From Microcella sp. (lineage in GTDB: Bacteria > Actinomycetota > Actinomycetes > Actinomycetales > Microbacteriaceae): a stretch of 64,000 nt of DNA. The stretch is from assembly GCF_019739195.1 (NCBI RefSeq), contig NZ_JAHHDS010000003.1, positions 372,001-436,000 on the forward strand, given 5' to 3'. The notes below the pieces were generated by a model that was not told where the DNA came from, made no database searches, and worked only from the letters and a program-made list of their open reading frames with translations. Shown here in pieces: positions 1 to 64,000 of the stretch; the stretch's first letter is position 1, and the number at the start of each line of letters is the position of its first letter. The position numbers and the translations under genes are program-made.

Positions 1-2
1 CC

Positions 3-779
3 TACGGCTCCGCCCCCGGCTATGGCTCGGCTCCGGGGTACGGCTCGGCACCCGGCTTCGGCTCTGCCCCGAACGCGCCCGCCTTCACGCCCGCCTGGTC
101 AGAGTCGCCGGTCTCGGCGAGCGACCCGGGCCGCCGCGGCACGCACCAGACCCTCGGCACGACTGCGCCGCACCTGCAGACGATCGAAGTGTGGGCCATC
201 GCCCTGCTGCCGATGCTGCAGCTGCTGCTGAGCCTGCTCGTCGTCGCCGCGTTCTCGACCGGCCCGAGCGTCGCCTTCATGGCCGCGATCTGGCTCGGAC
301 CCCTGCCGATCATCATCGTCTTGGCCCTGCTGGATGCTCGCACGCTGCGTCGCCGCGGCGTCGACCGCGTCGCCAGCGGGTGGTGGGCCGCCCTCGGCGC
401 TCCGATCTTCTTGATCGTGCGCGCCGTGACGCTCAGCCGCATCTCGGGCAGCGGCTACGGCCCAGTTGGGGTCGCGCTGCTTCTCACCGGTCTCGTCGGC
501 GCATCGATCCTGGCCGTTCCCGGCCTCATCATCGCCGCCTTCCCGACCGTGTTCGCCGCCGAGGCGTCGAACAGCATCGAGCTCAACGCCCGCAGCATCG
601 GCTCGGCCATGGAGGTCTCGTGCCCGGCCACGCCGCCGCTGTTCATCGGCCAGCAGCTGCGCTGCCCCGCCGTGAACACCTCGGGCGAGAACCTGGTGGT
701 GACGGTCAGCCTGCAGCGGTCGAACGGGTGGATCGCGTGGCAGGTCGACGACTGGGGAATCTTCAGCGTGGTTCGCTGA
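3..779 (+). CDS. DUF2510-type membrane protein, 5' end missing
   Basis: The reading frame is open from the first bases of the window, so the start lies outside. The visible part begins with about four imperfect copies of YGSAPG, a low-complexity Gly/Ser/Ala/Pro linker, followed by three or four hydrophobic segments and a short C-terminal extracytoplasmic domain. That domain has two cysteines (SCPATPP and LRCPAV), as in DUF4333-like domains. The layout (linker, membrane helices, Cys-containing tail) is the same as in the DUF2510 protein at 9904-11226, so an N-terminal DUF2510 tryptophan motif probably lies upstream of the window; that is inference. A perfect 15-bp hairpin follows the stop. Function unknown; probably an envelope protein. 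Confidence 0.7.
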   Translation, partial: YGSAPGYGSAPGYGSAPGFGSAPNAPAFTPAWSESPVSASDPGRRGTHQTLGTTAPHLQTIEVWAIALLPMLQLLLSLLVVAAFSTGPSVAFMAAIWLGPLPIIIVLALLDARTLRRRGVDRVASGWWAALGAPIFLIVRAVTLSRISGSGYGPVGVALLLTGLVGASILAVPGLIIAAFPTVFAAEASNSIELNARSIGSAMEVSCPATPPLFIGQQLRCPAVNTSGENLVVTVSLQRSNGWIAWQVDDWGIFSVVR

Positions 780-783
780 GCGA

Positions 784-819
784 ATGCGCGCCGAGCGGCC
801 CGAACCGCTCGGCGCGCAT
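784..819 (+). terminator. Perfect 15-bp hairpin after the first gene
   Basis: The arms 784-798 and 805-819 are perfect reverse complements around a 6-base loop. The hairpin begins 4 bases after the stop at 779. There is no clear T run, which is common for GC-rich actinobacterial terminators. Confidence 0.75.
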
Positions 820-871
820 AATCGAAAGCACGACCCGGTCGGGGGACCGGGAACACATGGGGGAAAGAGCA

Positions 872-1738
872 ATGACGAACACGACGACGGTGCGGGTGCC
901 GGCCGGGTGGTATCCCGACCCGGTGACGCTCGCCGATTCGGGTGCGGCTACGCAGCGCCGGTGGTGGGACGGCACCGCGTGGTCGAACCACACTGCTCCG
1001 TTCGAGGCGCCTCGCGCCGCGGCAGCGTCGCCGACGATCGCGCTCACCGCTGTCGGCAGCGCGCCGACGACCGTCGGGCCGGGCGATTCGGCTCGCACCG
1101 CCGAGAGCATGCCGCTGCACCCCGTTGCCGCACGGCCGTCGACTACGCGTAGCCGCATCGAGGCCGAGGTCGCGTCGTCCGCGCCCTACTCGGCGTTCTC
1201 GCCGAGCACCTCGTCGGTGCCGTTCTCATCGAACTCGGTCGGCTCGGCCGGCACCCAGGTCGACTACGAGCCCTTCGCGCACCGTCGCCACGCTGAGGCA
1301 CTCGCCCACGTGTCGCACCGCGCGACGACGCGCAACCCGCAGGGCCTGCGCGTGCACACCGTCTCGATCTGGCTCATGGCGACGATGCCCGTTACCCAGG
1401 CGTTGCTGATCTTCTGGGTCTTCAGCTCGCTGCCGCCCGAGAGCTCGAGCTGGACTCGCGCTCTCGCCGTTGCCCTGCCGTTCGTGCTCTCGGCCGCACT
1501 CGCAGGTCAAGACACGCGCCTGCTCGAGAGCTCGGGCCACTTGCGCACCGCTCCGTGGATCGCCGCACTCATCACTCCCCCGGTCTACCTCGCCGTGCGC
1601 GGGTTGCGCGTGTCGCGCGCGACCGGAGCGTCGCCGTGGCCTCTCGTCATCTGGGTGATCGCGCAGCTTGGGGTCATCGCCGTCTGGTTCAGCCTCGACC
1701 CCGCCGCGGTGCAGCTGGTGCTGGAGCAGTTGGGCTGA
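872..1738 (+). CDS. DUF2510 domain membrane protein
   Basis: The protein is 288 residues. Residues about 8-42 carry the DUF2510 signature, AGWYPDP followed by RRWWDGTAWSNHT. A Ser/Ala/Pro-rich linker follows (about 45-150), then YEPF, and then three or four hydrophobic helices to the C-terminus. The start at 872 was chosen because GGGGGAAAG lies just upstream and the signature follows directly; a longer open frame upstream is only a shadow of the previous gene. DUF2510 is a short Trp-rich module common in actinobacterial membrane proteins and its role is unknown. Paralogues lie at 2180 and 9904, and probably at 3-779. Confidence 0.8.
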   Translation: MTNTTTVRVPAGWYPDPVTLADSGAATQRRWWDGTAWSNHTAPFEAPRAAAASPTIALTAVGSAPTTVGPGDSARTAESMPLHPVAARPSTTRSRIEAEVASSAPYSAFSPSTSSVPFSSNSVGSAGTQVDYEPFAHRRHAEALAHVSHRATTRNPQGLRVHTVSIWLMATMPVTQALLIFWVFSSLPPESSSWTRALAVALPFVLSAALAGQDTRLLESSGHLRTAPWIAALITPPVYLAVRGLRVSRATGASPWPLVIWVIAQLGVIAVWFSLDPAAVQLVLEQLG

Positions 1739-1786
1739 CGCTCGGAGGGCATCCGCCCCCGTCATGCTGCTCTCGGGTGGCCGTCG

Positions 1787-1798
1787 TAGGCTCGAGAG
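1787..1798 (+). promoter_or_regulatory. -10 element TAGGCT, leaderless start
   Basis: TAGGCT at 1787-1792 is followed by six bases and then the GTG at 1799, so the transcript would begin at or next to the start codon. Inferred from spacing only. Confidence 0.5.
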
Positions 1799-2101
1799 GT
1801 GGATGAGACGCGCAGTCGCCGGGGCGCCAGCCTCGAGGTTCTGCGTGCCGAGGCGCACGACGAGTTGCAGACGGTGATTCTCGCGCGAGCGCGCGACGGT
1901 GAAGACCCGTGGGACTTCATGAGCGAGCTGCCCTCGGTCGACGAGCTGGTGGTGTGGATGCTCAGAGCCGACCGCATCCGCGATGACGGTGATCGCCTGC
2001 CGGGCCCGTCGCGCGACTATCGGCTACTGCGGCAGATCGCGCTCGATCACCCCGCGCTGACGACGACCGTATGGAGCATGCTCGGCCGAGAAGGTGAATG
2101 A
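1799..2101 (+). CDS. Small hypothetical protein
   Basis: A 100-residue soluble protein with a GTG start and a charged, probably helical composition (for example ELPSVDELVVWMLRADRIRD). It has no signal peptide, membrane segment or motif that I recognise. It lies between two DUF2510 genes, appears to be leaderless and is followed by a small hairpin. Codon use looks native (high third-position GC). Length, spacing and codon bias support it as a real gene; the function is unknown. Confidence 0.6.
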   Translation: MDETRSRRGASLEVLRAEAHDELQTVILARARDGEDPWDFMSELPSVDELVVWMLRADRIRDDGDRLPGPSRDYRLLRQIALDHPALTTTVWSMLGREGE

Positions 2102-2104
2102 CTG

Positions 2105-2124
2105 AGTCCCCATAAAGGGGGACT
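2105..2124 (+). terminator. Short hairpin after 1799-2101
   Basis: AGTCCCC (2105-2111) pairs perfectly with GGGGACT (2118-2124) around a 6-base loop, starting 4 bases after the stop codon. Confidence 0.5.
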
Positions 2125-2179
2125 GCTCCTGACCCCCACATCGAGCCTTCCGCTCGTAGACTCGGCTCAGGAGAACTCG

Positions 2180-2923
2180 ATGACCGCTGACTACACGCCC
2201 CAAGCTGGGTGGTACGACGACCCGGAGCGCGCACTGCGCCTTCGGTGGTGGGATGGTGCCCGCTGGACGACCCACACGCGCGCCAAGACCATCGTTGAGC
2301 CGGTGCCTGTCGCGGCAGGCGTGGTCGACATGAGCTCGAGCGACGCGCTGGCGGTGCCGGGCATGACCGAGCCCTACGGATACTCGGCCCCGTACTCGTG
2401 GTCGCCCGCTACGCCCTCGGCGGCCGCCGCGTCGGCGACCGAGCCCCCTGTGTTGGGCACGTGGAAGTCACACACCCGGCGCACCGACGAACTATGGAAC
2501 ACCTCAGCGCAGTCGATGGACTACACGCCTGAGCGTACGACGACCCCCGCCGCCTGGGCACTCGCCTTCACTCCCCTCGTGACGGTGCTCGCGCAGACCG
2601 CGGCGGTCGTACTCACCGGTTTCGAGTCGACGCCGGCGATCTGGATTCTTGGCGCCATGATCATCCCGATCTTGTGGATCATCATGTTCGTGCGCCGCGA
2701 CCGCATCACCCTGCACGAGTGGGGTCACCTCCGGCGCGCGCACTGGGGCTGGGCCTTTCTCGGTGCCCTCGGCTACCTCGTGGCCCGCACGATCGTCGTG
2801 CGCAAGCAGGCGACCGGCCGCGGCTGGTGGCCGCTGCTGACGAACCTTGCCATCACGGCCGTGCTCGTCAACATCGGGCTCTTCACGCCCGCGCTCGGCG
2901 TGCTGCGTACCGTCATCTTCTAG
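2180..2923 (+). CDS. DUF2510 domain membrane protein
   Basis: 247 residues. The DUF2510 signature is at residues about 8-37 (AGWYDDP, then RWWDGARWTTHT). A linker rich in Ser/Ala/Pro/Tyr follows, and then three or four hydrophobic helices (about 118-245). The ATG has a good ribosome site (CAGGAGAAC), and TAGACT at 2158-2163 could be its -10 element. It converges on the helicase gene, with only 21 bases between the stops. It is a paralogue of the genes at 872 and 9904. Role unknown; the soluble Trp-rich N-terminus is expected to be cytoplasmic. Confidence 0.8.
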   Translation: MTADYTPQAGWYDDPERALRLRWWDGARWTTHTRAKTIVEPVPVAAGVVDMSSSDALAVPGMTEPYGYSAPYSWSPATPSAAAASATEPPVLGTWKSHTRRTDELWNTSAQSMDYTPERTTTPAAWALAFTPLVTVLAQTAAVVLTGFESTPAIWILGAMIIPILWIIMFVRRDRITLHEWGHLRRAHWGWAFLGALGYLVARTIVVRKQATGRGWWPLLTNLAITAVLVNIGLFTPALGVLRTVIF

Positions 2924-2944
2924 CCGACGGCGGCCATCGGGCTG

Positions 2945-5452
2945 CTACATGCGGCGCAGGCCGAGCACCCTGACCACGGCGAATCCGGCCTCGACGCTCG
3001 CCGCCAGATCGACGACCGCGTCGATACCCCAGTCGTGGTCGCCCGCCGGGTCGTCGATGACCTGGCGCACGCTCCACGTGCCGTGAGCATCCGGATCATC
3101 GCGTTCGGGGCTCTCATCGATCTGCACCAGGGATGCGCTGCGCGCGTTGCCCCCCGTGAGCACTTCGTCGTGGTCGGCGTAGTAGGCGTCGAGCGCCTCG
3201 GGCCAGCCGGCGTCGGGGTCGAGCGCCTCGAGGTCGTCATCGCGCTGCAGGGCCGCGAGCTGCACGCGGCGGAACAGCTCGTTGCGCACGAGCACGAGGA
3301 ATGCCCGGCGGTTGGTCGTGACATCCGGCGGCCGGGGCGGCAACGCTGGCGTGCCTTCCATAACTTCGGAAGGGGAGCTCAGCTGCTCCCACTCATCTTG
3401 CAGGCTCGAGTCGACCTGGCGCACGAGCTCGCGCAGCCACTCGATGATGTCGCGCAGCTCGTCGGTCTTCGCCTCATCGGGCACGGTCTGGCGAATGGCT
3501 CGGTCGGCGTCGCTGAGGTAGCGCAGCAGCAGCCCTTCGCTGCGGGTGAGCTTGTAGTGGCTGACGTACTCGGTGAACGTCATGGCCTTCTCGTAGAGGT
3601 CGCGCACGACGCTCTTGGGGCGCAGTTCGACGTCGCGAATCCACGGCTGGGTGCTCGCGAAGGTCTCGAACATGGCGGTGAGCAGCTCGTCAAGCGGCTT
3701 CGGGTACTCGACGTCGTCGAGCGCCTCCATGCGCTCGTCGTAGTCGAGTCCCTCAGCCTTCATGGCGCCGATCGCCTCACCGCGCGCAGCGAATTGCTGC
3801 TGGGCGAGCACGGGCCGCGGGTTGTCGAGCGTCGATTCGATGACGCTGATCACCTCGAGCGGGTAGTTCGGGTCGGCGTGGTCGAGCACTCCGATGACGG
3901 CGAGCGCGAAGGGGCTGAGCGGCTGATTGAGCGCGAAGTTGGGCTGCAGATCGACCGTGAGGGTGATGGTTGCCGGCTCGGTAGCGCGGTCGATGACCAC
4001 TACGCCCGCGCGCACCAGCGTCTGGGCGATGCCGAGCGCGCGCTTCACAAGCTCGCGTTGCCGGTGCGGCGGCTCGTGGTTCTCGGTGAGCAGCGCGCGA
4101 GCGTTGGCGAACACGTCTCCCCCGCGGGCGATGAGGTTGATGAGCATCGCCGCGCTCACCTGCATGCGGCTCTCGAGCGGCTCGGGTGCGCCGCCGATGA
4201 GTCGCTCGAAGCTCGTTTCGCTCCACGTGACGAAGCCGGCCGGCGCCGACTTGCGCACGATCTTCTTCTTCTTTTTCGGGTCTTCCCCCGCCTTCGTCGT
4301 CGCGAGGTGGTTCTCGACCTCGTGGTCGGGAGCCTGCACGACGACGAGCCCGGCAGTGTCGTACCCGGCGCGACCAGCGCGACCCGCTATCTGATGAAAT
4401 TCGCGCGCGCTCAGTTGGCGCATCCGCACGCCGTCATACTTGCTGAGCGCCGTCAGCAGCACGGTGCGAATCGGCACGTTGATGCCCACGCCCAGGGTGT
4501 CGGTGCCGCAGATGACGCGCAGCAGCCCGCGCTGGGCGAGCACCTCGACGAGCCGGCGGTACTTCGGCAGCATGCCGGCGTGGTGCACGCCGATGCCTGA
4601 GCGCACGAGCCGGCTGAGCGTCGTGCCGAATCCGGTCGCGAAGCGGAAGTCTCCGATGGCGGCGGCGATCTCGTCGCGCTGCTCACGCGTCACCACGCGG
4701 ATGCTCGAGAGCGCCTGAGCGCGCTCCATCGCCGCGGCCTGGCTGAAGTGCACGATGTAGATCGGCGCCTGGCGCTTCTCGAGCAGGGTCTCGACGGTCT
4801 CGTGCACTGGCGTGCGCACGTACTCGAACGTCAGCGGGATCGGCCGCTCGGTGTGCGTCACCTCGCTCACCGGATGCCCGGTGCGCTTCTCGAGGTCGGC
4901 GGCGATCGGCGTCACGTCGCCGAGCGTCGCGCTCATGAGCAGAAAGCGCGCGTTCGTGAGGGTCAGCAGCGGCACCTGCCACGCCCACCCGCGGTCGACG
5001 TCGGCGTAGTAGTGAAACTCGTCCATGACGACGATGCCGGCCTCGAGCTCGGCACCCTCGCGCAGCGCCTGGTTGGCGAGAATCTCGGCCGTGCAGCAGA
5101 TGATCGGGGCATCGCCGTTGACCGCGCTGTCTCCCGTCACCATGCCGACGTTCTCGGCACCGAAGATGTCGACGAGCTGAAAGAACTTCTCGCTCACGAG
5201 CGCCTTGATCGGCGCCGTGTAGTAGGTGCGCTGCCCTTGCGCGAGGGCGATCGCGTGGGCGGCGACCGCGACGAGGCTCTTGCCCGAGCCGGTCGGCGTG
5301 GCGAGCACGACGTGAGCGCCGGCGACGAGCTCGAAGATCGCCTCTTCTTGCGCCGGGTAGAGGTTCAGCCCCTGCCCGACCGCCCAGTTCTCGATCGCGT
5401 CATACGCCGCACCGGCTTCGTACGGGCGGGGCATCGCGTCAAGCAGGCTCAC
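2945..5452 (-). CDS. DUF3516-type DEAD/DEAH-box RNA helicase
   Basis: An 835-residue superfamily 2 helicase from the GTG at 5452. Motifs in order: TPTGSGKS (Walker A), VVMDEFHYY (a DEVH-like motif II), LMSATLG (motif III), GTDTLGVGINVPIRTVLL (motif V region) and QIAGRAGRAGYD (motif VI). The C-terminal ~400 residues correspond to the DUF3516 extension of actinobacterial Ski2/Dob1-like helicases, so a role in RNA unwinding or turnover is likely. The frame stays open to 5518, but that region is the palindromic repeat array. The GTG that opens as VSLLDAMPRP, preceded by GAGGGG, fits the family better. It is monocistronic and converges with the DUF2510 gene. Confidence 0.88.
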   Translation of the reverse strand: MSLLDAMPRPYEAGAAYDAIENWAVGQGLNLYPAQEEAIFELVAGAHVVLATPTGSGKSLVAVAAHAIALAQGQRTYYTAPIKALVSEKFFQLVDIFGAENVGMVTGDSAVNGDAPIICCTAEILANQALREGAELEAGIVVMDEFHYYADVDRGWAWQVPLLTLTNARFLLMSATLGDVTPIAADLEKRTGHPVSEVTHTERPIPLTFEYVRTPVHETVETLLEKRQAPIYIVHFSQAAAMERAQALSSIRVVTREQRDEIAAAIGDFRFATGFGTTLSRLVRSGIGVHHAGMLPKYRRLVEVLAQRGLLRVICGTDTLGVGINVPIRTVLLTALSKYDGVRMRQLSAREFHQIAGRAGRAGYDTAGLVVVQAPDHEVENHLATTKAGEDPKKKKKIVRKSAPAGFVTWSETSFERLIGGAPEPLESRMQVSAAMLINLIARGGDVFANARALLTENHEPPHRQRELVKRALGIAQTLVRAGVVVIDRATEPATITLTVDLQPNFALNQPLSPFALAVIGVLDHADPNYPLEVISVIESTLDNPRPVLAQQQFAARGEAIGAMKAEGLDYDERMEALDDVEYPKPLDELLTAMFETFASTQPWIRDVELRPKSVVRDLYEKAMTFTEYVSHYKLTRSEGLLLRYLSDADRAIRQTVPDEAKTDELRDIIEWLRELVRQVDSSLQDEWEQLSSPSEVMEGTPALPPRPPDVTTNRRAFLVLVRNELFRRVQLAALQRDDDLEALDPDAGWPEALDAYYADHDEVLTGGNARSASLVQIDESPERDDPDAHGTWSVRQVIDDPAGDHDWGIDAVVDLAASVEAGFAVVRVLGLRRM

Positions 5453-5480
5453 CCCTCGAGTCTGCCCCACCCGCCGGTCA

Positions 5481-5562
5481 CCACCATTCAGGAGTCGCGT
5501 GCCCGGCGGCATCTCCACAATTCAGGAGTCACGCACGAGGGCGCGCCCCCACAATTCAGGAG
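5481..5562. repeat. Three 14-bp direct repeats at a 34-bp period
   Basis: CCACCATTCAGGAG (5481), CCACAATTCAGGAG (5515) and CCACAATTCAGGAG (5549) are spaced exactly 34 and 34 bases apart. The third is also the left end of the 94-bp palindromic element at 5549-5642. Confidence 0.85.
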
Positions 5563-5642
5563 GTGCGGCTCAGAAACGGCGGTTCGGGATGCTCGCACGG
5601 CGTGTCGACCGGGCGCGAGCATCCGGAACTCCTGAATTGTGG
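5549..5642. repeat. 94-bp palindromic repeat element, copy 1
   Basis: It begins with CCACAATTCAGGAG and ends with its exact reverse complement CTCCTGAATTGTGG. An inner pair of arms (around TTCGGGATGCTCGC and GCGAGCATCC) flanks a centre containing GTGTCGACC. Copy 2 at 5934-6027 has the same length and nearly the same sequence. The shape suggests a REP/BIME-like or MITE-like element. No transposase gene is near. Confidence 0.85.
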
Positions 5643-5747
5643 AGGCGCCGGTGTCAAGGGGTGGTCTGCGCGGCGTGCGCTCGCTTCACTCGAAGACACG
5701 GGGCCGCTCATCGAGAGCGAATCACCCCGCGGTGAGAGGAGCACACC

Positions 5748-5912
5748 ATGAGCATGAGCGACAGCACCGAACCGGGCACGCAGCGCGACCCACAGGCCGA
5801 CGACACCAACGACCTGCGCAGCGTCGACGAGGCGCGCGAAGAGGCCGCGGGCGATCAAGACGACGCCGCCGAGACCGAAGCCGACGAAGACCGCACGCGG
5901 GGCTACGTCTAG
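5748..5912 (+). CDS. Acidic microprotein between two palindromic repeats
   Basis: 54 residues, opening MSMSDSTEPGTQRDPQADD and ending TRGYV. GAGAGGA lies just upstream of the ATG. Roughly a third of the residues are Asp or Glu, with no hydrophobic segment, so it is predicted to be disordered and cytoplasmic. It is one of five such proteins in the first 10 kb (7079, 7315, 9164, 9548); its MSM-D opening resembles the one at 9164. Function unknown; a hydrophilin-like stress role is a guess. It sits exactly between the two 94-bp repeats. Confidence 0.6.
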   Translation: MSMSDSTEPGTQRDPQADDTNDLRSVDEAREEAAGDQDDAAETEADEDRTRGYV

Positions 5913-5933
5913 CCTCTGCCGCCTGTGGGTTCA

Positions 5934-6027
5934 CCACAATTCAGGAACCGCGGCCCAGAAACGGCGGTTCGGGATGCTCGCACGGCGTGTCGACCGGGTG
6001 CGAGCATCCCGAACTCCTGAATTGTGG
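5934..6027. repeat. 94-bp palindromic repeat element, copy 2
   Basis: It runs from CCACAATTCAGGAA to CTCCTGAATTGTGG with the same inner arms and the same GTGTCGACC centre as copy 1, differing at only a handful of positions. The shared 94-bp length shows that this is a defined element rather than a chance hairpin. It starts 22 bases after the acidic microprotein stop and may also serve as its transcription stop. Confidence 0.85.
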
Positions 6028-6098
6028 AGACGCGGGGGTTCGCCCTCGATCTCGGTGGTGCAGCCGGCCTCGATCATGCCGCCATGAGCGGCAGCAAC

Positions 6099-6941
6099 CT
6101 AGCTGCCGGGGCTCTCGACCGGGAAGAACGGGAAGACGCCGGGGTTGTGGGCGTGCACGATCGCGAGGAAGACCACGAGGTCGAACAGCAGGTGCACGAT
6201 GATGACGTAGGTGAGCGACTTGGTGCGGTGGAAGATCCAGCCCTGCAGCATCGCGAACGGGATCGTCATGAGCGGGCCCCAGGCCTGGTAGCCGAGCTCC
6301 CACAAGAAGCTCACGAAGATGATCGACTGCAGAATGTTGGCGGTCAGCACCGGAAAGTGGCGCAGCAGCAGCACGTAGCAGGTGCAGATGAAGAATAGTT
6401 CATCCCAGATGCCGACCGCGTTGACGCCCACGAAGAGCCGCGCCACTTCTGACGCTTCGGAGACGGCGGGCCAGTTCTGGTAGGCGCCCGAGGTGATGAA
6501 GTAGAACGGCAGAATCAGCCAGCCGAGAAACGGCACGGCGAAGAGATACGACTTCTCCCACGGCTGCCACTTCTGCCCGCTGCGCCACGGAAAACGGATG
6601 ACCTTCCGCTTGAAGACGAACCGGTCGATGACGAACGGCACGAGCACGGCGAGACTCAGCACGAAGCCGAGCAATAAGAAGTTGGGCCACGAGATGTCGG
6701 CCTTGACGCTCACCGTGCTGACCACGATGAGGCCCGCGGCGATAATGCCGAGATCGCGCATGAGTTCGCGGTCGACGAAGTAGGCGATGATCAGGCCGAT
6801 CACGAGCCAGGGGTACCCGACCAGCCGGTTCTCGAAGCCGAACAGCGGAATCGCACTGGTCACCACGACGGCCGCTGGCAACAGCTTCCAGGTGAAGGTA
6901 CGTCGGTCGGCTGTCACAGGCACGGCGTCAGCGGCAGGCAT
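6099..6941 (-). CDS. CPBP-like integral membrane protein, degenerate active site
   Basis: 280 residues with about eight hydrophobic helices. The C-terminal half resembles CPBP (Abi/CaaX protease-like) proteins. The usual EExxxR motif is represented by DELFFICTCYVLLLR, the second motif by FLWELGY and the third by HLLFD. Because the first Glu is Asp and the Arg spacing is off, protease activity is doubtful. CPBP proteins process membrane-bound peptides or act in bacteriocin immunity; here only the fold is supported. It is single and divergent from the acidic-protein/SDR operon at 7079. The start at 6941 is the only ATG before the first helix. Confidence 0.6.
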   Translation of the reverse strand: MPAADAVPVTADRRTFTWKLLPAAVVVTSAIPLFGFENRLVGYPWLVIGLIIAYFVDRELMRDLGIIAAGLIVVSTVSVKADISWPNFLLLGFVLSLAVLVPFVIDRFVFKRKVIRFPWRSGQKWQPWEKSYLFAVPFLGWLILPFYFITSGAYQNWPAVSEASEVARLFVGVNAVGIWDELFFICTCYVLLLRHFPVLTANILQSIIFVSFLWELGYQAWGPLMTIPFAMLQGWIFHRTKSLTYVIIVHLLFDLVVFLAIVHAHNPGVFPFFPVESPGS

Positions 6942-7078
6942 GGGCCGATTCTGTCAGTTCGAGCGCGCAACACCCTCAGTTATTGCTGAATCGCGCTTCA
7001 TGCGATGGGGGTCATCACACCTGCGCGCTCGCTGTCAACCCCGTTGTCAGGCTCTGAGCACCTCGCTTCACTGTCCTC

Positions 7079-7318
7079 ATGAACAACGACCGAGACACCT
7101 CTCAGCCAGACCCTGACGACCTGAACGCCGACGACTACGACCAAGTCGACGCTCGAGCAGTCGACGGTGCCGACCCCGACATCACCGTGCCCGGAGCGAG
7201 CGACACCGCCGAGTCGGGTGGCCAGGGCGCCGACGACCGCTACGTCGGGGGCAACCTCGGCGGAGGCGCCATCGGCGGCTCAATCGACGAGAACGAGAGA
7301 GAAGGAGACCAGCCATGA
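7079..7318 (+). CDS. Acidic microprotein, first gene of the SDR operon
   Basis: 79 residues, very rich in Asp and Gly, with no hydrophobic stretch. The middle reads DDYDQVDARAVDGADPD and the tail has a GGNLGGGAIGG stretch. There is no clear Shine-Dalgarno sequence before the ATG at 7079, so it may be translated from a leaderless or very short leader. Its stop overlaps the start of the next gene (ATGA at 7315-7318), so the genes are translationally coupled. Predicted disordered. Function unknown; coupling to a dehydrogenase suggests a role in the same stress or metabolic response. Confidence 0.65.
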   Translation: MNNDRDTSQPDPDDLNADDYDQVDARAVDGADPDITVPGASDTAESGGQGADDRYVGGNLGGGAIGGSIDENEREGDQP

Positions 7319-7539
7319 GTACGGCCCACGGCGAGCAGACCCCGACCGGCGACGCTGAGAACTCACGAGACGACACGACGAGCATTGATCCGCGCAGCGA
7401 CCCGCCTCAGACCGACGAGAACGGCAAGCCCATTGATGACGGCATGGGGCCGGATGCTCCTGCCGACGTCGCCGGCGAAGACGAGCCGGTTCCTGAAGTC
7501 GACGACGATGACCCTCTCGCGGAGGCGAACGAAGAATGA
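7315..7539 (+). CDS. Acidic microprotein, second gene of the SDR operon
   Basis: 74 residues, opening MSTAHGEQTPTGDAENSRDD and ending in an Asp/Glu run (VDDDDPLAEANEE). AGAAGGAGACC before the ATG is a strong ribosome site inside the preceding gene. It overlaps both neighbours by ATGA. Like the other four acidic proteins it has almost no hydrophobic residues. The overlaps and its position between two genes that read on support it as a real gene; the function is unknown. Confidence 0.65.
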   Translation: MSTAHGEQTPTGDAENSRDDTTSIDPRSDPPQTDENGKPIDDGMGPDAPADVAGEDEPVPEVDDDDPLAEANEE

Positions 7540-8351
7540 CGACCTCGCACTCCCCCGCGCGCCGCGCGATCGTGACGGGCGCTGACTCGGGCATCGGCCG
7601 AGCAACAGCGGTCGCGCTCGCGCGTCACGGGCTCGATGTCGGCATCACTTTTCACACCGATCAGCAGGGCGCGATGGCCACGGCCGCCGAGGTCGAGTCG
7701 CTCGGCTCTCGCGCCGTCGTGCGTCAGATCGACGTGAGCGAGTTCGAGCGCATCGGCGACGACATCGACGAACTCATCGATGCTCTGGGCGGCGTCGACG
7801 TCTTCGTCAACAATGCGGGCGTGGGCACCACCACTCCGGCGCTCGAGATGAGCATCGGCGAGTGGCGGCAGGTGATCGCCACCGATCTCGATGGTGCCTT
7901 TCTGAGCATGCAGCGGGCCGCCCGGCGCATGGTCGGCGCGGGCAACGGCGGGCGCCTCATCGCCGTCACGAGCGTGCACGAGCACCAGCCGATGGCCGGG
8001 TCGAGTGCCTACGACGCGGCCAAGCACGGCCTCGGCGGTCTTGTGAAGTCGCTCGCCCTCGAGCTCGCCCCCGCGGGCGTCACCGTCAACGCGGTCGCTC
8101 CGGGCGAGATCGCCACACCGATGACCGATCAGCACAACGTCGACCCCGAGACCGTGTCGCGACCCGGCATTCCGCTGGGTCGACCGGGCGCGGCCGACGA
8201 AGTCGCGGCGGTCATCGCCTTTCTCGCCTCCCCCGACGCCTCCTACGTCACGGGGTCGTCGGTCGTGGTCGACGGCGGGATGCTCCAGATGGGTCCGCAC
8301 GCGGGCGCCGAGATCGGCGACGACTCGTGGAGGATTCCGCTCGCGCGGTAG
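7536..8351 (+). CDS. Short-chain dehydrogenase/reductase (SDR family)
   Basis: 271 residues, the usual size for a classical SDR. It has TGADSGIG (NAD(P)-binding glycine motif, about residues 14-21), NNAG, the catalytic Ser in the IAVTSVHEH region, YDAAK (Tyr and Lys of the active site) and the C-terminal YVTGSSVVVDGGM common to the family. It probably reduces a carbonyl or oxidises an alcohol using NAD(P); the substrate cannot be told from sequence. It is the third gene of a coupled operon with two acidic microproteins and converges on the hydrolase gene 20 bases away. Confidence 0.9.
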   Translation: MTTSHSPARRAIVTGADSGIGRATAVALARHGLDVGITFHTDQQGAMATAAEVESLGSRAVVRQIDVSEFERIGDDIDELIDALGGVDVFVNNAGVGTTTPALEMSIGEWRQVIATDLDGAFLSMQRAARRMVGAGNGGRLIAVTSVHEHQPMAGSSAYDAAKHGLGGLVKSLALELAPAGVTVNAVAPGEIATPMTDQHNVDPETVSRPGIPLGRPGAADEVAAVIAFLASPDASYVTGSSVVVDGGMLQMGPHAGAEIGDDSWRIPLAR

Positions 8352-8371
8352 CCGCACGTTCGGCGATGCGC

Positions 8372-9037
8372 CTACTCGCTGAGGCGAGCGACGACCTCGT
8401 CGATGACGGCGGGCACGGCGAGCACGCGGAAGTGCCCGATGTGCGGCAGCACCACGTTCTCGGCACCCGGCAGCACTGAGTTGCCGGCGGGCACGTACTG
8501 GTCGAACTCGCTGTAGAGCGAGGTAATGCGGCCGTTGACGTCGAGCGCTTCGCCCAGCTCGACGATGACCGGACGCGTCGGCGAGAACTCGCGCCACGGG
8601 CCAAGCCCGAAGCGCGCGAGCGGGCTGCCGAGGTAGGGCGTATTGATCGAGATGAGGCGGTCGAATCTGCCGTCGGTGTCTCCGACGAGCAGCAGTTTGC
8701 CGATGAGCCCGCCCTTGCTGTGGGCGACGATGCGCACGTCGCGCAGGTCGCGGTGCTCGACGTAGGCGGCGAGCAGGGCCGCCATCTCCGGAATCGGGTG
8801 ACGGTTGAAGCCGAGCTCGGGCACGCTGTGCACGGGGTGCCCGAGCCCCTCGAGCCGATCGCGCAGCGGCTTCAGGTAGTGCCAGGTCTCGAAGACCCCG
8901 GGGATGAGAAGAACGGGAGGCGGAGCATCCGCCCCCGCCTCGATCGGAGCCGGCGGACGCGACCCATAGCGGTAGAACCGCAGCCGCGAGCGCAGCACAT
9001 AGAGGTAGTCGGCGGCGATGCCTGCTGCGCGTCTCAT
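8372..9037 (-). CDS. Alpha/beta hydrolase, lipase-like
   Basis: 221 residues from the ATG at 9037. VLLIPGVFETW gives the oxyanion-hole strand, VAHSKGG is the nucleophile elbow (Ser, with Lys where many lipases have Met or Gln), EFDQYVP supplies a likely Asp and LPHIGHFRVL the His. This resembles small esterases and triacylglycerol lipases that recognise NTPYLGSP-like loops. No signal peptide is visible, so it is probably cytoplasmic. The frame remains open to 9337, but that part is antisense to an acidic protein gene and has no family similarity. Substrate unknown. Confidence 0.8.
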   Translation of the reverse strand: MRRAAGIAADYLYVLRSRLRFYRYGSRPPAPIEAGADAPPPVLLIPGVFETWHYLKPLRDRLEGLGHPVHSVPELGFNRHPIPEMAALLAAYVEHRDLRDVRIVAHSKGGLIGKLLLVGDTDGRFDRLISINTPYLGSPLARFGLGPWREFSPTRPVIVELGEALDVNGRITSLYSEFDQYVPAGNSVLPGAENVVLPHIGHFRVLAVPAVIDEVVARLSE

Positions 9038-9163
9038 CGCCGCGAACCATAGCCCGGCCGCACCCCCGTGGCAACCCCTGGTGAGGTTCGACCTCGGCGG
9101 GTTGAGTGGAGGGCATGCCGCGGCGAGTTGCCGGGCATCACGCAAGAGCAAGGGGGACGGATC

Positions 9164-9433
9164 ATGAGCATGAACGATCACACGAGCGGCACCCACGACG
9201 ACGACCTCACGCAGGGCGAGAACCCGGGCGCCCAGGGTGACATCGGTGCGGGCCAGGCCGAGCCCGGACCCAGCGACCCCGTCGTCGTCGGCGACGGCGT
9301 CGTCGAAGGTGACGAGCAACCGCGCCGCGAAGAGCACCTCGACGGCGACAGCGACGACGAGCTGATCTCGCCGCTCGACCGCGACCCCGGCGAAGACTCC
9401 ACGATGATCAACGGCGGAAATTCAGACCGCTGA
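9164..9433 (+). CDS. Acidic microprotein
   Basis: 89 residues from the ATG at 9164, which has AGGGGGACGG just upstream. It opens MSMNDHTSGTHDDDLTQGEN and ends GEDSTMINGGNSDR. Rich in Asp, Glu, Gly and Pro; no membrane segment and no cysteine. The MSM-D opening is shared with the 5748 protein. A hairpin follows 43 bases after the stop, so it is probably its own transcription unit, divergent from the hydrolase. Function unknown. Confidence 0.6.
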   Translation: MSMNDHTSGTHDDDLTQGENPGAQGDIGAGQAEPGPSDPVVVGDGVVEGDEQPRREEHLDGDSDDELISPLDRDPGEDSTMINGGNSDR

Positions 9434-9475
9434 CCGACAGGTCGGGAACGACTGGGCTTCCTCGTTCTCGACCCA

Positions 9476-9508
9476 GGGTGCCCGCACTCAGGGGGAGGGC
9501 GGGCACCC
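9476..9508 (+). terminator. Hairpin between two acidic protein genes
   Basis: GGGTGCCCGC (9476-9485) and GCGGGCACCC (9499-9508) are perfect reverse complements around a 13-base loop, after the stop at 9433 and before the next start at 9548. Confidence 0.6.
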
Positions 9509-9547
9509 GACCATCGCGTTCAGCCGTCGCGGCGAAAGGAATCGAGC

Positions 9548-9805
9548 ATGACCACGAACGATCACGAGCGGCAGCACGAGGCTGATCCCGTCGCCGACGA
9601 CATCGACGAGCGCAACCCCGAGGCTGGTGACATCGTCGCCGGCGAGCAGGTGCTCGACGAGGGCAAGGTCAGCCCGAACCAGGACGAGGTCGGCGACGAC
9701 CACGACGAGTCGACGTCGGAAGGGTCGACATCGCACGAGCGAGAGCACGCCGCCGATGAGCGCACCGACGCGGGTGCGGCACCGATTCAGCCCGAGTCGT
9801 CGTAG
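9548..9805 (+). CDS. Acidic, His-containing microprotein
   Basis: 85 residues, opening MTTNDHERQHEADPVADD. About 35% of residues are Asp or Glu, with scattered His and no hydrophobic segment. GAAAGGAATCGAGC precedes the ATG. It ends 98 bases before the DUF2510 gene at 9904, which has its own likely promoter (TAGACT at 9854-9859). It is the fifth acidic microprotein of the region. Predicted disordered, function unknown. Confidence 0.6.
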   Translation: MTTNDHERQHEADPVADDIDERNPEAGDIVAGEQVLDEGKVSPNQDEVGDDHDESTSEGSTSHEREHAADERTDAGAAPIQPESS

Positions 9806-9903
9806 CCCTGATCACAGTGCGCAGAGGCGAATAGCACTGAGCGAGGCTCAGCCCTAGACTGGCCCCATTCACGGCGAGACCGTCGTCGCACAAAGGGGGC
9901 GAG

Positions 9904-11226
9904 ATGAGTTCGGTAGCACCCGGGTGGTACACCGACGCCGAGAACGCTGCGCTCATTCGCTGGTGGGATGGCGAGAGCTGGACCGACCACACTCAGCCGA
10001 ATCCTGCCGCGCCCGCGCCCGACGCATCCGCCTTCCCGCCGCCCGTCTCGGCCGCCACCACCGCCGAGTCGACGCCCGCTTCGTCGATTCCGATGCCGGC
10101 ACCGTCGGCGCCCGTGCCGCCTCCGTTTGCCGAGCCTGCGGCGACCGACCTCACCGTGCCGCCCGCGGCCGACGCCGTGCCGAGCCGTCGAGACACGCGA
10201 GCGTCTGGCTCGCCGTCGATTCCGGTGTCGGCTCCGGTGAAGCTCGTGCCGCCGACGTCGAGCTCGTTCCCGATCTCGGAGCCCGTGCGCCTCGTGCCTC
10301 CGACGTCGCCCGTCGCCGAGTCTGCACCGTCAGGCTGGCCAGCCCCCGACCCTGCCGCGCCCAGCGTCGCGAGCACCGCCCCGCCCGAACCCAGCTGGGC
10401 GAGCGCCGAGCCCACGCGCGCCCCCGACTCCGGCTCATTCGCGGTGACCCCGCTCGCCACGGTTCCCCCGGCGCCGGCCTCGGCGGGCACGCCGTGGACG
10501 TCGTCGTCAACCTTCGCCCAGCCCACCGGCTCGGTCGATCTCGCGAGCGTCGACTACGAGCCCATGACGCGCACCTGGGGCAGCGCCCGCGGCAGCTCGG
10601 CGTCGCGCACCGTCACGGGCGTGACCACCGGCGGGGCGTGGATGCTCGCACTCTCGCCCCTGGTGCAGCTCGGCCTGCTCGCCCTCGGGTGGGTGCTGAC
10701 CGACGGCGGCACCAACAGTTCGACGATGATCATCGGCGCCTCGTTCGGCGCCGTGCTCATCGCCTGGGTGCTCGTCGGCGCGATCGCCGACTTCCGGCGC
10801 CTGGGCGCGCTCGGCCACGAGTTCAGGCCCTCGGTGTTGTGGATTCTCGTCGGGCCCTTGATGTACCTCATCGCCCGGGCTATTCACGTGCTGCGCACGA
10901 CGGGCAAAGGTGTCGCGCCGACCTGGGTCTACCTGGCGCTCAGCATCGTCGTCGGCGCCGCCGCGGGCGCTGCGAGCCTGGCCCTGCCGCGCGACGCGAG
11001 CCTCGCCGAGCTGCGCCAGGTTGAGCAGTCGATCGCCGCCGACCTGCAGCAGCAGGGTCTCGACGTGAGCGTCATCTGTCCTTCTGAGGCCACGCTCGCT
11101 GTCGGCAGCACGTTCGTGTGCACCGCCTCTGACGAGGTGGGGCCGGTTGCCCTGCTGCGCGTCACCTACGGCGGAGTGCCCGGCTCGTTCACGTTCGAGG
11201 TCGAGTCGAGCAGCACCGGCTCGTAG
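9904..11226 (+). CDS. DUF2510 membrane protein with Pro-rich linker and DUF4333-like tail
   Basis: 440 residues. DUF2510 lies at residues about 5-36 (PGWYTDAENAALIRWWDGESWTDHT). A 170-residue Pro/Ala/Ser/Thr linker follows, repeating PVKLVPPTSS-like and PVRLVPPTSP units. Four hydrophobic helices occupy about 240-360. The extracytoplasmic tail has VICPSEATLAVGSTFVCTA, the two-cysteine pattern of DUF4333. AAGGGGGCGAG precedes the ATG. It ends 6 bases before the convergent nuclease/helicase. It looks like the full-length version of the truncated gene at the window start. Likely an envelope protein; mechanism unknown. Confidence 0.8.
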   Translation: MSSVAPGWYTDAENAALIRWWDGESWTDHTQPNPAAPAPDASAFPPPVSAATTAESTPASSIPMPAPSAPVPPPFAEPAATDLTVPPAADAVPSRRDTRASGSPSIPVSAPVKLVPPTSSSFPISEPVRLVPPTSPVAESAPSGWPAPDPAAPSVASTAPPEPSWASAEPTRAPDSGSFAVTPLATVPPAPASAGTPWTSSSTFAQPTGSVDLASVDYEPMTRTWGSARGSSASRTVTGVTTGGAWMLALSPLVQLGLLALGWVLTDGGTNSSTMIIGASFGAVLIAWVLVGAIADFRRLGALGHEFRPSVLWILVGPLMYLIARAIHVLRTTGKGVAPTWVYLALSIVVGAAAGAASLALPRDASLAELRQVEQSIAADLQQQGLDVSVICPSEATLAVGSTFVCTASDEVGPVALLRVTYGGVPGSFTFEVESSSTGS

Positions 11227-11232
11227 TGCTGC

Positions 11233-14200
11233 TCAGTGCGTCTCGACGAGGCGGATAAAGGCGCTCAGCTCGGCCACGCCCTGCGGCGTGTGAGGTAGCG
11301 AGTCAAGCAGCCCCGGCGAGTGCACGAGGTATGCGGCCCACTGCGCGCGCGAGATGGCGACGTTGAGGCGGTTGCGGTTGAGCAGAAACTCCATGCCGCG
11401 AGGGGCGTCGCGCGAGCTTGACGCCGCGAGTGAGACGATCGCCACGGCGGCCTCCTGCCCCTGAAACTTGTCGACCGTGCCAACACGCGTGCTCGTGAAG
11501 CCCGCAGCGTCGAGCCCTTCGCGAATCGTCTGCTGCTGCGCGTTGTAGGGCGTGACGACGATGACGTCGCGGTCGGCGAGTGGCCTCGGCTCAGCATCCG
11601 GCCCCGAGGTCCACTCGCTGCCGATCAGGCGACGGATGATCGCGACGACCTCGTCTGCCTCTTCGACTGACTCGGTCGCGTTGCCGTGGTGCTGCACGGG
11701 CACGGGGTGCAGCCCGGGCGCGACCCCCACGAGCTCGCGCTCGGCTGCGCTCGGGTGCGCGTGCAGCTGACCTTCGTAGCTGAGCCGCGAGACGGGCTCG
11801 GCCAGCGCGGGGTGCAGTCGGCGGGTCTCGGCGAGAAAGTAGCCAAGCTCGGCTGGCAGCACGTCGTGCCCGGCGCTGAGGTAGCCGAGCGCGCTGCCGT
11901 CGATCGGCTCGGGGTGCGTGCCCTGGCTCACCTGAGGCAGCTGCTGCGGGTCACCCAGCAGCAGCAGGTTCTTCGCGGCCATGCTCGCGGCGATCGTGGC
12001 GGCGAGCGAGAACTGCCCAGCCTCGTCGATGACGAGCAGGTCGAGGCTGCGGCGGGCGACGCGCTGGGGGTTCGAGAAATCCCAGGCGGTGCCGCCGATG
12101 ACGAAGCCATCAGGCTGGCCGTGCGCGTAGTCGTAGAGGTCGTCGGCCTCACCGAGCACGGTGAAGTGAGCAGTCGCGTAGTCGACGGGGTCAGCGTTGG
12201 TGCGCGGCGCCTTGGCGACCTGGCGCGACGGCAGCCCTGCCGCGACGACGCCCTCGAGCATGTGCTCGACGGTCGCGTGCCCTTGTGCGACAACCCCGAT
12301 GCGCCAGCCCTGCCGCTGCACGAGCGCCGCGATGACGTGCGCACCGAGGTAGGTCTTGCCCGTGCCGGGAGGGCCCTGCACGGCGAGGTACGAGCGATCG
12401 AGGTCGAGCAGGCTCGCGATGACGGCGCTGACTCGATCGGGTTCGCCGTCGACGATCGGCACCTCGGCGAGGGGCTTTGCGCTGCGGGTGCGAGGAGACA
12501 CCCGGCGCAAAAGGTCGCCGACCGGCTCGGCCGGCCACTCGGCGCCCTTCGACGACGCTGCCCCCTGCACGAGCGCACTCCCCCACTCTTCGATGGCGGG
12601 CTTCTGCTGCCCGGCGGGCGGCGGGCTCGCCGGCGTGAGGGCGACGGGCAGGTCGGTGTAGGGCTCGACACCCTTGGCCAGGGTCTCGCGGTAGGTCACA
12701 CCGTCGTCGTGCAGCTCGACGAGCGTGATGGCGCGCGCCGAGCGGGCTCCGGGGTCGCGGCTGCTCGGCGCGAACGGTGCGGGCTGCTCGTACAGCGCGA
12801 ACGGCCCCGACCTGCCACCCACGGTCGGCCGGCTGCCGGCGCTCCAGGCGCCGCGCAGGCGCACCGTGCGGCCGAGCGAGCTGCGCGGGGTCGGCTTGAT
12901 CCAGTCAGACTGCTCGTGGTGAGCATCCGCCCGGTGCTGATCAGAATCCACCGTTAAGACGTCGCGCACGTCGGCCCACTCGTCGAGCGGGGCCACGAGG
13001 CGGTCGAAGTGATCCCACCAGAAGGTCTTGTGCTCGCGGCGGTGATAGTCGATGGCCGCGGCGGCGTAGGCGTAGGCGCGCTGCTCGGGCGTGCGGTCAG
13101 GCTCGCTCGACGGCGTGCCGTCGTCGTTCGCGGCGAGCTCGAGCAGTGCGGTGCGCAGCGGCGAATCGGGCAGCTCGCGCGGGGCCGGCTCGTCATCGAA
13201 CAGCACGGGCGGCGGCGACGGATGCTCGGCGGCGAGCTCGCGCAACCACGCCGCGAGCTTGAGCGTGCTGAGGCAGTCGACCTCGTTGTAGTCGCCGATG
13301 TCGTCGAGAATCTGCTGCGCAGCCGCTGCGCTGGCCGGATCGCTGTCGCCCGCCTCGCGCAGTGCGCGCGCCCGCACGTATTCGGCCACAGAGTCGTCGC
13401 CCCGCGCGACCGCCGCCCCTTCGCGCGCCTCGGGCCAGTAGATCGGCTCGAGGTATTTGATCGAGTAGCTCGGGCTGCCGACGCGCAGGGCTTTGCGCAC
13501 GACCGGGTAGAGGTCGACGAGCACTCCGGTTCGCAGCCACTCGTCGATCACGTCTTCGCCGACCGCGTGCCGCGCGGCGAGCGAGCGCAGGTGGGTGCGC
13601 TCGTAGGCGGCGTAGTGGTAAATGTGCAGGTCGGGGTGCTGCGCACGCCGGGCTTTCACGTCGGCGAGGAAGGCGATGAGGGCATCCCGCTCGTCGGCGA
13701 AGCTGTGCGCCCAGTAGGCGGTGAAGGCTCCCTCGGCGTCGACGAAACCGAACAGGTAGTCGAGACCCCACTGGGTCGGGTCGTGCTCGGTGTAGAGCGG
13801 GTCGCCCTCGAAGTCGAAGTAGAGGTCGCCGGGGTTCGGGGCGGGCAGCGCGTGCAGCACGGCCGCGTCGCGCACGCGCACGGGCGGCGGAGTGCCCGCG
13901 GTGGCTCCCGCGGCTTGACGCTGCAGTTCGGCCTGTAGGCGCAGGGCGTCGAGGGTGCTGCGCGAAATACCTGAGAGGCTCGCGGTCGCGACGGCCGCGC
14001 GGTCGTCGAGCGCGGCGAGCTGCTCGAGGGTCTCGATGCCGGCGGCGCCGAGCTTGGTCCACTGCGCGCCGGTCAGCCCGGCCACCTGGCTCACGTCGTC
14101 GTGCTGCGCGATCTCGGCGGTGCACCACGCGCAGCTACGGCAGTAGGTGACGCTCGGGTCGCGCCAGGCGATCGGCCCGGTGGCCGCGGCCCGCTCGCGC

Positions 14201-14853
14201 AACAGGCGGTGCAGACGGGCACGTCGCGCGCGCAGCACCGGCGCGATGTCGTCGAGACGGTGGATGCTCACCTCGCGTGTGCCGAGAATCAGGTCGACCT
14301 CGGGGTCGACGGCGATGCCGAGCCGCTCGAGCTGCTCGGCGTAGGCGGCGAGCTGCAGCAGCGCCGTGACTTTCGCGCGTCGTGCGAGCTTGCTGTCTTG
14401 CACGCGGTAGGCGCCCTCGGCGGTGCGCACGAGAAAGTCGGCGTACCCGACGAACGCGATCGGCAGATCACCCGGTTGGCCGGGGCTGTGGTCGCGATCG
14501 ACAAAGGTTGCTTGCACGATGACGGGCACGCCGCGCCGCAGGGCGTCGAGCGTCTGCGCGGCGAGAGGCTCGATGGCATCAAGGCCAGCGCTATCGGCGC
14601 GGTCGATCTCGAGCACGTCGTCAGGGTGAGCGGCGCGGGCCCGATAGTCGGCGATGATGGCGGCTTCGTGCGCGTCGCCGAGCTCGGCGGTGCGGGCGAG
14701 CATGGCGTCGGGCTCGTCGTCGACGGCGGCGAGGCGGCCCAGGCGCGCGTCGAGGTCGCGGGCTACTCTGAACTCGCACTCTGCGGCGCGGGTGAGGTCG
14801 CTCGCCGAGGTGACGAGCATCCGTTCGCCGCTCTCGTTTGTCGTCAGGTACAC
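11233..14853 (-). CDS. TM0106-type RecB-like nuclease fused to RNase H-like domain and DNA2-like helicase
   Basis: 1206 residues. N-terminal part: a RecB/PD-(D/E)XK-like nuclease, seen as AFVGYADFLV and VQDSKLAR (about 140-170). Middle: an RNase H-fold region starting DLYFDFEGDPLY and holding HIYHYAAYERTHL. C-terminal part: a superfamily 1 helicase with VQGPPGTGKTYLG (Walker A), LLVIDEAGQFS (Walker B), LLGDPQQLPQ, VDKFQGQEA and NVAISRAQ. The GTG at 14853 was chosen because GGAGGA lies 8 bases upstream and the family's usual opening (YLTTNESGERMLVTSASDL) follows; the longer frame to 15150 runs over the dodecin gene. Probably acts in DNA processing or repair. It stands alone. Confidence 0.85.
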   Translation of the reverse strand: MYLTTNESGERMLVTSASDLTRAAECEFRVARDLDARLGRLAAVDDEPDAMLARTAELGDAHEAAIIADYRARAAHPDDVLEIDRADSAGLDAIEPLAAQTLDALRRGVPVIVQATFVDRDHSPGQPGDLPIAFVGYADFLVRTAEGAYRVQDSKLARRAKVTALLQLAAYAEQLERLGIAVDPEVDLILGTREVSIHRLDDIAPVLRARRARLHRLLRERAAATGPIAWRDPSVTYCRSCAWCTAEIAQHDDVSQVAGLTGAQWTKLGAAGIETLEQLAALDDRAAVATASLSGISRSTLDALRLQAELQRQAAGATAGTPPPVRVRDAAVLHALPAPNPGDLYFDFEGDPLYTEHDPTQWGLDYLFGFVDAEGAFTAYWAHSFADERDALIAFLADVKARRAQHPDLHIYHYAAYERTHLRSLAARHAVGEDVIDEWLRTGVLVDLYPVVRKALRVGSPSYSIKYLEPIYWPEAREGAAVARGDDSVAEYVRARALREAGDSDPASAAAAQQILDDIGDYNEVDCLSTLKLAAWLRELAAEHPSPPPVLFDDEPAPRELPDSPLRTALLELAANDDGTPSSEPDRTPEQRAYAYAAAAIDYHRREHKTFWWDHFDRLVAPLDEWADVRDVLTVDSDQHRADAHHEQSDWIKPTPRSSLGRTVRLRGAWSAGSRPTVGGRSGPFALYEQPAPFAPSSRDPGARSARAITLVELHDDGVTYRETLAKGVEPYTDLPVALTPASPPPAGQQKPAIEEWGSALVQGAASSKGAEWPAEPVGDLLRRVSPRTRSAKPLAEVPIVDGEPDRVSAVIASLLDLDRSYLAVQGPPGTGKTYLGAHVIAALVQRQGWRIGVVAQGHATVEHMLEGVVAAGLPSRQVAKAPRTNADPVDYATAHFTVLGEADDLYDYAHGQPDGFVIGGTAWDFSNPQRVARRSLDLLVIDEAGQFSLAATIAASMAAKNLLLLGDPQQLPQVSQGTHPEPIDGSALGYLSAGHDVLPAELGYFLAETRRLHPALAEPVSRLSYEGQLHAHPSAAERELVGVAPGLHPVPVQHHGNATESVEEADEVVAIIRRLIGSEWTSGPDAEPRPLADRDVIVVTPYNAQQQTIREGLDAAGFTSTRVGTVDKFQGQEAAVAIVSLAASSSRDAPRGMEFLLNRNRLNVAISRAQWAAYLVHSPGLLDSLPHTPQGVAELSAFIRLVETH

Positions 14854-14995
14854 GGGGATCTCCTCCGGCCAGGGGTCTGCCCAGGCTAGAGGCGAGGGGT
14901 GACATGCGGGTGCTCGCGCGCCGCAACCCCTAGACGCGAGCCGAACGCGGGGGTTGACTGGAACCTCCAGCACGCACAACGAAGTGGAGAACCCC

Positions 14996-15202
14996 ATGTC
15001 TAGCGTCGCCCGCATCACCACCATCACCGCCCGCTCAGAGAAGAGCTTCGAAGACGCCGTGCGCGTCGGCGTCGACCGCGCCAACAGCACCCTGCGCGGT
15101 GTCAGCGGCGCGTGGATCAAAGAGCAGAAGCTGCACATCGTCGACGGCAAGGTCGCGGCCTATCAGGTGACCATGGAGGTCACCTTCGTGCTCGACGACT
15201 GA
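14996..15202 (+). CDS. Dodecin (flavin-binding protein)
   Basis: 68 residues, the normal dodecin length. It shows VARITTITARSEKSFEDAV, a central GAWIKEQK carrying the flavin-stacking Trp, and YQVTMEVTFVL at the end. Dodecins form hollow 12-mers that store or buffer flavins (FMN, riboflavin or lumichrome) in the cytoplasm. GAAGTGGAGAACCCC precedes the ATG. It is divergent from the nuclease/helicase and is a single-gene unit. Confidence 0.92.
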   Translation: MSSVARITTITARSEKSFEDAVRVGVDRANSTLRGVSGAWIKEQKLHIVDGKVAAYQVTMEVTFVLDD

Positions 15203-15258
15203 TCGCTCAGATTCCGGATGCTCGGCGCGTGTTGTCGCTGGTCGTCAGCGCGCGCCGA

Positions 15259-15651
15259 TCACCCCCAGACGACCGCTAGCCCGGGTAGCCCGGTGAATGC
15301 TGGGTCAGCCGACATCAGCTCGAGACCCTCGCTCATCGCCTGCGCCGCGAGCATGCGGTCGAACGGATCGCGGTGCGGCCATTCGAGCGAGCCGGCGGTG
15401 ATTGCATGGCGCGCCTCGATAGGGATCACCTCCGCCCCGAGTCTCGAGACCTGTTCGTCGTAGGAGTGCACGACTGCGGCAGCTTCGGGCAGTCTGCCGA
15501 GTCGGTGCTTCGTCGCAATCTCGAACGCGCTCGCTGCCGAGACCACAAGGGTCTCGCTTCGATCGGCAACCCGAGCTCGAACGGCCTCCGGCAGACGATG
15601 CGGTGCGGCCAGCGCCCAGATCAGCACGTGTGTGTCGAGAAGTAGAGTCAC
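15259..15651 (-). CDS. vapC: PIN-domain ribonuclease toxin (VapC)
   Basis: 130 residues. It opens MTLLLDTHVLIWAL (first acidic residue of the PIN site), then ASAFEIATKHRLGRL (conserved Glu), and RDPFDRMLAAQA with the remaining acidic residues. This is the VapC/PilT subgroup that usually pairs with Phd/YefM-type antitoxins. The GTG start at 15651 overlaps the antitoxin stop (GTGA), so the two are coupled. VapC toxins cleave tRNA or rRNA under stress; the target here is unknown. Confidence 0.88.
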   Translation of the reverse strand: MTLLLDTHVLIWALAAPHRLPEAVRARVADRSETLVVSAASAFEIATKHRLGRLPEAAAVVHSYDEQVSRLGAEVIPIEARHAITAGSLEWPHRDPFDRMLAAQAMSEGLELMSADPAFTGLPGLAVVWG

Positions 15652-15911
15652 GGCGACGACTCCCCGTAGCTGTCATCGAGCCCGCCCTCCCAGGCAGCTA
15701 GTTCGGATTCGGGCAGCGGCTCGAAGAACGACGCGGGGGTGTCGAGCCCGGGCAAGAATCCCAATTCGCGCTCAGCCGACTGCTCGAACGCCACTAAGCG
15801 CGCGACGGGAACTCCCCCGCGAGCAATCACGATCTCGTCACCGCGCTCGACCCGCGCGAGCAACTCTGAGAGTCGAGTCTTGGCCTCGTGCACATTCACC
15901 TGGCTCCCCAT
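15648..15911 (-). CDS. Phd/YefM-family antitoxin (VapB-like)
   Basis: 87 residues from the ATG at 15911 (MGSQVNVHEAKTRLSELLARVERGDEIVIAR), the standard Phd/YefM DNA-binding fold. The C-terminal ~40 residues, acidic and Trp-containing, would wrap the toxin. The start at 15911 is preferred over an in-frame ATG at 15938 because it places MGSQVNVHEAK at the usual N-terminus and follows a leaderless -10 element with a direct-repeat operator. The promoter lies inside the 3' end of the next upstream gene. Confidence 0.85.
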   Translation of the reverse strand: MGSQVNVHEAKTRLSELLARVERGDEIVIARGGVPVARLVAFEQSAERELGFLPGLDTPASFFEPLPESELAAWEGGLDDSYGESSP

Positions 15912-15935
15912 GTGGACTAAGTGTAGTGAACTAAG
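15912..15935 (-). promoter_or_regulatory. Leaderless promoter and direct-repeat operator of the VapBC pair
   Basis: On the minus strand TACACT (15925-15920) lies 8 bases before the ATG. Two direct copies of TGRACTAAG on the plus strand (15913-15921 and 15927-15935, 14-bp period) overlap it, as expected for antitoxin autoregulation. The operator role is inferred. Confidence 0.5.
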
Positions 15936-16401
15936 CATCGAATTGCGCGGTCTCAGGTTGCATTCCTGCGAGGGTCGGGGCGGGCGGCTCGTGCTCGCGC
16001 ACGCCGCGGGTGTGGCTGATGAGCACCGCGCGCAGGCGCACGCCGGCGCGGTCGGCGGCGGTGGATGCGGCGAGCATCCACTCGCGATCGAGACGGCCGG
16101 GGTCGGGACCGCCGCGCCTTTCGAGACCGATGATGAGCTCCGTCGCGCCCGAGTGCTGGGCGACCCCGTCGATCACCGTGAACAGCGTGTCGGCGGCGTC
16201 GGTGGGTGCGCGGCGGGGCAGGTCATCGCACGGCATGGCGAGCCCGCCGAACCCGTTGTCGTTCGCCGGAAAGAACAGCCACAGTTGCCAACGCAGCGCC
16301 GGCCCGAGCGCGTAAGCGAGCTGCGCCTCGGGGGTCTGCAGGTCGGCATCGGTCACCGGGCGGGTGACGGTCGGCTGGTAGGTGCGAAAGGCTCCAGTCA
16401 T
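15931..16401 (-). CDS. Hypothetical soluble protein
   Basis: 156 residues, opening MTGAFRTYQPTVTRPVTDAD. It contains WQLWLFFPANDNGFGG and ends VREHEPPAPTLAGMQPETAQFDA. It looks like an alpha/beta protein without signal peptide or membrane segment. I do not recognise a family with certainty. Codon use is native. The stop lies within the promoter of the downstream vapBC pair, so read-through could feed the TA module. Confidence 0.65.
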   Translation of the reverse strand: MTGAFRTYQPTVTRPVTDADLQTPEAQLAYALGPALRWQLWLFFPANDNGFGGLAMPCDDLPRRAPTDAADTLFTVIDGVAQHSGATELIIGLERRGGPDPGRLDREWMLAASTAADRAGVRLRAVLISHTRGVREHEPPAPTLAGMQPETAQFDA

Positions 16402-16497
16402 GCAGGGCAGGATGCCCGAGTCACGTGAGCCGCTTGCCGAACTCCCCCACTGTCGGGCACGAGCGCCGTCGAGCCGCGACGGTGGAGGAGGCGCGGA

Positions 16498-17079
16498 TTA
16501 CCGGCAGTCGATGAGTTCGTTCGGCACGGCGAGGTCGTACTCGATCGCCAGCTCTTCTTCGAGCGTGAACGAGTCGACCATGGTCGCCGAGCCGCTCACG
16601 CGGTTGTCGGCGAGCTGAACATCCGCGTGATCTTGCGTGCCGAAGACGCCTTCAGGGCCCGACCACGAGACCACGTCGAGCGGCGTGCCGCCGATGGTCT
16701 GGATGTAGACGTCGATCTGCACGCGCTCGCCGTCAGCGGTCTCGCCGAATCCCTGCAGCTCGAGCGACGACTCGACTGCGTCTTGGTTCAGAGGCTCGCA
16801 ATTGCGCAGCTCGGTGATGTCGTAGCTCGTGCCGCCGACCGTCGCCGTGCCCAGCACGGTCGCCGCGGGCTCGTCGCCCTCGGGAGTCTCGTTGGCCGGA
16901 GCATCGCTCTCGACGGTCGAGCCGTTCGGCTCGGTGGGCGCTTCGGTGTCGGCAGCGCATCCGGCGAGCGCGAATGCCGCCGCGAGCGCGACCGGTGCGA
17001 AGCCTCGCACCAGCCAGCGCCGGCGGGCGGTTCGTGCGGTGGGCAGGGTGGTTTCAGGCATGTCAGTCATGGGTCTCAT
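16498..17079 (-). CDS. Lipoprotein, paralogue of 39733-40287
   Basis: 193 residues. A basic N-terminus (ARTARRRWLVRG) and hydrophobic stretch end in the lipobox LAGC, so the mature protein is a membrane-anchored lipoprotein. After an acidic Thr/Ser/Glu/Pro linker comes a globular domain with NCEPLNQDAVESSLELQGFG, SWSGPEG and LAVPNELIDC. The two distal cysteines probably form a disulfide. The lipoprotein at 39733-40287 shares the same plan (NCEPLQSSDLV, YQGPEG, FTIPDELVEC). Three in-frame ATGs (17079, 17070, 17061) are possible starts. Function unknown. Confidence 0.8.
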   Translation of the reverse strand: MRPMTDMPETTLPTARTARRRWLVRGFAPVALAAAFALAGCAADTEAPTEPNGSTVESDAPANETPEGDEPAATVLGTATVGGTSYDITELRNCEPLNQDAVESSLELQGFGETADGERVQIDVYIQTIGGTPLDVVSWSGPEGVFGTQDHADVQLADNRVSGSATMVDSFTLEEELAIEYDLAVPNELIDCR

Positions 17080-17144
17080 TCACATCAGTGGCGAAGGTTC
17101 TTCGGTCGTGCTTCCACCCTGCCAAGAAAGTCGAGAGCTCGTCA

Positions 17145-17449
17145 AACCAGCGGTGGAACATGCTGCCTGCCCGCTCGCTGCGTCATCTACCCCGGTGGTC
17201 GGCGCTGAGCATTGCCACGACCTCGGCCGCGAGCACCGCCGGTGGGCGGCGGCGGACGCCGAGCAGCAACCGCGGCTACGCAAGGTCGTGGAGACGACGG
17301 CGATTCGAGCGGGCATCCCGATGCCTCGCGTCGGCGTGACCGACGACCCCGCCCCCAACGCGTTCGCCGCGTCGCTCAGCCCGAAGAACGCGGTCATCGG
17401 CGTCACGACCGGAGCCCTCGACCTGCTCGGCGCAGGCGGCGAGCTGTAG
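17145..17449 (+). pseudogene. Truncated M48 (HtpX-like) protease remnant
   Basis: This piece matches 18406-19308 closely. Bases 17145-17165 match 18406-18426, and 17169-17429 match 18523-18784 at roughly 90% or better by eye. Relative to that copy it has lost 93 bases of the N-terminal membrane region and one base near 17250. It then ends at a stop just after VTTGALDLL, before the HExxH zinc site. It therefore cannot encode an active protease. Together with the other copy it flanks the collagen-like gene. Confidence 0.75.
17169..17429 (+). repeat. Direct repeat, left copy (M48 segment)
   Basis: A 261-base segment that recurs as 18523-18784 (262 bases, one indel) at roughly 90% or better. Recombination between the two copies would delete the collagen-like gene. 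Confidence 0.8.
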
Positions 17450-17467
17450 CAGCGCCGTGACCTTCGC

Positions 17468-18349
17468 TCAGCGCAACGATGACCCGAAGCTCTCGATCAT
17501 CAGCCACCCGCCGACATCTCTCATGAGAGCCCCGTCCGCCGTTAGAACATCGACGTCCACCGTCACTTCGGTGGCGTAGTCAAGCACCAGCGTCGCCTCC
17601 GTCGTGACGCTCTGGGTACCGATCTCGGTGTCGAAGGGAACCCGTGACGGGTTGTACGGCCCGTAGCCGCGGTCGGGGTAGGTCGTGGTGATCATCAGCG
17701 TTGCGTAACGGCCATAGACCAGGGATTCGAAGCTCAGCATGGTCGTCAACCGGTACAGGCCGGGCTGCAGCGTGATGGTGCCACCCCCATCCACCGACCC
17801 GATCGACGAGTCCTCTGATCCCGCGGCCCAGGTGAGAGGAAGAGAGAAGTCATCGCTCTCCGTAGCCGTAAACGCCGTCTCGGCGGTGAAATAGGCATAG
17901 TCGAGTAGCCCTGGAACGCCCCGGGGGCCTTCCGGGCCTTCCGGGCCTTCCGGGCCTTCCGGGCCCTGCTCCCCCGCAGGCCCCTGCGGCCCCTGCGGCC
18001 CGAGCGGCCCCATCGGCCCTTCCGGGCCGTCTGCCCCCAGAGCACCCGCAGTGCCTGCAGGCCCCCGAGCTCCGTCACTCCCGTCGACGCCGTCCCGCCC
18101 GTCGACCCCGTCCTGCCCATCGGCCCCGTCCTGCCCGTCGACCCCATCACGGCCATCCGCCCCGGGAGGGCCCGGCTCGCCGGTGCCCTCGACGGCCGAG
18201 GCCGGGGTGCTCGGTGCGAGCAAGATGCTGGCCCCCAGCATCCCGCCGCCGGTGGCAACCAGCGCGGTGATGACGCAGGCGATGAGAAGGGTGCGCAGGG
18301 AAACCAAAAGGCTCTCGCTTTCGTCGGGTGTGTCGACTCTAGCGATCAT
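17468..18349 (-). CDS. Collagen-like repeat surface protein
   Basis: 293 residues. One N-terminal hydrophobic segment ([24 protein letters not shown], given here only as residues about 22-45) acts as signal anchor. Residues about 57-145 form an uninterrupted Gly-X-Y collagen-like region in blocks ([29 protein letters not shown], repeated GPE). The C-terminal ~145 residues look like a beta-rich C1q/TNF-like trimer domain ([20 protein letters not shown]). Bacterial collagen-like proteins form trimeric surface filaments. It is transcribed opposite to the two M48 pieces that flank it, and repeat-length changes are likely in the near-identical GPE/GPEG codons. Confidence 0.85.
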
Positions 18350-18372
18350 GAGCCACGGTCGGGCGTGCGAGG

Positions 18373-18384
18373 TAGATTCACCTC
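18373..18384 (+). promoter_or_regulatory. -10 element TAGATT, leaderless start
   Basis: TAGATT at 18373-18378, six bases, then the ATG at 18385. It suggests the N-terminal M48 fragment is still transcribed. Confidence 0.45.
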
Positions 18385-18516
18385 ATGTACCGGCAGATCG
18401 CGCGCAACAAGCGGTGGAGCATCCTGCTCATCGCCCTGTTCTGCGTCGCCGTGGTCGGGCTCGGGGTGTTCAGCGCGTGGGTGGTCGGCGAGGTGTGGCC
18501 GTTCTGGCTGACGTGA
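18385..18516 (+). pseudogene. N-terminal membrane segment of an M48 protease, ended by an in-frame TGA
   Basis: 43 codons opening [19 protein letters not shown], one transmembrane helix, ending GEVWPFWLT and TGA. This opening is typical of actinobacterial HtpX-like proteases. The frame is the same as the catalytic part that resumes after the stop (frame open from 18517, with protease-like sequence SAASTAGWAAVHAEQQPRLH). The second membrane helix expected between them is not recognisable. It therefore looks like a broken 5' end of the gene whose catalytic part is at 18607-19308, unless the stop is an assembly error. Confidence 0.55.
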
Positions 18517-18522
18517 CCTTCT

Positions 18523-18784
18523 GCCCGCTCGCTGGGTCATCTACCCCAGTGGTGGGCGCTCTCCACTGCCACTAACTCGGCGGCGAGCACGGCGGGGTGG
18601 GCGGCCGTGCATGCCGAGCAGCAACCGCGGCTGCACACGGTGGTGGAGACGACGGCGATTCGGGCGGGCATCCCGAAGCCGAAGGTCGGCGTGATCGACG
18701 ACCCCGCCCCCAACGCGTTCCCCGCGTCGCTCAGCCCCAAGAACGCCGTCATCGGCGTCACGACCGGAGCCCTCGACCTGCTCG
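18523..18784 (+). repeat. Direct repeat, right copy (M48 segment)
   Basis: Partner of 17169-17429. Both begin GCCCGCTCGCTG and end GACCTGCTCG. It lies inside the larger, catalytically complete M48 copy. Confidence 0.8.
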
Positions 18785-19308
18785 ACGGCAGCGAACTCGA
18801 GGCGGTCGTCGCGCACGAGGTGGCGCACATCGTCAACCAGGATGGCCGCGTCACCCTGACGACCTTCGCCCTCGTCGGCTCGATCGCGTCGGTCGCCGGC
18901 ACGCTGCTCGTGCTCGGCTGGGCGCTCGTGCGGTCGGTGATCAGCGAGTTCAAATTCGGCCTGGGTCTCATTCTCGGGATGCTCGGGCTCGTGATGATCG
19001 TCGTCGGCACCGCCTTCGCGGCCGTGGCCTTCGTGCTCGGCCCTCTCATCAGTTCGGCTGTCTCCCGCCGCCGCGAGTTTCTGGCTGACACGAGCGGCGT
19101 AGAGCTCACGCGCTTTCCGGAGGGTCTCGTGCGGGCGCTGTCGAAGATTGCGGAGCACCTGACCACGGTGAAAGCCGCATCGTTCGAGGTGCGCGGGCTG
19201 TTCTTCGTCAACACCATCGGCAAAGGGCTGCTCGCGCAGTGGCTCGGCTCGCACCCGCCCGTGGCGGAACGGGTGGACCGACTGCGGGAGATCGGGCGCG
19301 GGTTCTAG
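18607..19308 (+). CDS. M48 (HtpX-like) zinc metalloprotease, catalytic part
   Basis: 233 residues from a GTG. It has DDPAPNAF, VTTGALDLLDGSELEAVVAHEVAHIVNQD (zinc site HEVAH), two hydrophobic segments (about 75-140), SRRREFLADTSGVELTRFP (third zinc ligand Glu) and the C-terminal SHPPVAERVDRLREIG. All catalytic residues are present. HtpX proteases degrade misfolded membrane proteins and normally start with two membrane helices. Here these are separated from this part by a TGA at 18514, so the product may be a shortened enzyme restarted at 18607 or the gene may be dead. The annotated start is therefore uncertain. Confidence 0.7.
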   Translation: MHAEQQPRLHTVVETTAIRAGIPKPKVGVIDDPAPNAFPASLSPKNAVIGVTTGALDLLDGSELEAVVAHEVAHIVNQDGRVTLTTFALVGSIASVAGTLLVLGWALVRSVISEFKFGLGLILGMLGLVMIVVGTAFAAVAFVLGPLISSAVSRRREFLADTSGVELTRFPEGLVRALSKIAEHLTTVKAASFEVRGLFFVNTIGKGLLAQWLGSHPPVAERVDRLREIGRGF

Positions 19309-19317
19309 GCCGCACCC

Positions 19318-19614
19318 CTACGCGATAGCGTAGAACGAGATCGTGAGCCCGAGCGCCCGCGCGACCTTGACGATGGTCGCAAAACTCGGGTTGCCGTCGG
19401 CGGAGAGCGCCTTGTATAGACCCTCGCGGCTCATCCCGGTGCGCCGAGCCAGCTCGCTGAGGTTTCCCGAGCGTGCGATTGCCCCGAGCGCATCCGCAAT
19501 GGCGGCGGGGTCGTCGCCACTTTCGGCAATCGTCGCTTCGAGATAGGCCGCCGCAGTCTCGATGTCGGTGAGGTAGTCGGCAGCGTCGAATCGGCTGAAA
19601 GTCTCAGTCGTCAT
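19318..19614 (-). CDS. higA: HTH antitoxin of a HigBA/COG3636 module
   Basis: 98 residues. It opens MTTETFSRFDAADYLTDIET and contains a helix-turn-helix GNLSELARRTGMSREGLYKAL followed by NPSFATIVKVARALGLTISF, the classic COG3636 addiction-module antidote. The ATG at 19614 overlaps the toxin gene by 11 bases, giving toxin-first order as in HigBA. It should bind the palindrome at 19915-19934 and neutralise the toxin. Confidence 0.88.
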   Translation of the reverse strand: MTTETFSRFDAADYLTDIETAAAYLEATIAESGDDPAAIADALGAIARSGNLSELARRTGMSREGLYKALSADGNPSFATIVKVARALGLTISFYAIA

Positions 19615-19921
19615 GCTTCTCATACCTCCACTGGTCGGCCAGACGATGTGCCCGCTTGATATCTCGTGGCTGGGTCGACTTGTCTCCCTCGCACAAAAGC
19701 AGCACCACCACGTCGCCGTGCTGCAGGTAGTACACGCGAAGACCGGGTCCGAATTCGATCCGCAGCTCCGAGACTCTCGAGCCGACGGGTCGAACATCGC
19801 CAGGGTTGCCGCGAGCGAGCCGATCGAGCCGCACCAAGACCCGTGCAATAGCGGCACGATCTCTCAGCCCAGCTAGCCACCGGTCGAACTCAGCACTTCT
19901 GCGCAGTTCGTATATTGTCAA
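19604..19921 (-). CDS. higB: RelE/HigB-like mRNA interferase toxin
   Basis: 105 residues, the COG3657 pattern: YELRRSAEFDRWLAGLRDR, VRPVGSRVSELRIEFGPGLRVYY and VVVLLLCEGDKSTQPRDIKRA. These proteins adopt the RelE fold and cleave mRNA at the ribosome. The start appears to be TTG at 19921, because the fold requires the TIYEL strand and no ATG lies nearby; the TTG overlaps the operator palindrome. It is upstream of and coupled to the antitoxin. Confidence 0.85.
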   Translation of the reverse strand: MTIYELRRSAEFDRWLAGLRDRAAIARVLVRLDRLARGNPGDVRPVGSRVSELRIEFGPGLRVYYLQHGDVVVLLLCEGDKSTQPRDIKRAHRLADQWRYEKHDD

Positions 19922-19934
19922 CTGTAGTTCACAA
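19915..19934. promoter_or_regulatory. Imperfect 20-bp palindrome, likely HigBA operator
   Basis: TTGTCAACT-GT-AGTTCACAA (19915-19934) is a palindrome with one mismatched pair, sitting at the toxin start. An operator role is expected for this family and inferred here. Confidence 0.55.
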
Positions 19935-20036
19935 CACTTCCGCGGTCAACGGAGTCCCGGCCAAGCCCTCGGCGCCACAGCGCCCTCGAGTAGGTCGTCC
20001 GAAAGGTAGCGCCGACCACCGACGGAGGGCTACGAA

Positions 20037-20999
20037 CTATGCACCGTCGCCCAACTCAGCAAACTTCGCCGCCATAGTCGGGTTACCCCGCGTCAGCTTC
20101 TTGATGGTCACCACTGTGCTTTGCCGTTGGCCAGGCGCAGGTTGCGCTCTGACCCGAGCAGGGCATCCTTCGCCTTCTGCAGCCGCTCGATCGACTTGTC
20201 GATCTCGGCGATCGCCTCGCCGAACCGCCGCAAGGCCAGGTCGTAGTTGCGCGCAAAGCCGGTCTTGAACGCGTCGAGGTCGCTCTCGTAACTCGTGATG
20301 TCAACGTTCTGCGCCTTCACCAACGCCAACTCCTGCTTGTACTGCAGCGACCCGAGCGCCGCGTGATGATCTGACGCGTCAGGCAGCGAGCGTCTCGCCG
20401 ACCATCTTGGTCGACAGCCGCGCCTTCATGTCTTTGAGCCGCTCGATCGCGTCGTCGCGATCTTTGATCTGCTGCTTGTACTTCTCTTCGAGCGCCTGCT
20501 CAGAGACTTGTCTTTCCATCGTGGCCATGGCGAGCCCGTTCTTCAGCTCGTCACGCTCGCGCTCCACCGTGCTCAGTGCTTCCTTGACGGCAAGCCGCTT
20601 CGCCTGTTCTCCGTTCTGGATGCTCGCCTTCAGCAACTCGATCTCTGACGCCTTCTTCGCCACTTCCGCTTCGAGTTTCGCGGACTCGTCGGCGAGCTTG
20701 GCGGCGAGCTTCGCCTCGGCGAGTTCGACAGCGACCTTGTTGGCGCTCTCCCCCGCGTCGAGCTTGGCCTTCAGCGCCTGAATCTCGGAGTCTTTCGCGG
20801 CCGCAGCCTTCTGCAACTCGCCGGCCGCTTTCGTCTCGGCAAGTTCGATCGCCCGCTGCTTCTCATGGTCGGCAAGCTCGAGGCGCTCGTGCAGTTGTTT
20901 CTCGAAGTCGGTGTCGCGCACCTGCTTCAGGATGTCGGCGTATCCGGCCTGGTCAATCGTGAAGGCCTTGCCGCAGTTGGGGCAGATGATCTCTTGCAT
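20037..20999 (-). pseudogene. DUF2130 protein gene, internally deleted and frameshifted
   Basis: The N-terminal ~205 codons from the ATG at 20999 are intact: MQEIICPNCGKAFTIDQAGY (zinc-knuckle-like CPNC), then a long Ala/Glu/Lys coiled coil, ending LKDMKARLSTKMVGETLAA and stop at 20379. The family normally continues for ~150 residues of nuclease-like core. Here the sequence jumps to the C-terminal ALGSLQYKQELALVKAQNVDI (about 20355 down). A frameshift near 20110 separates NLRLANGKAQ from TIKKLTRGNPTMAAKFAELG, which ends at 20037. The N-terminal part could still make a coiled-coil protein. Confidence 0.75.
20392..20440. repeat. 49-bp direct repeat, copy in the DUF2130 gene
   Basis: 47 of 49 bases match 21542-21590. 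The repeat encodes LKDMKARLSTKM-GET in both places, on the minus strand. Confidence 0.85.
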
Positions 21000-21321
21000 G
21001 GCGTGGTGTGCCTTTCGTTTCGACGATTTCGTGTGCAACTCGGTTGCGAATGGCCGCCGATTCCTTGGGCCAATCACGCGCTTCGCAAGAAACGAGGTTG
21101 ACGCCACGCCACCGATCCCAGTTGCCGTCGACCACTCGAAGCAACGAAGCGACGTCAAAGTCAGCGAGGGAAGTCCAACCTCGTTCCAGAGCAAGTTGCG
21201 TCTGCGGGAAAAGCAAAGCCGGAAGCACGCCGCGCTCCCACCAATATGCACCGATCCCAGGGAGATGAACAGAAAAGAACCGCTTAGTCGTGATCGCTAG
21301 GTTGATTAGGCTTTCGAGCAA
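20953..21321 (-). CDS. Swt1-like HEPN domain fragment
   Basis: 122 codons from a TTG. The sequence GIGAYWWERGVLPALLF, then FDVASLLRVVDGNWDRW and EARDWPKESAAIRNRVAHE, matches the Swt1-type HEPN domain; RNRVAH is the Rx4-6H ribonuclease-type motif. The last ~25 codons run over the DUF2130 start in another frame. There is no ATG or ribosome site, so it is probably a fragment of a larger HEPN protein. HEPN domains occur in toxin and phage-defence RNases, which fits the neighbouring island. Confidence 0.5.
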   Translation of the reverse strand: MLESLINLAITTKRFFSVHLPGIGAYWWERGVLPALLFPQTQLALERGWTSLADFDVASLLRVVDGNWDRWRGVNLVSCEARDWPKESAAIRNRVAHEIVETKGTPRHARDHLPQLRQGLHD

Positions 21322-21477
21322 ATCTCTGTCTTATGGTCCTTGGCGTCAGACTACATCGACGCACCTACTAGTCCACGGATTAATTTGTAGAGCCAGTGAA
21401 AGGCGCTTTCTTCCTGCGCGACGGCTGGACAACGAAGCCGCCTTGCTGCCCGACCGCGCGTCGTTATCTTTCTCGAA
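21322..21477. other. No gene seen
   Basis: The stretch between the HEPN fragment and the DUF2130 core fragment has lower GC and no plausible gene. Together with its neighbours it looks like degraded DNA at the island edge. Confidence 0.5.
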
Positions 21478-21590
21478 CTACGCCTTCGAAAACGCCGTGG
21501 CGCGAATGTGGTTGAACTCGGTCTCGCAGTGCTGCTCAAGTGTCTCGCCGAACATCTTGGTCGAGAGCCGCGCCTTCATGTCTTTGAGCC
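21478..21590 (-). pseudogene. DUF2130 core fragment (duplicate)
   Basis: On the minus strand this encodes LKDMKARLSTKMFGETL followed by EQHCETEFNHIRATAFSKA and a stop. It is the part of DUF2130 that is missing from 20037-20999, overlapping it by the 49-bp repeat. It is preceded by unrelated sequence and has no start, so it is a remnant. Confidence 0.75.
21542..21590. repeat. 49-bp direct repeat, second copy
   Basis: Partner of 20392-20440, 1150 bases away in the same orientation. Confidence 0.85.
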
Positions 21591-21730
21591 ACCGGAGACT
21601 GCCCCCGTGACGCCAGACCTGGCTGGGATAGCGCTGATCGAGAGACTCATGAAGTAGCGCGAGAGCCGGGGGCCCTGCCAGCCCCAGACAAATAATGACT
21701 CCTCCGCGCTTTCTGCCCATTCCGTGAGCG

Positions 21731-24532
21731 TCAGAAGGACCGACCACCTGCCGTGAGCCACACCAGGTCGTCGAAGGCGGCCTCCTTGGCGTGATCGTGA
21801 TCGCACGCGAAGTGATTCGCTCGGATGTCCTCGGCGACACCTTCAACCTTCGCCTTGATGTCAGCTACGAGGTCAGGGCTCACGGGATCGTTCGTAGATT
21901 TGCCCTGTTCATCAAGGTTCAGGATCTGAACGCGATCAGCGTCCACTCCGGTGAGCTGTTGGTAGCCAAGCGCGTAGATCGATAGCTGGTCCTTTGTCAC
22001 ACTCTCTGACTGCGAATCCTTCGTGGACTTGAAATCCACGATTGCGGTCTCACCGGTCTCGAGCGACTTGATCAGGTCGATACGGCCGTTGACGGTGACG
22101 CCGGGAGAAATCTCGACTTCGATGACCTTCTCTGAGTGGATTGTTCGCGTGAGATCTGCACCATGCCGGTCGAAGTAACGCTCGACGGCATCGACTGCTG
22201 CGCGTCGGAGCTCCGCTCGCAGCGTCGGGTAGGCATACGGGGTGTGCAGGTGTCGGTCAACGAGCCACTCCGCCTCTGACCGGTCAGGAATATCGCCGGC
22301 AAGCGCCCTCTTGTGCATCTCGGCGAGAGCGTCATGTAGCCCCTTGCCGTAGCCGAGTGCCTCATGAATTGGCGGATTGAAGCCGTACATGAATCGGAGC
22401 TTGAACTGGTAGGGACATTCGATCAAGTACTTCAGTTCGGAGAACGACACCCCGATGTTGGGGGTATCCCTCTTGGGCGTCGGGTCGAGTCGAGCCGCAG
22501 TGGGAAGTCCCTCGTCCGTTGTGGACATCCAAGTTGAAGCGGTGCAGTGAAGGTAAAGGGCAGAAGCTCGTCGATACATAGCCGAGTCGCCCGGGGAGTA
22601 GGTGCAGTAGAGGTACTTCTGGGCCCTAGTAACCGCGACGTAGAAGAGTCGCGTCTCGTCCGACGGGTTCGTCTTGTATCGAGCGCCGTTCGGAACCGCC
22701 TCGATCGGAATGATGTGGGGGATCGTTTGCGTGCCGCCGGGCGCCTTCATCGGGAAGCGGTTGGCGCGAAGAAACGGCACGAAGACAGCTGGCCATTGGA
22801 GTCCCTTGGCGCGGTGAACTGTGGAGATCACTACGGCGTCGGGAGCGACGTAGCCGGCGTCTTCGTCCGACTCCTCGTAGACGTTCGGGGCCTGGAAGGT
22901 CAGGAATCCTTCGAAGGACTCATACTTACGCGCGGGGTCCGAGGAGAAATGGATCGCCTCGAAATCGGAAATCACCTGCGAGAACTTGCCGAGCTGGTAC
23001 ATGACGAGCTCGGCCCGTCTCGAGTCCGCAGGAGCGATCGTTCCTTCGTGCAGGTCGAGAGCTTCCAGGAATTTCAAGAAGAGCCGCTGGATGTTGTAAG
23101 CGCCCCACGCGGTGCTCCTTGTGAAGTCGGCGCCGTCATCGAGCACCTTCATCGCGTCTGGCCAAAGAGACGGGCCTGGAACGAGCGATGCCGCATCCCA
23201 CAGGTCGCGGAGCTCAGGCTCGCCAATCTTCCCGAGCACGTAACGGAAGATCCCCACGCAGGCTTGAATCTCGACTCCATCGAAGAGCCGCGCAAGACCC
23301 TTGATGATGAAGGGAACATTCAGTCGGCGGAACTCGTCGACTAGTGCGTCGGCGTCTTTTACCGACCGGAATAGGACCGCACAGTCAGACCATGAGAGGC
23401 CACGCGGTTCGCTGGTGGGGCGATCCTGGAACGGCACTCCCTGAAGGCCCTGGATCCGCTCGGCGATCCAGGCCGCCTCCTCGCGAGCGTCCTCGAACTG
23501 GAGGGCGAGCATGTCGCCGCGTTCCCAGATCTGGTGCGAGGCGTAAAGCATCTTCTTCGTCAGCCTCTCGGCAGAATCAAGTCTCTCGGCCACCGAACGG
23601 CCCAGCTCGACAATGCCCTTCGATGAGCGGAAGTTCTCTTCGAGTCGGATCGACCGGACGCCCGCGTATCGGGAGGTGAAGTCAATGATGTTGCGCACCT
23701 CGGATCCGCGCCATTGATAAATCGTCTGATCGTCATCACCGACGACGCAGAGGTTCGCGCCAAAGTGAACGAGTCGCTGGACGAGCTTCTCCTGAATCGG
23801 GTTTACGTCCTGATACTCGTCAACGATCACGAACTTGACGTCGAGTTCAATGTGATCCCGCAATGACTGCTCTGCAGTATCGAGAGTGAGGCCGGTCTGG
23901 GATCGCTCCAGAAACCGGACGGCCTCCACCATCATTGACGTATAGTCAAAATAGCGATGCTCAGTTAGCAGGTTCTGATAAGACGCGAGCGAAGCCTTGA
24001 CCGCGTCAGGAACTAGCCCGAAGGTGACGTCGTCTTCCTGAAGGACAGAGAGTGCGCCCTTGTAGTAACGGGTGTCCTTGAATCGGGACAATGTGGCTAC
24101 GTTCCCGCCAACGGTCTTCGTGCAGGTAGTCAGTCCAGACTTCACACTCATCCGATCGATTAGCAGCTGCTGCGTAGTGTCGGTGAGCACTCCGTACTTG
24201 AAAGTCTCTGGTATGTACGTCTGGAGCATGTCGAGGCAGTAGCCGTGCATGGTGCCGACGTACATTTCGGCCATGCCGACTATGTCCGGAATCGCCGTGT
24301 TGACCGTGCGGTGAATGCGCTCTTTCAACTCTGCCGCGGCTTTTTCGGTGAACGTGAAGGCGATGACGTTCCTTGGCTGAACGCCCGGCTGCTGGAGAAT
24401 GTTCGCGATCCGTTGGGCGAGTACCTCAGTCTTCCCAGACCCGGCGCAGGCGATGAGCTGTAGGGGGTTTGACACCTCAGAGATCGCATCCGCCTGGGCG
24501 GTCGTGAATCCAATCGATGCTGGCATGGTCAC
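21731..24532 (-). CDS. UvrD/Rep-family helicase with C-terminal PD-(D/E)XK nuclease
   Basis: 933 residues. Superfamily 1A motifs: LIACAGSGKTEVLAQRI (Walker A), AFTFTEKAAAELKERI (Ia), FVIVDEYQDVNPIQ (II), VVGDDDQTIYQWRG (III), LEENFRSS (IV), STVHRAKGLQWPAVFVPF (V) and LFYVAVTRAQKYLY (VI). The last ~250 residues are a RecB-like nuclease: FSELKYLIECPYQFKLRF opens it and AIVDFKSTKD holds the catalytic Asp and Lys. The GTG at 24532 overlaps the Res stop (GTGA), so it is the third gene of the mod-res operon. AddA- or Gabija-type partners act on DNA ends; here it likely degrades or processes foreign DNA with the Mod-Res pair, which is inference. Confidence 0.85.
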   Translation of the reverse strand: MTMPASIGFTTAQADAISEVSNPLQLIACAGSGKTEVLAQRIANILQQPGVQPRNVIAFTFTEKAAAELKERIHRTVNTAIPDIVGMAEMYVGTMHGYCLDMLQTYIPETFKYGVLTDTTQQLLIDRMSVKSGLTTCTKTVGGNVATLSRFKDTRYYKGALSVLQEDDVTFGLVPDAVKASLASYQNLLTEHRYFDYTSMMVEAVRFLERSQTGLTLDTAEQSLRDHIELDVKFVIVDEYQDVNPIQEKLVQRLVHFGANLCVVGDDDQTIYQWRGSEVRNIIDFTSRYAGVRSIRLEENFRSSKGIVELGRSVAERLDSAERLTKKMLYASHQIWERGDMLALQFEDAREEAAWIAERIQGLQGVPFQDRPTSEPRGLSWSDCAVLFRSVKDADALVDEFRRLNVPFIIKGLARLFDGVEIQACVGIFRYVLGKIGEPELRDLWDAASLVPGPSLWPDAMKVLDDGADFTRSTAWGAYNIQRLFLKFLEALDLHEGTIAPADSRRAELVMYQLGKFSQVISDFEAIHFSSDPARKYESFEGFLTFQAPNVYEESDEDAGYVAPDAVVISTVHRAKGLQWPAVFVPFLRANRFPMKAPGGTQTIPHIIPIEAVPNGARYKTNPSDETRLFYVAVTRAQKYLYCTYSPGDSAMYRRASALYLHCTASTWMSTTDEGLPTAARLDPTPKRDTPNIGVSFSELKYLIECPYQFKLRFMYGFNPPIHEALGYGKGLHDALAEMHKRALAGDIPDRSEAEWLVDRHLHTPYAYPTLRAELRRAAVDAVERYFDRHGADLTRTIHSEKVIEVEISPGVTVNGRIDLIKSLETGETAIVDFKSTKDSQSESVTKDQLSIYALGYQQLTGVDADRVQILNLDEQGKSTNDPVSPDLVADIKAKVEGVAEDIRANHFACDHDHAKEAAFDDLVWLTAGGRSF

Positions 24533-27147
24533 GCGTACTTCCTCCCCTGGGCGGCGAAGATTTCGGCGGCGGAGAGCTTCGAGTGCATGACCGAGTCTCG
24601 GACCGCCTCGTCTTTCAGGTCGAGGACGCGGAGTTCGCTACCTGTCCCGTTTGCGATTGAGTCGATCCGATGAAAGTCATTGGCGTGCGTTTGCGCGTAT
24701 TCCGCGAGGCCTCTCAGCTTCACTAACGCGTCATCCAGGTGGGTGCCGTGAGGGTCAACGATTGACGGCTTGACCTGACCATTCACTTCGTTGAAGAAGA
24801 TGAAGTCTGGATGCATGGCACGCCAGTTGCCGACCCTGTCGCGGTATGTGACGCCGAGGGAATCGGCGGAGGAGACGGAAGGGTTTCGGTACCAGCCGAT
24901 GCAATCGAGGCGGGCAACCTCCTTCTGGATGACCGCCTTCTCCCAGTCGTTCAGCTTCGTGATCGGGTACCAGCCAGCCTCGTCCGACATCAGATGCTTG
25001 TCTATCGTGTCCGCGTCTCGTATCTGGTCGCCATCGAGTTCCTTGAAGTCGGCCATACGGTTTCGTGGCCGGTGGAGAGGCTGCAACTGCGGTTCGACGG
25101 CCTGTGCGCGAATTTCGTCGTACACCTCGCGTCGCTCGTCAGAGAGGCCAAGAAGTGCTATTCGCTGTTCGTCGAACCACTCGTCGACAATGTCCTTCGC
25201 TGCGACGTCCACTTTCTCGCGCACGATCGCGATAGTCGCGAGTGCAGCGGTCCTCACGTAGGCGCCGCGAAGGCCATCGTCGTCAGCATCCGGGTCATCT
25301 TCGCCGGCGAGGTGGTCGACGTACGACTGAGCGACGTCCGCACCAAAGGCCCGCTTCGCATCCTCGAACGCGACCCGGATCGCCCGCTCGTCGGCCCGAA
25401 TCGTGAAGTCAGCGTAGGTGAGCTTGTCCCCGCCGAAGCGTCCGGCGATCGACATGCCGCGGACGGTGCGTACTTCAACTTCGGCGCTACGCAGCTGTCC
25501 GTCGTATCGCTCTGCGAAGCCGTCGAGCGTGATGTGCATCTGCTTCTCGGCCGACTTGATTGCTCCAACCTTCAGGCCATCGGCAGCGAGCGCCTGGGCG
25601 AGGCTCACCAACTGCTTGACAGGCCGTGCGCCGCGCTGCGGCACGACATACGACGGCAGTGCGTCGAGGCACTCCCAGACCGCGGGAGGCACGTGCGGAT
25701 TCGGCTCGAGCTCGCGCCCATCGAGCAACACCTCAATCGTCGGCCCTCCGGGCATCTCGTCGATGAGGCCTGTCAGGAACTTCGCGACATTGCCCGCGGT
25801 AGTGCGGTCGAAATGCGGCAGGATGCAGTCGACGGAATTGAGTCGTTCGTCACCCGGGATGCGGCGTGCAAGCGGGGTGCGGACCATCCGGCCGAGGAGC
25901 TGTGCGATGTGTGTGTGGTCCCTAGCCGGCCTGAACGACAACAAAACCTCGGCACGCGGACAGTCCCAGCCAGTCGAGATCGCGTCTTTCGCGATGAGGA
26001 CACGAACCTGGGTAGCCTCCTGAACTCGCTGCGGCTCAATCCAGTCAACGTCCCACGAGCCAAACGTCATCGTCCTGTGGTCGCCGAGAACGTGGCGGAC
26101 ATGGATCGAGCTGATGTCCCCGAGGCCAGCTGCGATCGTGTCGAGCCAGAGGCCGACCTCGTCGAGATGCTCCGCGGCGGCGTCGTTCGGGATCTGCATG
26201 ACAAGGAGCGGCACGACCGCCTCGGGAGACTTTTCGCCCGGCAGCTTCGCCTGAGCCTCGAGGTACTTCCCCCAGCGGTCGGCTGAATACTTGAGCTTCT
26301 GGGCGGCGTGAGTCGCGAGCGCGGTCTCAAGGTTGCCGGCTTCGGCCGGGATATCGAGGACGATCTTGTCCTTGATGAGGCCGGACGCTTGGACGCGGGC
26401 AGGGTCGACGGTGACGGCTGGCAGCTGTTCCCGTTCGGCGGCCAGGTCTGCCTCGCTCATTGCCTCGTCGAAGTGCTTGCTCGTTGCGGAGATTCCCCAA
26501 ACGACCGGGATTGGCAGACCGGTCTCGGTGCCGTCGACGAGGCCCTTAACTATCGTCGGCTTGTCCCTGCTCGCCCTTGTGTTGAAGCCGCGGTGGGCTT
26601 CGTCTATGACCAAGTAGACAGACAGCCCGTCATCGTCGATCGTGTTCGCGAGCGTCTCCCAAATCGTCCACGCAAGGTCGTCAGGGGCGAGGAAGGACGA
26701 CTGCCCGGTCGCCTCAACAGCGCGAGCTCGGGCAGCTTTCTGCGTGAGTCTTGAGTTTGCGGTGAGCTTTCCGGTGTTCAAGAAGTACACCTTGCCCGCC
26801 TCGAGCTGCGGCATGGAAAACGGATACTCGATAGTCACGAGTCGGCTGTGGTCTAGCTTCTCGGAGGCCTGCATGAGCCGCATGCGGGTCTGATCGTTGA
26901 GGTTCGGGTCGTCCGAGAACCAGATCACCACCGCGCCCGGGTCGGGGTCAAAATTGAGCTCGTCGTTTCCATAGAAGAGCGCCTCGATCGCCGCAGCGGC
27001 CATTACGGTCTTGCCGGCGCCCGTCGTCGCGGTAAGGGTGAAAGAGGTCTCTTTGTGGTACTCGTGGTACTTCTTCTTGGCGCGCTCAAGGTTGTCAAGA
27101 ACCTGGATGACGGCGTCGCGTTGATAGTCCTTCAGTGAGAATTTCAT
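24529..27147 (-). CDS. res: Type III restriction-like helicase/nuclease subunit (Res)
   Basis: 872 residues. Superfamily 2 motifs: FTLTATTGAGKTVMAA (Walker A), YLVIDEAHRGFN (DEAH box), WGISATSKHFDEA, ISTGWDCPRAEVLLSF and HIAQLLGRMVRTPLARR (motif VI). The C-terminal ~150 residues are nuclease-like, with DFIFFNEVNGQVKPSIVDPHGTH in the place of the PD-(D/E)XK site of Res subunits. Res cuts DNA beside two inversely oriented unmethylated sites after ATP-driven movement. The ATG at 27147 overlaps the Mod stop (ATGA). Length is a little under the ~970 of EcoP15I Res. Confidence 0.85.
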   Translation of the reverse strand: MKFSLKDYQRDAVIQVLDNLERAKKKYHEYHKETSFTLTATTGAGKTVMAAAAIEALFYGNDELNFDPDPGAVVIWFSDDPNLNDQTRMRLMQASEKLDHSRLVTIEYPFSMPQLEAGKVYFLNTGKLTANSRLTQKAARARAVEATGQSSFLAPDDLAWTIWETLANTIDDDGLSVYLVIDEAHRGFNTRASRDKPTIVKGLVDGTETGLPIPVVWGISATSKHFDEAMSEADLAAEREQLPAVTVDPARVQASGLIKDKIVLDIPAEAGNLETALATHAAQKLKYSADRWGKYLEAQAKLPGEKSPEAVVPLLVMQIPNDAAAEHLDEVGLWLDTIAAGLGDISSIHVRHVLGDHRTMTFGSWDVDWIEPQRVQEATQVRVLIAKDAISTGWDCPRAEVLLSFRPARDHTHIAQLLGRMVRTPLARRIPGDERLNSVDCILPHFDRTTAGNVAKFLTGLIDEMPGGPTIEVLLDGRELEPNPHVPPAVWECLDALPSYVVPQRGARPVKQLVSLAQALAADGLKVGAIKSAEKQMHITLDGFAERYDGQLRSAEVEVRTVRGMSIAGRFGGDKLTYADFTIRADERAIRVAFEDAKRAFGADVAQSYVDHLAGEDDPDADDDGLRGAYVRTAALATIAIVREKVDVAAKDIVDEWFDEQRIALLGLSDERREVYDEIRAQAVEPQLQPLHRPRNRMADFKELDGDQIRDADTIDKHLMSDEAGWYPITKLNDWEKAVIQKEVARLDCIGWYRNPSVSSADSLGVTYRDRVGNWRAMHPDFIFFNEVNGQVKPSIVDPHGTHLDDALVKLRGLAEYAQTHANDFHRIDSIANGTGSELRVLDLKDEAVRDSVMHSKLSAAEIFAAQGRKYA

Positions 27148-29327
27148 CGGGCATTCCGCATCGCGTCGATCTCGAAGTTTGAAAGGTAGGACTGGTAAAG
27201 CCGGACTGGCTCGACCCCGGTCGGTAAGTCGCGAGTTACTGCTTCGAATAGCCGATCCTCATCTGTGACGATGTACGCAATATGCGCGGTTGGCGCAGCT
27301 GCCATCGCCACCAGGAAGTCGTCGGTTCGGTCGAGATCCTCAAGCACCCCATAATTGTCCGTGACGTCCCAGCCATCCGCGAGCGAATCGATCCGCCGCC
27401 CCCGCGACCCTGCGCGTAGCCAGAGGAAAGCGGCGATTCTCGAGAACTCTCGATTCGACTGCACTCGCAGCGGCGCCTCATGGGTGAGGGTGAAGAACTC
27501 GACATTTTCGTCGAATCCGTCGGCCATCGGGAAGACGTCAGTGAACTTGTACTCCCCCTTGATCAGCGTTCCGTCCGCCGTCTTCCCCTCGATCGCTGCA
27601 CGAATTCGCGGCTTCGTTATGTATTCGCAGATGCCCCACGACTCCCAGTCGGCGTCACCAGGACGGAAGTGCTGCTTACGCAGATTCAACTGCTCGACAG
27701 CACCGACCTCGTTGTTTGTCACCGAAATCGAGACGCGGCGACCATCGTCCTGCTTGTTCAGACGCATGACCGCATGTGCGGTCGTACCAGACCCGGCAAA
27801 GAAGTCGAGAACGATGGCGGAACGCTTATCGCGTATAAAGAACCGGAGGGCGTCCTCCACAGCGTAAAGAGACTTGGGGAAAGGGAATGAACGCTTGGGG
27901 AGCAGTTCTCGTAAAACCCAGGAACCGTATGTTCGGGAGTCATGCGAGGACTTGTTCCACACCGTCTTGGCATACAACTCGCGCGGACGATCCGGCGCGT
28001 AGTCGATCTCAAGCCACCCTTGAGGAGCCTTGCCGACAGTCTCCAGCTCACCACTGGCTAGCCGTTCGATCTGCGCATTCCGTAGGTACTGGATACTCCA
28101 GTGGCCTTGCTTTCCACGCCCAGCAGTCCGGACTTGGCCGGCCTTGAGTCGAGTCTCAAAGGAGCCGCGGTTCAGTTCCCAACGCCCGTCTGAACCATCA
28201 GTCTGTGTCGGCCATGCCGCTTCAGTACCCAGTGGGGCTGCGTACGTGTCTCGCGAAGACCCCAATGGAAGAGGCGCGTCAGAGCCGAGAATGGCGCCGC
28301 TAGATGGGTCGACTAGCACCGGATAGAACTTGCTGGGCGAATCAGTGCGTGCCGGGCCGGCTCCAAGTCGACGAAGTTGATTCCAGATAGGAGAGCGGTT
28401 CTGTTTAATTGTGCGGTTCTCCGTGAGAAGCATGTCGTCAGGTGTCTTCACCGGCGCGGCGGTGCCAAGCATCACAAAGAAAATGAACTCGTTCACGCGA
28501 GTGAACTCTCGATTGCGGGCCGCGCCGCTCGGGCTGATGACCGAGGAGATCATCTGGATGTTCGCCTCTGGAAACACTTGCTGCAGGAGCAGCCCGAGCC
28601 GGAGATACTCCTTCTCGTCAATCGCAGCTATTAGAACTGACTCCTCGGAATTGAGGAGCTCCTTCGCGAGCAGCAACCTACGCTCCATCATCGCAAGCCA
28701 CTTTGAGTGGCGATACAAGTCGTCCGCCTCGACGTAATCGTTGTTGTACTTCCAATCCTTCGCGCCGGAGTTGTAAGGGGGGTCGATGTAGATCGCGTCG
28801 ACCTTGCCGCGGTGGGTGAAGAGCAAGGCTTGAAGAGCGTGAAAGTTCTCGGCGTTGATGACCGCGTGATACGGCTTGTCGCCCGGTTGGCCATGCGACC
28901 CACCTCCGCGCTCCACCGTGCCGGTCGAGACCAGTCCCGGGTAGATCGGATCACGGAACTCAGCGACGACCACGAGGTCATCGACGACGACAGTGAGTGC
29001 GATGTCGGCCTCGCCGGTGGCTTCGAACTCTGGCCCAAGAGGCACTAGCGACGCGAGCCGGCCCAGGTCGCTCCGTTCGATCGACGCGACCCGGAACAGA
29101 GCCCGATTCATATACGTCGGCGCTTGACCACGCGGAGCAAGCACGCGCACTTTGTCCCCAACCCGCACCCGGCGCCCCGGCAGCTCCACCGCCTCCGGCG
29201 CGTGCCGTTCGAAGTTCAATCCGAATACACGACGGTCCGCGAGCGCATTGACCTCACGTTCGATGTCCGCCGCGAGTGCGGGCGCCGATGCCCGCAGTTG
29301 CGCTAGTAGCTCATGAATCCGCGCCAC
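27144..29327 (-). CDS. mod: Type III-like site-specific DNA methyltransferase (Mod)
   Basis: 727 residues from the GTG at 29327, preceded by GGAGGAG. An N-terminal ~110-residue helical and SH3-like part (FGLNFERHAPEAVELPGRRV) precedes a methyltransferase of the N6-adenine beta class: AIYIDPPYNSGAKDWKYNNDYV (catalytic DPPY) comes first and DFFAGSGTTAHAVMRLN (AdoMet site) later. The region between (about 290-520) is the likely target recognition domain. It should methylate one strand of a short asymmetric site and direct Res. First gene of the mod-res-uvrD operon, divergent from ietAS. Confidence 0.88.
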   Translation of the reverse strand: MARIHELLAQLRASAPALAADIEREVNALADRRVFGLNFERHAPEAVELPGRRVRVGDKVRVLAPRGQAPTYMNRALFRVASIERSDLGRLASLVPLGPEFEATGEADIALTVVVDDLVVVAEFRDPIYPGLVSTGTVERGGGSHGQPGDKPYHAVINAENFHALQALLFTHRGKVDAIYIDPPYNSGAKDWKYNNDYVEADDLYRHSKWLAMMERRLLLAKELLNSEESVLIAAIDEKEYLRLGLLLQQVFPEANIQMISSVISPSGAARNREFTRVNEFIFFVMLGTAAPVKTPDDMLLTENRTIKQNRSPIWNQLRRLGAGPARTDSPSKFYPVLVDPSSGAILGSDAPLPLGSSRDTYAAPLGTEAAWPTQTDGSDGRWELNRGSFETRLKAGQVRTAGRGKQGHWSIQYLRNAQIERLASGELETVGKAPQGWLEIDYAPDRPRELYAKTVWNKSSHDSRTYGSWVLRELLPKRSFPFPKSLYAVEDALRFFIRDKRSAIVLDFFAGSGTTAHAVMRLNKQDDGRRVSISVTNNEVGAVEQLNLRKQHFRPGDADWESWGICEYITKPRIRAAIEGKTADGTLIKGEYKFTDVFPMADGFDENVEFFTLTHEAPLRVQSNREFSRIAAFLWLRAGSRGRRIDSLADGWDVTDNYGVLEDLDRTDDFLVAMAAAPTAHIAYIVTDEDRLFEAVTRDLPTGVEPVRLYQSYLSNFEIDAMRNAR

Positions 29328-29508
29328 GTCTCGTCTCCTCCGGCCAGGTGGTCAAGGTCGAATCTAGCGAGTGGCCCCGACATCAGAAGGCATAAAGGTC
29401 CATTAGACCAGCCTCCTGTACCAAGTCGCTCGAGCCATGTCCCAGGAATCTGCGTGCATGTCCCATCAAGTCGATAGATTGACCCATGATGGACGTAAGG
29501 TGGTGCAC

Positions 29509-30678
29509 ATGGAGAACTTCGACGTATTGCAGGCGCTCGCCCGCACCGCTCTCGCGGGCAACGCCGAGGCGATCAGTCACCAGGTCGAACGACTCGCAGA
29601 TCGCCTGGCTGAGGCCGGCGAGGAGGGCGACGCGAAGAAACTCCGCGCTCTCGTCACGCGGAGCAAGAGTCGTCAGGCGGTCGAGCCGATGAATCTACAA
29701 CCTTCCGGCGTCACCTTTGCGCCGTCAGCGGGCCAACGGCTCACCGCAAAGGCGACCCTCCCGGTTGATCGAGAGTCCGGTGCCCCCCTTTGCGAAATCG
29801 TCATGCCGGAGCGGGGGGAGATGCTGCCCGTTCTTCCTTCACAGGCGCAAGCGGCATACGACTCGCTGATCGGCGAGTGGCAACACGAGGTCGAACTTAC
29901 GCAACTCGGGCTTCCAGTTAGCCAATCGTTACTCGTCTACGGGCCGCCTGGCACGGGAAAAACAACACTTGCACTCGCGATCGCTTCGCGCCTCGGTCGA
30001 CCAGCTGTGGTCGCGCGACTCGACGGTCTGATCTCCTCACTTCTGGGCAACACTGCCCGCAACCTCGGCGCGCTGTTCGACTTCTGTAACCGGTACGACA
30101 GCGTGCTCATCCTTGACGAGTTCGATGCGGTCGCGAAGATCCGTGATGACGTCAACGAAGTCGGCGAGATCAAGCGCGTCGTTAACGCTCTCTTGCAGAA
30201 CCTAGACAAGCGGACGCAGTTCGGCCTAACCATCGCCGTCACGAACCACGAGCGCCTTCTCGACTCGGCCGTCTGGCGTCGCTTCGAACACCAGATTGAA
30301 CTAGGCCTGCCAAGCTACGATGGGCGCTTCGAAATCGCGCACCTGAGCCTTAGTGGGCTCGAGGACGCCGACACCGTAGCCCGCGCGATCGCACAGCTCA
30401 CTCAGGGCCGTTCGGGTGCTGATGTTCGAACACTGACGCTCGCATTCTTGAAGATGTCTGTACTCCAGCACCAGTCGAGCAGCTCTCACCTCGGTACACT
30501 TCAAAACGCGATTCAAGCAACTGGGATGCGCGGCGTTCGAGGAGCTGACGACACGGTCCAGGCGCTGGTCGAGGTGCTACGAGAGCCTCCAGCGTCCCTC
30601 GGCCAGACCGAACTCGCCGCGCTAGCTGGTAAGGATCGAAAGACAATCGGGCGCTGGCTCAACGAGGCAAAGGTGTGA
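29509..30678 (+). CDS. ietA: AAA+ ATPase, IetA-like defence protein
   Basis: 389 residues from the ATG at 29509, which has AAGGTGG upstream (the frame opens earlier at 29437). An N-terminal helical part is followed by LLVYGPPGTGKTTLALAIA (Walker A), SVLILDEFDAVAK (Walker B), IAVTNHERLLDSAVWRRFEHQIEL (sensor 1 and Arg finger region) and a small C-terminal winged-helix-like tail (LGQTELAALAGKDRKTIGRWL). The next gene, 1 base downstream, is a subtilisin-like protease. This AAA+/S8 pair is the IetAS arrangement described first for plasmid stability and later as an anti-phage system; the assignment rests on gene pairing and domains. Confidence 0.78.
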   Translation: MENFDVLQALARTALAGNAEAISHQVERLADRLAEAGEEGDAKKLRALVTRSKSRQAVEPMNLQPSGVTFAPSAGQRLTAKATLPVDRESGAPLCEIVMPERGEMLPVLPSQAQAAYDSLIGEWQHEVELTQLGLPVSQSLLVYGPPGTGKTTLALAIASRLGRPAVVARLDGLISSLLGNTARNLGALFDFCNRYDSVLILDEFDAVAKIRDDVNEVGEIKRVVNALLQNLDKRTQFGLTIAVTNHERLLDSAVWRRFEHQIELGLPSYDGRFEIAHLSLSGLEDADTVARAIAQLTQGRSGADVRTLTLAFLKMSVLQHQSSSSHLGTLQNAIQATGMRGVRGADDTVQALVEVLREPPASLGQTELAALAGKDRKTIGRWLNEAKV

Positions 30679-30679
30679 C

Positions 30680-33121
30680 ATGCCGGACGGCCCGATTCAA
30701 GTAGTGCTAAGGCCAGAGTCGTTCCGCGAAGACCGCGCACGCCAAAACGGCGGAGGCGCACGCAAGGACTTCTACCGCGACCAAGACCACGAGTTCTCGC
30801 TCCACCGCGACGAGATTGCTCGGGTGATCCGCGTGCTCATCTCCAAGAGTGCTCACTCGAGGCGCGTGAACGTCACGGTCCTGATGCGGCCCGACGCCCT
30901 TGCGAAATCTCATCGCCCGTTTCAAAGCTTGTTCAGACAGACGCGCGCATCCCATGTGGGAACGGACGACTATGGCGAGCTCATCTTCGCGGTGACTCCA
31001 GCGAACCTTCGGAAGATCCTTCAACTCGTCGAAAGCGCGGAGACCGACGTTGCTTGGCGGGTCGACACGCTCGGGGTGCAGCGATACGCTCCGAGCCCAA
31101 TGCGCACTGAGGTCGGAGCCATACAGAACATCCGAGAGTGGTCGCCGGCAGACGCGCGCGGTTTCACGCTCGACGAAGCAGAGGAGTGGCTCAGCGAAAA
31201 CCCGTCCACCCGTGCCGAAGTCGAGCTCTTCGACATTCCGGCGCACGGGTCGCTTCGCGACGAAGCTATCGAGGGTATTAGGCAACTCGCTACGCGCACT
31301 CCAACTTTCAGCTCGCTGTTCGAGCTCTCTGGCGCGGCACGCGCTGTGCTCGGCGCACAGCCCGCGCTCGAGCGCCCAAGGCCACAAGGGGTCGCAGCGG
31401 TCCGATCTCGAGCGATCGACTCGAGCGCCTTCCGCGAGGAACTCGCGCGTCTCGAGGCAAGCGCGCTAGTCAAGCGCGTGGCGCTCGGGGATGCCCCGGC
31501 CGCCGTATCTGACGACACCGAGCCAGTCATCGGCCAACATCAGGGCTCTCCGCGACGAGATGGCGCAGCTCGACCCGTCATCGGCGTGATCGACGGCGGT
31601 ATCGATTGGCAGGACCCCGGCACCGCGGGTTGGATTGTGGGGCACAACGACTACATCGCACCCGAGCATCGGTCGGTTCGAAGAGTGGTCCACGGCACTT
31701 CCATTGCATCACTCATTGCGATCGGAGCCGACCTCAATCCCTCTCTGCTTGACGTGGCAGAGGATTGCCGGGTCTACGACCTCGGCTTATTTCCTGCCGA
31801 AGAGTATGTGGCCGACTACTACCCGACGCCGCTGGAGGACTTCATCGACGTCCTTCGCGAGAGCGTCCAGCGCGCCAAGTCTGAGCAGGGCGTCCGCGTG
31901 TTCAACCTGTCTTACAACTTCAGACGAGCGCCCGGCTCGTCTTTCTTCTCGCCCATCGCCCGGGAATTGGACCAAATCGCGAACGATCTCGACGTGATAT
32001 TCGTCATATCGGTCGGCAATCTTCCCGAGACCGAGATTCGTGAGGAGTGGCCCAGCGCGGAAGGCGACGTCGTAGCGATGATTGCGCGAAGCCGAGCACG
32101 CGATGGACTTGGCGTGCCCGCTGAAAGCATCGCCAACGTAAGCGTCGGTGCAACGAATCCTCCTGGAATGGCCACGGGGATTGAAGGGGCGCCGACGAGG
32201 TACACGCGTCGCGCATCGCCCGTGCCATCGGCGCTGAAGCCGGACTTCGCCGCACCTGGCGGCGGAGTCCGAGTGAACCGCGGCGACTCATCGGGGCTTC
32301 GAGCTCTGAACTCCGTCGGGAACATCATCGAGGTGGAGGGAACGAGCTTCGCTTCGCCGCTAGTTGCCCGCTATCTCGCTTCGCTCGACGAGGCAATCAC
32401 CGGGGACGTTCCTCGCGAGGTGCTACTCGGCCTCGCCACTCACCATGCGCAACTACCGCCCGTCTTGCGGCGCTCAGAAACCATTGCCGACCTCGCGACA
32501 TCCTTTGTCGGCCGCGGCCTGCTCCCATCGGTAAGCGAGACCCTCGACGGCGCCGCCCACCGCATGACGATCGTTCTCAGCGACATCATCCAGCCGAGAA
32601 AACGCGTCATGTTCCCATTCCGGTGGCCCGACTCACTAACTTCGACGGACGGGAAGTGCCGCGGCACCATCAAGCTGACGCTCGTTTCACAACCGAAACT
32701 GAACCATGCGCACGGGAGCGAGGCCGTGCGCATAAACCTCGACGGATCCCTGAAGCAGCTCGACCCTCGCAGCGGTTCCTTCGGGAGCCAGGTTCGCCCG
32801 AGTCACGAATTCTTCTCCGGGTACACATATGCAAACGAGCGCACGCTCATGACGGAGCTCGGCAAGTGGTTCCCGATTAAGTCATTCGAACGAACCATGC
32901 GGGGCGTGGGCAGATCTTCAGACTGGCTTCTCGAGATCGGTTACCTCACTCGGGCGTCTGAGTTGCTGCCGGAGCAGGGCGTTCGCTTCGCGGCAATTCT
33001 CACGATCGAGGACCCCGCGGGCGAAGCGCCGGTACACGACGAAATGCGAGCCTCGCTTACCACGATCGGCGTCGCACTCAACGACCTACGAGCTTGGACA
33101 AATGTCGGTGTTCGCACTTAG
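30680..33121 (+). CDS. ietS: S8 (subtilisin-like) protease, IetS-like defence protein
   Basis: 813 residues. The N-terminal ~290 residues are charged and of unknown fold. The S8 domain follows with IGVIDGGIDW (Asp), VVHGTSIASLIAIGA (His), VIFVISVGN (oxyanion Asn) and VEGTSFASPLVARYL (Ser), so the full catalytic triad is present. No signal peptide is seen, which is unusual for a subtilisin but fits an intracellular effector. The last ~200 residues form a beta-rich region. In IetAS systems the ATPase is thought to sense infection and the protease to act as effector; that mechanism is not shown here. Confidence 0.8.
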   Translation: MPDGPIQVVLRPESFREDRARQNGGGARKDFYRDQDHEFSLHRDEIARVIRVLISKSAHSRRVNVTVLMRPDALAKSHRPFQSLFRQTRASHVGTDDYGELIFAVTPANLRKILQLVESAETDVAWRVDTLGVQRYAPSPMRTEVGAIQNIREWSPADARGFTLDEAEEWLSENPSTRAEVELFDIPAHGSLRDEAIEGIRQLATRTPTFSSLFELSGAARAVLGAQPALERPRPQGVAAVRSRAIDSSAFREELARLEASALVKRVALGDAPAAVSDDTEPVIGQHQGSPRRDGAARPVIGVIDGGIDWQDPGTAGWIVGHNDYIAPEHRSVRRVVHGTSIASLIAIGADLNPSLLDVAEDCRVYDLGLFPAEEYVADYYPTPLEDFIDVLRESVQRAKSEQGVRVFNLSYNFRRAPGSSFFSPIARELDQIANDLDVIFVISVGNLPETEIREEWPSAEGDVVAMIARSRARDGLGVPAESIANVSVGATNPPGMATGIEGAPTRYTRRASPVPSALKPDFAAPGGGVRVNRGDSSGLRALNSVGNIIEVEGTSFASPLVARYLASLDEAITGDVPREVLLGLATHHAQLPPVLRRSETIADLATSFVGRGLLPSVSETLDGAAHRMTIVLSDIIQPRKRVMFPFRWPDSLTSTDGKCRGTIKLTLVSQPKLNHAHGSEAVRINLDGSLKQLDPRSGSFGSQVRPSHEFFSGYTYANERTLMTELGKWFPIKSFERTMRGVGRSSDWLLEIGYLTRASELLPEQGVRFAAILTIEDPAGEAPVHDEMRASLTTIGVALNDLRAWTNVGVRT

Positions 33122-33304
33122 CCCGACTCAAGCCTGGCCCACTGGCGACCAATCCATTGTCACGACGATGTCACAAACGCTCCGACGCGTGACCGTCTAG
33201 AGCAACACTCAGGAGTACGTCGATGACCGAAGTACGGGTTCACACCGGACGCCCCCACACTCTGAAAAACACCCTCGCACGCCCCGTGATAACTGACGCA
33301 AGAA
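33122..33304. other. Intergenic after ietS; possible short ORF
   Basis: The only notable item is an ATG at 33223 preceded by CAGGAGTACG; its frame runs 58 codons to 33399 and is not protein-like (MTEVRVHTGRPHTLKNT). It may be the 5' end of a gene that is frameshifted into the next entry. Confidence 0.3.
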
Positions 33305-33550
33305 ATGGGCCCGGTGGTCTTCCTCATTGGCCAGTCATACGGCGAGAGCGCGCCGGAAGCGCTCTACGTGAGCCCGACCGGCTCCACCTACCTCGATAGC
33401 GACGGCTTTGTAATGGTCGGAGGCGGCAGCTGGATTCGGACCGGGTTCGAGGTACGGCCCGACGGGACCTACACGATCACCATGACGGGCATGCAGGTTG
33501 GCACCCCCGCAGCGCTCGACTTTGCCGCAGGAGTCATCGAACAGCGCTGA
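33305..33550 (+). CDS. Small hypothetical protein, possibly a gene 3' fragment
   Basis: 81 codons opening MGPVVFLIGQSYGESAPEAL and ending LDFAAGVIEQR. No ribosome site is visible at this ATG, while a good one exists at 33223 in another frame. The ending (GTYTITMTGMQVGTPAALDF) faintly resembles that of the membrane protein at 35224-35997 (GYLLTLTGKVFGTVAQFDSF). It could therefore be the surviving C-terminal domain of a related gene. Low confidence. Confidence 0.35.
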   Translation: MGPVVFLIGQSYGESAPEALYVSPTGSTYLDSDGFVMVGGGSWIRTGFEVRPDGTYTITMTGMQVGTPAALDFAAGVIEQR

Positions 33551-33813
33551 AACGTCCCTGCCGCATTTCCGACGCCCATCAACGCGATCGATTCTGCCGG
33601 TCAACAGTCGTGCCCTAACGCGAGAACCCCGGGCCCCGGGATGGCACAGGAACTCTCGGGGTTGACTCTCATTCTCGACGCATCGGGCGACGTTGTGAGT
33701 GCACCGAGGGCCGCAGAAGGAATCGAGAGTTGTTGCCACGGCCCGCGACTGCGTCGCCTGTCACATTGTCGGTGCAACCCGGTAGCCTCGGGCTCACCAC
33801 GGAAGGAGCATCC
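33551..33813. other. Intergenic, no gene seen
   Basis: Nothing clearly coding. GAACCCCGGGCCCCGGG near 33625 is a small palindrome. The ribosome site GGAAGGAGC of the next gene lies at its end. Confidence 0.4.
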
Positions 33814-34113
33814 ATGCCCCGTCGTTTTCTGGTGGAGCGCGCTGGCGAGCACTTTGATCTCGTCGAGTCGCCTGCGCCGAGCGAACATCACCTGCAGGAG
33901 GTCATGAAGATGAATCCGCAGCTCATCCCCGCCGACGACCTCGGGCTCGACGGTGACCTGCTCGTCATTGGGCGTGAGACGTCGCTGGCATCCGGATCCA
34001 TCGACTTGCTGTGCCTCGCCTCGTCGGGCGACGTGGTGCTCGTCGAGTTCACGACCGGGCCGCAGAGACCGGCTCAGGCCGGCATGCCTGGGCCACGGTT
34101 CTGTAGCCTGTAA
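33814..34113 (+). pseudogene. Truncated PD-(D/E)XK nuclease-like protein
   Basis: 99 codons from the ATG at 33814, with GGAAGGAG upstream. It opens MPRRFLVERAGEHFDLVESP and reaches SGSIDLLCLASSGDVVLVEFTTGPQRP, the usual SxDLLxL...VxVEFK site of NucS/PD-(D/E)XK-like proteins (Thr here replaces the Lys). The normal ~200 further residues are missing: the frame ends within a 13-bp tandem repeat (34101-34134). This looks like a gene cut by a deletion or insertion at the repeat. Confidence 0.6.
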
Positions 34114-34134
34114 CTGTAGCCTGTAACTGTAGCC
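34101..34134. repeat. 13-bp tandem repeat, 2.6 copies
   Basis: CTGTAGCCTGTAA occurs at 34101-34113 and 34114-34126, followed by CTGTAGCC to 34134. It lies at the broken end of the previous gene and directly upstream of the promoter of the next, so it could also be an operator of the TA-like pair. Confidence 0.75.
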
Positions 34135-34144
34135 GCATTAAGTG

Positions 34145-34156
34145 TACCGTTGATTC
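34145..34156 (+). promoter_or_regulatory. -10 element TACCGT, leaderless start
   Basis: TACCGT at 34145-34150, six bases, then the ATG at 34157. The 13-bp repeats lie just upstream. Confidence 0.5.
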
Positions 34157-34432
34157 ATGCCGCCTCGTTGGGAGACGTCAAGCGACAAGCACGGTGTTGC
34201 GCGTCACGACCAGATTCACGCAATCTTGCATGCGACCTACGTTGCTGACTTGGGGCCGAACGACGACGGCGGCGAGATCCGTTTGTACATCGGGCCCGAG
34301 CATGCACAAACCGACCGCGAACTAGAAATTTTGGTCAACCAGTTCACCGACGGCCGCGAGGCCTCCATATTCCATGCAATGCAACTCGGCCCGAAGTTCC
34401 GCCGTTACCGAGAGGAGAACCCCCATGGTTGA
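34157..34432 (+). CDS. Toxin-like protein of a TA-like pair
   Basis: 91 residues, opening MPPRWETSSDKHGVARHDQ, with a middle EIRLYIGPEHAQTDRELEILV and an end FHAMQLGPKFRRYREENPHG. Small basic-ended proteins of this kind are often found directly before ribbon-helix-helix antitoxin genes in Actinobacteria, but no toxin family with a known mechanism is recognised. Its stop overlaps the next start by 8 bases. The leaderless promoter and upstream repeats fit an autoregulated TA operon. Confidence 0.6.
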   Translation: MPPRWETSSDKHGVARHDQIHAILHATYVADLGPNDDGGEIRLYIGPEHAQTDRELEILVNQFTDGREASIFHAMQLGPKFRRYREENPHG

Positions 34433-34766
34433 CACCAACTACGACGAACTCGCCGCTCGTCTCACCGACCCCGCGACGCCACTCCCGGCACCGAGCTCGG
34501 TTCTGACGGGCGACGCGGCGGCTGCGGAAGGCCGAGCATTTTTGCTGCGAGAGTATGGCAGCGAGGAAGCCCTGCAGCGGGCGCTGCGACCGGGTCGGCG
34601 CCGCGTGGGCGCACCCAGTGGAGAATCCCCCACCGTGCGAGCCAGAATCTCCGACGAAGACTTCGCGGCCTTCAAGCTCTTAGAGCAACGCACCGGCAAG
34701 AAGCAAAGCGAACTCGTGCGCGAAGCCGTGCACCTGCTGCTGGCGGAACACAAGATCGGCGCCTGA
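34425..34766 (+). CDS. Antitoxin-like protein with ribbon-helix-helix C-terminus
   Basis: 113 residues from the ATG at 34425, preceded by GAGAGGAGAAC. The N-terminal ~65 residues are a Pro/Ala-rich segment (YDELAARLTDPATPLPAPSS). The C-terminal ~45 residues, TVRARISDEDFAAFKLLEQRTGKKQSELVREAVHLLL, form a ribbon-helix-helix DNA-binding motif. Overlap with the preceding gene supports a two-gene TA-like operon in toxin-antitoxin order. Confidence 0.65.
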   Translation: MVDTNYDELAARLTDPATPLPAPSSVLTGDAAAAEGRAFLLREYGSEEALQRALRPGRRRVGAPSGESPTVRARISDEDFAAFKLLEQRTGKKQSELVREAVHLLLAEHKIGA

Positions 34767-34805
34767 CGGCGCTCCCGCACTCTCAGGGTCGATGGTGCCC
34801 AAGAA

Positions 34806-35072
34806 CTAGCGGGCACCACCGTCATCGAATCCGCCGAGTTCGTCGAGCTCAGCGCGCGATAAGCCGGTGATCTCAGACACCATCTCTGGCAGGGTTCCGT
34901 CGAGGCGCGCAAGGGACGCACGCACGGCGGCAGCGAGTTCGGCTCGGTGGTTCTCGACATACTCGCGAACCGAGATGTCGACCAGGTCTTTCTTCGTGCG
35001 GCCGAAGTAGTGCGAGGCCTCGTTCAGAATTCGATCGGTTTCTGGCGAGACCTTGAGCGGCGCGGTGGCCAT
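34806..35072 (-). CDS. Orphan antitoxin-like (RHH/CopG-like) protein
   Basis: 88 residues from the ATG at 35072: MATAPLKVSPETDRILNEAS, then HYFGRTKKDLVDISVREYVENHR, which reads as a ribbon-helix-helix-type dimerisation and DNA-binding part, and an acidic tail LSRAELDELGGFDDGGAR. No partner toxin is adjacent. An inverted repeat (GGTAC-CCAA-GTACC) lies 22 bases upstream. It may be a remnant of a TA pair or a free-standing regulator. Confidence 0.55.
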   Translation of the reverse strand: MATAPLKVSPETDRILNEASHYFGRTKKDLVDISVREYVENHRAELAAAVRASLARLDGTLPEMVSEITGLSRAELDELGGFDDGGAR

Positions 35073-35093
35073 GGTGAGACTCCTCGGTATCGT

Positions 35094-35107
35094 GGTACCC
35101 AAGTACC
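35094..35107. promoter_or_regulatory. Inverted repeat upstream of the orphan antitoxin
   Basis: GGTAC (35094-35098) and GTACC (35103-35107) around CCAA, just upstream of the start at 35072. Possible autoregulatory operator. Confidence 0.4.
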
Positions 35108-35223
35108 GTAGCTCACTAGGCTTCGCGGCAACAGAGAGTCTTGCCCTTACCCAGAGGTGCCCAACGTGCTCGGCCATGCTGGTGAATGTCGACATCGCCT
35201 CGATATCTCGACATGATGGTGCA

Positions 35224-35997
35224 ATGCCCTCAGAGCCAATTCGGCACGAACCAGGGCCCCGCGACTGGACACCCGTTGGCTGGGATAGCGATCCCGTCGA
35301 GCTTCCACGCAATCGAGCGCGACCGCCGAGCAGAGGCAAGACCGCAGGCCCGATGACTGCGACAATTCTCGGAGTCGCAGCCGTTGCCGTTGGTGCATTC
35401 GCTACGCCAAACGCTGATGGATCAAGCACTGTCGTTCTGTCGACCATCGGCTTGCTCGCGATCATCGTCGGAGTCGCGACGTGGCCCCGAGGTGCTCATC
35501 GAACCGGGTGGCGGCGTGTGCTCTCGACCATGGGCATCGCGCTGGGCGCTCTCGCGCTCGTGTCTACGTTTTTCACCGTGGCGAACACGACGTGGCATAC
35601 GTCCTTTCCGACGTTGCACGACGCGACTCGCGCCGCCCTGCAAGAACAACCTGCAGACGAGAGCACATCGCCCGTTCTTCTCGGCCCCCTAGCTGACGCG
35701 GACATAAGGATCGCGTCAGTCGAAGAGGAGCGGGTGTACCTCACCGAGGTGTTGACCAGGGCAAGTGCACTCATCGGCCCTATCGCTAGCGGCGACGCAT
35801 TGCCCGCCTTGGCGACAAGCACGGCCAGCTACCCGCACACCACCGCCGATGGTCTCGTCGCTATCGGGTCGATTAGCCACTTCGACGCTGGCTACTCCGC
35901 TGGCCCAGCTGGCGGCTACCTGCTGACCTTGACAGGCAAGGTGTTTGGCACAGTTGCGCAGTTCGACTCGTTCACCGGAACGATCACGCTCAGATAG
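35224..35997 (+). CDS. Hypothetical membrane protein with extracytoplasmic tail
   Basis: 257 residues from the ATG at 35224. A 45-residue hydrophilic N-terminus (MPSEPIRHEPGPRDWTPVGW) is followed by three hydrophobic segments (about 42-62, 68-84, 93-113). A ~140-residue domain then contains EEERVYLTEVLTRASALIGPI and ends SGTVAQFDSF-like with TGTITLR. Start choice is uncertain: the frame opens at 35053 and no good ribosome site is visible. The three helices plus soluble tail suggest an envelope protein of unknown role. Confidence 0.55.
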   Translation: MPSEPIRHEPGPRDWTPVGWDSDPVELPRNRARPPSRGKTAGPMTATILGVAAVAVGAFATPNADGSSTVVLSTIGLLAIIVGVATWPRGAHRTGWRRVLSTMGIALGALALVSTFFTVANTTWHTSFPTLHDATRAALQEQPADESTSPVLLGPLADADIRIASVEEERVYLTEVLTRASALIGPIASGDALPALATSTASYPHTTADGLVAIGSISHFDAGYSAGPAGGYLLTLTGKVFGTVAQFDSFTGTITLR

Positions 35998-36076
35998 ACC
36001 ACGGTGCTCCTCCCCAGTCGAAGCGACATGAACCCAATAGAGGGGGCGCACCCCGGCTGAGTTCGAGACTCACTCG

Positions 36077-36098
36077 GTGTGGCACGGTATCGCCACAC
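36077..36098. promoter_or_regulatory. Inverted repeat, likely HicAB operator
   Basis: GTGTGGC (36077-36083) and GCCACAC (36092-36098) are perfect arms around 8 bases, 22 bases before the HicA start. Confidence 0.5.
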
Positions 36099-36120
36099 GA
36101 GCCACAAGGCGGTACCATTA

Positions 36121-36408
36121 GTGACACCACAACGAAAGATCGATCGCGTCGTGCAGCGGATGCGCACCTCGCCCGCCGCAGTGAAGTTTCGCGACCTCGA
36201 AACGGTGTGCCAGCACTACTTCGGGCCGCCGCGGCTGTCGTCCGGTAGCCACCGCATCTTTGCAACCCCGTGGCCGGGAGACCCTCGCGTCAACATCCAG
36301 AACGACCACGGGGCCGCAAAGTCGTACCAAGTTCGTCAGGTGCTCGCCGCGATCGATCAGCTGGTCGCAGCCAGGCAAGAAGACACGACGGAGGACAACG
36401 ATGCGTGA
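36121..36408 (+). CDS. hicA: HicA-like mRNA interferase toxin
   Basis: 95 residues from the GTG at 36121, with AAGGCGG upstream. DRVVQRMRTSPAAVKFRDLETVCQHYFG, then SSGSHRIFATPWPGDPRVNIQN (with the active His), is the dsRBD-like HicA pattern, slightly longer than the classic 60-residue form. KSYQVRQVLAAIDQL forms the last helix. HicA cleaves mRNA until HicB binds it. It overlaps hicB by 8 bases. Confidence 0.82.
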   Translation: MTPQRKIDRVVQRMRTSPAAVKFRDLETVCQHYFGPPRLSSGSHRIFATPWPGDPRVNIQNDHGAAKSYQVRQVLAAIDQLVAARQEDTTEDNDA

Positions 36409-36724
36409 CGATCACTACACCTACCGCGTCTCGTGGTCGCCGGACGACCGTGAGTATGTTGCGACCGTCGTCGAGTTTCGATCCCTCTCGTGGCTAGCAC
36501 CCGACCCTGCGGCAGCGTTGCTCGGACTCCGCGCCCTCGTCGCCGAGGTCGTCGACGACCTGCTGGCGTCGGGTGAACCGGTGCCCGAACCTCTCGCAGA
36601 GCGGCAGTTCAGCGGCGAATTCCGCCTGCGCATTCCCCCCGCGCTACACCGCGCGCTCGCCATCGAGGCAACCGAACAAGGGGTAAGCCTCAACCGGCTC
36701 GTCAGCGCCAAAGTCGCGATCTGA
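36401..36724 (+). CDS. hicB: HicB-like antitoxin
   Basis: 107 residues, with GGAGGACAACG before the ATG. YTYRVSWSPDDREYVATVVEFRSLSWLAPDPAAAL is the partial RNase H-like HicB fold. FRLRIPPALHRALAIEATEQGVSLNRLVSAKV at the end is a ribbon-helix-helix (Arc-like) DNA-binding part. It would repress the operon through the inverted repeat at 36077-36098 and block HicA. Confidence 0.85.
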   Translation: MRDDHYTYRVSWSPDDREYVATVVEFRSLSWLAPDPAAALLGLRALVAEVVDDLLASGEPVPEPLAERQFSGEFRLRIPPALHRALAIEATEQGVSLNRLVSAKVAI

Positions 36725-36750
36725 CTCGGCAACCGCCGACCAACTCACGG

Positions 36751-38472
36751 TCACTGCACCTGCTCGAGCACCACAAGCCGATCGGTCGCGCGCGACGCCC
36801 CCACATAGAGCAGATCGCGGTGGTACTCCTTCGACAGGTCGACATCGGTCAGAATCACCGCGGGCGCCTCAAGGCCCTTGAACTCATGGATGCTCCCCCA
36901 CCGAATGCGCGTCGCGTCGCCAATGCTGGCGCCGAGGCGTGAGGTGAGGCGGGCATCCGCCGCCGGGTCGGCGATAGCCTGGCCGCCAGCCGAGCGCTCG
37001 CGGGCGTAGGGCGACAGAATGACCAGCTCGCGCACCGTGAACGGCTCCGACAGGATGCGCTCCACGGCGTCGGCGAGCAGGCGCTGCTGCTCATCCATGG
37101 TGGTGAAGGTGTGGCGCTCGACCGAGACCTGGTCGTCGTCGCTGCGGCGGTGCTCGCTGTAGAGGGTCGGCTCGCCGATGAGCTCGGCCACAAAACGCGC
37201 CACCTCGGGGGTCGTGCGCACGTTCGACCGCAACTGCAGGGTGACGAGACCTGGGATGCGGCGCAGCACGGTGGCACGAGCATCCGGAACCTCATCGCCT
37301 GCTTCGTGGCGGCGGTAGATGACCTGGTGGTCGAAGTCTCCGGTGATGAAGACCGGCGCGCGCTCGAGCCCGCCCACGAGCAGTGCGTCGAGCACGTCGA
37401 GGTACTGCTCGAGGGCCACGTCTTGCGCCTCGTCGACGACGAGGTAGTCGAACTGAGGCCCCAGCTCGAGCGCCGCCTCGAGCGCCTGCTCGGGCAGGGT
37501 CTGGTCGTACCACTCGGGCTCGACGCGCCCGCTCTCGAGCTTGCGCCGCGCCTCGTTGCGCCCCGCGTGCCGGTCGACCACCTGCGCCATCAGCGAGTGG
37601 ATGCGCCGCACCTCCACCCCCTCACCGCACAGTTCAGCGAGCCGGGCTTCGATGAGGCGATTGAACACGACGACGAGGGTGCGCTGTTTGTTTCCGGATG
37701 CTCGGCGCGCGGCCTCGGCCGCCACCCACGTCTTTCCCGAGCCGGCGGGCCCCTCGACCAGCAGCCGCGGGTTGGTTCCGACCACGTCGAGAATCTTCAC
37801 CTGCTCGTCGGTGAACTGGGCCTGCTCCTTCTCGCGTCGGCGGGCGAGCTCCTTCGCGCTGAGCTCGGCGACGAAACGTGGAGTCAGCAGCTCGACGATG
37901 CGGTCGGTGTGCGGGGCGTCGGGTTGGGCGGCGACGCGGCGGTATCCGCTGATGGTCTCGGAGAGGTGCGCGCTGGCTTTGTTCAGGGTGCGGATGATCG
38001 CACTGGGCGCCTTGTCACCCACCAGATCGGCGGCATCGAGCAACTGCCAGTCGTGCCAGCCGATGCTGGGGGTGATCTTGCTCTTGCTCAGCTGCGTGAG
38101 CCACGCGGCGTGAAAGATCGGGTAGCCGACCGGCCCGGCGCCCTTTGACTGCAGGTATTCGATGATGGAGTGCTGCGCGCCCGAGGCCTGCTCGAACGGG
38201 CTGCGGGTGACCCAGTCGCGGTTGCCATAGCGCCAGCGTCCGTCGCCGTCGGCTTCGATGCTCTCGTGCGACTTGACCTCGATGACGAGCACGCCGTGCC
38301 CGGGCGCGACGACGACGAAGTCGGCTTCGCCCTGCACCTGGCTGACGTGGTGGGCGATCTCGAGCGAGTGGAAGACAACCCAGTCCTCGGGCGCGGCGCG
38401 GAGTGCCGCGAAGACCGCATGTTCCCCCGGCGGGGCGTCGTCGCCGATCGTCGGCGGAATCATGCGGGCCAT
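36751..38472 (-). CDS. NERD-domain UvrD-like helicase
   Basis: 573 residues. The N-terminal NERD domain (nuclease-related) shows GEHAVFAAL, GEADFVVVAPGHGVLVIEVKSH and an RW-containing segment. The helicase part has LLVEGPAGSGKTWVAAEAARRA (Walker A), YLVVDEAQDVALEQYLDVLDALL (Walker B), TLQLRSNVRTT (motif IV), HEFKGLEAPAVILTDVD (motif V) and LYVGASRATDRLVVLEQ (motif VI). NERD-helicases are widespread in Actinobacteria, and some act in phage defence. It stands between two TA-rich stretches but has native codon use, so it may be part of the core genome. A second in-frame ATG lies at 38463. Confidence 0.82.
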   Translation of the reverse strand: MARMIPPTIGDDAPPGEHAVFAALRAAPEDWVVFHSLEIAHHVSQVQGEADFVVVAPGHGVLVIEVKSHESIEADGDGRWRYGNRDWVTRSPFEQASGAQHSIIEYLQSKGAGPVGYPIFHAAWLTQLSKSKITPSIGWHDWQLLDAADLVGDKAPSAIIRTLNKASAHLSETISGYRRVAAQPDAPHTDRIVELLTPRFVAELSAKELARRREKEQAQFTDEQVKILDVVGTNPRLLVEGPAGSGKTWVAAEAARRASGNKQRTLVVVFNRLIEARLAELCGEGVEVRRIHSLMAQVVDRHAGRNEARRKLESGRVEPEWYDQTLPEQALEAALELGPQFDYLVVDEAQDVALEQYLDVLDALLVGGLERAPVFITGDFDHQVIYRRHEAGDEVPDARATVLRRIPGLVTLQLRSNVRTTPEVARFVAELIGEPTLYSEHRRSDDDQVSVERHTFTTMDEQQRLLADAVERILSEPFTVRELVILSPYARERSAGGQAIADPAADARLTSRLGASIGDATRIRWGSIHEFKGLEAPAVILTDVDLSKEYHRDLLYVGASRATDRLVVLEQVQ

Positions 38473-38531
38473 GAGGTGAGCCTATGTCGCGGGTGTGCCA
38501 CGCGACGCGGTTGGCCCCCTCGAGCGTCTGG

Positions 38532-39608
38532 CTATGAGACCGTGTCGGCCCGGCGGCCGCGCCACACAACGATGGCCCCGAGAACGACCAGCGCGAGCGC
38601 AGCGAGACCCGCAACGCCGAGCTCGATGGCGGTGCCGGTCGCGGCGAGCTCAGAGTCAGGCTCGGACGCCGCGGGCTCGACGTAGCTGATCGAGGCGAAT
38701 CCGTTGCCGACATTGTTGGCGAGGCTCAGTTGCGTGGCGCTGGCGATGAGGAAGCCGGATCCGCCACCACCGCCTCCGCCGTTGACCGCCTCGAGAGTGG
38801 GGTCGAGAGAGGCGTTGTATTGCGATTTTCCTTGACCGCCGGCGTAGTAGCCGCCTCCGCCGCCAGCGCTGAGACCTTCGACCGGCTCCGACGCGGAAGA
38901 CGGGTCGGTAGGTGGAGCCGTCGTGACGACACCAGCAACGACCGCCGCCGGATTGGGTGACGGCTGGTTGTAGCCAATCGGGCCAGTCGGGACGCCGTTG
39001 ACAACCACGTCTCCGCTCACCCCAGGACCGCTCGTCGTGGCGGCGCTCTGCGGCGGGGGCGAGGCGACCTCGCCCGGGGCGGAGCCGGATTGCGCCGAGA
39101 ACCCGCCGGCCCCGCCTGAGCCACACACTTCGTTGGTGACTCCTGACGCGGCGCAGCGGAAGGATGCTCCGCCACCACCGGCGACCACGAGCAGGTCACC
39201 GTCAGCCGTCGCGACCGCGCTGCCTTCACCGCCGGTCATGAGCGGCGTCGTCACGCCTTGAGGGCCGATGAGCACGAGCAGGGTCTGCCCCGGCGTCACA
39301 GGTACGCGAGCGGTGATGGCACCACCCGGTCCGCCGGTGGCGGGGGTCACGCTCGCCCCCGAGCCCGCCGCGAGCTCGACCGTGACCTCGCTGACGCCTG
39401 CTGGCACGGTCCACTCGGTCTGCACCCCACTCGGCAGGTAGGGAAAGGTGACCGTGATGGTGTCGCCGGGGGCCGCCGCGGCCGTGACGGCCTGCATCGG
39501 CAGAGCAGGGCTCACCATCACAGCGATCGCAGCAGCGGCCACGGCAGCACGAGCAACGCGCGAGTTCTTGAGACTGAGCGCCGGTGCGCTCCGGGTCACC
39601 GACGACAT
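38532..39608 (-). CDS. Glycine-rich surface protein with LAATG sorting signal
   Basis: 358 residues. An N-terminal signal peptide (AAVAAAAIAVMVSPALPMQAVTAAAA) leads to a Gly-rich beta region with repeated GGGG stretches (AGGGGASFRCAASG, SAGGGGGYYAGGQG, GGGGGGSGFLIAS), as in glycine-rich receptor-like extracellular domains. The C-terminus is ELAATG, a hydrophobic helix and WRGRRAD, the LAXTG-type signal used by class E sortases in high-GC Actinobacteria. It should be covalently cell-wall anchored. No sortase gene is in the window. It has two cysteines in a likely disulfide. Confidence 0.8.
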   Translation of the reverse strand: MSSVTRSAPALSLKNSRVARAAVAAAAIAVMVSPALPMQAVTAAAAPGDTITVTFPYLPSGVQTEWTVPAGVSEVTVELAAGSGASVTPATGGPGGAITARVPVTPGQTLLVLIGPQGVTTPLMTGGEGSAVATADGDLLVVAGGGGASFRCAASGVTNEVCGSGGAGGFSAQSGSAPGEVASPPPQSAATTSGPGVSGDVVVNGVPTGPIGYNQPSPNPAAVVAGVVTTAPPTDPSSASEPVEGLSAGGGGGYYAGGQGKSQYNASLDPTLEAVNGGGGGGGSGFLIASATQLSLANNVGNGFASISYVEPAASEPDSELAATGTAIELGVAGLAALALVVLGAIVVWRGRRADTVS

Positions 39609-39672
39609 GAGGCCGATTCTATGCAGAGGGTGTGGACCTGGCCAATCGCGGCAGGCGCTCTCTGTTGCGGGA

Positions 39673-39708
39673 GTGTGCCGCTCGTGGCATGTGCCGCGAA
39701 CGGCACAC
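39673..39708 (-). terminator. Hairpin downstream of the lipoprotein gene 39733
   Basis: GTGCCG-CGAA-CGGCAC (39691-39706) is a perfect short stem. A wider GTGTGCCG/CGGCACAC pair spans 39673-39708. It starts about 25 bases after the stop of the minus-strand lipoprotein gene. Confidence 0.45.
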
Positions 39709-39732
39709 AGCCTCAGCAGACAACCCCGCCCG

Positions 39733-40287
39733 TCAGCACTCGACGAGTTCGTCAGGAATCGTGAACGTGAACTGCAGCATCAGCGACTCTGTCTCACCCT
39801 CGTTCACGACGAGACTCGCCCCCGAGAGCGTGCCGCCGTTCACCGTGAACGTGGCGTTGCCACCCTGCGACGACCACGTGCCTTCGGGCCCCTGATAGTC
39901 GACGAAGTTCGCGTTCACGCCCGACTGCTCTTGCGTGTAGGCGAAGAACAGCACCTCATCGCCGTCACTCGACTGGCCAATCGCGATCGCATTGAACGTC
40001 TCGGTGACGAGATCGCTCGACTGCAGCGGCTCGCAGTTGACGCTGTCGATGACTGTGTACGTCGACGTGCCCGCGGTGATCGTGCCGAGGTCGGCATCCG
40101 CAGCATCGCCGTTGTCCGCGTTCTCGTCGCCATCCCCGTCTGTCGGCGTCGAAACCTCGGGGTCAGTCGACGAGGTCTCAGTGTCGGCATCAGCGCTCGC
40201 GCACCCGGTGAGGGCTACGGCGAGCAGGCCGACGATGAGGGGAACCAGGGGCCGCAGTGCGCGGTCGTGGGCGATGGTCGAGCTCAT
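39733..40287 (-). CDS. Lipoprotein, paralogue of 16498-17079
   Basis: 184 residues from the ATG at 40287 (GAGGAAT upstream). A signal peptide with lipobox LTGC is followed by an Asp/Thr/Glu-rich linker and a domain with NCEPLQSSDLVTETFNAIAIG, VDYQGPEGTWSSQGG and a closing FTIPDELVEC. The same landmarks occur in the other lipoprotein (NCEPL, GPEG, xxPxELxxC), so they are paralogues. The two cysteines likely pair. Substrate or partner unknown. Confidence 0.8.
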   Translation of the reverse strand: MSSTIAHDRALRPLVPLIVGLLAVALTGCASADADTETSSTDPEVSTPTDGDGDENADNGDAADADLGTITAGTSTYTVIDSVNCEPLQSSDLVTETFNAIAIGQSSDGDEVLFFAYTQEQSGVNANFVDYQGPEGTWSSQGGNATFTVNGGTLSGASLVVNEGETESLMLQFTFTIPDELVEC

Positions 40288-40394
40288 GAGATTCCTCGCT
40301 TCGTGTCGTGTCGGGAGTCCTGTACCTTCCACCTTCCCGACTCCAACGCCGAAACGCAAGGAATTGACAGCTTCTTGCCGTCGAGCGAGCGGCC

Positions 40395-41039
40395 CTAGCC
40401 GAGCAACTCCGACTCGAGAATCAGGTCGTCGAGCGCGGGCTCTTCCGGGCCCTCGCACTCGGGGCCAAACGGGGCCTCCGTGACCTCGACGCCCACGAAC
40501 GGCGGCGGCACGATACGGCCGTCGCCGGCCTCGAACATCTCGAAAATTTCGTAGATGCCATACGCGCTGATCGGCACGACTACCTCGACCACCCCGAACT
40601 CGCCCACCGTCGCCTCGAGGGGATCTGCGTCGGTGCCCGGCACGAGCAACTCGAGTTCAGTGCCCTCAGCGGCGAGCTCGCCGTCGTCGGTCATGAGAAC
40701 AGTCGCCCACCAGATGAACGACGGGCTGTCGGCGAAATCGGGGGCGGGCGTGTGCCGCACCGCCGTGCACCACGTTTCAGGCGTGACGTAGCCGGCGAGA
40801 GTCTCCTCCGGTTCGGGCTCGGGCTCGACCGTCTCTTCCGGAGTCGCCGTCGGCTCGGCCTCGGGCTCTGCGGCGGGCGAAAACAGACCGAGCACGGCTG
40901 CGATGATCAGGGCAATGATGGCGAGCAGCAACACGACGATGGTCCAGACGAGCGGCGCGCGACTCTTCGGCTTCACCGACGTCTCGCCGTTGTCGGCGGG
41001 CGGCGGGCTTGCCGCGGCAGTCGAATCGTGGTCGGTCAT
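40395..41039 (-). CDS. Single-pass membrane protein with acidic linker
   Basis: 214 residues from the ATG at 41039, preceded by GAGGAGGCATC. A short Pro/Ser/Lys-rich cytoplasmic N-terminus leads to one helix (PLVWTIVVLLLAIIALIIAAVLGLF, residues about 29-53). A Glu/Pro-rich linker (PEAEPTATPEETVEPEPEPEE) follows, then a ~130-residue extracytoplasmic domain with TWCTAVRHTP and FGPECEGPEEP, whose cysteines may pair. It has no recognised family. The layout resembles DUF4190/DUF4352-type envelope proteins such as 43547-44422. Confidence 0.7.
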   Translation of the reverse strand: MTDHDSTAAASPPPADNGETSVKPKSRAPLVWTIVVLLLAIIALIIAAVLGLFSPAAEPEAEPTATPEETVEPEPEPEETLAGYVTPETWCTAVRHTPAPDFADSPSFIWWATVLMTDDGELAAEGTELELLVPGTDADPLEATVGEFGVVEVVVPISAYGIYEIFEMFEAGDGRIVPPPFVGVEVTEAPFGPECEGPEEPALDDLILESELLG

Positions 41040-41118
41040 GATGCCTCCTCGGGTCACGTGCCCCCGAGGCTACCTGCGAGGCCGACGACCGTAAAGAGTG
41101 CGGCAGACCGCGGTCGCT

Positions 41119-41904
41119 CTACTCGCCGACGTGCGGCACGAACCACGGCGGATACACCGCGACCTTGGCCGTGGCACCCGCCGACTTCAGCAGCGCACGC
41201 ACCTCGTCGCGGCGGCGGTCGTTCGCGACCGCCACCAGAGCGACGCGGTCGAGCGGCACCGAGCCGGGCAACAGCGCCTCTGCGGCCTGCAGAGCCCAGG
41301 GGGACGATGCAGCGCGAGCGAGCATCCGGTCACGACCCTCGGGGCCCGAACCGAGACGCGTCAGCTTCGCCGCAGCGTCGCCGTCAGAGACCACCAGCTC
41401 GTTCGCGACAGCCTCGATGTCGACACCCAGCACGACGAAGTCGACGGTCGATGCGGCGCGCGCTTCATCGCTCCAGGTCGGACCCGCGGCCCCGTCTTGC
41501 ACCTCGCCCCACCAGGTCGCGAGCGGGCTCAGCGAGAACGCCACACAGTCGTGCACGCTCACCTCGTCAGTCACGGGCGCCGACGCGCGCAACTCGTGCG
41601 TGATATCGCTCGCCAGGCGCAGCGCGGGCTCAGCGGTCGCCGACGGCCGCAACTCGCCGGCCTCGAGAATGAGCGGCAGGTTCGAGATGTGGGTCACGTG
41701 GAAAATGCGGTGCGGCAACGCCGGCGGACGCACCTCGGCGGCCTTGCCTGTGGCGCCCGGGGCCGGGGTGCGCAGGCTGCGCGCGGCCGTGCGAGGCGTG
41801 CGCTTCACCGGCAGCGGAACCGCAGGCGGAGCGGGGGGAAAACAACTGGCGCACATTCCCGGCTCGAAACCGTGAATGCACTCTTCCGTCGACGACCCAG
41901 CCAC
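41119..41904 (-). CDS. DarT-like (DUF4433) ADP-ribosyltransferase, no DarG seen
   Basis: 261 residues from the GTG at 41904, which has AGGGAG six bases upstream (the frame opens at 41919). The start of the protein holds two CxxC-like pairs (ECIHGFEPGMCASCFP) that may bind zinc. The DUF4433 region follows with PHRIFHVTHISNLPLILEAGEL, then DCVAFSLSPLATWW and an end VYPPWFVPHV, matching the DarT pattern in order. DarT modifies thymidine in ssDNA and is normally held by DarG, which is not adjacent here. It could be an orphan or a non-toxic relative. Confidence 0.6.
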   Translation of the reverse strand: MAGSSTEECIHGFEPGMCASCFPPAPPAVPLPVKRTPRTAARSLRTPAPGATGKAAEVRPPALPHRIFHVTHISNLPLILEAGELRPSATAEPALRLASDITHELRASAPVTDEVSVHDCVAFSLSPLATWWGEVQDGAAGPTWSDEARAASTVDFVVLGVDIEAVANELVVSDGDAAAKLTRLGSGPEGRDRMLARAASSPWALQAAEALLPGSVPLDRVALVAVANDRRRDEVRALLKSAGATAKVAVYPPWFVPHVGE

Positions 41905-41954
41905 CCAGCACTCCCTCACAGGGGCTCCGCAAAACGCGGGTATCCCCCAAACCT

Positions 41955-42782
41955 CTAGGCTACCGCGCCGAGCTGGTCGAGCGAGACGGTCGGAATCGCG
42001 ATCCAGCCCTCCACCTCGGCGAGCGCCCGCTGATGGGGGTCAGGCGGGATGCTCGCACCCCGTACGTGCGCGAGCGCAACCAGCGCGGCCAGCACCGCAT
42101 CGAGTGCATCGGCCGAGGTCGTCATGCGGGTGCGGTGCTCGCCGAGCTCAAGCCAGGGGGCGGACTGCTCAAGGTCGGCGATGAGGGCGCGGCGAGCATC
42201 CGTCGACTGCTTGTAGCCCGCAGCCGTGAGCCCCCACACGCGCAAGGCCATCGCGGGGTAGACCTCGACGACGGCGCTCGGATGCGCTCCCGAACGGTTG
42301 GCGACCCGACCATCGGCGGCAAGACGCTGCAGCAGCACGGCGCAGCGCAGCGCGGTCATGCCGAGCCGGTCGGTCGCGACGCTCAGAGGCCGCGCTCCCG
42401 TGCGCTCGGTGACGACGCGGTCGGTCTCGCGGTACGCCAGTCGGCGGCGCCAGGCCAGGTCGCCCGTCGCCGGCAGTGCTGCCGGGTCGTTCGCACCCGC
42501 GAGCGCAGCCGTGGGGCCGGCGGGCTGAACGCCGCCGACCGCGGCAGCTGTCTCGACCGCGCCCGAGTGCCGCGACACGAAGTCGACGAAGTCGCGCGGC
42601 CAGCCTAAGGCGCAGTCGATGCCGATCAGCTCGACCTCGCGGGTCGCCCGCACGATGGTCTCGTCGTCGACGCCGAGCTGCAGCGACTCGAGCGCGAGGG
42701 CTCCCCCACTAGCGCTGAGCACCGCGAGCGCCGTGCCCGCCGCCTCCGCCGCCAGGTCGACCCCCGCGACCCGCGCGATCAT
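41955..42782 (-). CDS. DUF429 protein
   Basis: 275 residues. It opens MIARVAGVDLAAEAAGTALAVL, a strand carrying the Asp of the RNase H-like fold, followed by IGIDCALGWPRDFVDFVSRH, YRETDR and CTERTGARPLS-like text, then VVEVYPAMALRVWGL and SADALDAVLAALVAL with acidic residues. This is the usual DUF429 order. DUF429 proteins have the RNase H fold and no settled function. The ATG at 42782 overlaps the VapC stop, so it is the third gene of the vapBC operon or follows it closely. Confidence 0.8.
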   Translation of the reverse strand: MIARVAGVDLAAEAAGTALAVLSASGGALALESLQLGVDDETIVRATREVELIGIDCALGWPRDFVDFVSRHSGAVETAAAVGGVQPAGPTAALAGANDPAALPATGDLAWRRRLAYRETDRVVTERTGARPLSVATDRLGMTALRCAVLLQRLAADGRVANRSGAHPSAVVEVYPAMALRVWGLTAAGYKQSTDARRALIADLEQSAPWLELGEHRTRMTTSADALDAVLAALVALAHVRGASIPPDPHQRALAEVEGWIAIPTVSLDQLGAVA

Positions 42783-43174
42783 TGCGCCTCGACGATCGCC
42801 ACGGCGAGCCCGTGCGCGGCGCGCTCGAGCCGACGATCATTGGTCCACAGTGCAGAACAGCCAGCCTTTTGCGCTGCGGCCAGGTGCAGGGCATCCGGTG
42901 TCGAGAGACTGTGACGAGCGCGCAACTCAGCGGCCCGCACGAAGACCTCCTCATCGAACGGCGCTCGACCCGTGGCGTCAAGTGTCGCGCGGTAGTAGTC
43001 GACAAGCGCCAGATCACCACGCTTCAGCGGCCCCGTGAGGCATTCCATGACCACAAGCGGCGAGATCACGATTTCGTCGTCAGCGTGGTCGGCAAGCGCC
43101 TGTCGTGCGGTGCGCCCCCGCTCGCCGTCGTCTTCGACCGCATAGATGAGGATGCACGAGTCAAGATAGATCAC
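42779..43174 (-). CDS. vapC: PIN-domain ribonuclease toxin (VapC)
   Basis: 131 residues from a GTG. MIYLDSCILIYAVE supplies the first acidic residue, VVMECLTG the conserved Glu, and STPDALHLAAA and WTNDRRLERAA the remaining acidic residues: a complete PIN site. It starts 3 bases after the antitoxin stop and its stop overlaps the DUF429 gene. It differs strongly from the VapC at 15259-15651, so the two modules are unrelated acquisitions. Confidence 0.88.
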   Translation of the reverse strand: MIYLDSCILIYAVEDDGERGRTARQALADHADDEIVISPLVVMECLTGPLKRGDLALVDYYRATLDATGRAPFDEEVFVRAAELRARHSLSTPDALHLAAAQKAGCSALWTNDRRLERAAHGLAVAIVEAQ

Positions 43175-43177
43175 GTC

Positions 43178-43426
43178 CTACGAGCCCCAGCTCTCGCGAG
43201 CATCAAGAATGTCGGCGTCGATCTCGGCAGCACTGCGTGAGCTGGGCGGCGGATTGCGCACGAGCCGCTCCGCGAGCGCTCCTCCCGTGAAGCGCGGCTG
43301 CTCGACCGGCACCAGGCGCACTACCGGTCGGCCGCGCTTCGCAATCACGACATCATCGCCGTTCTCGGCCGCGGCAACGAGCTTCGAGAGGCTGTTGCGG
43401 GCATCCAGAATATTGATCGGCTTCAT
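43178..43426 (-). CDS. Phd/YefM-family antitoxin
   Basis: 82 residues from the ATG at 43426 (GGAAGCGAG upstream). MKPINILDARNSLSKLVAAAENGDDVVIAKRGRPVVRLVP is the Phd/YefM DNA-binding fold, and the acidic tail (SAAEIDADILDARESWG) should occupy the toxin. First gene of the second VapBC operon. Confidence 0.85.
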   Translation of the reverse strand: MKPINILDARNSLSKLVAAAENGDDVVIAKRGRPVVRLVPVEQPRFTGGALAERLVRNPPPSSRSAAEIDADILDARESWGS

Positions 43427-43533
43427 CAGCTCGCTTCCAGCAGTCGCAGTCTGGCGTTGTTTCCTAGCCAGAATATCAAGGTTCTCAACGAGAGCCCCCA
43501 AGTGAGGGATATCCGAATGTCTGGCCTCCCCCC

Positions 43534-43546
43534 TAAAGTCAGATTC
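43534..43546 (+). promoter_or_regulatory. -10 element TAAAGT, leaderless start
   Basis: TAAAGT at 43534-43539, seven bases, then ATG at 43547. It supports this start over the longer frame from 43457. Confidence 0.5.
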
Positions 43547-44422
43547 ATGAATGAAGAACCCACCTCAGAAACGCCCGACAGCACCACCCCACCCCCTGCC
43601 GTCGAGACGCCCGCTTACACAGCGCCCGTCGCGTCGGCCTCAACGCCCGGCAAGGGCATGGCCATCACGGCACTCATCATCGGCATCGTGGCGCTTCTCG
43701 GTGTCGCCATTCCCGTGCTCAACGTGTTCTCGGCGATCCTCGCCGTCGTAGGTCTGGTCCTCGGAATTGTGGCCCTCTCGAAAGCAACCTCGAAGGGCTT
43801 GCCCCTCAGCGGCGTCATCGTCTCGGGGCTGGCACTCCTGCTCTCGATTGTCTTCATCGTGGTCTACGTGACCGGTTTCACCAACGCAGTGAACGACGTG
43901 CGTGACGACACATCAATCATTGATGAAGAACAGACTGATGCAGAGCCTCAGGCCCCCGAAGAGCCCGCCGAGGCTGAGCAAGGAACTCGGGACAACCCCG
44001 CACCGCTCGGAACAACCATCGAGGTCTCCGAGTTCGGCCAGCCGATCTATGAGCTGACCATGGGGCCGTCGACGCTCGATGCCACCGCGCTCGTGCTGGC
44101 CGAGAACCAGTTCAACGAGGCGCCGCCCGAGGGCTTCCAGTACGCGCTCGTGCCGGTGACGGTCACCTACATCGGAGACGAGAGCGGTCTTCCGTGGGTC
44201 GACTTCACTATCGAGTTCGTCTCCGCGGCAGGAACCACACACACTGAGAGCGACTCATTCGCAGTCGCGCCCGCCCCGACCTTCATGGACATCAACGACC
44301 TGTTCACCGGCGCATCGGGCACGGGCAACATTGTCATCCTCATCCCCACCGAGAACGCCGCAGGCGGTACCTGGGCGGTCTCGACGCTCTTCGGAGACCC
44401 GTTCTTCTTCACTGCCGAGTAG
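43547..44422 (+). CDS. DUF4190/DUF4352-type membrane protein
   Basis: 291 residues from the ATG at 43547. A Pro/Thr-rich N-terminus is followed by two helices (GMAITALIIGIVALLG, IPVLNVFSAILAVVGLVLGIVAL) and a third (GVIVSGLALLLSIVFIVVYV) in the DUF4190 pattern. A Glu-rich linker then leads to a ~140-residue extracytoplasmic domain with RDNPAPLGTTIEV and PEGFQYALVPVTVTYIG, typical of DUF4352 immunoglobulin-like domains. Probably an envelope protein; role unknown. A strong hairpin follows the stop. Confidence 0.78.
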   Translation: MNEEPTSETPDSTTPPPAVETPAYTAPVASASTPGKGMAITALIIGIVALLGVAIPVLNVFSAILAVVGLVLGIVALSKATSKGLPLSGVIVSGLALLLSIVFIVVYVTGFTNAVNDVRDDTSIIDEEQTDAEPQAPEEPAEAEQGTRDNPAPLGTTIEVSEFGQPIYELTMGPSTLDATALVLAENQFNEAPPEGFQYALVPVTVTYIGDESGLPWVDFTIEFVSAAGTTHTESDSFAVAPAPTFMDINDLFTGASGTGNIVILIPTENAAGGTWAVSTLFGDPFFFTAE

Positions 44423-44440
44423 CGACCGCGCACTTGCGAG

Positions 44441-44479
44441 GAGTCAGTCGTGCGGATTCACCATCCGCACGACTGACTC
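44441..44479. terminator. Perfect 17-bp hairpin between convergent genes
   Basis: 44441-44457 and 44463-44479 are perfect reverse complements around TCACC. It lies between the membrane protein and the convergent J-domain gene and can serve both. Confidence 0.8.
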
Positions 44480-44510
44480 TCTTCGCGATGCCGACGTCTC
44501 ATTGCACCCC

Positions 44511-45437
44511 TCACACGAAGCGCACGGCCGACTGCAACCGCGTGCGCACCTCGAACAGGTCGGTGCCGCCGACTCCGACCCCGGGCAGCCCCGTGCGGAT
44601 GGCGTTGACGAGGCGCGAGCGCTGCAGCAGCAGGCCCTGGGCCCCCCGCACGGTGCCGAGCTCAGTGAGCGACTGCGCGGCCTGATCGTCTTCGACGACG
44701 ATTGCAAGGGCCGAGAACTTCACGCGCCCCGCCCGCGCGAGCACGCGCGCCCTCGAGCCCAGCAGTGCGAGCGGCTTCTCGCCGGGCGCCAGGCCCTCGC
44801 CGATGACCTCGCCGCGCTTGACCGACACCGCGGTGCCCCAGTCTTCACTCAAGACCGCCCATAAGCCCGTCGGCCCGAGCACGACGTGGTCGAGCTTGTC
44901 GTCGCGCGTCGACCCGGCAAGCACGTCGTGCCAGATCGTGAAACCCATGCCGAGGGTCGCCAAGGCCGCGGCCGAGCGCTCTTCGGCGATCGCCGCCGCG
45001 AGCAGGTGACGGATCTGCCGGGGTGCCGAGCGCACGAGGGCATCGTCGAAAGGGTCGGGCAGGTCGGCTCCGCGACCCACCCACTCGCGGATGTGGTCGA
45101 GGTACTGCTCGCGATACCACCCGCCGGGGTGGCCGTGCGACTTCGCCGAAGGCCGCGAGTCGTAGCGCTGCGGGCCCGAAGCCCCGCCGCCCGACTGCGA
45201 CCAGGCGCGCGACACAGAGCCAGCATCCGCCCCCGAATCGTAGGCGTTGCGCGCTGACGGCGAGCCGACCCGCTGCCACGCCCGCTGCACGGCGTCGAAC
45301 TGCGCAGCCGAGCCGCCCGTATCGGGGTGGGCTTTGCGAAGCGCTACCCGGTACGCCCGTTTGAGTTCGTCGTCTGACGCCGTCGGCGAGACCCCCAGCA
45401 CCTCATAAGGGTTGGCGGCCAGAGGTGAATCAGACAT
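44511..45437 (-). CDS. J-domain protein with NERD-like C-terminus
   Basis: 308 residues. The N-terminal J-domain (residues about 9-65) has NPYEVLGVSPTASDDELKRAYR, the HPD tripeptide in KAHPDTGG, and FDAVQRAWQRVG. A Ser/Gly/Pro linker follows. The C-terminal half (about 150-300) contains DKLDHVVLGPTGLWAVLSEDW, close to the NERD pattern in which the protein meets DNA or a nuclease site. J-domains deliver clients to DnaK. The NERD-like part may make it a nuclease-linked co-chaperone, which is inference. No dnaK is nearby. Confidence 0.78.
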   Translation of the reverse strand: MSDSPLAANPYEVLGVSPTASDDELKRAYRVALRKAHPDTGGSAAQFDAVQRAWQRVGSPSARNAYDSGADAGSVSRAWSQSGGGASGPQRYDSRPSAKSHGHPGGWYREQYLDHIREWVGRGADLPDPFDDALVRSAPRQIRHLLAAAIAEERSAAALATLGMGFTIWHDVLAGSTRDDKLDHVVLGPTGLWAVLSEDWGTAVSVKRGEVIGEGLAPGEKPLALLGSRARVLARAGRVKFSALAIVVEDDQAAQSLTELGTVRGAQGLLLQRSRLVNAIRTGLPGVGVGGTDLFEVRTRLQSAVRFV

Positions 45438-45475
45438 GGTGGGGCCAGCCTAGGGCCCCACCATGAACAGGGTTC

Positions 45476-45640
45476 TCAGTGGGCGAAAGCCGGTTCGAAC
45501 CCCAGATCACCCGGCGGCAAGAAGTTCAGCAGCACCACGATCGTTGCCGTGGCGAGCACGAAGATCGTCGACGCGATGATGGCGAGGGCCACACTGAGTC
45601 GAGATGTCGTCTGCTGCGGCGCTTCGAGCTGTTTGTTCAT
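45476..45640 (-). CDS. Small single-pass membrane protein
   Basis: 54 residues: MNKQLEAPQQTTSRLSVA, then a hydrophobic helix (about 16-41), and a short outer tail NFLPPGDLGFEPAFAH. The ribosome site is CCAGGGGGTGTACTC, which repeats the core of the upstream microORF. The upstream microORF at 45660-45725 ends 19 bases before this ATG, so the two could be coupled. It follows the beta-glucan operon on the same strand and may belong to it, for instance as a synthase accessory. Confidence 0.65.
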   Translation of the reverse strand: MNKQLEAPQQTTSRLSVALAIIASTIFVLATATIVVLLNFLPPGDLGFEPAFAH

Positions 45641-45659
45641 GAGTACACCCCCTGGAAAG

Positions 45660-45725
45660 CTAGTTAAGGTAGGCGGGCGGCGCGGAGCACACCACCCCCT
45701 GGACGAGTCGGCGAGAGTGGTTCAT
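45660..45725 (-). CDS. MicroORF A, 21 codons with core VQGVV
   Basis: From ATG at 45725 it encodes MNHSRRLVQGVVCSAPPAYLN and a stop at 45660, given here because its length is at the limit of what can be quoted. MicroORF B at 50405-50461 aligns without gaps from the ATG: M-x-H-x-R-x-x-V-Q-G-V-V. Fifteen bases (CACCACCCCCTGGAC on the plus strand) are identical. It lies just upstream of the small membrane-protein gene. It may be a leader peptide that controls translation of that gene, but no expression evidence exists in the sequence. Confidence 0.5.
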   Translation of the reverse strand: MNHSRRLVQGVVCSAPPAYLN

Positions 45726-45751
45726 AATGCCGCTGCGCCGCCGTGCCGCCG

Positions 45752-47839
45752 TCATCGCTGCGCCATGATGAACGCCAGCAGGTAGCTGCGCGAATTGCCG
45801 TCGTCGATGCTCGACAGCGGCAGGTCGCGTGCGGCCTCGAGCGCGAGCTCGGCCTGCTCGCTGCCCGCGAGCGCCTGGTACATGAGCAGGTAGTCGGCGA
45901 ACTGCGGCGCCGGCCCCTGCGCGGTAGCCTCATCGATATTGGCGAGGATGCGCTCCGGATCGCCCGCGAGCGACGCCGAGGTGCCCGGCCGCATGGGCAG
46001 CAGTTGAATGCCCAGAATGGCCGCGGGTTCGGGACTGAACCAGGTGCCGTAGTCGCGCTTGCCATCCCACACGATGCCGACGACGGAGCGGTCGAAGCCG
46101 TCGTACGGCTGCGTGGTCGTATCGAACTGCGTGTAGTAGGTGCGGGCGGAGTGCGACTCGAGGGCGAGCATCCACCGCGCCTGCTCTTCCAGGGCCGCAT
46201 CGCCGGCGACGGCGCCCCACAGCGCGAGCGAATGGTGCGCCGCGACGGCCTCCGAGCTCGACTCCTGGTTGTTGCCGTCGGCGAACGGGGAGAAGCCCGA
46301 CGCCCACGAGTGGCCCGAGTACGGGTCGAACGCGCGACGGGTCGGAAGACTCTCGCCACCCGAGCTCGCGATATCTGCAGCGAGCAGCGAGATCATCGGC
46401 CGCAGCTCGTCGACGAGTTGCTCGTCGACGAGTTGCTCGTCGACCTGCCCCTCGTCAGTCAGCGAGGCCACGGCGGCCGCGTAGATGAAGCTGCCGTAGT
46501 GGAAGTGGTGGTCGTTGAACTCGTCAGAGCCGAACGATGGCACCTGGCCGACGATGCCGCGCAACTCGGGGTCGTAGACGAAGCAGCGGTCAGCACGAGA
46601 CTCGCAGCCGTCGAGTTCAGCCCACGTGCGCAGTTCTCCCACCAGCCGCTCGCGCAGGTCGTCAGCGATGCCGGGCTGCTGCAGCTCGTGCGCGAGAGAC
46701 AACAACGTGGCGATGCGGGCGAGAGCCTTGCCACCGAAGTACGTGTCCGCGGGCAGGTCGGGAATCGTGGAGGCCTCGAGCTTGAGAACCTCGACAAGTT
46801 CATCTCGCTCGGCCTCGGAGATTCCGCTCAGATCGAGACTGCTCAACGTCTCGACGTCTGACCCCGCCGAGACCGGCACCGAGTACGACAGCTCAGAGCC
46901 GCCCCACAGGGTCATCGACCCGTACGTCGTCAGCACCTCGCCTAGCGCACAATCGGTGGCCACGTCGTTCTCGCGCTGGTGAGGCAGTGCCCCGATGATC
47001 GTGGGCGAATCGTCGGCGGTGCGATACCTCAACGTTGTCAGGGCTTCGTCTCCGTCGACGCTGTACTGCACGTCGACACCGACGATCGGGCTCGACGCGA
47101 GCGGTGCGATGTCGTCGACACTCGAGCCCTCGGGCACGACTGCCCACGTGGCCGAGGCGCCCTCGGGCAGGCGCAGCGTGCGCCCTTGCCCGTCGAGCTC
47201 ACCATCGGCAGCGACGAGCGCATACTCAGCGTCGACGACGCGTGCGCGCCACACGCCCGGTTCGTCCGCGGGTTCGAACGACGCGCCCAGTTCGAGTTCG
47301 TGCTCGACCGCAGCGCGATAGCCCACGATGGGCGAGCCGCGCGCGATCGTGACGGTACCGAGCTCGACGTCGCTGTCGTCGAGCATGGCGGTCGCGACCG
47401 AGACCTCGTCAAACCCGGTGACGAGCGTCTGAGCAGCGCCGACATCGACCGCGATGTGCGCGACCGCGGGCGCCGCGATCAGGCCCGGCTGCGTGGTCAC
47501 CGAAGGCACGCCGAAGGAGAACCCGCCGTCGGTGAGCGCGAACGACAGTGGCAGCGGAAAGACCGGCTGCGGTTCATCACCGAACACCATGCCGCTGAAC
47601 CAGCGATTGGTGGGCGGCACCAGGTCGTCGGCGAGGCGCTGCATCGATACGGATGCGAGCGAGTCACGCGGCACCTCATCGAGGTACTGGGCGATCTCGG
47701 AGTCAGGCAGCACGACGCGGCCATCGTCCGCCGCCGGCGCGTCGTCCGGCGGCGCGGCTGCGGAGCACCCCGACAGCACCATCGTCAGCGCGATGGTGAG
47801 GGCGGTGGCCATGCGGCGCTCGTTCATCGCCGCGCTCAC
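45752..47839 (-). CDS. GH81 endo-beta-1,3-glucanase lipoprotein
   Basis: 695 residues. A signal peptide with lipobox LSGC anchors it outside. GH81 landmarks follow: VPPTNRWFSGMVFGD near the start, DCALGEVLTTYGSM in the middle, EFNDHHFHYGSFIYAAAVAS, and DPYSGHSWASGFSPFADGNNQESSSEA, which includes the catalytic Glu residues. GH81 enzymes cut beta-1,3-glucan internally. The start overlaps the HlyD-like gene (ATGA). Placed behind a glucan synthase it probably trims or releases the polymer. A tandem QLVDE repeat (DNA period 15) lies near residue 465. Confidence 0.88.
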   Translation of the reverse strand: MSAAMNERRMATALTIALTMVLSGCSAAAPPDDAPAADDGRVVLPDSEIAQYLDEVPRDSLASVSMQRLADDLVPPTNRWFSGMVFGDEPQPVFPLPLSFALTDGGFSFGVPSVTTQPGLIAAPAVAHIAVDVGAAQTLVTGFDEVSVATAMLDDSDVELGTVTIARGSPIVGYRAAVEHELELGASFEPADEPGVWRARVVDAEYALVAADGELDGQGRTLRLPEGASATWAVVPEGSSVDDIAPLASSPIVGVDVQYSVDGDEALTTLRYRTADDSPTIIGALPHQRENDVATDCALGEVLTTYGSMTLWGGSELSYSVPVSAGSDVETLSSLDLSGISEAERDELVEVLKLEASTIPDLPADTYFGGKALARIATLLSLAHELQQPGIADDLRERLVGELRTWAELDGCESRADRCFVYDPELRGIVGQVPSFGSDEFNDHHFHYGSFIYAAAVASLTDEGQVDEQLVDEQLVDELRPMISLLAADIASSGGESLPTRRAFDPYSGHSWASGFSPFADGNNQESSSEAVAAHHSLALWGAVAGDAALEEQARWMLALESHSARTYYTQFDTTTQPYDGFDRSVVGIVWDGKRDYGTWFSPEPAAILGIQLLPMRPGTSASLAGDPERILANIDEATAQGPAPQFADYLLMYQALAGSEQAELALEAARDLPLSSIDDGNSRSYLLAFIMAQR

Positions 47840-48579
47840 AGGTCGAGGGCGGTGCGCACATCGGCGATGAACTCGCGAACGGCATCGGTGAAGGCGGCCA
47901 GGGCGTCGTCGTTGCGCAGGTCCATAGTCGCGTTGACCGGGGTGCCGGGCAGGATGAAGTTGTCGAGCTCGTCGAACTGCCGCTGGTCGATGAGCACCGT
48001 CACGACAGCGATCGCGTCGCCGTCAGCGGTCGTCGTCTCGACCGGGCCAGCCTCGCCGATCAATTGAGTGCCGTCAGGCAGCGCAACAACGACCTGAGCG
48101 CCCTCGTAGATACGTGCGAAGTCAGTCGGGGTGAGGCGGAACTCGGCGGTCACCGACAGGGTCTCGGTAGCGGCAATGGAGGCGATCGACGCACCGGCCG
48201 GCGCATAGGCACCCTGCGGAACCTCGACATCCAGCACAATGCCCGTCACAGCCGAGGTCACCGTGAGGGTGCCGTCGGCATTGACGCGGTAGACCTCCGT
48301 CGACTGCACCACCAGGTCGTCGTTCAGGTCACGCAGCAGGTCGTTGCTCTGAATCGTTGCGATCGGGTCGCCCGGGTTCACAAGGTCGCCGCGCGAGACG
48401 AACTGTTCGACTACGGGGCCGGGATAATCGCTGCCGACGCCGTAGTTGACGGCGTCGATCTGCGCCGAGGTCGCCGTGGCTTCACCTTTGCGCTGCGAGA
48501 GCGCGACCGTGAGGGCCGCGACGAGAGCGACGACGAGAATGGTGCCGAAGAACAGGCGAAAACGGGTCGACCAGGTCAT
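47836..48579 (-). CDS. Membrane-fusion-like (HlyD-type) partner of the glucan synthase
   Basis: 247 residues. One N-terminal helix (FRLFFGTILVVALVAALTVAL) anchors it. The outer part has a lipoyl/barrel-like half motif (PGPVVEQFVSRGDLVNPGDPIATI) and its return half (TSAVTGIVLDVEVPQGAYAPAGASIASI), the membrane-fusion-protein pattern, here without the long coiled coil. BgsB of the mixed-linkage glucan system of rhizobia is of this type. Overlaps both neighbours by ATGA. Probably guides the nascent glucan through the envelope. Confidence 0.78.
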   Translation of the reverse strand: MTWSTRFRLFFGTILVVALVAALTVALSQRKGEATATSAQIDAVNYGVGSDYPGPVVEQFVSRGDLVNPGDPIATIQSNDLLRDLNDDLVVQSTEVYRVNADGTLTVTSAVTGIVLDVEVPQGAYAPAGASIASIAATETLSVTAEFRLTPTDFARIYEGAQVVVALPDGTQLIGEAGPVETTTADGDAIAVVTVLIDQRQFDELDNFILPGTPVNATMDLRNDDALAAFTDAVREFIADVRTALDL

Positions 48580-50273
48580 GAGGTCACTTCCTTCGTTGAG
48601 CGTGCGGTGGCGGCCATGCGAACGCTGCGACGTCGCGCGGCCCTGTCGGCCAGGCGGATGCGCCGCGCCTCGATCACTGCCGTGATAATGAACGCGCAGA
48701 TGATGAGGGTGTTGGTGACGTTCCAGGCGGTCGCGAGCGTCAGGGCACCGTTGCCCAGGTCTTTGTAGATGGCGACCACCGACGTCAGGGCGAGGAAGAC
48801 GAAGAAGAGCGTCTGGGGCACCATGTAGTTGAACGGCGACTGCCGCTTCCGGGCGCCGCCCGTGACGTGCCAGCTCTTACGTCGGCCGGTGATGACGTTG
48901 ATGAGCGCGCGCAGGTAGATCGGAAACGACACGGCGGCGAGCATGAGCGTCTCCCAGCGGAACGACCCCATGGTCGCGAAGGCCAGCAAGATCTGAAGCC
49001 CGTAGAAGCCGAAGTAGAAGGCGAACCACTCGAAGGGCGTGACCCCCAGGTTGACCGGCCGAAGATCGAAGAAGATCTCGAGAGGCGGCACCATGAGCAG
49101 CATGAGGGGCACGATGCCGATCAGGTAGTGCGTCGCGGTCACCAGGTACTGGATGCGCTGATCAGGGGTGAGCCGCCGCCGCCGGCTGAGCGGGTTGTGG
49201 GTCAGCAGAATCTCGAACCCTCCGGTCGCCCACCGCATCTGCTGCTTCGTGTAGTCCTCGATCGTCTCCGGGGCGTCGCCGACCGCGAGAGTGATCGGAA
49301 TGTAGACCGATGTCCACCCGCGCTCGTGCAGCATGAGGGAGGTCCAGACGTCTTCGGAGAGCGAGTCGGTGTAGATGCCCCCCACGTTGTCGATGGCCGT
49401 GCGCCGGAAGACGACGTTGGTGCCGACACAGAACGCGGCGTTGAAACGATTGCGACCCGGTTGCACGAACCGGTAGAAGAGCGATTGCATGAACGCCGCA
49501 CCCCGAGCGATGAGGGTCGTGTGATTGCCGTAGGTCTGCGGCGTCTGCACGAACGCCACCTTCTCTTCGACGAAGAACGGCACGGTCTCGATGAGAAAGT
49601 CGTGGGCGGGTACGAAGTCGGCGTCGAAGATGGCGAAGTACTCTCCGGAGGTCACGCTCAGGGCGTGGTTCACGTTGCCCGCCTTGGCGCCGTTGCTGCT
49701 GAGTCGCCTGATGTAACGGGCTCCGAGCCGCGCCGCGAGTTCGCGCACATCGTCAGAGCGCCCGTCATCGAGAATCCAGGTCTCGTGCTGGCCGTGCATG
49801 GCGAGCGCCGCCGTCGCCGTGCGCTCGATCACCTCGAGCGGCTCGCCATACACCGTGATGAAGACATCGATCGTGACGGGTGCTTCGTCGATGCGCAGCG
49901 GCTCGCTCTGCGGAACCACATGGGGGCGTTCGCCGAGCGAGTTCACCGACTGCACGATCTCGCGCTGCGTGCGATGAAACGCGAAGCCGCGGGGGTCCTG
50001 GCCGCCCGACAGAATCGTCCACAGCGAGACGAGCGCATGACTGATCAGCACGACCTCGGCGATGATCACGAGCACGAAGGGCAGCAGATCGCCCCTGTTC
50101 TCGGGGTTGAGGAGAAAGATCGAGTACGCGAGCGCACCGAGCAGGGCGAGCACGATGAACAGCAGCACCGAAGGCGAGTTGATCGACGCGTTCACGGGCG
50201 TGTGCGCCACTGGCTCGTCGATCGAGTACCGTCGGCCGACTGCGGGCTCAGGTCGTGTCGGGGTGGTCACCAT
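48576..50273 (-). CDS. GT2 beta-glucan synthase (BcsA/BgsA/CrdS-like)
   Basis: 565 residues. Two N-terminal helices precede a GT2 domain: VFITVYGEPLEV, WILDDGRSDDV, AIFDADFVPAH (the DxD), FCVGTNVVFRRTAI, DSLSEDVWTSL (the T/SED catalytic motif) and KQQMRWATGGFEI (QxxRW). Four or five helices follow. There is no PilZ domain, so c-di-GMP control, if any, is not through this protein. Such processive enzymes make linear beta-glucans from UDP-glucose and extrude them. Presence of a GH81 beta-1,3-glucanase and a BgsB-like partner argues for a beta-1,3 or mixed-linkage glucan rather than cellulose. Confidence 0.85.
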   Translation of the reverse strand: MVTTPTRPEPAVGRRYSIDEPVAHTPVNASINSPSVLLFIVLALLGALAYSIFLLNPENRGDLLPFVLVIIAEVVLISHALVSLWTILSGGQDPRGFAFHRTQREIVQSVNSLGERPHVVPQSEPLRIDEAPVTIDVFITVYGEPLEVIERTATAALAMHGQHETWILDDGRSDDVRELAARLGARYIRRLSSNGAKAGNVNHALSVTSGEYFAIFDADFVPAHDFLIETVPFFVEEKVAFVQTPQTYGNHTTLIARGAAFMQSLFYRFVQPGRNRFNAAFCVGTNVVFRRTAIDNVGGIYTDSLSEDVWTSLMLHERGWTSVYIPITLAVGDAPETIEDYTKQQMRWATGGFEILLTHNPLSRRRRLTPDQRIQYLVTATHYLIGIVPLMLLMVPPLEIFFDLRPVNLGVTPFEWFAFYFGFYGLQILLAFATMGSFRWETLMLAAVSFPIYLRALINVITGRRKSWHVTGGARKRQSPFNYMVPQTLFFVFLALTSVVAIYKDLGNGALTLATAWNVTNTLIICAFIITAVIEARRIRLADRAARRRSVRMAATARSTKEVTS

Positions 50274-50404
50274 GGGTCTTCTCTTTCGCTGGGTACTGGC
50301 GCAGAGCGGGGTCAGGGCTCAGAGAGACGGCGACGGCGGCGACTCACGGTGCCGTGCCATCGCGGGGGTCGCGTGCACAGCGGCATGACTGTCAGCGGGC
50401 CACG

Positions 50405-50464
50405 CTAGAAGAGCGGGTCGAGCCGCACCACCCCCTGGACATCTGGGCGAAGATGAGTCATCAT
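50405..50464 (-). CDS. MicroORF B, 18 codons with core VQGVV
   Basis: From the ATG at 50461 (or 50464) it encodes MTHLRPDVQGVVRLDPLF and stops at 50405. It lies 131 bases upstream of the glucan synthase gene on the same strand and opposite the start region of the oligopeptidase gene. Same size and same core as microORF A; the His is encoded by CAT here and CAC there, whereas the VQGVV codons are identical. Candidate leader peptide of the glucan operon; unproven. Confidence 0.5.
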   Translation of the reverse strand: MMTHLRPDVQGVVRLDPLF

Positions 50465-50475
50465 GTGGCGCCGCT

Positions 50476-50487
50476 TACGCTGGTGGA
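50476..50487 (+). promoter_or_regulatory. -10 element TACGCT, leaderless start
   Basis: TACGCT at 50476-50481, six bases, then the GTG at 50488. Confidence 0.5.
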
Positions 50488-52728
50488 GTGAAACACGCCC
50501 CCGAGCACTCGTCCGACACACACCCGCTGCCCGCACCCCGCCCTGCCCAGAAGCCCACCCGCCGCGAGCACCACGGCGACGTCGTGATCGACCCCTACGA
50601 GTGGTTGCGCGAGAAGGAGAGCCCCGAGGTCATCGCTCACCTCACGGCCGAGAACTCCTACGCAGATGCTCGCATGTCGCACCTCGAGGGCCTGCGCGAC
50701 GCCATCGTCGGCGAGATCACGGCCCGCACGCAAGAGACCGACATGGGCATTCCCGTGCGGGAAGGCGACTGGTGGTACTACGGCCGCACGGTCGAAGGGC
50801 TGCAGTACGGCATCCAGTGCCGTGTGCCCGCAGCGCCGATCGACCCCGCGAACCCCGACGACCCCGCCGCCTGGGCTCCCCCGCCGCCCTTGCCCGACCC
50901 GAGCCAGCCGCGCGACGGCGAGCAGATCGTCATCGACAGCAACGTCGAAGCCGAGGGGCACGACTTCTTCTCGCTCGGCTCGCTCGACGTGAGCGATGAC
51001 GGCAACTGGCTGCTGTTCGGGGTCGACACCGAGGGTGACGAGCGCTACACCCTGCGCGTCCGCAGTCTCGTTACGGGCGAGACGCTACCCGACACGATCG
51101 AGCAGACCGCGGGCGGGGCCTTCTTCGACCCGAGTGGGCGCTACGTCTTCTACTCGACCGTCGACGACTCGTGGCGACCCGACACCGTGTGGCGGCACCG
51201 CGTCGGCACCGACCCGGCCGACGACGTCGCCGTCTTCCACGAGCCCGATGACGGCTTCTGGGTGGGCGCGGGCCTCACCCGCAGTCGCCGCTACCTCGTG
51301 ATCGAGGCCTCGAGCAGCATCACGAGCGAAGCCCGCGCGCTCGATGCGTCGACCCCCGAGGGCGAGTTCGAGATCGTCTGGCCGCGCCGTGCCGGAGTCG
51401 AGTACGACCTCGACCATGCCGTGATCGACGGGCGCGACCTGTGGCTCATCACCCACAATGACAGCGCTCCCGACTTCCAGATCGTGGCGGTGCCGACGGA
51501 TGCTCCCCTCGCGCCGCCCGAGACCCTCATCCCGCACGAGGCCGGTCGTCGGGTCGAGGGCATCGATGCCTTCTCGCGCTTCCTGGTGCTCGACTACCGG
51601 CGCGACGGCCTGCCGGCCACGGCGATCGCGCACCTCGATGGCTCACCGCTCACCTTCAGCGACATCGTCGTGCCGCTCGCCGACGATGCCAAGCTGCTCA
51701 GCATCGGCGCCCGCGGCAACCCCGAGTGGAATCAGCCCACGCTCCGCATCGGCTACGCGAGCTTCACCGAGCCCTCGACCGTGGCAAGTCTCGACGTCGC
51801 GCGGCTCGCCGACGGGGCCGCCGCGGTCACCGTGCTCAAGCAACAGCCCGTGCTCGGCGGATACTCGTCGGCTGACTACACCGAGCGGCGTGACTGGGCC
51901 GTCGCCCCCGACGGCACGCGCGTGCCCATCTCGCTCGTGTGGAAGAAGGGGCTGGCACCGCGACTCGATGGCGACGAGAAGGCTGAGCCGAACGCGCTGC
52001 ATCTGTATGGCTACGGCAGCTACGAAGCCTCGATCGACCCCGGCTTCAGCATCCCGCGCCTGTCGATGCTCGACCGCGGCGTCGTCTTCGCGATCGCGCA
52101 CGTGCGCGGCGGCGGCGAGCTCGGCCGTGCCTGGTACGAGCACGGCAAGACGCTCACCAAGACGAACACGTTCACCGACTTCGTGGCCGTGGCACAGCAC
52201 CTCGTCGACACCGGCGTGACGGCACCCGACCGGCTCGTCGCCGAGGGCGGCAGCGCGGGCGGGCTGCTCATGGGCGCCGTCGCCAACCTGGCTCCACAGC
52301 TGTTCGCCGGCATTCTCGCCGACGTGCCGTTCGTCGATCCACTCACGAGCATCCTCATGCCCGAGCTGCCGCTCACCGTGATCGAGTGGGACGAGTGGGG
52401 CAACCCGCTGCACGACGCCGAGGTCTACGCCTACATGAAGGCATACTCGCCCTACGAGAACGTCACCGAGCAGCACTACCCGCGCATTCTCGCGGTCACG
52501 AGCCTCAACGACACGCGCGTGCTCTACGTCGAGCCGGCCAAGTGGGTCGCGCGCCTGCGCGATGTCGGCGCCGACGCCGTGCTGCGCTGCGAGATGGAGG
52601 CCGGGCACGGCGGCGTGAGCGGCCGCTACTCGGCGTGGAAGCAGCGCGCCATCGAGATCGCCTGGCTGCTCGATGTGCTCGGCGTGACCGACAGCGACAC
52701 GGCCCTCGCCGCCCCCGTCAAAAACTGA
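50488..52728 (+). CDS. ptrB: Oligopeptidase B (S9A prolyl oligopeptidase family)
   Basis: 746 residues from a GTG. The family opening RREHHGDVVIDPYEWLREKESPEVIAHL is at about 28-55. A beta-propeller occupies about 75-430. The catalytic domain has LYGYGSYEASIDPGFS, FAIAHVRGGGELGRAWYE, EGGSAGGLLMGAVANL (Ser), SLNDTRVLYVEPAKWVARL (Asp) and EAGHGGVSGRY (His). Oligopeptidase B cleaves short peptides after basic residues in the cytoplasm. Length is slightly above the usual ~690-720 because of a proline-rich insert near residue 130. Confidence 0.92.
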   Translation: MKHAPEHSSDTHPLPAPRPAQKPTRREHHGDVVIDPYEWLREKESPEVIAHLTAENSYADARMSHLEGLRDAIVGEITARTQETDMGIPVREGDWWYYGRTVEGLQYGIQCRVPAAPIDPANPDDPAAWAPPPPLPDPSQPRDGEQIVIDSNVEAEGHDFFSLGSLDVSDDGNWLLFGVDTEGDERYTLRVRSLVTGETLPDTIEQTAGGAFFDPSGRYVFYSTVDDSWRPDTVWRHRVGTDPADDVAVFHEPDDGFWVGAGLTRSRRYLVIEASSSITSEARALDASTPEGEFEIVWPRRAGVEYDLDHAVIDGRDLWLITHNDSAPDFQIVAVPTDAPLAPPETLIPHEAGRRVEGIDAFSRFLVLDYRRDGLPATAIAHLDGSPLTFSDIVVPLADDAKLLSIGARGNPEWNQPTLRIGYASFTEPSTVASLDVARLADGAAAVTVLKQQPVLGGYSSADYTERRDWAVAPDGTRVPISLVWKKGLAPRLDGDEKAEPNALHLYGYGSYEASIDPGFSIPRLSMLDRGVVFAIAHVRGGGELGRAWYEHGKTLTKTNTFTDFVAVAQHLVDTGVTAPDRLVAEGGSAGGLLMGAVANLAPQLFAGILADVPFVDPLTSILMPELPLTVIEWDEWGNPLHDAEVYAYMKAYSPYENVTEQHYPRILAVTSLNDTRVLYVEPAKWVARLRDVGADAVLRCEMEAGHGGVSGRYSAWKQRAIEIAWLLDVLGVTDSDTALAAPVKN

Positions 52729-52800
52729 ACTCGAGCGCAGAAAACCCGATCAGACGAGGGATGCTCGCCAAAAAGATGCGTGCGCATTGACGAATCTTGC

Positions 52801-52813
52801 TACCGTCGATCAA
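52801..52813 (+). promoter_or_regulatory. -10 element TACCGT, leaderless start
   Basis: TACCGT at 52801-52806, seven bases, then GTG at 52814. This supports the shorter start over the TTG at 52787. Confidence 0.45.
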
Positions 52814-53554
52814 GTGAGTGCGCCCTCCCCCCTCGGCGAAAAAGCCGCAGCCGCCCGTCTTTCCACCCTTCGACACATCGCCGGAATCATCAGTCTCGTC
52901 GCCGGTCTGATCATTCTTGCCGCGCTGATCACGCAGATCACCGATCAGATCTCCGTGGGCCGTTTCGAGCCGACCGAGTACTTCGCGTTCTTCACCATTC
53001 AGACCGCGATGATCAACATCGTCGTGCTCATCGCCGGCGGCATCATGGCCCTGCGGCTCGATCGCGACACCCGTCTCTACACGGCCATTCGCGCGAGCGT
53101 GTTCTCGTACGCCATCGTCACGGGCGTCGTCTACAACCTGCTGCTGCGCGATGTGCCGAACGCCGACGGCTACGTGGGCCCGGTCTGGCCCAACGAGTCG
53201 CTGCACGTGTGGATTCCGATCTACATTGCCCTCGACTGGCTGCTCACGCCGGGGCGTGTGCGCATCGGCTGGAAGACTCTCTGGCTTGCCGTGAGCTACC
53301 CGCTCATCTGGGTCGGCGTCACGATGCTGCGCGGTGAGTTCACGGGGTGGTACCCCTACCCGTTCCTCGAGCCTGACGGCCCGAACGGGGTCATGGGCGT
53401 CGTCACCTACGTGGTTGGCATCGCCGCGTTCATCATCGTCTTGGCCGCCCTCGCGGTCGTCATCAATCGAGTGCACACACGCGGTGTGCGCGGGGTCGGG
53501 CACGGCCGCCGCAACACCGGAGAGATACCCGTTGTGCGCGCAGACTTGCGCTGA
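52814..53554 (+). CDS. Pr6Pr family membrane protein
   Basis: 246 residues from the GTG at 52814; the frame also opens at a TTG at 52787. Six hydrophobic helices are seen (IAGIISLVAGLIILAALI to YVVGIAAFIIVLAALAVVI). The landmark FAFFTIQTAMINIVVLIAGG and the later HVWIPIYIALDWLL plus GWYPYPFLEP are the Pr6Pr (FAR-17a/AIG1-like) signatures, with conserved His, Asp and Pro. Its function is unknown in bacteria; a lipid esterase role is known for eukaryotic relatives. Confidence 0.8.
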   Translation: MSAPSPLGEKAAAARLSTLRHIAGIISLVAGLIILAALITQITDQISVGRFEPTEYFAFFTIQTAMINIVVLIAGGIMALRLDRDTRLYTAIRASVFSYAIVTGVVYNLLLRDVPNADGYVGPVWPNESLHVWIPIYIALDWLLTPGRVRIGWKTLWLAVSYPLIWVGVTMLRGEFTGWYPYPFLEPDGPNGVMGVVTYVVGIAAFIIVLAALAVVINRVHTRGVRGVGHGRRNTGEIPVVRADLR

Positions 53555-53639
53555 CGCGTTGCGCGCCATTGGCGCTTTGCGTATGTAGGAAACGTGACAC
53601 TGATGCACCTTTGTCGGTGCAGTGGTGTGCACTGAGCAT

Positions 53640-53849
53640 ATGAACGACACCGCCCCTGGGCCGGGAGTGGCGACGTGTCCGCGATGCGGAACCGACGGAG
53701 CACTCCCCCTGCATTACGGCTATCCCGAGCCGTCCCACATTCGCGCAGCTCTGCGCGGCGAGATCGCCCTGGGCGGTGTCGTGCATGACGCAGACCCGCC
53801 GGGCTTCGAGTGCCGCAGCGACGACTGCGGGTATACCTTCAGCGCATGA
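53640..53849 (+). CDS. Small zinc-ribbon-like protein upstream of pabC
   Basis: 69 residues. CPRCG near the start and CRSDDCGY near the end give a two-pair cysteine arrangement that probably binds zinc. The middle (LHYGYPEPSHIRAALRGEIALGG) resembles a short family in Actinobacteria with the same cysteine frame. Its stop overlaps the pabC start (ATGA), so the genes are coupled. Function unknown. Confidence 0.65.
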   Translation: MNDTAPGPGVATCPRCGTDGALPLHYGYPEPSHIRAALRGEIALGGVVHDADPPGFECRSDDCGYTFSA

Positions 53850-54718
53850 CTTCTGCGCACCTGCTGCTCGTCGTGCACTCGGGGGCCGACGCGGCTCCGC
53901 ACCTTGTCGAGGCCAATGCCGAGCATCCGCAACTGGCCGTCATGGATGTCGCGGCGACGCGCGGCGACGGCATCTTCGAGTCCCTCAGCGTCGTGCAGGG
54001 CAACCCGCAGGCGCTCGAGGCGCACCTCACGCGCTTCGAGCGCTCGGCGCGCATGCTCGACCTGCCTGCACCCGATCGCGGCATCTGGCGCGATGCCATC
54101 ATCGCCGTGGCCGAACGTTTCGCCGACCACGACGAAGCCTGGGTGAAGACCGTGCTCTCGCGCGGGGTCGAAGGGCAGCCGCTGCCGACGGGCTGGGTCT
54201 ACGGCGCTGTGTCGCCCGACTTTCGGCGCGACCGCACCGAAGGGCTGAGCGTCGTGCTGCTCGACCGCGGGTACCGCAGCGACGTAGCGCAGTCAAGCCC
54301 CTGGCTTCTTGCGGGGGCCAAAACCCTCTCCTACGCGGTGAATCGCGCGGCCGTTCGTGAGGCGCAGCGGCGCGGCGCAGATGACGTCGTCTTCGTCTCG
54401 ACCGACGGCCTGCTCCTCGAGGGGCCCACGTCGACTGTCATCGTGCAGCGCGGCGAGCGCTGGTCGACGCCGCCCGACGATCTCGGCATTCTGCCCGGAA
54501 CCACGCAGGCAGACCTGTTCTCCGCAGCATTTCAGTGGGGTCTCGAGGCCGTCGTCGAGCCGCTGACCCCCGATGACCTTCGCGCTGCCGACGCGGCGTG
54601 GCTGGTCTCGAGCGTGCGGCATGCCGCCCCCGTGCGGGCGGTCGATGGCGTGCCGATGGCGGTGGATGCTGCGCTCACGGCAGCGATGAATGGCTTCTTG
54701 CACGCCCGACGCACCTGA
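53846..54718 (+). CDS. pabC: Aminodeoxychorismate lyase-like class IV aminotransferase (PabC)
   Basis: 290 residues from the ATG at 53846. DVAATRGDGIFESLSV is the fold-IV opening, GAKTLSYAVNRAAVREA holds the PLP lysine, and LLLEGPTSTVIVQRG and LPGTTQADL the cofactor-binding loops. PabC releases pyruvate from aminodeoxychorismate to give p-aminobenzoate for folate. Branched-chain or D-amino acid aminotransferase relatives look similar, so substrate is inferred from the length and the context without an ilv operon. Confidence 0.75.
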   Translation: MTSAHLLLVVHSGADAAPHLVEANAEHPQLAVMDVAATRGDGIFESLSVVQGNPQALEAHLTRFERSARMLDLPAPDRGIWRDAIIAVAERFADHDEAWVKTVLSRGVEGQPLPTGWVYGAVSPDFRRDRTEGLSVVLLDRGYRSDVAQSSPWLLAGAKTLSYAVNRAAVREAQRRGADDVVFVSTDGLLLEGPTSTVIVQRGERWSTPPDDLGILPGTTQADLFSAAFQWGLEAVVEPLTPDDLRAADAAWLVSSVRHAAPVRAVDGVPMAVDAALTAAMNGFLHARRT

Positions 54719-54740
54719 GTGCCGCCTCACGCGCCGTGTG

Positions 54741-54752
54741 TAGGGTCGAAGT
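54741..54752 (+). promoter_or_regulatory. -10 element TAGGGT, leaderless start
   Basis: TAGGGT at 54741-54746, six bases, then the ATG at 54753. Confidence 0.5.
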
Positions 54753-56114
54753 ATGCACAGCACGCTGGAGTGCCTCACCGACTGGATGTCTCGCCAGCGG
54801 TGGTACGCGGGCAAGGGGCGCATTCCCGAGCTCGCCGAGGTCGGGCGCGAAGAGTGGCCGTGCGCCGACCCGGATGCTCGCATCGTCGTTCTGCTGGTGC
54901 GCGACATGGCCAACAATCCGCCGTCGCTCTACCACGTGCCGCTCGTGTTGCGATCGACGATTCCGCGCGGCTCGGGCCGCACGTTCATCGGACGCGATGA
55001 GAACGACGACTACCTGTTCGACGCCGCGCACGACGAGACCTACACGCACGAGCTGCTCGCCCGGCTGGGCGTGCAGCGGGCCGATGAGTCGTCGCGCGTG
55101 CACACGGGCGAGCAGTCGAACACCTCGATCATCTTCGATGCGGGCGACGATGCGCCGCTCGTCGTGAAGCTGTTCCGCCTCGTGCACGCGGGCGAGAACC
55201 CCGACGTCGTGTTGCAGTCTGCGCTCACCGCCACCGGCAATCGTTCGGTGCCGCGCATGCTCGGCTCGCTCGAAGCGACGTGGGTCGACCCGCTCGGTTC
55301 GCACACGCACTCTGACGAGCCGTCAACGGGCCACATCGCGTTCGCGCAAGAGTTCGTGCCTGGCGTGCGCGACGGCTGGCCGCTCGCGCTCGAAGCGGCG
55401 GCCGCCGACGAGTCGTGGGCAGACGATGCCGAACGGCTCGGCCGCGTCACCGCCGAGGTGCACACAGCGCTCGCCGAGTGCCTGCCGTCACGCCAGGCGT
55501 CGCTCGGCGACATCGTGGGCTTCGTGGCGGGCTGGTACCAGCGGTTGGCGATCGCGACCTCTGATGTGCCCGAGCTGCGCGAGTTGCGTCCGGCGATCGA
55601 GGCGGTCTACGACGCCGCGCGCGAGGCGGCGTGGCCGCCTTTGCAGCGCATCCACGGCGACTTCCACCTCGGCCAGGTGCTGCGGCGCCCCTCGGGCGAG
55701 TGGCTGCTCGTCGACTTCGAGGGCGAGCCCCTGCGGCCCCTCGCCGAGCGGGCGCGCGTCGACTCACCCCTGCGCGACATCGCCGGCATGCTGCGGTCGT
55801 TCGACTACGTGGTGGGCTCGCTGCGCAACACGGCCGCGATCTCGGCGGCCGCCGCTGTTGCAGACCCTGTCGCGGTGCTCGGCGAGCCGGCGCGCGCCGA
55901 GTGGGCGCGCACCGCTCGCGAGTCATTCCTGGAAGGGTACGCGGCCGCGAGCGGCATCGACCTGCCTGCCCACCGCGCTCTCCTCGACGCGTTCGAGCTC
56001 GACAAGGCGGTCTACGAGGCGATGTACGAGGCGCGCAACCGACCGTCATGGCTGCCGATCCCTCTCGCTGCCGTCGCCGCCCTCGCCGCGCCCGAGCGCG
56101 CCGTGCACCGCTGA
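54753..56114 (+). CDS. mak: Maltokinase
   Basis: 453 residues. WMSRQRWYAGKGR opens the protein, as in actinobacterial maltokinases; VVKLFRLVHAGENPDV carries the ATP-binding Lys, RIHGDFHLGQVLR the catalytic loop and LLVDFEGEPLRPLAER the metal-binding DFE. Maltokinase makes maltose 1-phosphate from maltose and ATP for the GlgE route to alpha-glucan. It is often fused or linked to treS; neither treS nor glgE lies in this window. Leaderless promoter; single gene. Confidence 0.85.
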   Translation: MHSTLECLTDWMSRQRWYAGKGRIPELAEVGREEWPCADPDARIVVLLVRDMANNPPSLYHVPLVLRSTIPRGSGRTFIGRDENDDYLFDAAHDETYTHELLARLGVQRADESSRVHTGEQSNTSIIFDAGDDAPLVVKLFRLVHAGENPDVVLQSALTATGNRSVPRMLGSLEATWVDPLGSHTHSDEPSTGHIAFAQEFVPGVRDGWPLALEAAAADESWADDAERLGRVTAEVHTALAECLPSRQASLGDIVGFVAGWYQRLAIATSDVPELRELRPAIEAVYDAAREAAWPPLQRIHGDFHLGQVLRRPSGEWLLVDFEGEPLRPLAERARVDSPLRDIAGMLRSFDYVVGSLRNTAAISAAAAVADPVAVLGEPARAEWARTARESFLEGYAAASGIDLPAHRALLDAFELDKAVYEAMYEARNRPSWLPIPLAAVAALAAPERAVHR

Positions 56115-56199
56115 GCCCCCCGCCCCACCCGCTCACCGCCCTGCGGAAGCCCACGTTTCTGTGACGTCGAGCGCAGGTGACCCGGTGCACCCACTCAGC

Positions 56200-56261
56200 G
56201 ACTCGTGAACTCAAGGAAGCACAGCGTCACCCGATCCTGTTCTTCCTTGGGTTCACGAGTC
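56200..56261. repeat. 20-bp inverted repeat with 22-bp centre
   Basis: 56200-56219 (GACTCGTGAACTCAAGGAAG) and 56242-56261 pair with one mismatch. GTGCACCCACTC before it and ATGCACCCACTC after it form a short direct repeat. It lies in the ~270-base gap after maltokinase, which otherwise holds nothing recognised. Confidence 0.8.
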
Positions 56262-56387
56262 TCTCGGGGTGATGCACCCACTCGTCTCGCACGCGGTCAC
56301 TCCTCCACGGTGAGGCTGAACTGCGCCCCTGTCGGAAATTGGCCGACTGGGGCCTGATGTCGCCGCAGGGAGAGTGACACTGTCTTC

Positions 56388-56912
56388 ATGCTCAGACTGA
56401 CTCGCCGGTACTCCGGGCCTCCGCTCGGCACAGGCAATCTCGCGTTCCCGGTTCTGAGGCTGCTCGCGCGGCGCGGCGGCATCGTCTCCACGAGCGAATT
56501 ACGCAACGTCGGAGTCGATGCGACCACGCTCGAGATGTACCGCCACTACCAGTCGCTTCAGGCCGTGCGCCAAGGCTGGCATTGCGCACCCTCAGTGCCG
56601 CAGGTCTCCCGGCTCGCGTGGAGGTTCGGCGGGCCACTGGCGTGCATCAGCGCCCTGCAACTGCATGCGTCTCACGGCGAACGTGACCTCGGAATGACGC
56701 CTCACATCCCTCAACCGCTGCACGTGTGTGTGCCTGGCAACCGCGATCGTGTACCGAGCCCCGAGTTGCTGGCGCGACGCTGGGGAATCGAGACTCCGCT
56801 GCCGCCCGTCATTCACTGGAGCACCGCTGACTTTCGCAGCGGCGACCGGCAGGCCGTCAGTCGATCGGTCGCCCTCCGGCAGGCCGACTACTGCGCCGCC
56901 CTGCGGGCTTAG
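56388..56912 (+). CDS. AbiEi-like winged-helix protein, shortened
   Basis: 174 residues. LRLLARRGGIVSTSELRNVGVDATTLEMYRHYQSLQAVRQGWHC is the N-terminal winged helix seen in AbiEi-type antitoxins and in DUF559 proteins of Microbacteriaceae. The rest (ACISALQLHASHG, PQPLHVCVPGNRDRV) follows their middle part. The usual C-terminal DUF559 nuclease-like domain (about 100 residues) is absent; the frame ends against the convergent SNF2 gene. Possibly a truncated regulator. Confidence 0.55.
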   Translation: MLRLTRRYSGPPLGTGNLAFPVLRLLARRGGIVSTSELRNVGVDATTLEMYRHYQSLQAVRQGWHCAPSVPQVSRLAWRFGGPLACISALQLHASHGERDLGMTPHIPQPLHVCVPGNRDRVPSPELLARRWGIETPLPPVIHWSTADFRSGDRQAVSRSVALRQADYCAALRA

Positions 56913-59053
56913 GCAGCGGCGCGCTGCTCGAGCACGTCGGTGAGCAGCGCGATGAGTGCCTGCACCTGCACGGTGCCCTCGGCGGCGACCTGCTCGTCCG
57001 ACCCGTCGAGCGCACGCGCCGCGAGGCCCGCCTTCGCGTCGATGAGGTCGGCGATGCGCGCGTCGATCGTCTGCGCGGCGAGAATGCGCCACGCGGTGAC
57101 GGGCAGCTCTTGACCGATGCGGTGCACGCGGTCGATCGCCTGGGTCTGCTCTGCTGAGGTCCACGAGAGCTCGGCGAGCACGACGTTCGACGCCGCCTGC
57201 AGGTTCACACCGACACCCGCGGCCGACAGCGAGCAGACGATCACGCTGACCTCGGGGTCGTTCGTGAAGCCGTCGATCGCCTCCTGCCGCGCCTTCGGAG
57301 ACTGGTCGCCTCGAATGCTGACAGACCGCATGCCGACGCTCGCGAAGTGCGCCTCGGCGGCATCCATCACATCGATGTGCTTCGCGAAGAAGACCACCTT
57401 GCCGACGTTGCGGGCCAGCTGCGCCGTGTAGTCCGCGGCGAGCACGGCCTTCGCCGTGCCGATCTTGCGCACCATGGTGAAGACGTTGTCGCCGTTGGCG
57501 GCCTGCTTCGACTCTTCGAGCTCGGCCGTCGCGACGAGCCGCACGAGCTCGCGGTCGATGCCGACCGGCGGCACATCGCGGGCCGCCACAACGCGGCGGT
57601 AGCGATCGACGAGGCGGTTGATGAGCGCCTCCTCCGACGCCCGAATCGACCGAGCCACGTCGTCGTCGAGCTCGACCGGGATGTCGGCGATGCGGCGAGC
57701 GGGAATGTCAGCAGCGACATCCACCTTCTTGCGGCGCACGATGCCCATCTCGATGACGCACTGGCGCGCGGCGGCGAAGAAGCCCGGATCAGCCGGCGTG
57801 AGACCGGTGTCTTCCAGCGACGACATCAGGCGACCGAGCGGCTTCTTGTCGTCGATCCAACCGAGGAACTTCCAAATCATTCTGAAGTCTTCGATCTGGT
57901 TGATCAGGGGCGTGCCCGTGAGCGCCATCATGAGCGCCTTCGGGTGCAGCACCCGCACGTTCTGCGCGAGCGCCTGCACGTGACGCGTGCGCTGCGACGT
58001 GGCGTTCTTGATGAAGTGCGCCTCGTCGACGACCATGCCCTTGAAGCCGAACCGGCCGAGCCAGCCGACGTGGCGGTCGAGAATCTCGTAGTTGACGATC
58101 ACGACATCGCTGAAGGCATCGAGATCATCGCCGTCGCCGTGCACGACCGTCGCCGACCGCTGCGGAATCCAGCGCTGCACCTCGCGCGCCCAGTTCGTCT
58201 TCACGACGTTGGGCACGACGACGAGCAGCGGGAAGGCGTTGGCGACGTTCGCCGCCATGAGCGCCTGGGCCGTCTTGCCGAGCCCCGGCTCATCGGCGAG
58301 CAGGAACGTGCGGTGCCCGCGACGCACCGCCTCGATGAGCTTCGACTGGTGGAGCATGAGATCCATGCCGCCGGGCGTGACGAGAGACCCGGGATCGGGC
58401 AGCGGCATCGACGCCGACTGGCCGCCCGCGCCGTACTCGAACGAGCGGAAGAGAGGCTCGATGAGCTCCCAATTGGCGAGGCGACCCGCCATAGAGACCG
58501 GCTGCGGGTTCAGCGCCGAAAGGTCGGGAGCCAAGAAGGGGTTGGCGAGCTGCGCCTGCTTGACCGACTTCGGCACGACCTGCTTCGCCACCTCGGGGGC
58601 CACCGGCTCAGGCTCTGAGACGATGAGCAGATCATCGGGCTCGAGCTCGGCGCCGGAGGCGAGCAGCATGTCGCGGCGCAGCGCTTTCGCGGCGTCAGAG
58701 ACCTTCGCTTCCGGGGCGAGAAGAGCGATGAGAGAGGTGTCGCGGGCGGCCGTCTTGGCCATGATGCTCGCGAGACCGTCGAGGCGCTTGAGCACTTCAG
58801 CGCGCTCGCTGTCGGGCACCTCGCGGTCGTCTTTCACCCGGGCGCGCTCTTCGCGCACGAGTAGCGCAGCCACCTGGAACTTGGTGCGATTCGACGGGCT
58901 CACCTTGGCGCCGCGCTCGGCGGCGTTCTCGACCTCGCGCACGGCGCGGGCGAGAATCGGAATGATTCCCTGCTCGTCGAGCGGTCGACGACGACGCGTC
59001 GACGACTGCTTCGACGACGACCCTTTTCTCTGACGCTGGCCGGTCTGGGCCAT
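56909..59053 (-). CDS. SNF2-family DEAD/DEAH ATPase
   Basis: 714 residues with GAGGAGG before the ATG. A basic N-terminus (about 1-25) is followed by a ~190-residue helical region. The SNF2 core has LLADEPGLGKTAQALMAAN (Walker A), GMVVDEAHFIKN (DEAH box), MALTGTPLINQIEDF (motif III), VVFFAKHIDVMDA, VSIRGDQSPKARQEAID and IDRVHRIGQELPVTAWRI (motif VI). SNF2 proteins track on dsDNA or remodel protein-DNA complexes. Bacterial members are often linked to RapA or defence; no partner is next to it. Confidence 0.85.
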   Translation of the reverse strand: MAQTGQRQRKGSSSKQSSTRRRRPLDEQGIIPILARAVREVENAAERGAKVSPSNRTKFQVAALLVREERARVKDDREVPDSERAEVLKRLDGLASIMAKTAARDTSLIALLAPEAKVSDAAKALRRDMLLASGAELEPDDLLIVSEPEPVAPEVAKQVVPKSVKQAQLANPFLAPDLSALNPQPVSMAGRLANWELIEPLFRSFEYGAGGQSASMPLPDPGSLVTPGGMDLMLHQSKLIEAVRRGHRTFLLADEPGLGKTAQALMAANVANAFPLLVVVPNVVKTNWAREVQRWIPQRSATVVHGDGDDLDAFSDVVIVNYEILDRHVGWLGRFGFKGMVVDEAHFIKNATSQRTRHVQALAQNVRVLHPKALMMALTGTPLINQIEDFRMIWKFLGWIDDKKPLGRLMSSLEDTGLTPADPGFFAAARQCVIEMGIVRRKKVDVAADIPARRIADIPVELDDDVARSIRASEEALINRLVDRYRRVVAARDVPPVGIDRELVRLVATAELEESKQAANGDNVFTMVRKIGTAKAVLAADYTAQLARNVGKVVFFAKHIDVMDAAEAHFASVGMRSVSIRGDQSPKARQEAIDGFTNDPEVSVIVCSLSAAGVGVNLQAASNVVLAELSWTSAEQTQAIDRVHRIGQELPVTAWRILAAQTIDARIADLIDAKAGLAARALDGSDEQVAAEGTVQVQALIALLTDVLEQRAAA

Positions 59054-59231
59054 GCCCCTCCTCGAACGGTGCGGAGCGTGGATGCTCCGTACGAACCGCG
59101 GCCCTGCATGATCTGCAGAACCGCCTCGGGCTCGCTAGAAGTGCGCGAACTCGACGACTGCACGTGCCGCGCTTTCGTCGCCCTGACCCGGTCGAGGAAC
59201 GGCCGGTGGGCGGAAGCGCTTGAGCAGAAGT

Positions 59232-61100
59232 CTACACTCCGCCGCCGCCTCCACCGCCACCGCCACCGCCCGACGACCCTCCGCCCGACGAACCACCCGA
59301 CGAGCTCGAGCCCGAATAGCTTGACGACAGTGTCGAGGCGACTGACCCGACTCCGGCCGAGAACGCGCTCACCGAGAACGCTCGCGAGCTCGAGAACCAG
59401 GCCGGGCTCTGCCCCTCGGCGTAGAACTCGCCGAGCTCTTTTGCCCACTCGCGCTCTTGCTTGAGCATCACCGCCCAGGGCAGCAGCCGTTCGATGAGTT
59501 TCAGGCGCTGCTCGGGGCTGTTCACGTCGACCGGCTCGCGCAGGGCGCCCTGCGGCGACTGCAGCACGCGCAGGCGGTCGGCCTCCGCGAGTCGGATGTA
59601 CTCGTTGAGCCCCTTGATGTGATCGGCAAGCTCGGCACCCTCGGCCGTGAGCGGGTGCCGGTAGAGGCACTTCGCCACGACGAAGAAACACAAGAAAGTC
59701 AGCGGGATCACGAGGAAGATCGAGTCACCATCTGCCCTGCCCTCGTCGGTCAGGGTGATGACCGAGGCGAACGCGCCGATCGTCGAGCCCACGACGGCGA
59801 GGCTCAGCCAACCAGAGTGCCGGCCCGGAATGGTGCGCCGCCATCCGCGCTTCACCATCGAGGTCGAGATGCGACTCAGCTGCTTCTGAATCTTCGTGCT
59901 CAGCGTCGTATTCTGCGCCTTCAGGGTGTGCTCGTCTCCCCCGACGAGCCCGGGGAAGAAGTAGCTGAGCAGGCTCTTCTCTTCACCCTCGACGCCCAAC
60001 GCCGATTCGAGCCTGAGCCGCCAGGTTGACCGCAGCGAGAACCACCCGCCGGGCACCTCGATGATCGTGATGACGCGGCGCACCGCGAAGTCGACGAGCT
60101 GGCTCGCCACGGCTCGCGTGCGATGCCCGGTGAGAACCGAGGCGTCGAGCAGGCTCATGCCCCGCGGAGGAAGATACTCGGCGACGATGACGGGCCTGCC
60201 GCGAGCATCCCGATGCACGGTCAGGCGCAGCACGATCGCCGCGAGGGCCGCACCGACGGCGAGCGCTGCGCTCAGCAGCAGCAGCCAGCCCCAGGGCGAG
60301 GCCATGAGCGAGGTGTCGAAGAGCTCGAAAGTGCCGTCGGCGAAGCCGAGCGCCACGGTGACGTTCTGGTAGGGGAAGAGCGCGACGGGCTCGGTCGACA
60401 CCACCGCTCCGTCGACCGAGATCTCACACTGGTCGGTCGAACCCGAGTAGCCGACGTAGCAGAACACCCGGCCGGGCAGCAGTGCGGAGGCGAGTCCGTC
60501 GTCGAGCGTCACGGTCGCCGAGACGCTCGCGAACGGCTGGGCCCAGTCGGTGCCGTTGGTGTTCCAATAGAACTCTTGCGCTTGCGTGCTGCTGAAGAAG
60601 TCGACCACGTCGCGCTGCGTGTAGGTGATGACGTAGGTCTGCACGCCGTAGGTGTAGCTGCCTTCGGGCACCGCCGAGACGATGTCGACGCGGCCCGTGT
60701 CAGAACTGACCTCGAATGGCCGCGGCTGTCCATTCTCGTCGGTCACCGAGACGACCTGCAGGTTGGTCGTGTGGCCCTGATAGGTGGCGGGCAGTGATCG
60801 ACGGATGCCGCGGTTCTGATCGAAGTCAGGAAAACGGGCGACAAGCGTCTCGGTCGTCGTCAGCGTCGCGTGCCCCGTCTCGTCACGGCCGAGCACGTAG
60901 TCGGCATGGAACGAGTCGAACGTGAACGCGTTGACGTCGGCCCGCAGCGGGCCGTTCGAGATCGCGGCGGCCGCCAGCTGCGGGGCCGGGCCGCTCGAGA
61001 GCGTGGTCGGCAGAACCCGGGGCAGCAGCACGACGGCGGCGACGATCGCGAGCACGATCATGACGGCACCCGCGACGAGGGCGATCGGCAAACGGCGCAT
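59232..61100 (-). CDS. DUF2207 membrane protein with glycine-rich tail
   Basis: 622 residues. An N-terminal helix with signal-like features (ALVAGAVMIVLAIVAAVVLL) is followed by a ~230-residue outer domain with TFDSFHADYVLGRDETGHA and VQTYVITYTQRDVVDFF, typical of DUF2207. Then come a helix pair, a cytoplasmic region (about 300-450), a second helix pair and a C-terminal region ending in an 11-residue Gly run. DUF2207 proteins are widespread in Actinobacteria and of unknown function. Confidence 0.82.
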   Translation of the reverse strand: MRRLPIALVAGAVMIVLAIVAAVVLLPRVLPTTLSSGPAPQLAAAAISNGPLRADVNAFTFDSFHADYVLGRDETGHATLTTTETLVARFPDFDQNRGIRRSLPATYQGHTTNLQVVSVTDENGQPRPFEVSSDTGRVDIVSAVPEGSYTYGVQTYVITYTQRDVVDFFSSTQAQEFYWNTNGTDWAQPFASVSATVTLDDGLASALLPGRVFCYVGYSGSTDQCEISVDGAVVSTEPVALFPYQNVTVALGFADGTFELFDTSLMASPWGWLLLLSAALAVGAALAAIVLRLTVHRDARGRPVIVAEYLPPRGMSLLDASVLTGHRTRAVASQLVDFAVRRVITIIEVPGGWFSLRSTWRLRLESALGVEGEEKSLLSYFFPGLVGGDEHTLKAQNTTLSTKIQKQLSRISTSMVKRGWRRTIPGRHSGWLSLAVVGSTIGAFASVITLTDEGRADGDSIFLVIPLTFLCFFVVAKCLYRHPLTAEGAELADHIKGLNEYIRLAEADRLRVLQSPQGALREPVDVNSPEQRLKLIERLLPWAVMLKQEREWAKELGEFYAEGQSPAWFSSSRAFSVSAFSAGVGSVASTLSSSYSGSSSSGGSSGGGSSGGGGGGGGGGGV

Positions 61101-61133
61101 TCTGGCACGTTACCTGCTCGGCGGGCCCCGCCA

Positions 61134-61145
61134 TAGGCTCAATGC
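61134..61145 (+). promoter_or_regulatory. -10 element TAGGCT, leaderless start
   Basis: TAGGCT at 61134-61139, six bases, then the ATG at 61146. Same hexamer as at 1787. Confidence 0.5.
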
Positions 61146-62528
61146 ATGACGGATGCTGCCGCCGATGCCCGCGCGATCGAGCGGTTGCGCGTGCTCGTGC
61201 GCATCCCCACCATTTCTCGCCCGACGACCGGCCCCGGCCCGCGCGCCGATCGGGACGCGTTCGAGCAGTTCATCGCCGAGCTACCCACGCAGTACCCCCG
61301 CGTGCACGACGCCCTGACCGTCGAGCGCCACGGCACCGACCCCGAAGGCGACGTGCCCTACTCGCTGCTCTACCGCTGGCGCGGCAGCGATCCTTCCGGT
61401 GCGAGCTCGCCGACCGTGCTCATGGCGCACTACGACGTCGTGCCGGCGACCGATGAAGGTTGGACCCACCCCGCGTTCGCGGCGGAGGTGCTTGAGCACG
61501 AGGGCGAGCAGGTGGTCTGGGGCCGCGGAGCGATCGACAACAAGGGCTCGCTCGTCGCTCTGCTCGAAGCGGTCGACCGGCTGCTCGAGGCCGGCTTCAC
61601 GCCGCGGCACGATGTGCTGCTCGTGTTCGGCCACGACGAAGAAGTCGCGGGCACCGGTGCGCAGGCGATCGTGGCGGCGCTGCGTGAGCAGAGCATCCGC
61701 CCTTCCCTCGTCGTCGATGAGGGCGGCGCGATCGTGCGCGACGTGTTTCCGGGGCTCGACGAGCCGGCCGCGCTCATCGGCGTGACCGAGAAGGGCATCA
61801 CGACGCTCACGCTGCGCGTCGAGCAGCAGGGCGGTCACGCCTCGAGCCCGCCGCCGTTCGCGGCGACCGAGCGCCTGGCTCGCGCCATTCTGCGGCTCAA
61901 CGGTTCACCGGCGAAAGCGCGGCTCGACCCGACCATGCGGGCGATGATCCGCACGCTCGGCGCGCGCACGAAGCAGCCCCTGCGCTTCGTGTTCGGGCAC
62001 GTCGACGCCTTCGCGCCGCTGCTCACGCGCGTGCTGCTGCGGCGCGGTGCCGAGACGACTGCCCTGCTGCGCACGACCCGAGCCGTCACCGAACTGCGGG
62101 CCGGGCATGCCGCCAACGCGCTGCCCGAGCACGCCGAAGCGACCGTCAACATGCGCATCGCCCCCGGGTCGAGCGTGGCCGAAGCGGTCGACGAGGTGCG
62201 GCGCGCAATCGACGACGACCTGGTGCTCATCGATGTGCTGCTGCCGAGCGAGCCCTCCCCCGTCTCCCCCTCGTCAGGGCCCGAGTGGAACGACCTCGTC
62301 GCGGCGATCGACGAACGTGTGCCCGGCCTGCTCGTGAGCCCCTACGTGATGATGCAGGCGAGCGACTCGCGCTTCTTCACCGCAATCAGTGATCACGTCT
62401 ATCGCTTCGCGCCCTTCAGACTCAGCGCGGCAGAGCGCGCGTGCCTGCACGCCAAGAACGAGCGCATCCGCATCTCGTCGTTCCTCGAGGGCATCGCGAT
62501 CTACGAAGCACTTGTGCGGCGTCGCTGA
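61146..62528 (+). CDS. M20 family metallopeptidase
   Basis: 460 residues. VLMAHYDVVPATDEGWTHPAF (zinc His and Asp), WGRGAIDNKGSLVALLEAV (bridging Asp), GHDEEVAGTGA (catalytic Glu pair) and the closing ERACLHAKNERIRIS with a zinc His make a full M20 site. The dimerisation domain lies around 190-330 (TLTLRVEQQGGHASSPPP). The length and AIDNKGS form suggest a carboxypeptidase S or dipeptidase type. No signal peptide, so intracellular peptide or acylamino-acid hydrolysis is likely. Confidence 0.88.
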   Translation: MTDAAADARAIERLRVLVRIPTISRPTTGPGPRADRDAFEQFIAELPTQYPRVHDALTVERHGTDPEGDVPYSLLYRWRGSDPSGASSPTVLMAHYDVVPATDEGWTHPAFAAEVLEHEGEQVVWGRGAIDNKGSLVALLEAVDRLLEAGFTPRHDVLLVFGHDEEVAGTGAQAIVAALREQSIRPSLVVDEGGAIVRDVFPGLDEPAALIGVTEKGITTLTLRVEQQGGHASSPPPFAATERLARAILRLNGSPAKARLDPTMRAMIRTLGARTKQPLRFVFGHVDAFAPLLTRVLLRRGAETTALLRTTRAVTELRAGHAANALPEHAEATVNMRIAPGSSVAEAVDEVRRAIDDDLVLIDVLLPSEPSPVSPSSGPEWNDLVAAIDERVPGLLVSPYVMMQASDSRFFTAISDHVYRFAPFRLSAAERACLHAKNERIRISSFLEGIAIYEALVRRR

Positions 62529-63425
62529 CTACCCGCGCGCCGCGGCGTGCACCTGCGCGAGCCGGCGGGGAGCATCCGTCACCACGCCGTCGACGCCGAG
62601 ATCGACCGCCTGCTGCCAGAGGTCGGCGCGGTTGAGCGTGTAGACGATGATGGTGAGGCCCGCGGCGCGCAGGCGCTCGGCGGCCTCTGGCTCGACCTGA
62701 AACGACCGCAGGCTCGTCACCACCGTTGACGCCCCGTGCGCGGCCGCGAAGGCCACGGGGTCGTCGGGCAGTCGCCGCACAATGATCGCGCGCGGTAATG
62801 ACGGGGCCTCACGCCACAGGTCGAGCAGCGTCGGCGTCTCGAAGCTCGCGAGCACGACGCGGTCTTGCACGCCGGCGCGGTAGATGGCGGCGACGACGGG
62901 GCGCAGCTCATCGGGGGTCCAGACGCCTTTGAACTCGATGAGCGCGCGCGCGTTCGACGACTGCAGCAGCGGCAGAAACTCGGTGAAGGTCGGGATGCCC
63001 GTGCCCGCCCACGCGCTGCCGTACCAGCTGCCCGCGTCGAGAGCCTGCAGCTCGGCGAGCGTGCGGTCGGCGATCGGGCCGCTGCCGTTCGTGGTGCGGT
63101 CGAGTAGGTCATCGTGAAAGAGCACCGCGTGGCCATCGGCTGTCGCCTGCAGGTCTAGTTCGAGCACCTGGGCTCCGCTGCGCAGTGCGGCCTCGAAGGC
63201 CGGCAGGGTGTTCTCGGGGGCCGCGGCCGGGTCGCCGCGGTGGGCGACCGTGAGCGGCACTCCGTCGTTGAGCCCGAACGAGCCGAGCGGCTGCGCGGCG
63301 TGCACGGTGGCCGCCGTGTGGTCGAAGGTGAGAACGGCCACGAGGGCCAGGGTGGCGGTGAAGGCGGCCGCGCTGCGGCGCACTGAGTATCGACGAGGTC
63401 GGTCGATCGTGCGCGTCAGGGGCAT
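62529..63425 (-). CDS. Secreted glycerophosphodiester phosphodiesterase
   Basis: 298 residues. An N-terminal Arg-rich segment and hydrophobic stretch end in VHAAQ, a signal peptide. The GDPD barrel follows: LTVAHRGDPAAAPENTLPAFEAAL (His, Glu), GAQVLELDLQATADGHAVLFHDDLLDRTT (Glu, Asp, His) and ALIEFKG; the closing GVDGVVTDAPRRL is standard. It releases glycerol 3-phosphate from glycerophosphodiesters, here outside the membrane, and could recycle lipids or wall teichoic acid. Confidence 0.88.
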   Translation of the reverse strand: MPLTRTIDRPRRYSVRRSAAAFTATLALVAVLTFDHTAATVHAAQPLGSFGLNDGVPLTVAHRGDPAAAPENTLPAFEAALRSGAQVLELDLQATADGHAVLFHDDLLDRTTNGSGPIADRTLAELQALDAGSWYGSAWAGTGIPTFTEFLPLLQSSNARALIEFKGVWTPDELRPVVAAIYRAGVQDRVVLASFETPTLLDLWREAPSLPRAIIVRRLPDDPVAFAAAHGASTVVTSLRSFQVEPEAAERLRAAGLTIIVYTLNRADLWQQAVDLGVDGVVTDAPRRLAQVHAAARG

Positions 63426-63484
63426 CGCGTTCGCTTTCAGACGGTCACCGCGTCATTACGGTGCAGCCATGCTAGCGCAGCCCG

Positions 63485-64000
63485 TTACCGTTCTGTGACC
63501 TGAACGTCGTTCGCTGCTCGTGAGCCGCCGAGCGAGCGGCCACGAGTCGTTGCCGCCGTTGCCGCGATCGACCGCGCCATGCCCGAGAAGATGATGCCGT
63601 GGAAGGGGAAGACCGCCGCCCAATAGAGCCGCCCGCCGAGCCCGGACGGAAAGAAGATGGCGCGCTGCACGAGCCGTGAGCGCCCGCCCGGTCGTTTCTC
63701 GACCGTGAACTCGAGCCACGCGCGCCCGGGCAGCTTCATCTCGGCACGCAGCCGCAAGAAGCGCCCGCGCTCAAGCCGCTCGACACGCCAGAAGTCGAGC
63801 GCCTCGCCCTGGGCGAGTCGATCGGGGTCACGTCTGCCGCGCCGCAGCCCGACTCCCCCGACGAGCTTGTCGAGCCAGCCGCGTGCCGCCCAGGCCACCG
63901 GCAGCGAGTACCAGCCGTTGTCGCCGCCGATGCCCTCGACCACGCGCCAGAGCGCCTCGGGCGGGGCCGACGACTCGGCCTCCTGCCGGTCGGTGAAGAC
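63485..64000 (-). CDS. DUF2867 protein, 5' end outside the window
   Basis: 172 codons are visible, reading from the window end (VFTDRQEAES). The DUF2867 signature is seen as VVEGIGGDNGWYSLPVAWAARGWLDKLVGG, QGEALDFWRVERLERGRFLRLRAEMKLPGRAWLEF, and IFFPSGLGGRLYWAAVFPFHGIIF. In many actinobacterial proteins this part follows an NAD(P)-binding (SDR atypical) domain of ~300 residues, which would lie upstream of the window. It acts probably on an NAD(P)-dependent reaction of unknown substrate. Confidence 0.8.
   Translation of the reverse strand, partial: VFTDRQEAESSAPPEALWRVVEGIGGDNGWYSLPVAWAARGWLDKLVGGVGLRRGRRDPDRLAQGEALDFWRVERLERGRFLRLRAEMKLPGRAWLEFTVEKRPGGRSRLVQRAIFFPSGLGGRLYWAAVFPFHGIIFSGMARSIAATAATTRGRSLGGSRAANDVQVTER

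Follow-up and report, generated by a model that had tools for sequence, protein, structure and literature searches.

A 15-bp block shared by two putative promoters at a beta-glucan synthase locus of Microcella sp., probably a cis-regulatory site and most likely misread as twin micropeptides

Two very short open reading frames (microORFs) lie on either side of a beta-glucan operon of Microcella sp., and they share an identical stretch of 15 nucleotides. The locus raises the question of whether this identity reflects a pair of related leader peptides, as an initial annotation of the DNA had proposed, or a site in the DNA itself. Here, the two copies are examined in the window (the whole stretch of 64,000 nucleotides that was analysed), in the 2.88-Mb genome that contains it, and at the corresponding loci of relatives. 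Overall, the element is most likely of an ordinary kind, a shared promoter site that was misread as peptides; the twin micropeptides are a false lead, and a testable candidate cis-regulatory site takes their place.

The repeated block and the genes around it

The features of the locus, in the coordinates of the window, are as follows.

44511..45437, minus strand: gene for a DnaJ-domain protein, a neighbour conserved in the genus
45476..45640, minus strand: gene for a small membrane protein of 54 amino acids with one hydrophobic stretch
45660..45725, minus strand: microORF 1, judged untranslated
45666..45671, minus strand: -10-like box TACCTT, 18 nt downstream of block copy 1
45690..45704, minus strand: copy 1 of the 15-bp block, in the putative promoter of the small membrane protein gene
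45752..47839, minus strand: gene for a GH81 protein (C-terminal domain, E 9e-58)
47836..48579, minus strand: gene for a HlyD-type adaptor protein
48576..50273, minus strand: gene for a GT2 beta-glucan/cellulose-synthase-like glycosyltransferase
50274..50396, minus strand: putative 5' leader of the GT2 operon, holding a GNCGCC-N4-GNCGCCG motif seen in relatives
50402..50407, minus strand: -10-like box TAGCGT, 18 nt downstream of block copy 2
50405..50461, minus strand: microORF 2, judged untranslated
50426..50440, minus strand: copy 2 of the 15-bp block, in the putative promoter of the GT2-HlyD-GH81 operon
50488..52728, plus strand: divergent prolyl oligopeptidase gene

GH81 proteins are endo-beta-1,3-glucanases. 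Candidates for the glucan product of the operon include cellulose, curdlan, and a mixed-linkage polymer, and the adjoining GH81 gene suggests beta-1,3 linkages. The best matches of the GT2 protein in the PDB are cellulose synthases (E about 1e-51). It has a GT2 catalytic region in common with the beta-glucan synthases BcsA, CrdS, and BgsA (PMC6821405; PMC5567048), but differs from them in its score against the NCBIfam cellulose synthase model (268 bits, well under the 699-bit cut-off) and in its HlyD and GH81 neighbours. The 54-amino acid protein had no Pfam or NCBIfam match; this unannotated membrane protein is a possible partner of the GT2 synthase. Several other repeats were noted in the window: a 15-nt tandem duplication in the GH81 gene at 46408-46446, a 17-bp perfect inverted repeat between convergent genes at 44441-44479 (perhaps a two-way terminator), and, within 5512-6014, direct repeats at least 18 nt long that are spaced 385 nt apart (5571 and 5956).

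Both minus-strand microORFs reported in the initial annotation are present, as is the 15-mer that they share. MicroORF 1 translates to the 21-amino acid peptide MNHSRRLVQGVVCSAPPAYLN and microORF 2 to the 18-amino acid peptide MTHLRPDVQGVVRLDPLF, each followed by a stop codon. The block, GTCCAGGGGGTGGTG, is identical at both positions, and the genome holds these two exact copies, no site with one mismatch, and 11 sites with two mismatches; the letter-reversed pattern, searched as a control, gave 11 matches in all. Exact repeats of this length are not rare, with 196 distinct 15-mers repeated within the window (overlapping ones counted). Better evidence comes from the alignment of the two upstream regions and from their equal spacing to a downstream TANNNT box. 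The Smith-Waterman score of the two regions was 34, against 17.5 +/- 2.5 for shuffled sequences, none of 200 shuffles being equally good, and the alignment spans 53 columns, from a GCGGCGC near the start of the oligopeptidase gene to the end of the block.

Peptides versus promoter DNA

The initial annotation proposed that the microORFs may be translated, as leader peptides or stalling sites built on a conserved core, M-x-H-x-R-x2-VQGVV. Both do open with an ATG and align from it, and their His codons differ synonymously (CAC and CAT), a difference that had been taken to favour constraint on the peptide. That argument does not survive a count over the whole alignment, in which 10 of 18 codons differ, nine of them non-synonymously and just one synonymously, with 5, 8, and 5 differences at codon positions 1, 2, and 3, respectively. 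Nor is the peptide conserved: when GT2 genes of relatives were searched for an upstream VQGVV, a check that had accompanied the proposal, the core was found at one of 47 loci (40 without duplicates), namely in the window itself, and one-mismatch forms occurred at other positions in L027 and L062 (apparently the same genome) and in L077. With this count and the lack of a coding signature between the two copies, micropeptide conservation was rejected. Moreover, inspection by eye of the 25 nt before each ATG revealed neither a Shine-Dalgarno sequence nor a TANNNT box, and the putative -10 boxes are located at the ends of the microORFs, so that a transcript initiated at the usual distance would begin at or past the ORF. 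Translation of the microORFs as leader or stalling peptides is accordingly considered extremely improbable. The uORF of ilvBNC in Corynebacterium (PMC10272879) is likewise a short ORF upstream of an operon; at the locus studied here, in contrast, there is no conserved peptide and no ribosome site by eye, and the putative transcription start is at or past the ORF.

At both copies, the gap from the end of the block to the TANNNT box is 18 nt. The two boxes, TACCTT and TAGCGT, fit the TANNNT pattern given for the -10 region of high-GC Actinobacteria (PMC3160421); the leaderless genes of that source differ from the arrangement here, where leaders of about 20 nt (small gene) and about 120 nt (GT2 gene) are inferred. 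The TAG of the second box doubles as the "stop codon" of microORF 2, and microORF 1 ends 6 nt below its TACCTT box. Across the whole genome, the pattern GGGGTGG-N18-22-TANNNT has three matches, comprising the two copies here and one site within a coding frame; it is not enriched, the reversed pattern having eight matches. A scan for consensus promoters found one over both copies on the plus strand and none on the minus strand.

The block is probably a cis-regulatory site that the GT2-HlyD-GH81 operon and the small gene have in common in their promoters. This reading is supported by two unique copies, extended similarity, equal spacing, the lack of a coding signal, and partial conservation at orthologous GT2 genes. 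The block would act as double-stranded DNA, either as an operator or as an activator site reaching into the -35 region, in two minus-strand promoters, that of the operon and that of the gene for the 54-amino acid membrane protein just downstream of it. The TANNNT box 18 nt further down would serve RNA polymerase as its -10 element, a putative regulator that binds the block would control the two promoters jointly, and the microORFs would be by-products of two copies of promoter DNA. The initial annotation had also held that the identity of the block favours constraint at the nucleotide level, and in this it appears to have been right. Its proposal that the two transcripts are coordinated is plausible if promoter DNA is the means, although not if peptides are: the shared block suggests that the operon and the small gene are switched on together, and the small protein may work with the glucan synthase. 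A further claim, that the core of the block recurs in the ribosome site of the small gene, is correct in part. The sequence GGGGGTGGTG is absent there, whereas TCCAGGGGGTG, read directly at about 45646-45656 on the minus strand, is shared with the block and forms a partial third copy. It is likely the Shine-Dalgarno sequence of the small gene, and a further possible role is that of a second binding site close to the transcription start.

Operator sharing between the promoters of one regulon is a general bacterial arrangement. The present case resembles such regulons in that one short block lies equally far from a -10-like box in the promoters of two neighbouring and probably related genes. It differs from them in that the genome contains no other block site within one mismatch and in that the regulator is only putative. 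Among the openly licensed papers listed, as judged from their listings and the openings of their abstracts, none dealt with the regulation of such an operon in Microbacteriaceae.

Conservation at GT2 promoters of relatives and in the genus

Of 398 genomes of the family Microbacteriaceae, 49 gave a match, and the analysis covers the loci among the matches listed. The 39 other GT2 upstream regions compared with that of the window were drawn from the family and the order. It should be noted that GT2 starts were approximate, being taken from the alignment, that some upstream regions include coding sequence, and that the upstream stretch of L031 is short. Seven duplicates (L053, L055, L058, L062, L063, L068, and L069) were excluded from the counts of k-mers near TANNNT and of inverted repeats, and motif discovery additionally excluded the near-duplicates L075, L078, and L079; L026 duplicates L019, and the distant loci L039-L052 (30-35% identity) were left out.

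Seven-mers of the block with the same spacing (+/-3) to a TANNNT box as in the window were found in 5 of the 39 regions, against a mean of 0.08 and a maximum of 1 in shuffled sequences; these were L021 (same genus, from genome G002), L027, L028, L030, and L060. On the reverse strand, none of the 39 regions had such a 7-mer. Six-mers extended the count to seven regions by adding L035 and L077 (shuffle mean 0.47, maximum 2), and 8-mers were found at that spacing in none of the 39. Eight other distances between block and TANNNT gave 0 or 1 loci with 7-mers and 0 to 3 with 6-mers, and the block with its letters reversed gave no locus at that spacing. Letter-shuffled blocks did as well in a few instances: with 7-mers, 3 of 200 trials reached 5 loci, and with 6-mers, 11 of 200 reached 7. 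At the same position, the reverse complement of the block matched 1 locus with 7-mers and 5 with 6-mers. Conservation of the exact sequence is therefore only moderate, because the GT2 promoters of relatives are rich in G and C runs. What appears to be conserved at that place is a G-rich element, its exact letters less surely. Within three mismatches, the block was not found at these promoters in the nearest relatives with the operon, G005 (80% GT2 identity) and G018 (79%). For the congener G002, the entire region upstream of GT2 scored barely higher than shuffles (24 versus 19.3, 9 of 200 equally good), and a 36-base pattern comprising the ORF start and the block had no match with up to three mismatches in 198 other genomes.

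Within the genus, GT2 was found in 4 of 26 genomes (this genome, G002, G005, and G018; E up to 1e-80). Homologues of the small gene, accepted mainly on their position beside the DnaJ gene, were found in this genome, G020 (E 0.001), G005 (0.003), G007 (0.02), and, weakly, G004 (1.05). In G020, G007, and G004, the small gene is flanked directly by the oligopeptidase gene and the DnaJ gene, without the operon, and in G002 the operon occupies this place without the small gene; among the congeners found, this genome and G005 alone have both. The assemblies are 81% (G005), 75% (G020), 97% (G007), and 100% (G004) complete, and the absence of GT2 from the 75% complete G020 is sure for this locus only; G007 and G004 have no GT2 match at E 1e-80. 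A filter for a small hydrophobic ORF downstream of GH81 likewise retained only this genome and G005 among 19 loci (L037 having no GH81 match). Additionally, G009 and G007 (L101 and L103) have a GH81 homologue close by, downstream of the DnaJ gene, and both genomes lack a GT2 match at E 1e-80.

In both genomes that carry the operon and the small gene (n = 2), the control regions of the two units are matched, each time with a different sequence. The GT2 and small-gene control regions of G005 align with a score of 72 over 112 columns (shuffles 19.5 +/- 2.7, 0 of 200 equally good) and carry GTCCCYAGACCYCGGAC and GAGCGACGGAGGACA, a sequence that differs from that of this genome. The former motif also precedes the small gene of G007 and, in a one-mismatch form, that of G004, and the small-gene region of G020 aligns with both the GT2 region (66) and the small-gene region (111) of G005. 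Against the small-gene regions of G005, G020, G007, and G004, that of this genome scored within background. Its GT2 leader is similar to that of G018 (37 versus 20.7 +/- 2.5) and, in the leader motif, to that of G005 (31 versus 19.0). In this genome the small gene carries the GT2-type block with no detectable trace of the small-gene promoter of its congeners, and in G005 it is the GT2 operon that carries the promoter and leader of the small gene. One reading is that promoters were exchanged in opposite directions. Another, at least for G005, is that insertion of the operon behind the leader of the small gene duplicated that leader, and this is suggested because the alignment between G005 and G020 also covers the oligopeptidase side. 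Regulatory convergence, in which the glucan operon and the small gene came to share a control region twice and by different routes, is put forward tentatively as a possibility. If it were true, the 54-amino acid protein would either work alongside the beta-glucan synthase or regulate it, and a hitherto undescribed regulator of glucan synthesis would act at the block. Two points of interest remain: each of two species has a matching pair of promoters, with sequences that differ between the two, and the small protein may be a partner of the synthase.

Rival readings and other upstream elements

Besides the peptides, three further explanations of the block were weighed against its role as a promoter site. 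The copies could be footprints of the arrival of the operon between the oligopeptidase and small genes, left by duplication or recombination with no regulatory role. The operon is present or absent at this very place (absent in G020, G007, and G004), the copies bracket it, the operon of G005 is bracketed by a longer repeat of 112 columns, and the G005 GT2 upstream region aligns with the G020 small-gene region on the oligopeptidase side as well, as though an insertion had put the operon behind the leader of the small gene. However, sites without the operon carry the other motif, GTCCCYAGACCYCGGAC, and no block, the spacing to a -10-like box is kept equal at both copies, and a related element is kept at GT2 promoters elsewhere; a purely passive footprint is therefore regarded as unlikely. 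The two accounts are compatible, because an insertion that duplicates a promoter would also place both units under the same control. A chance match, or a disused promoter relic, at the small gene could be imagined given the many 15-mers repeated in the window, but it is highly improbable for a sequence with just two genome copies that lie 4.7 kb apart, each upstream of a gene, with extended similarity and equal spacing. Finally, the element might be a plus-strand promoter of the form TGGACR-17-CATNAT that serves the oligopeptidase gene and also drives an RNA antisense to GH81. Both copies, reading TGGAC(A/G)-17-CAT(A/C)AT, agree with the consensus at 9 of 12 positions with a 17-nt spacer (shuffle mean 0.0). 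Yet none of 39 relatives has such a promoter antisense to GT2, the oligopeptidase gene has its own TACGCT near the start (by direct reading also in G005, G020, G007, and G002), and the promoter at copy 1 would yield merely RNA antisense to GH81, which leaves this explanation very unlikely. The reading of the block as a site shared by two minus-strand promoters is the preferred one.

An RNA element was also considered as a candidate and received no support, the folds being ordinary and no Rfam family reaching its gathering score. The two ORF segments folded no better than shuffles (32 and 183 of 200 equally good), and neither did the GT2 leader (54 of 200). In the leaders of 20 loci, no Rfam family reached its gathering score (tRNA and tmRNA matches lay elsewhere); at E up to 1, a below-threshold snoRNA match was returned at 50416-50481 on the minus strand (22.4 bits versus 56) and nothing at the other copy. 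Motif discovery in 37 GT2 upstream regions did not recover the block as its best motif, which was instead G.CGCCA.CGtCGCCG, a motif of the leader that is frequently situated 60-80 nt upstream of GT2. In the form GNCGCC-N4-GNCGCCG it occurs in L027, L028, L029, L032, L033, L059, and others, and in the window at about 50325-50345 on the minus strand. No consistent uORF accompanies it in three frames and no Rfam family matches it; it is possibly a DNA or RNA regulatory element.

Two other features of GT2 upstream regions were noted in relatives. An inverted repeat, CCCC-N3-6-GGGG, is present in 16 of 40 regions, compared with 2.6 in shuffles, for a pattern chosen post hoc; the loci include L021, L022, L029, L032, L056, L059, L060, L064, L066, L070, L076, and others, and the window is without it. 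This repeat looks like the site of a dimeric regulator. Further, two ORFs directly upstream of GT2 in L036 (4188-6097) read, from their sequence, like a histidine kinase and a NarL-type response regulator. Such a pair directly upstream of GT2 was seen only in L036 and its duplicate L069, and weaker relatives of the L036 response regulator (35-36% identity) are encoded further off in L035 and L031.
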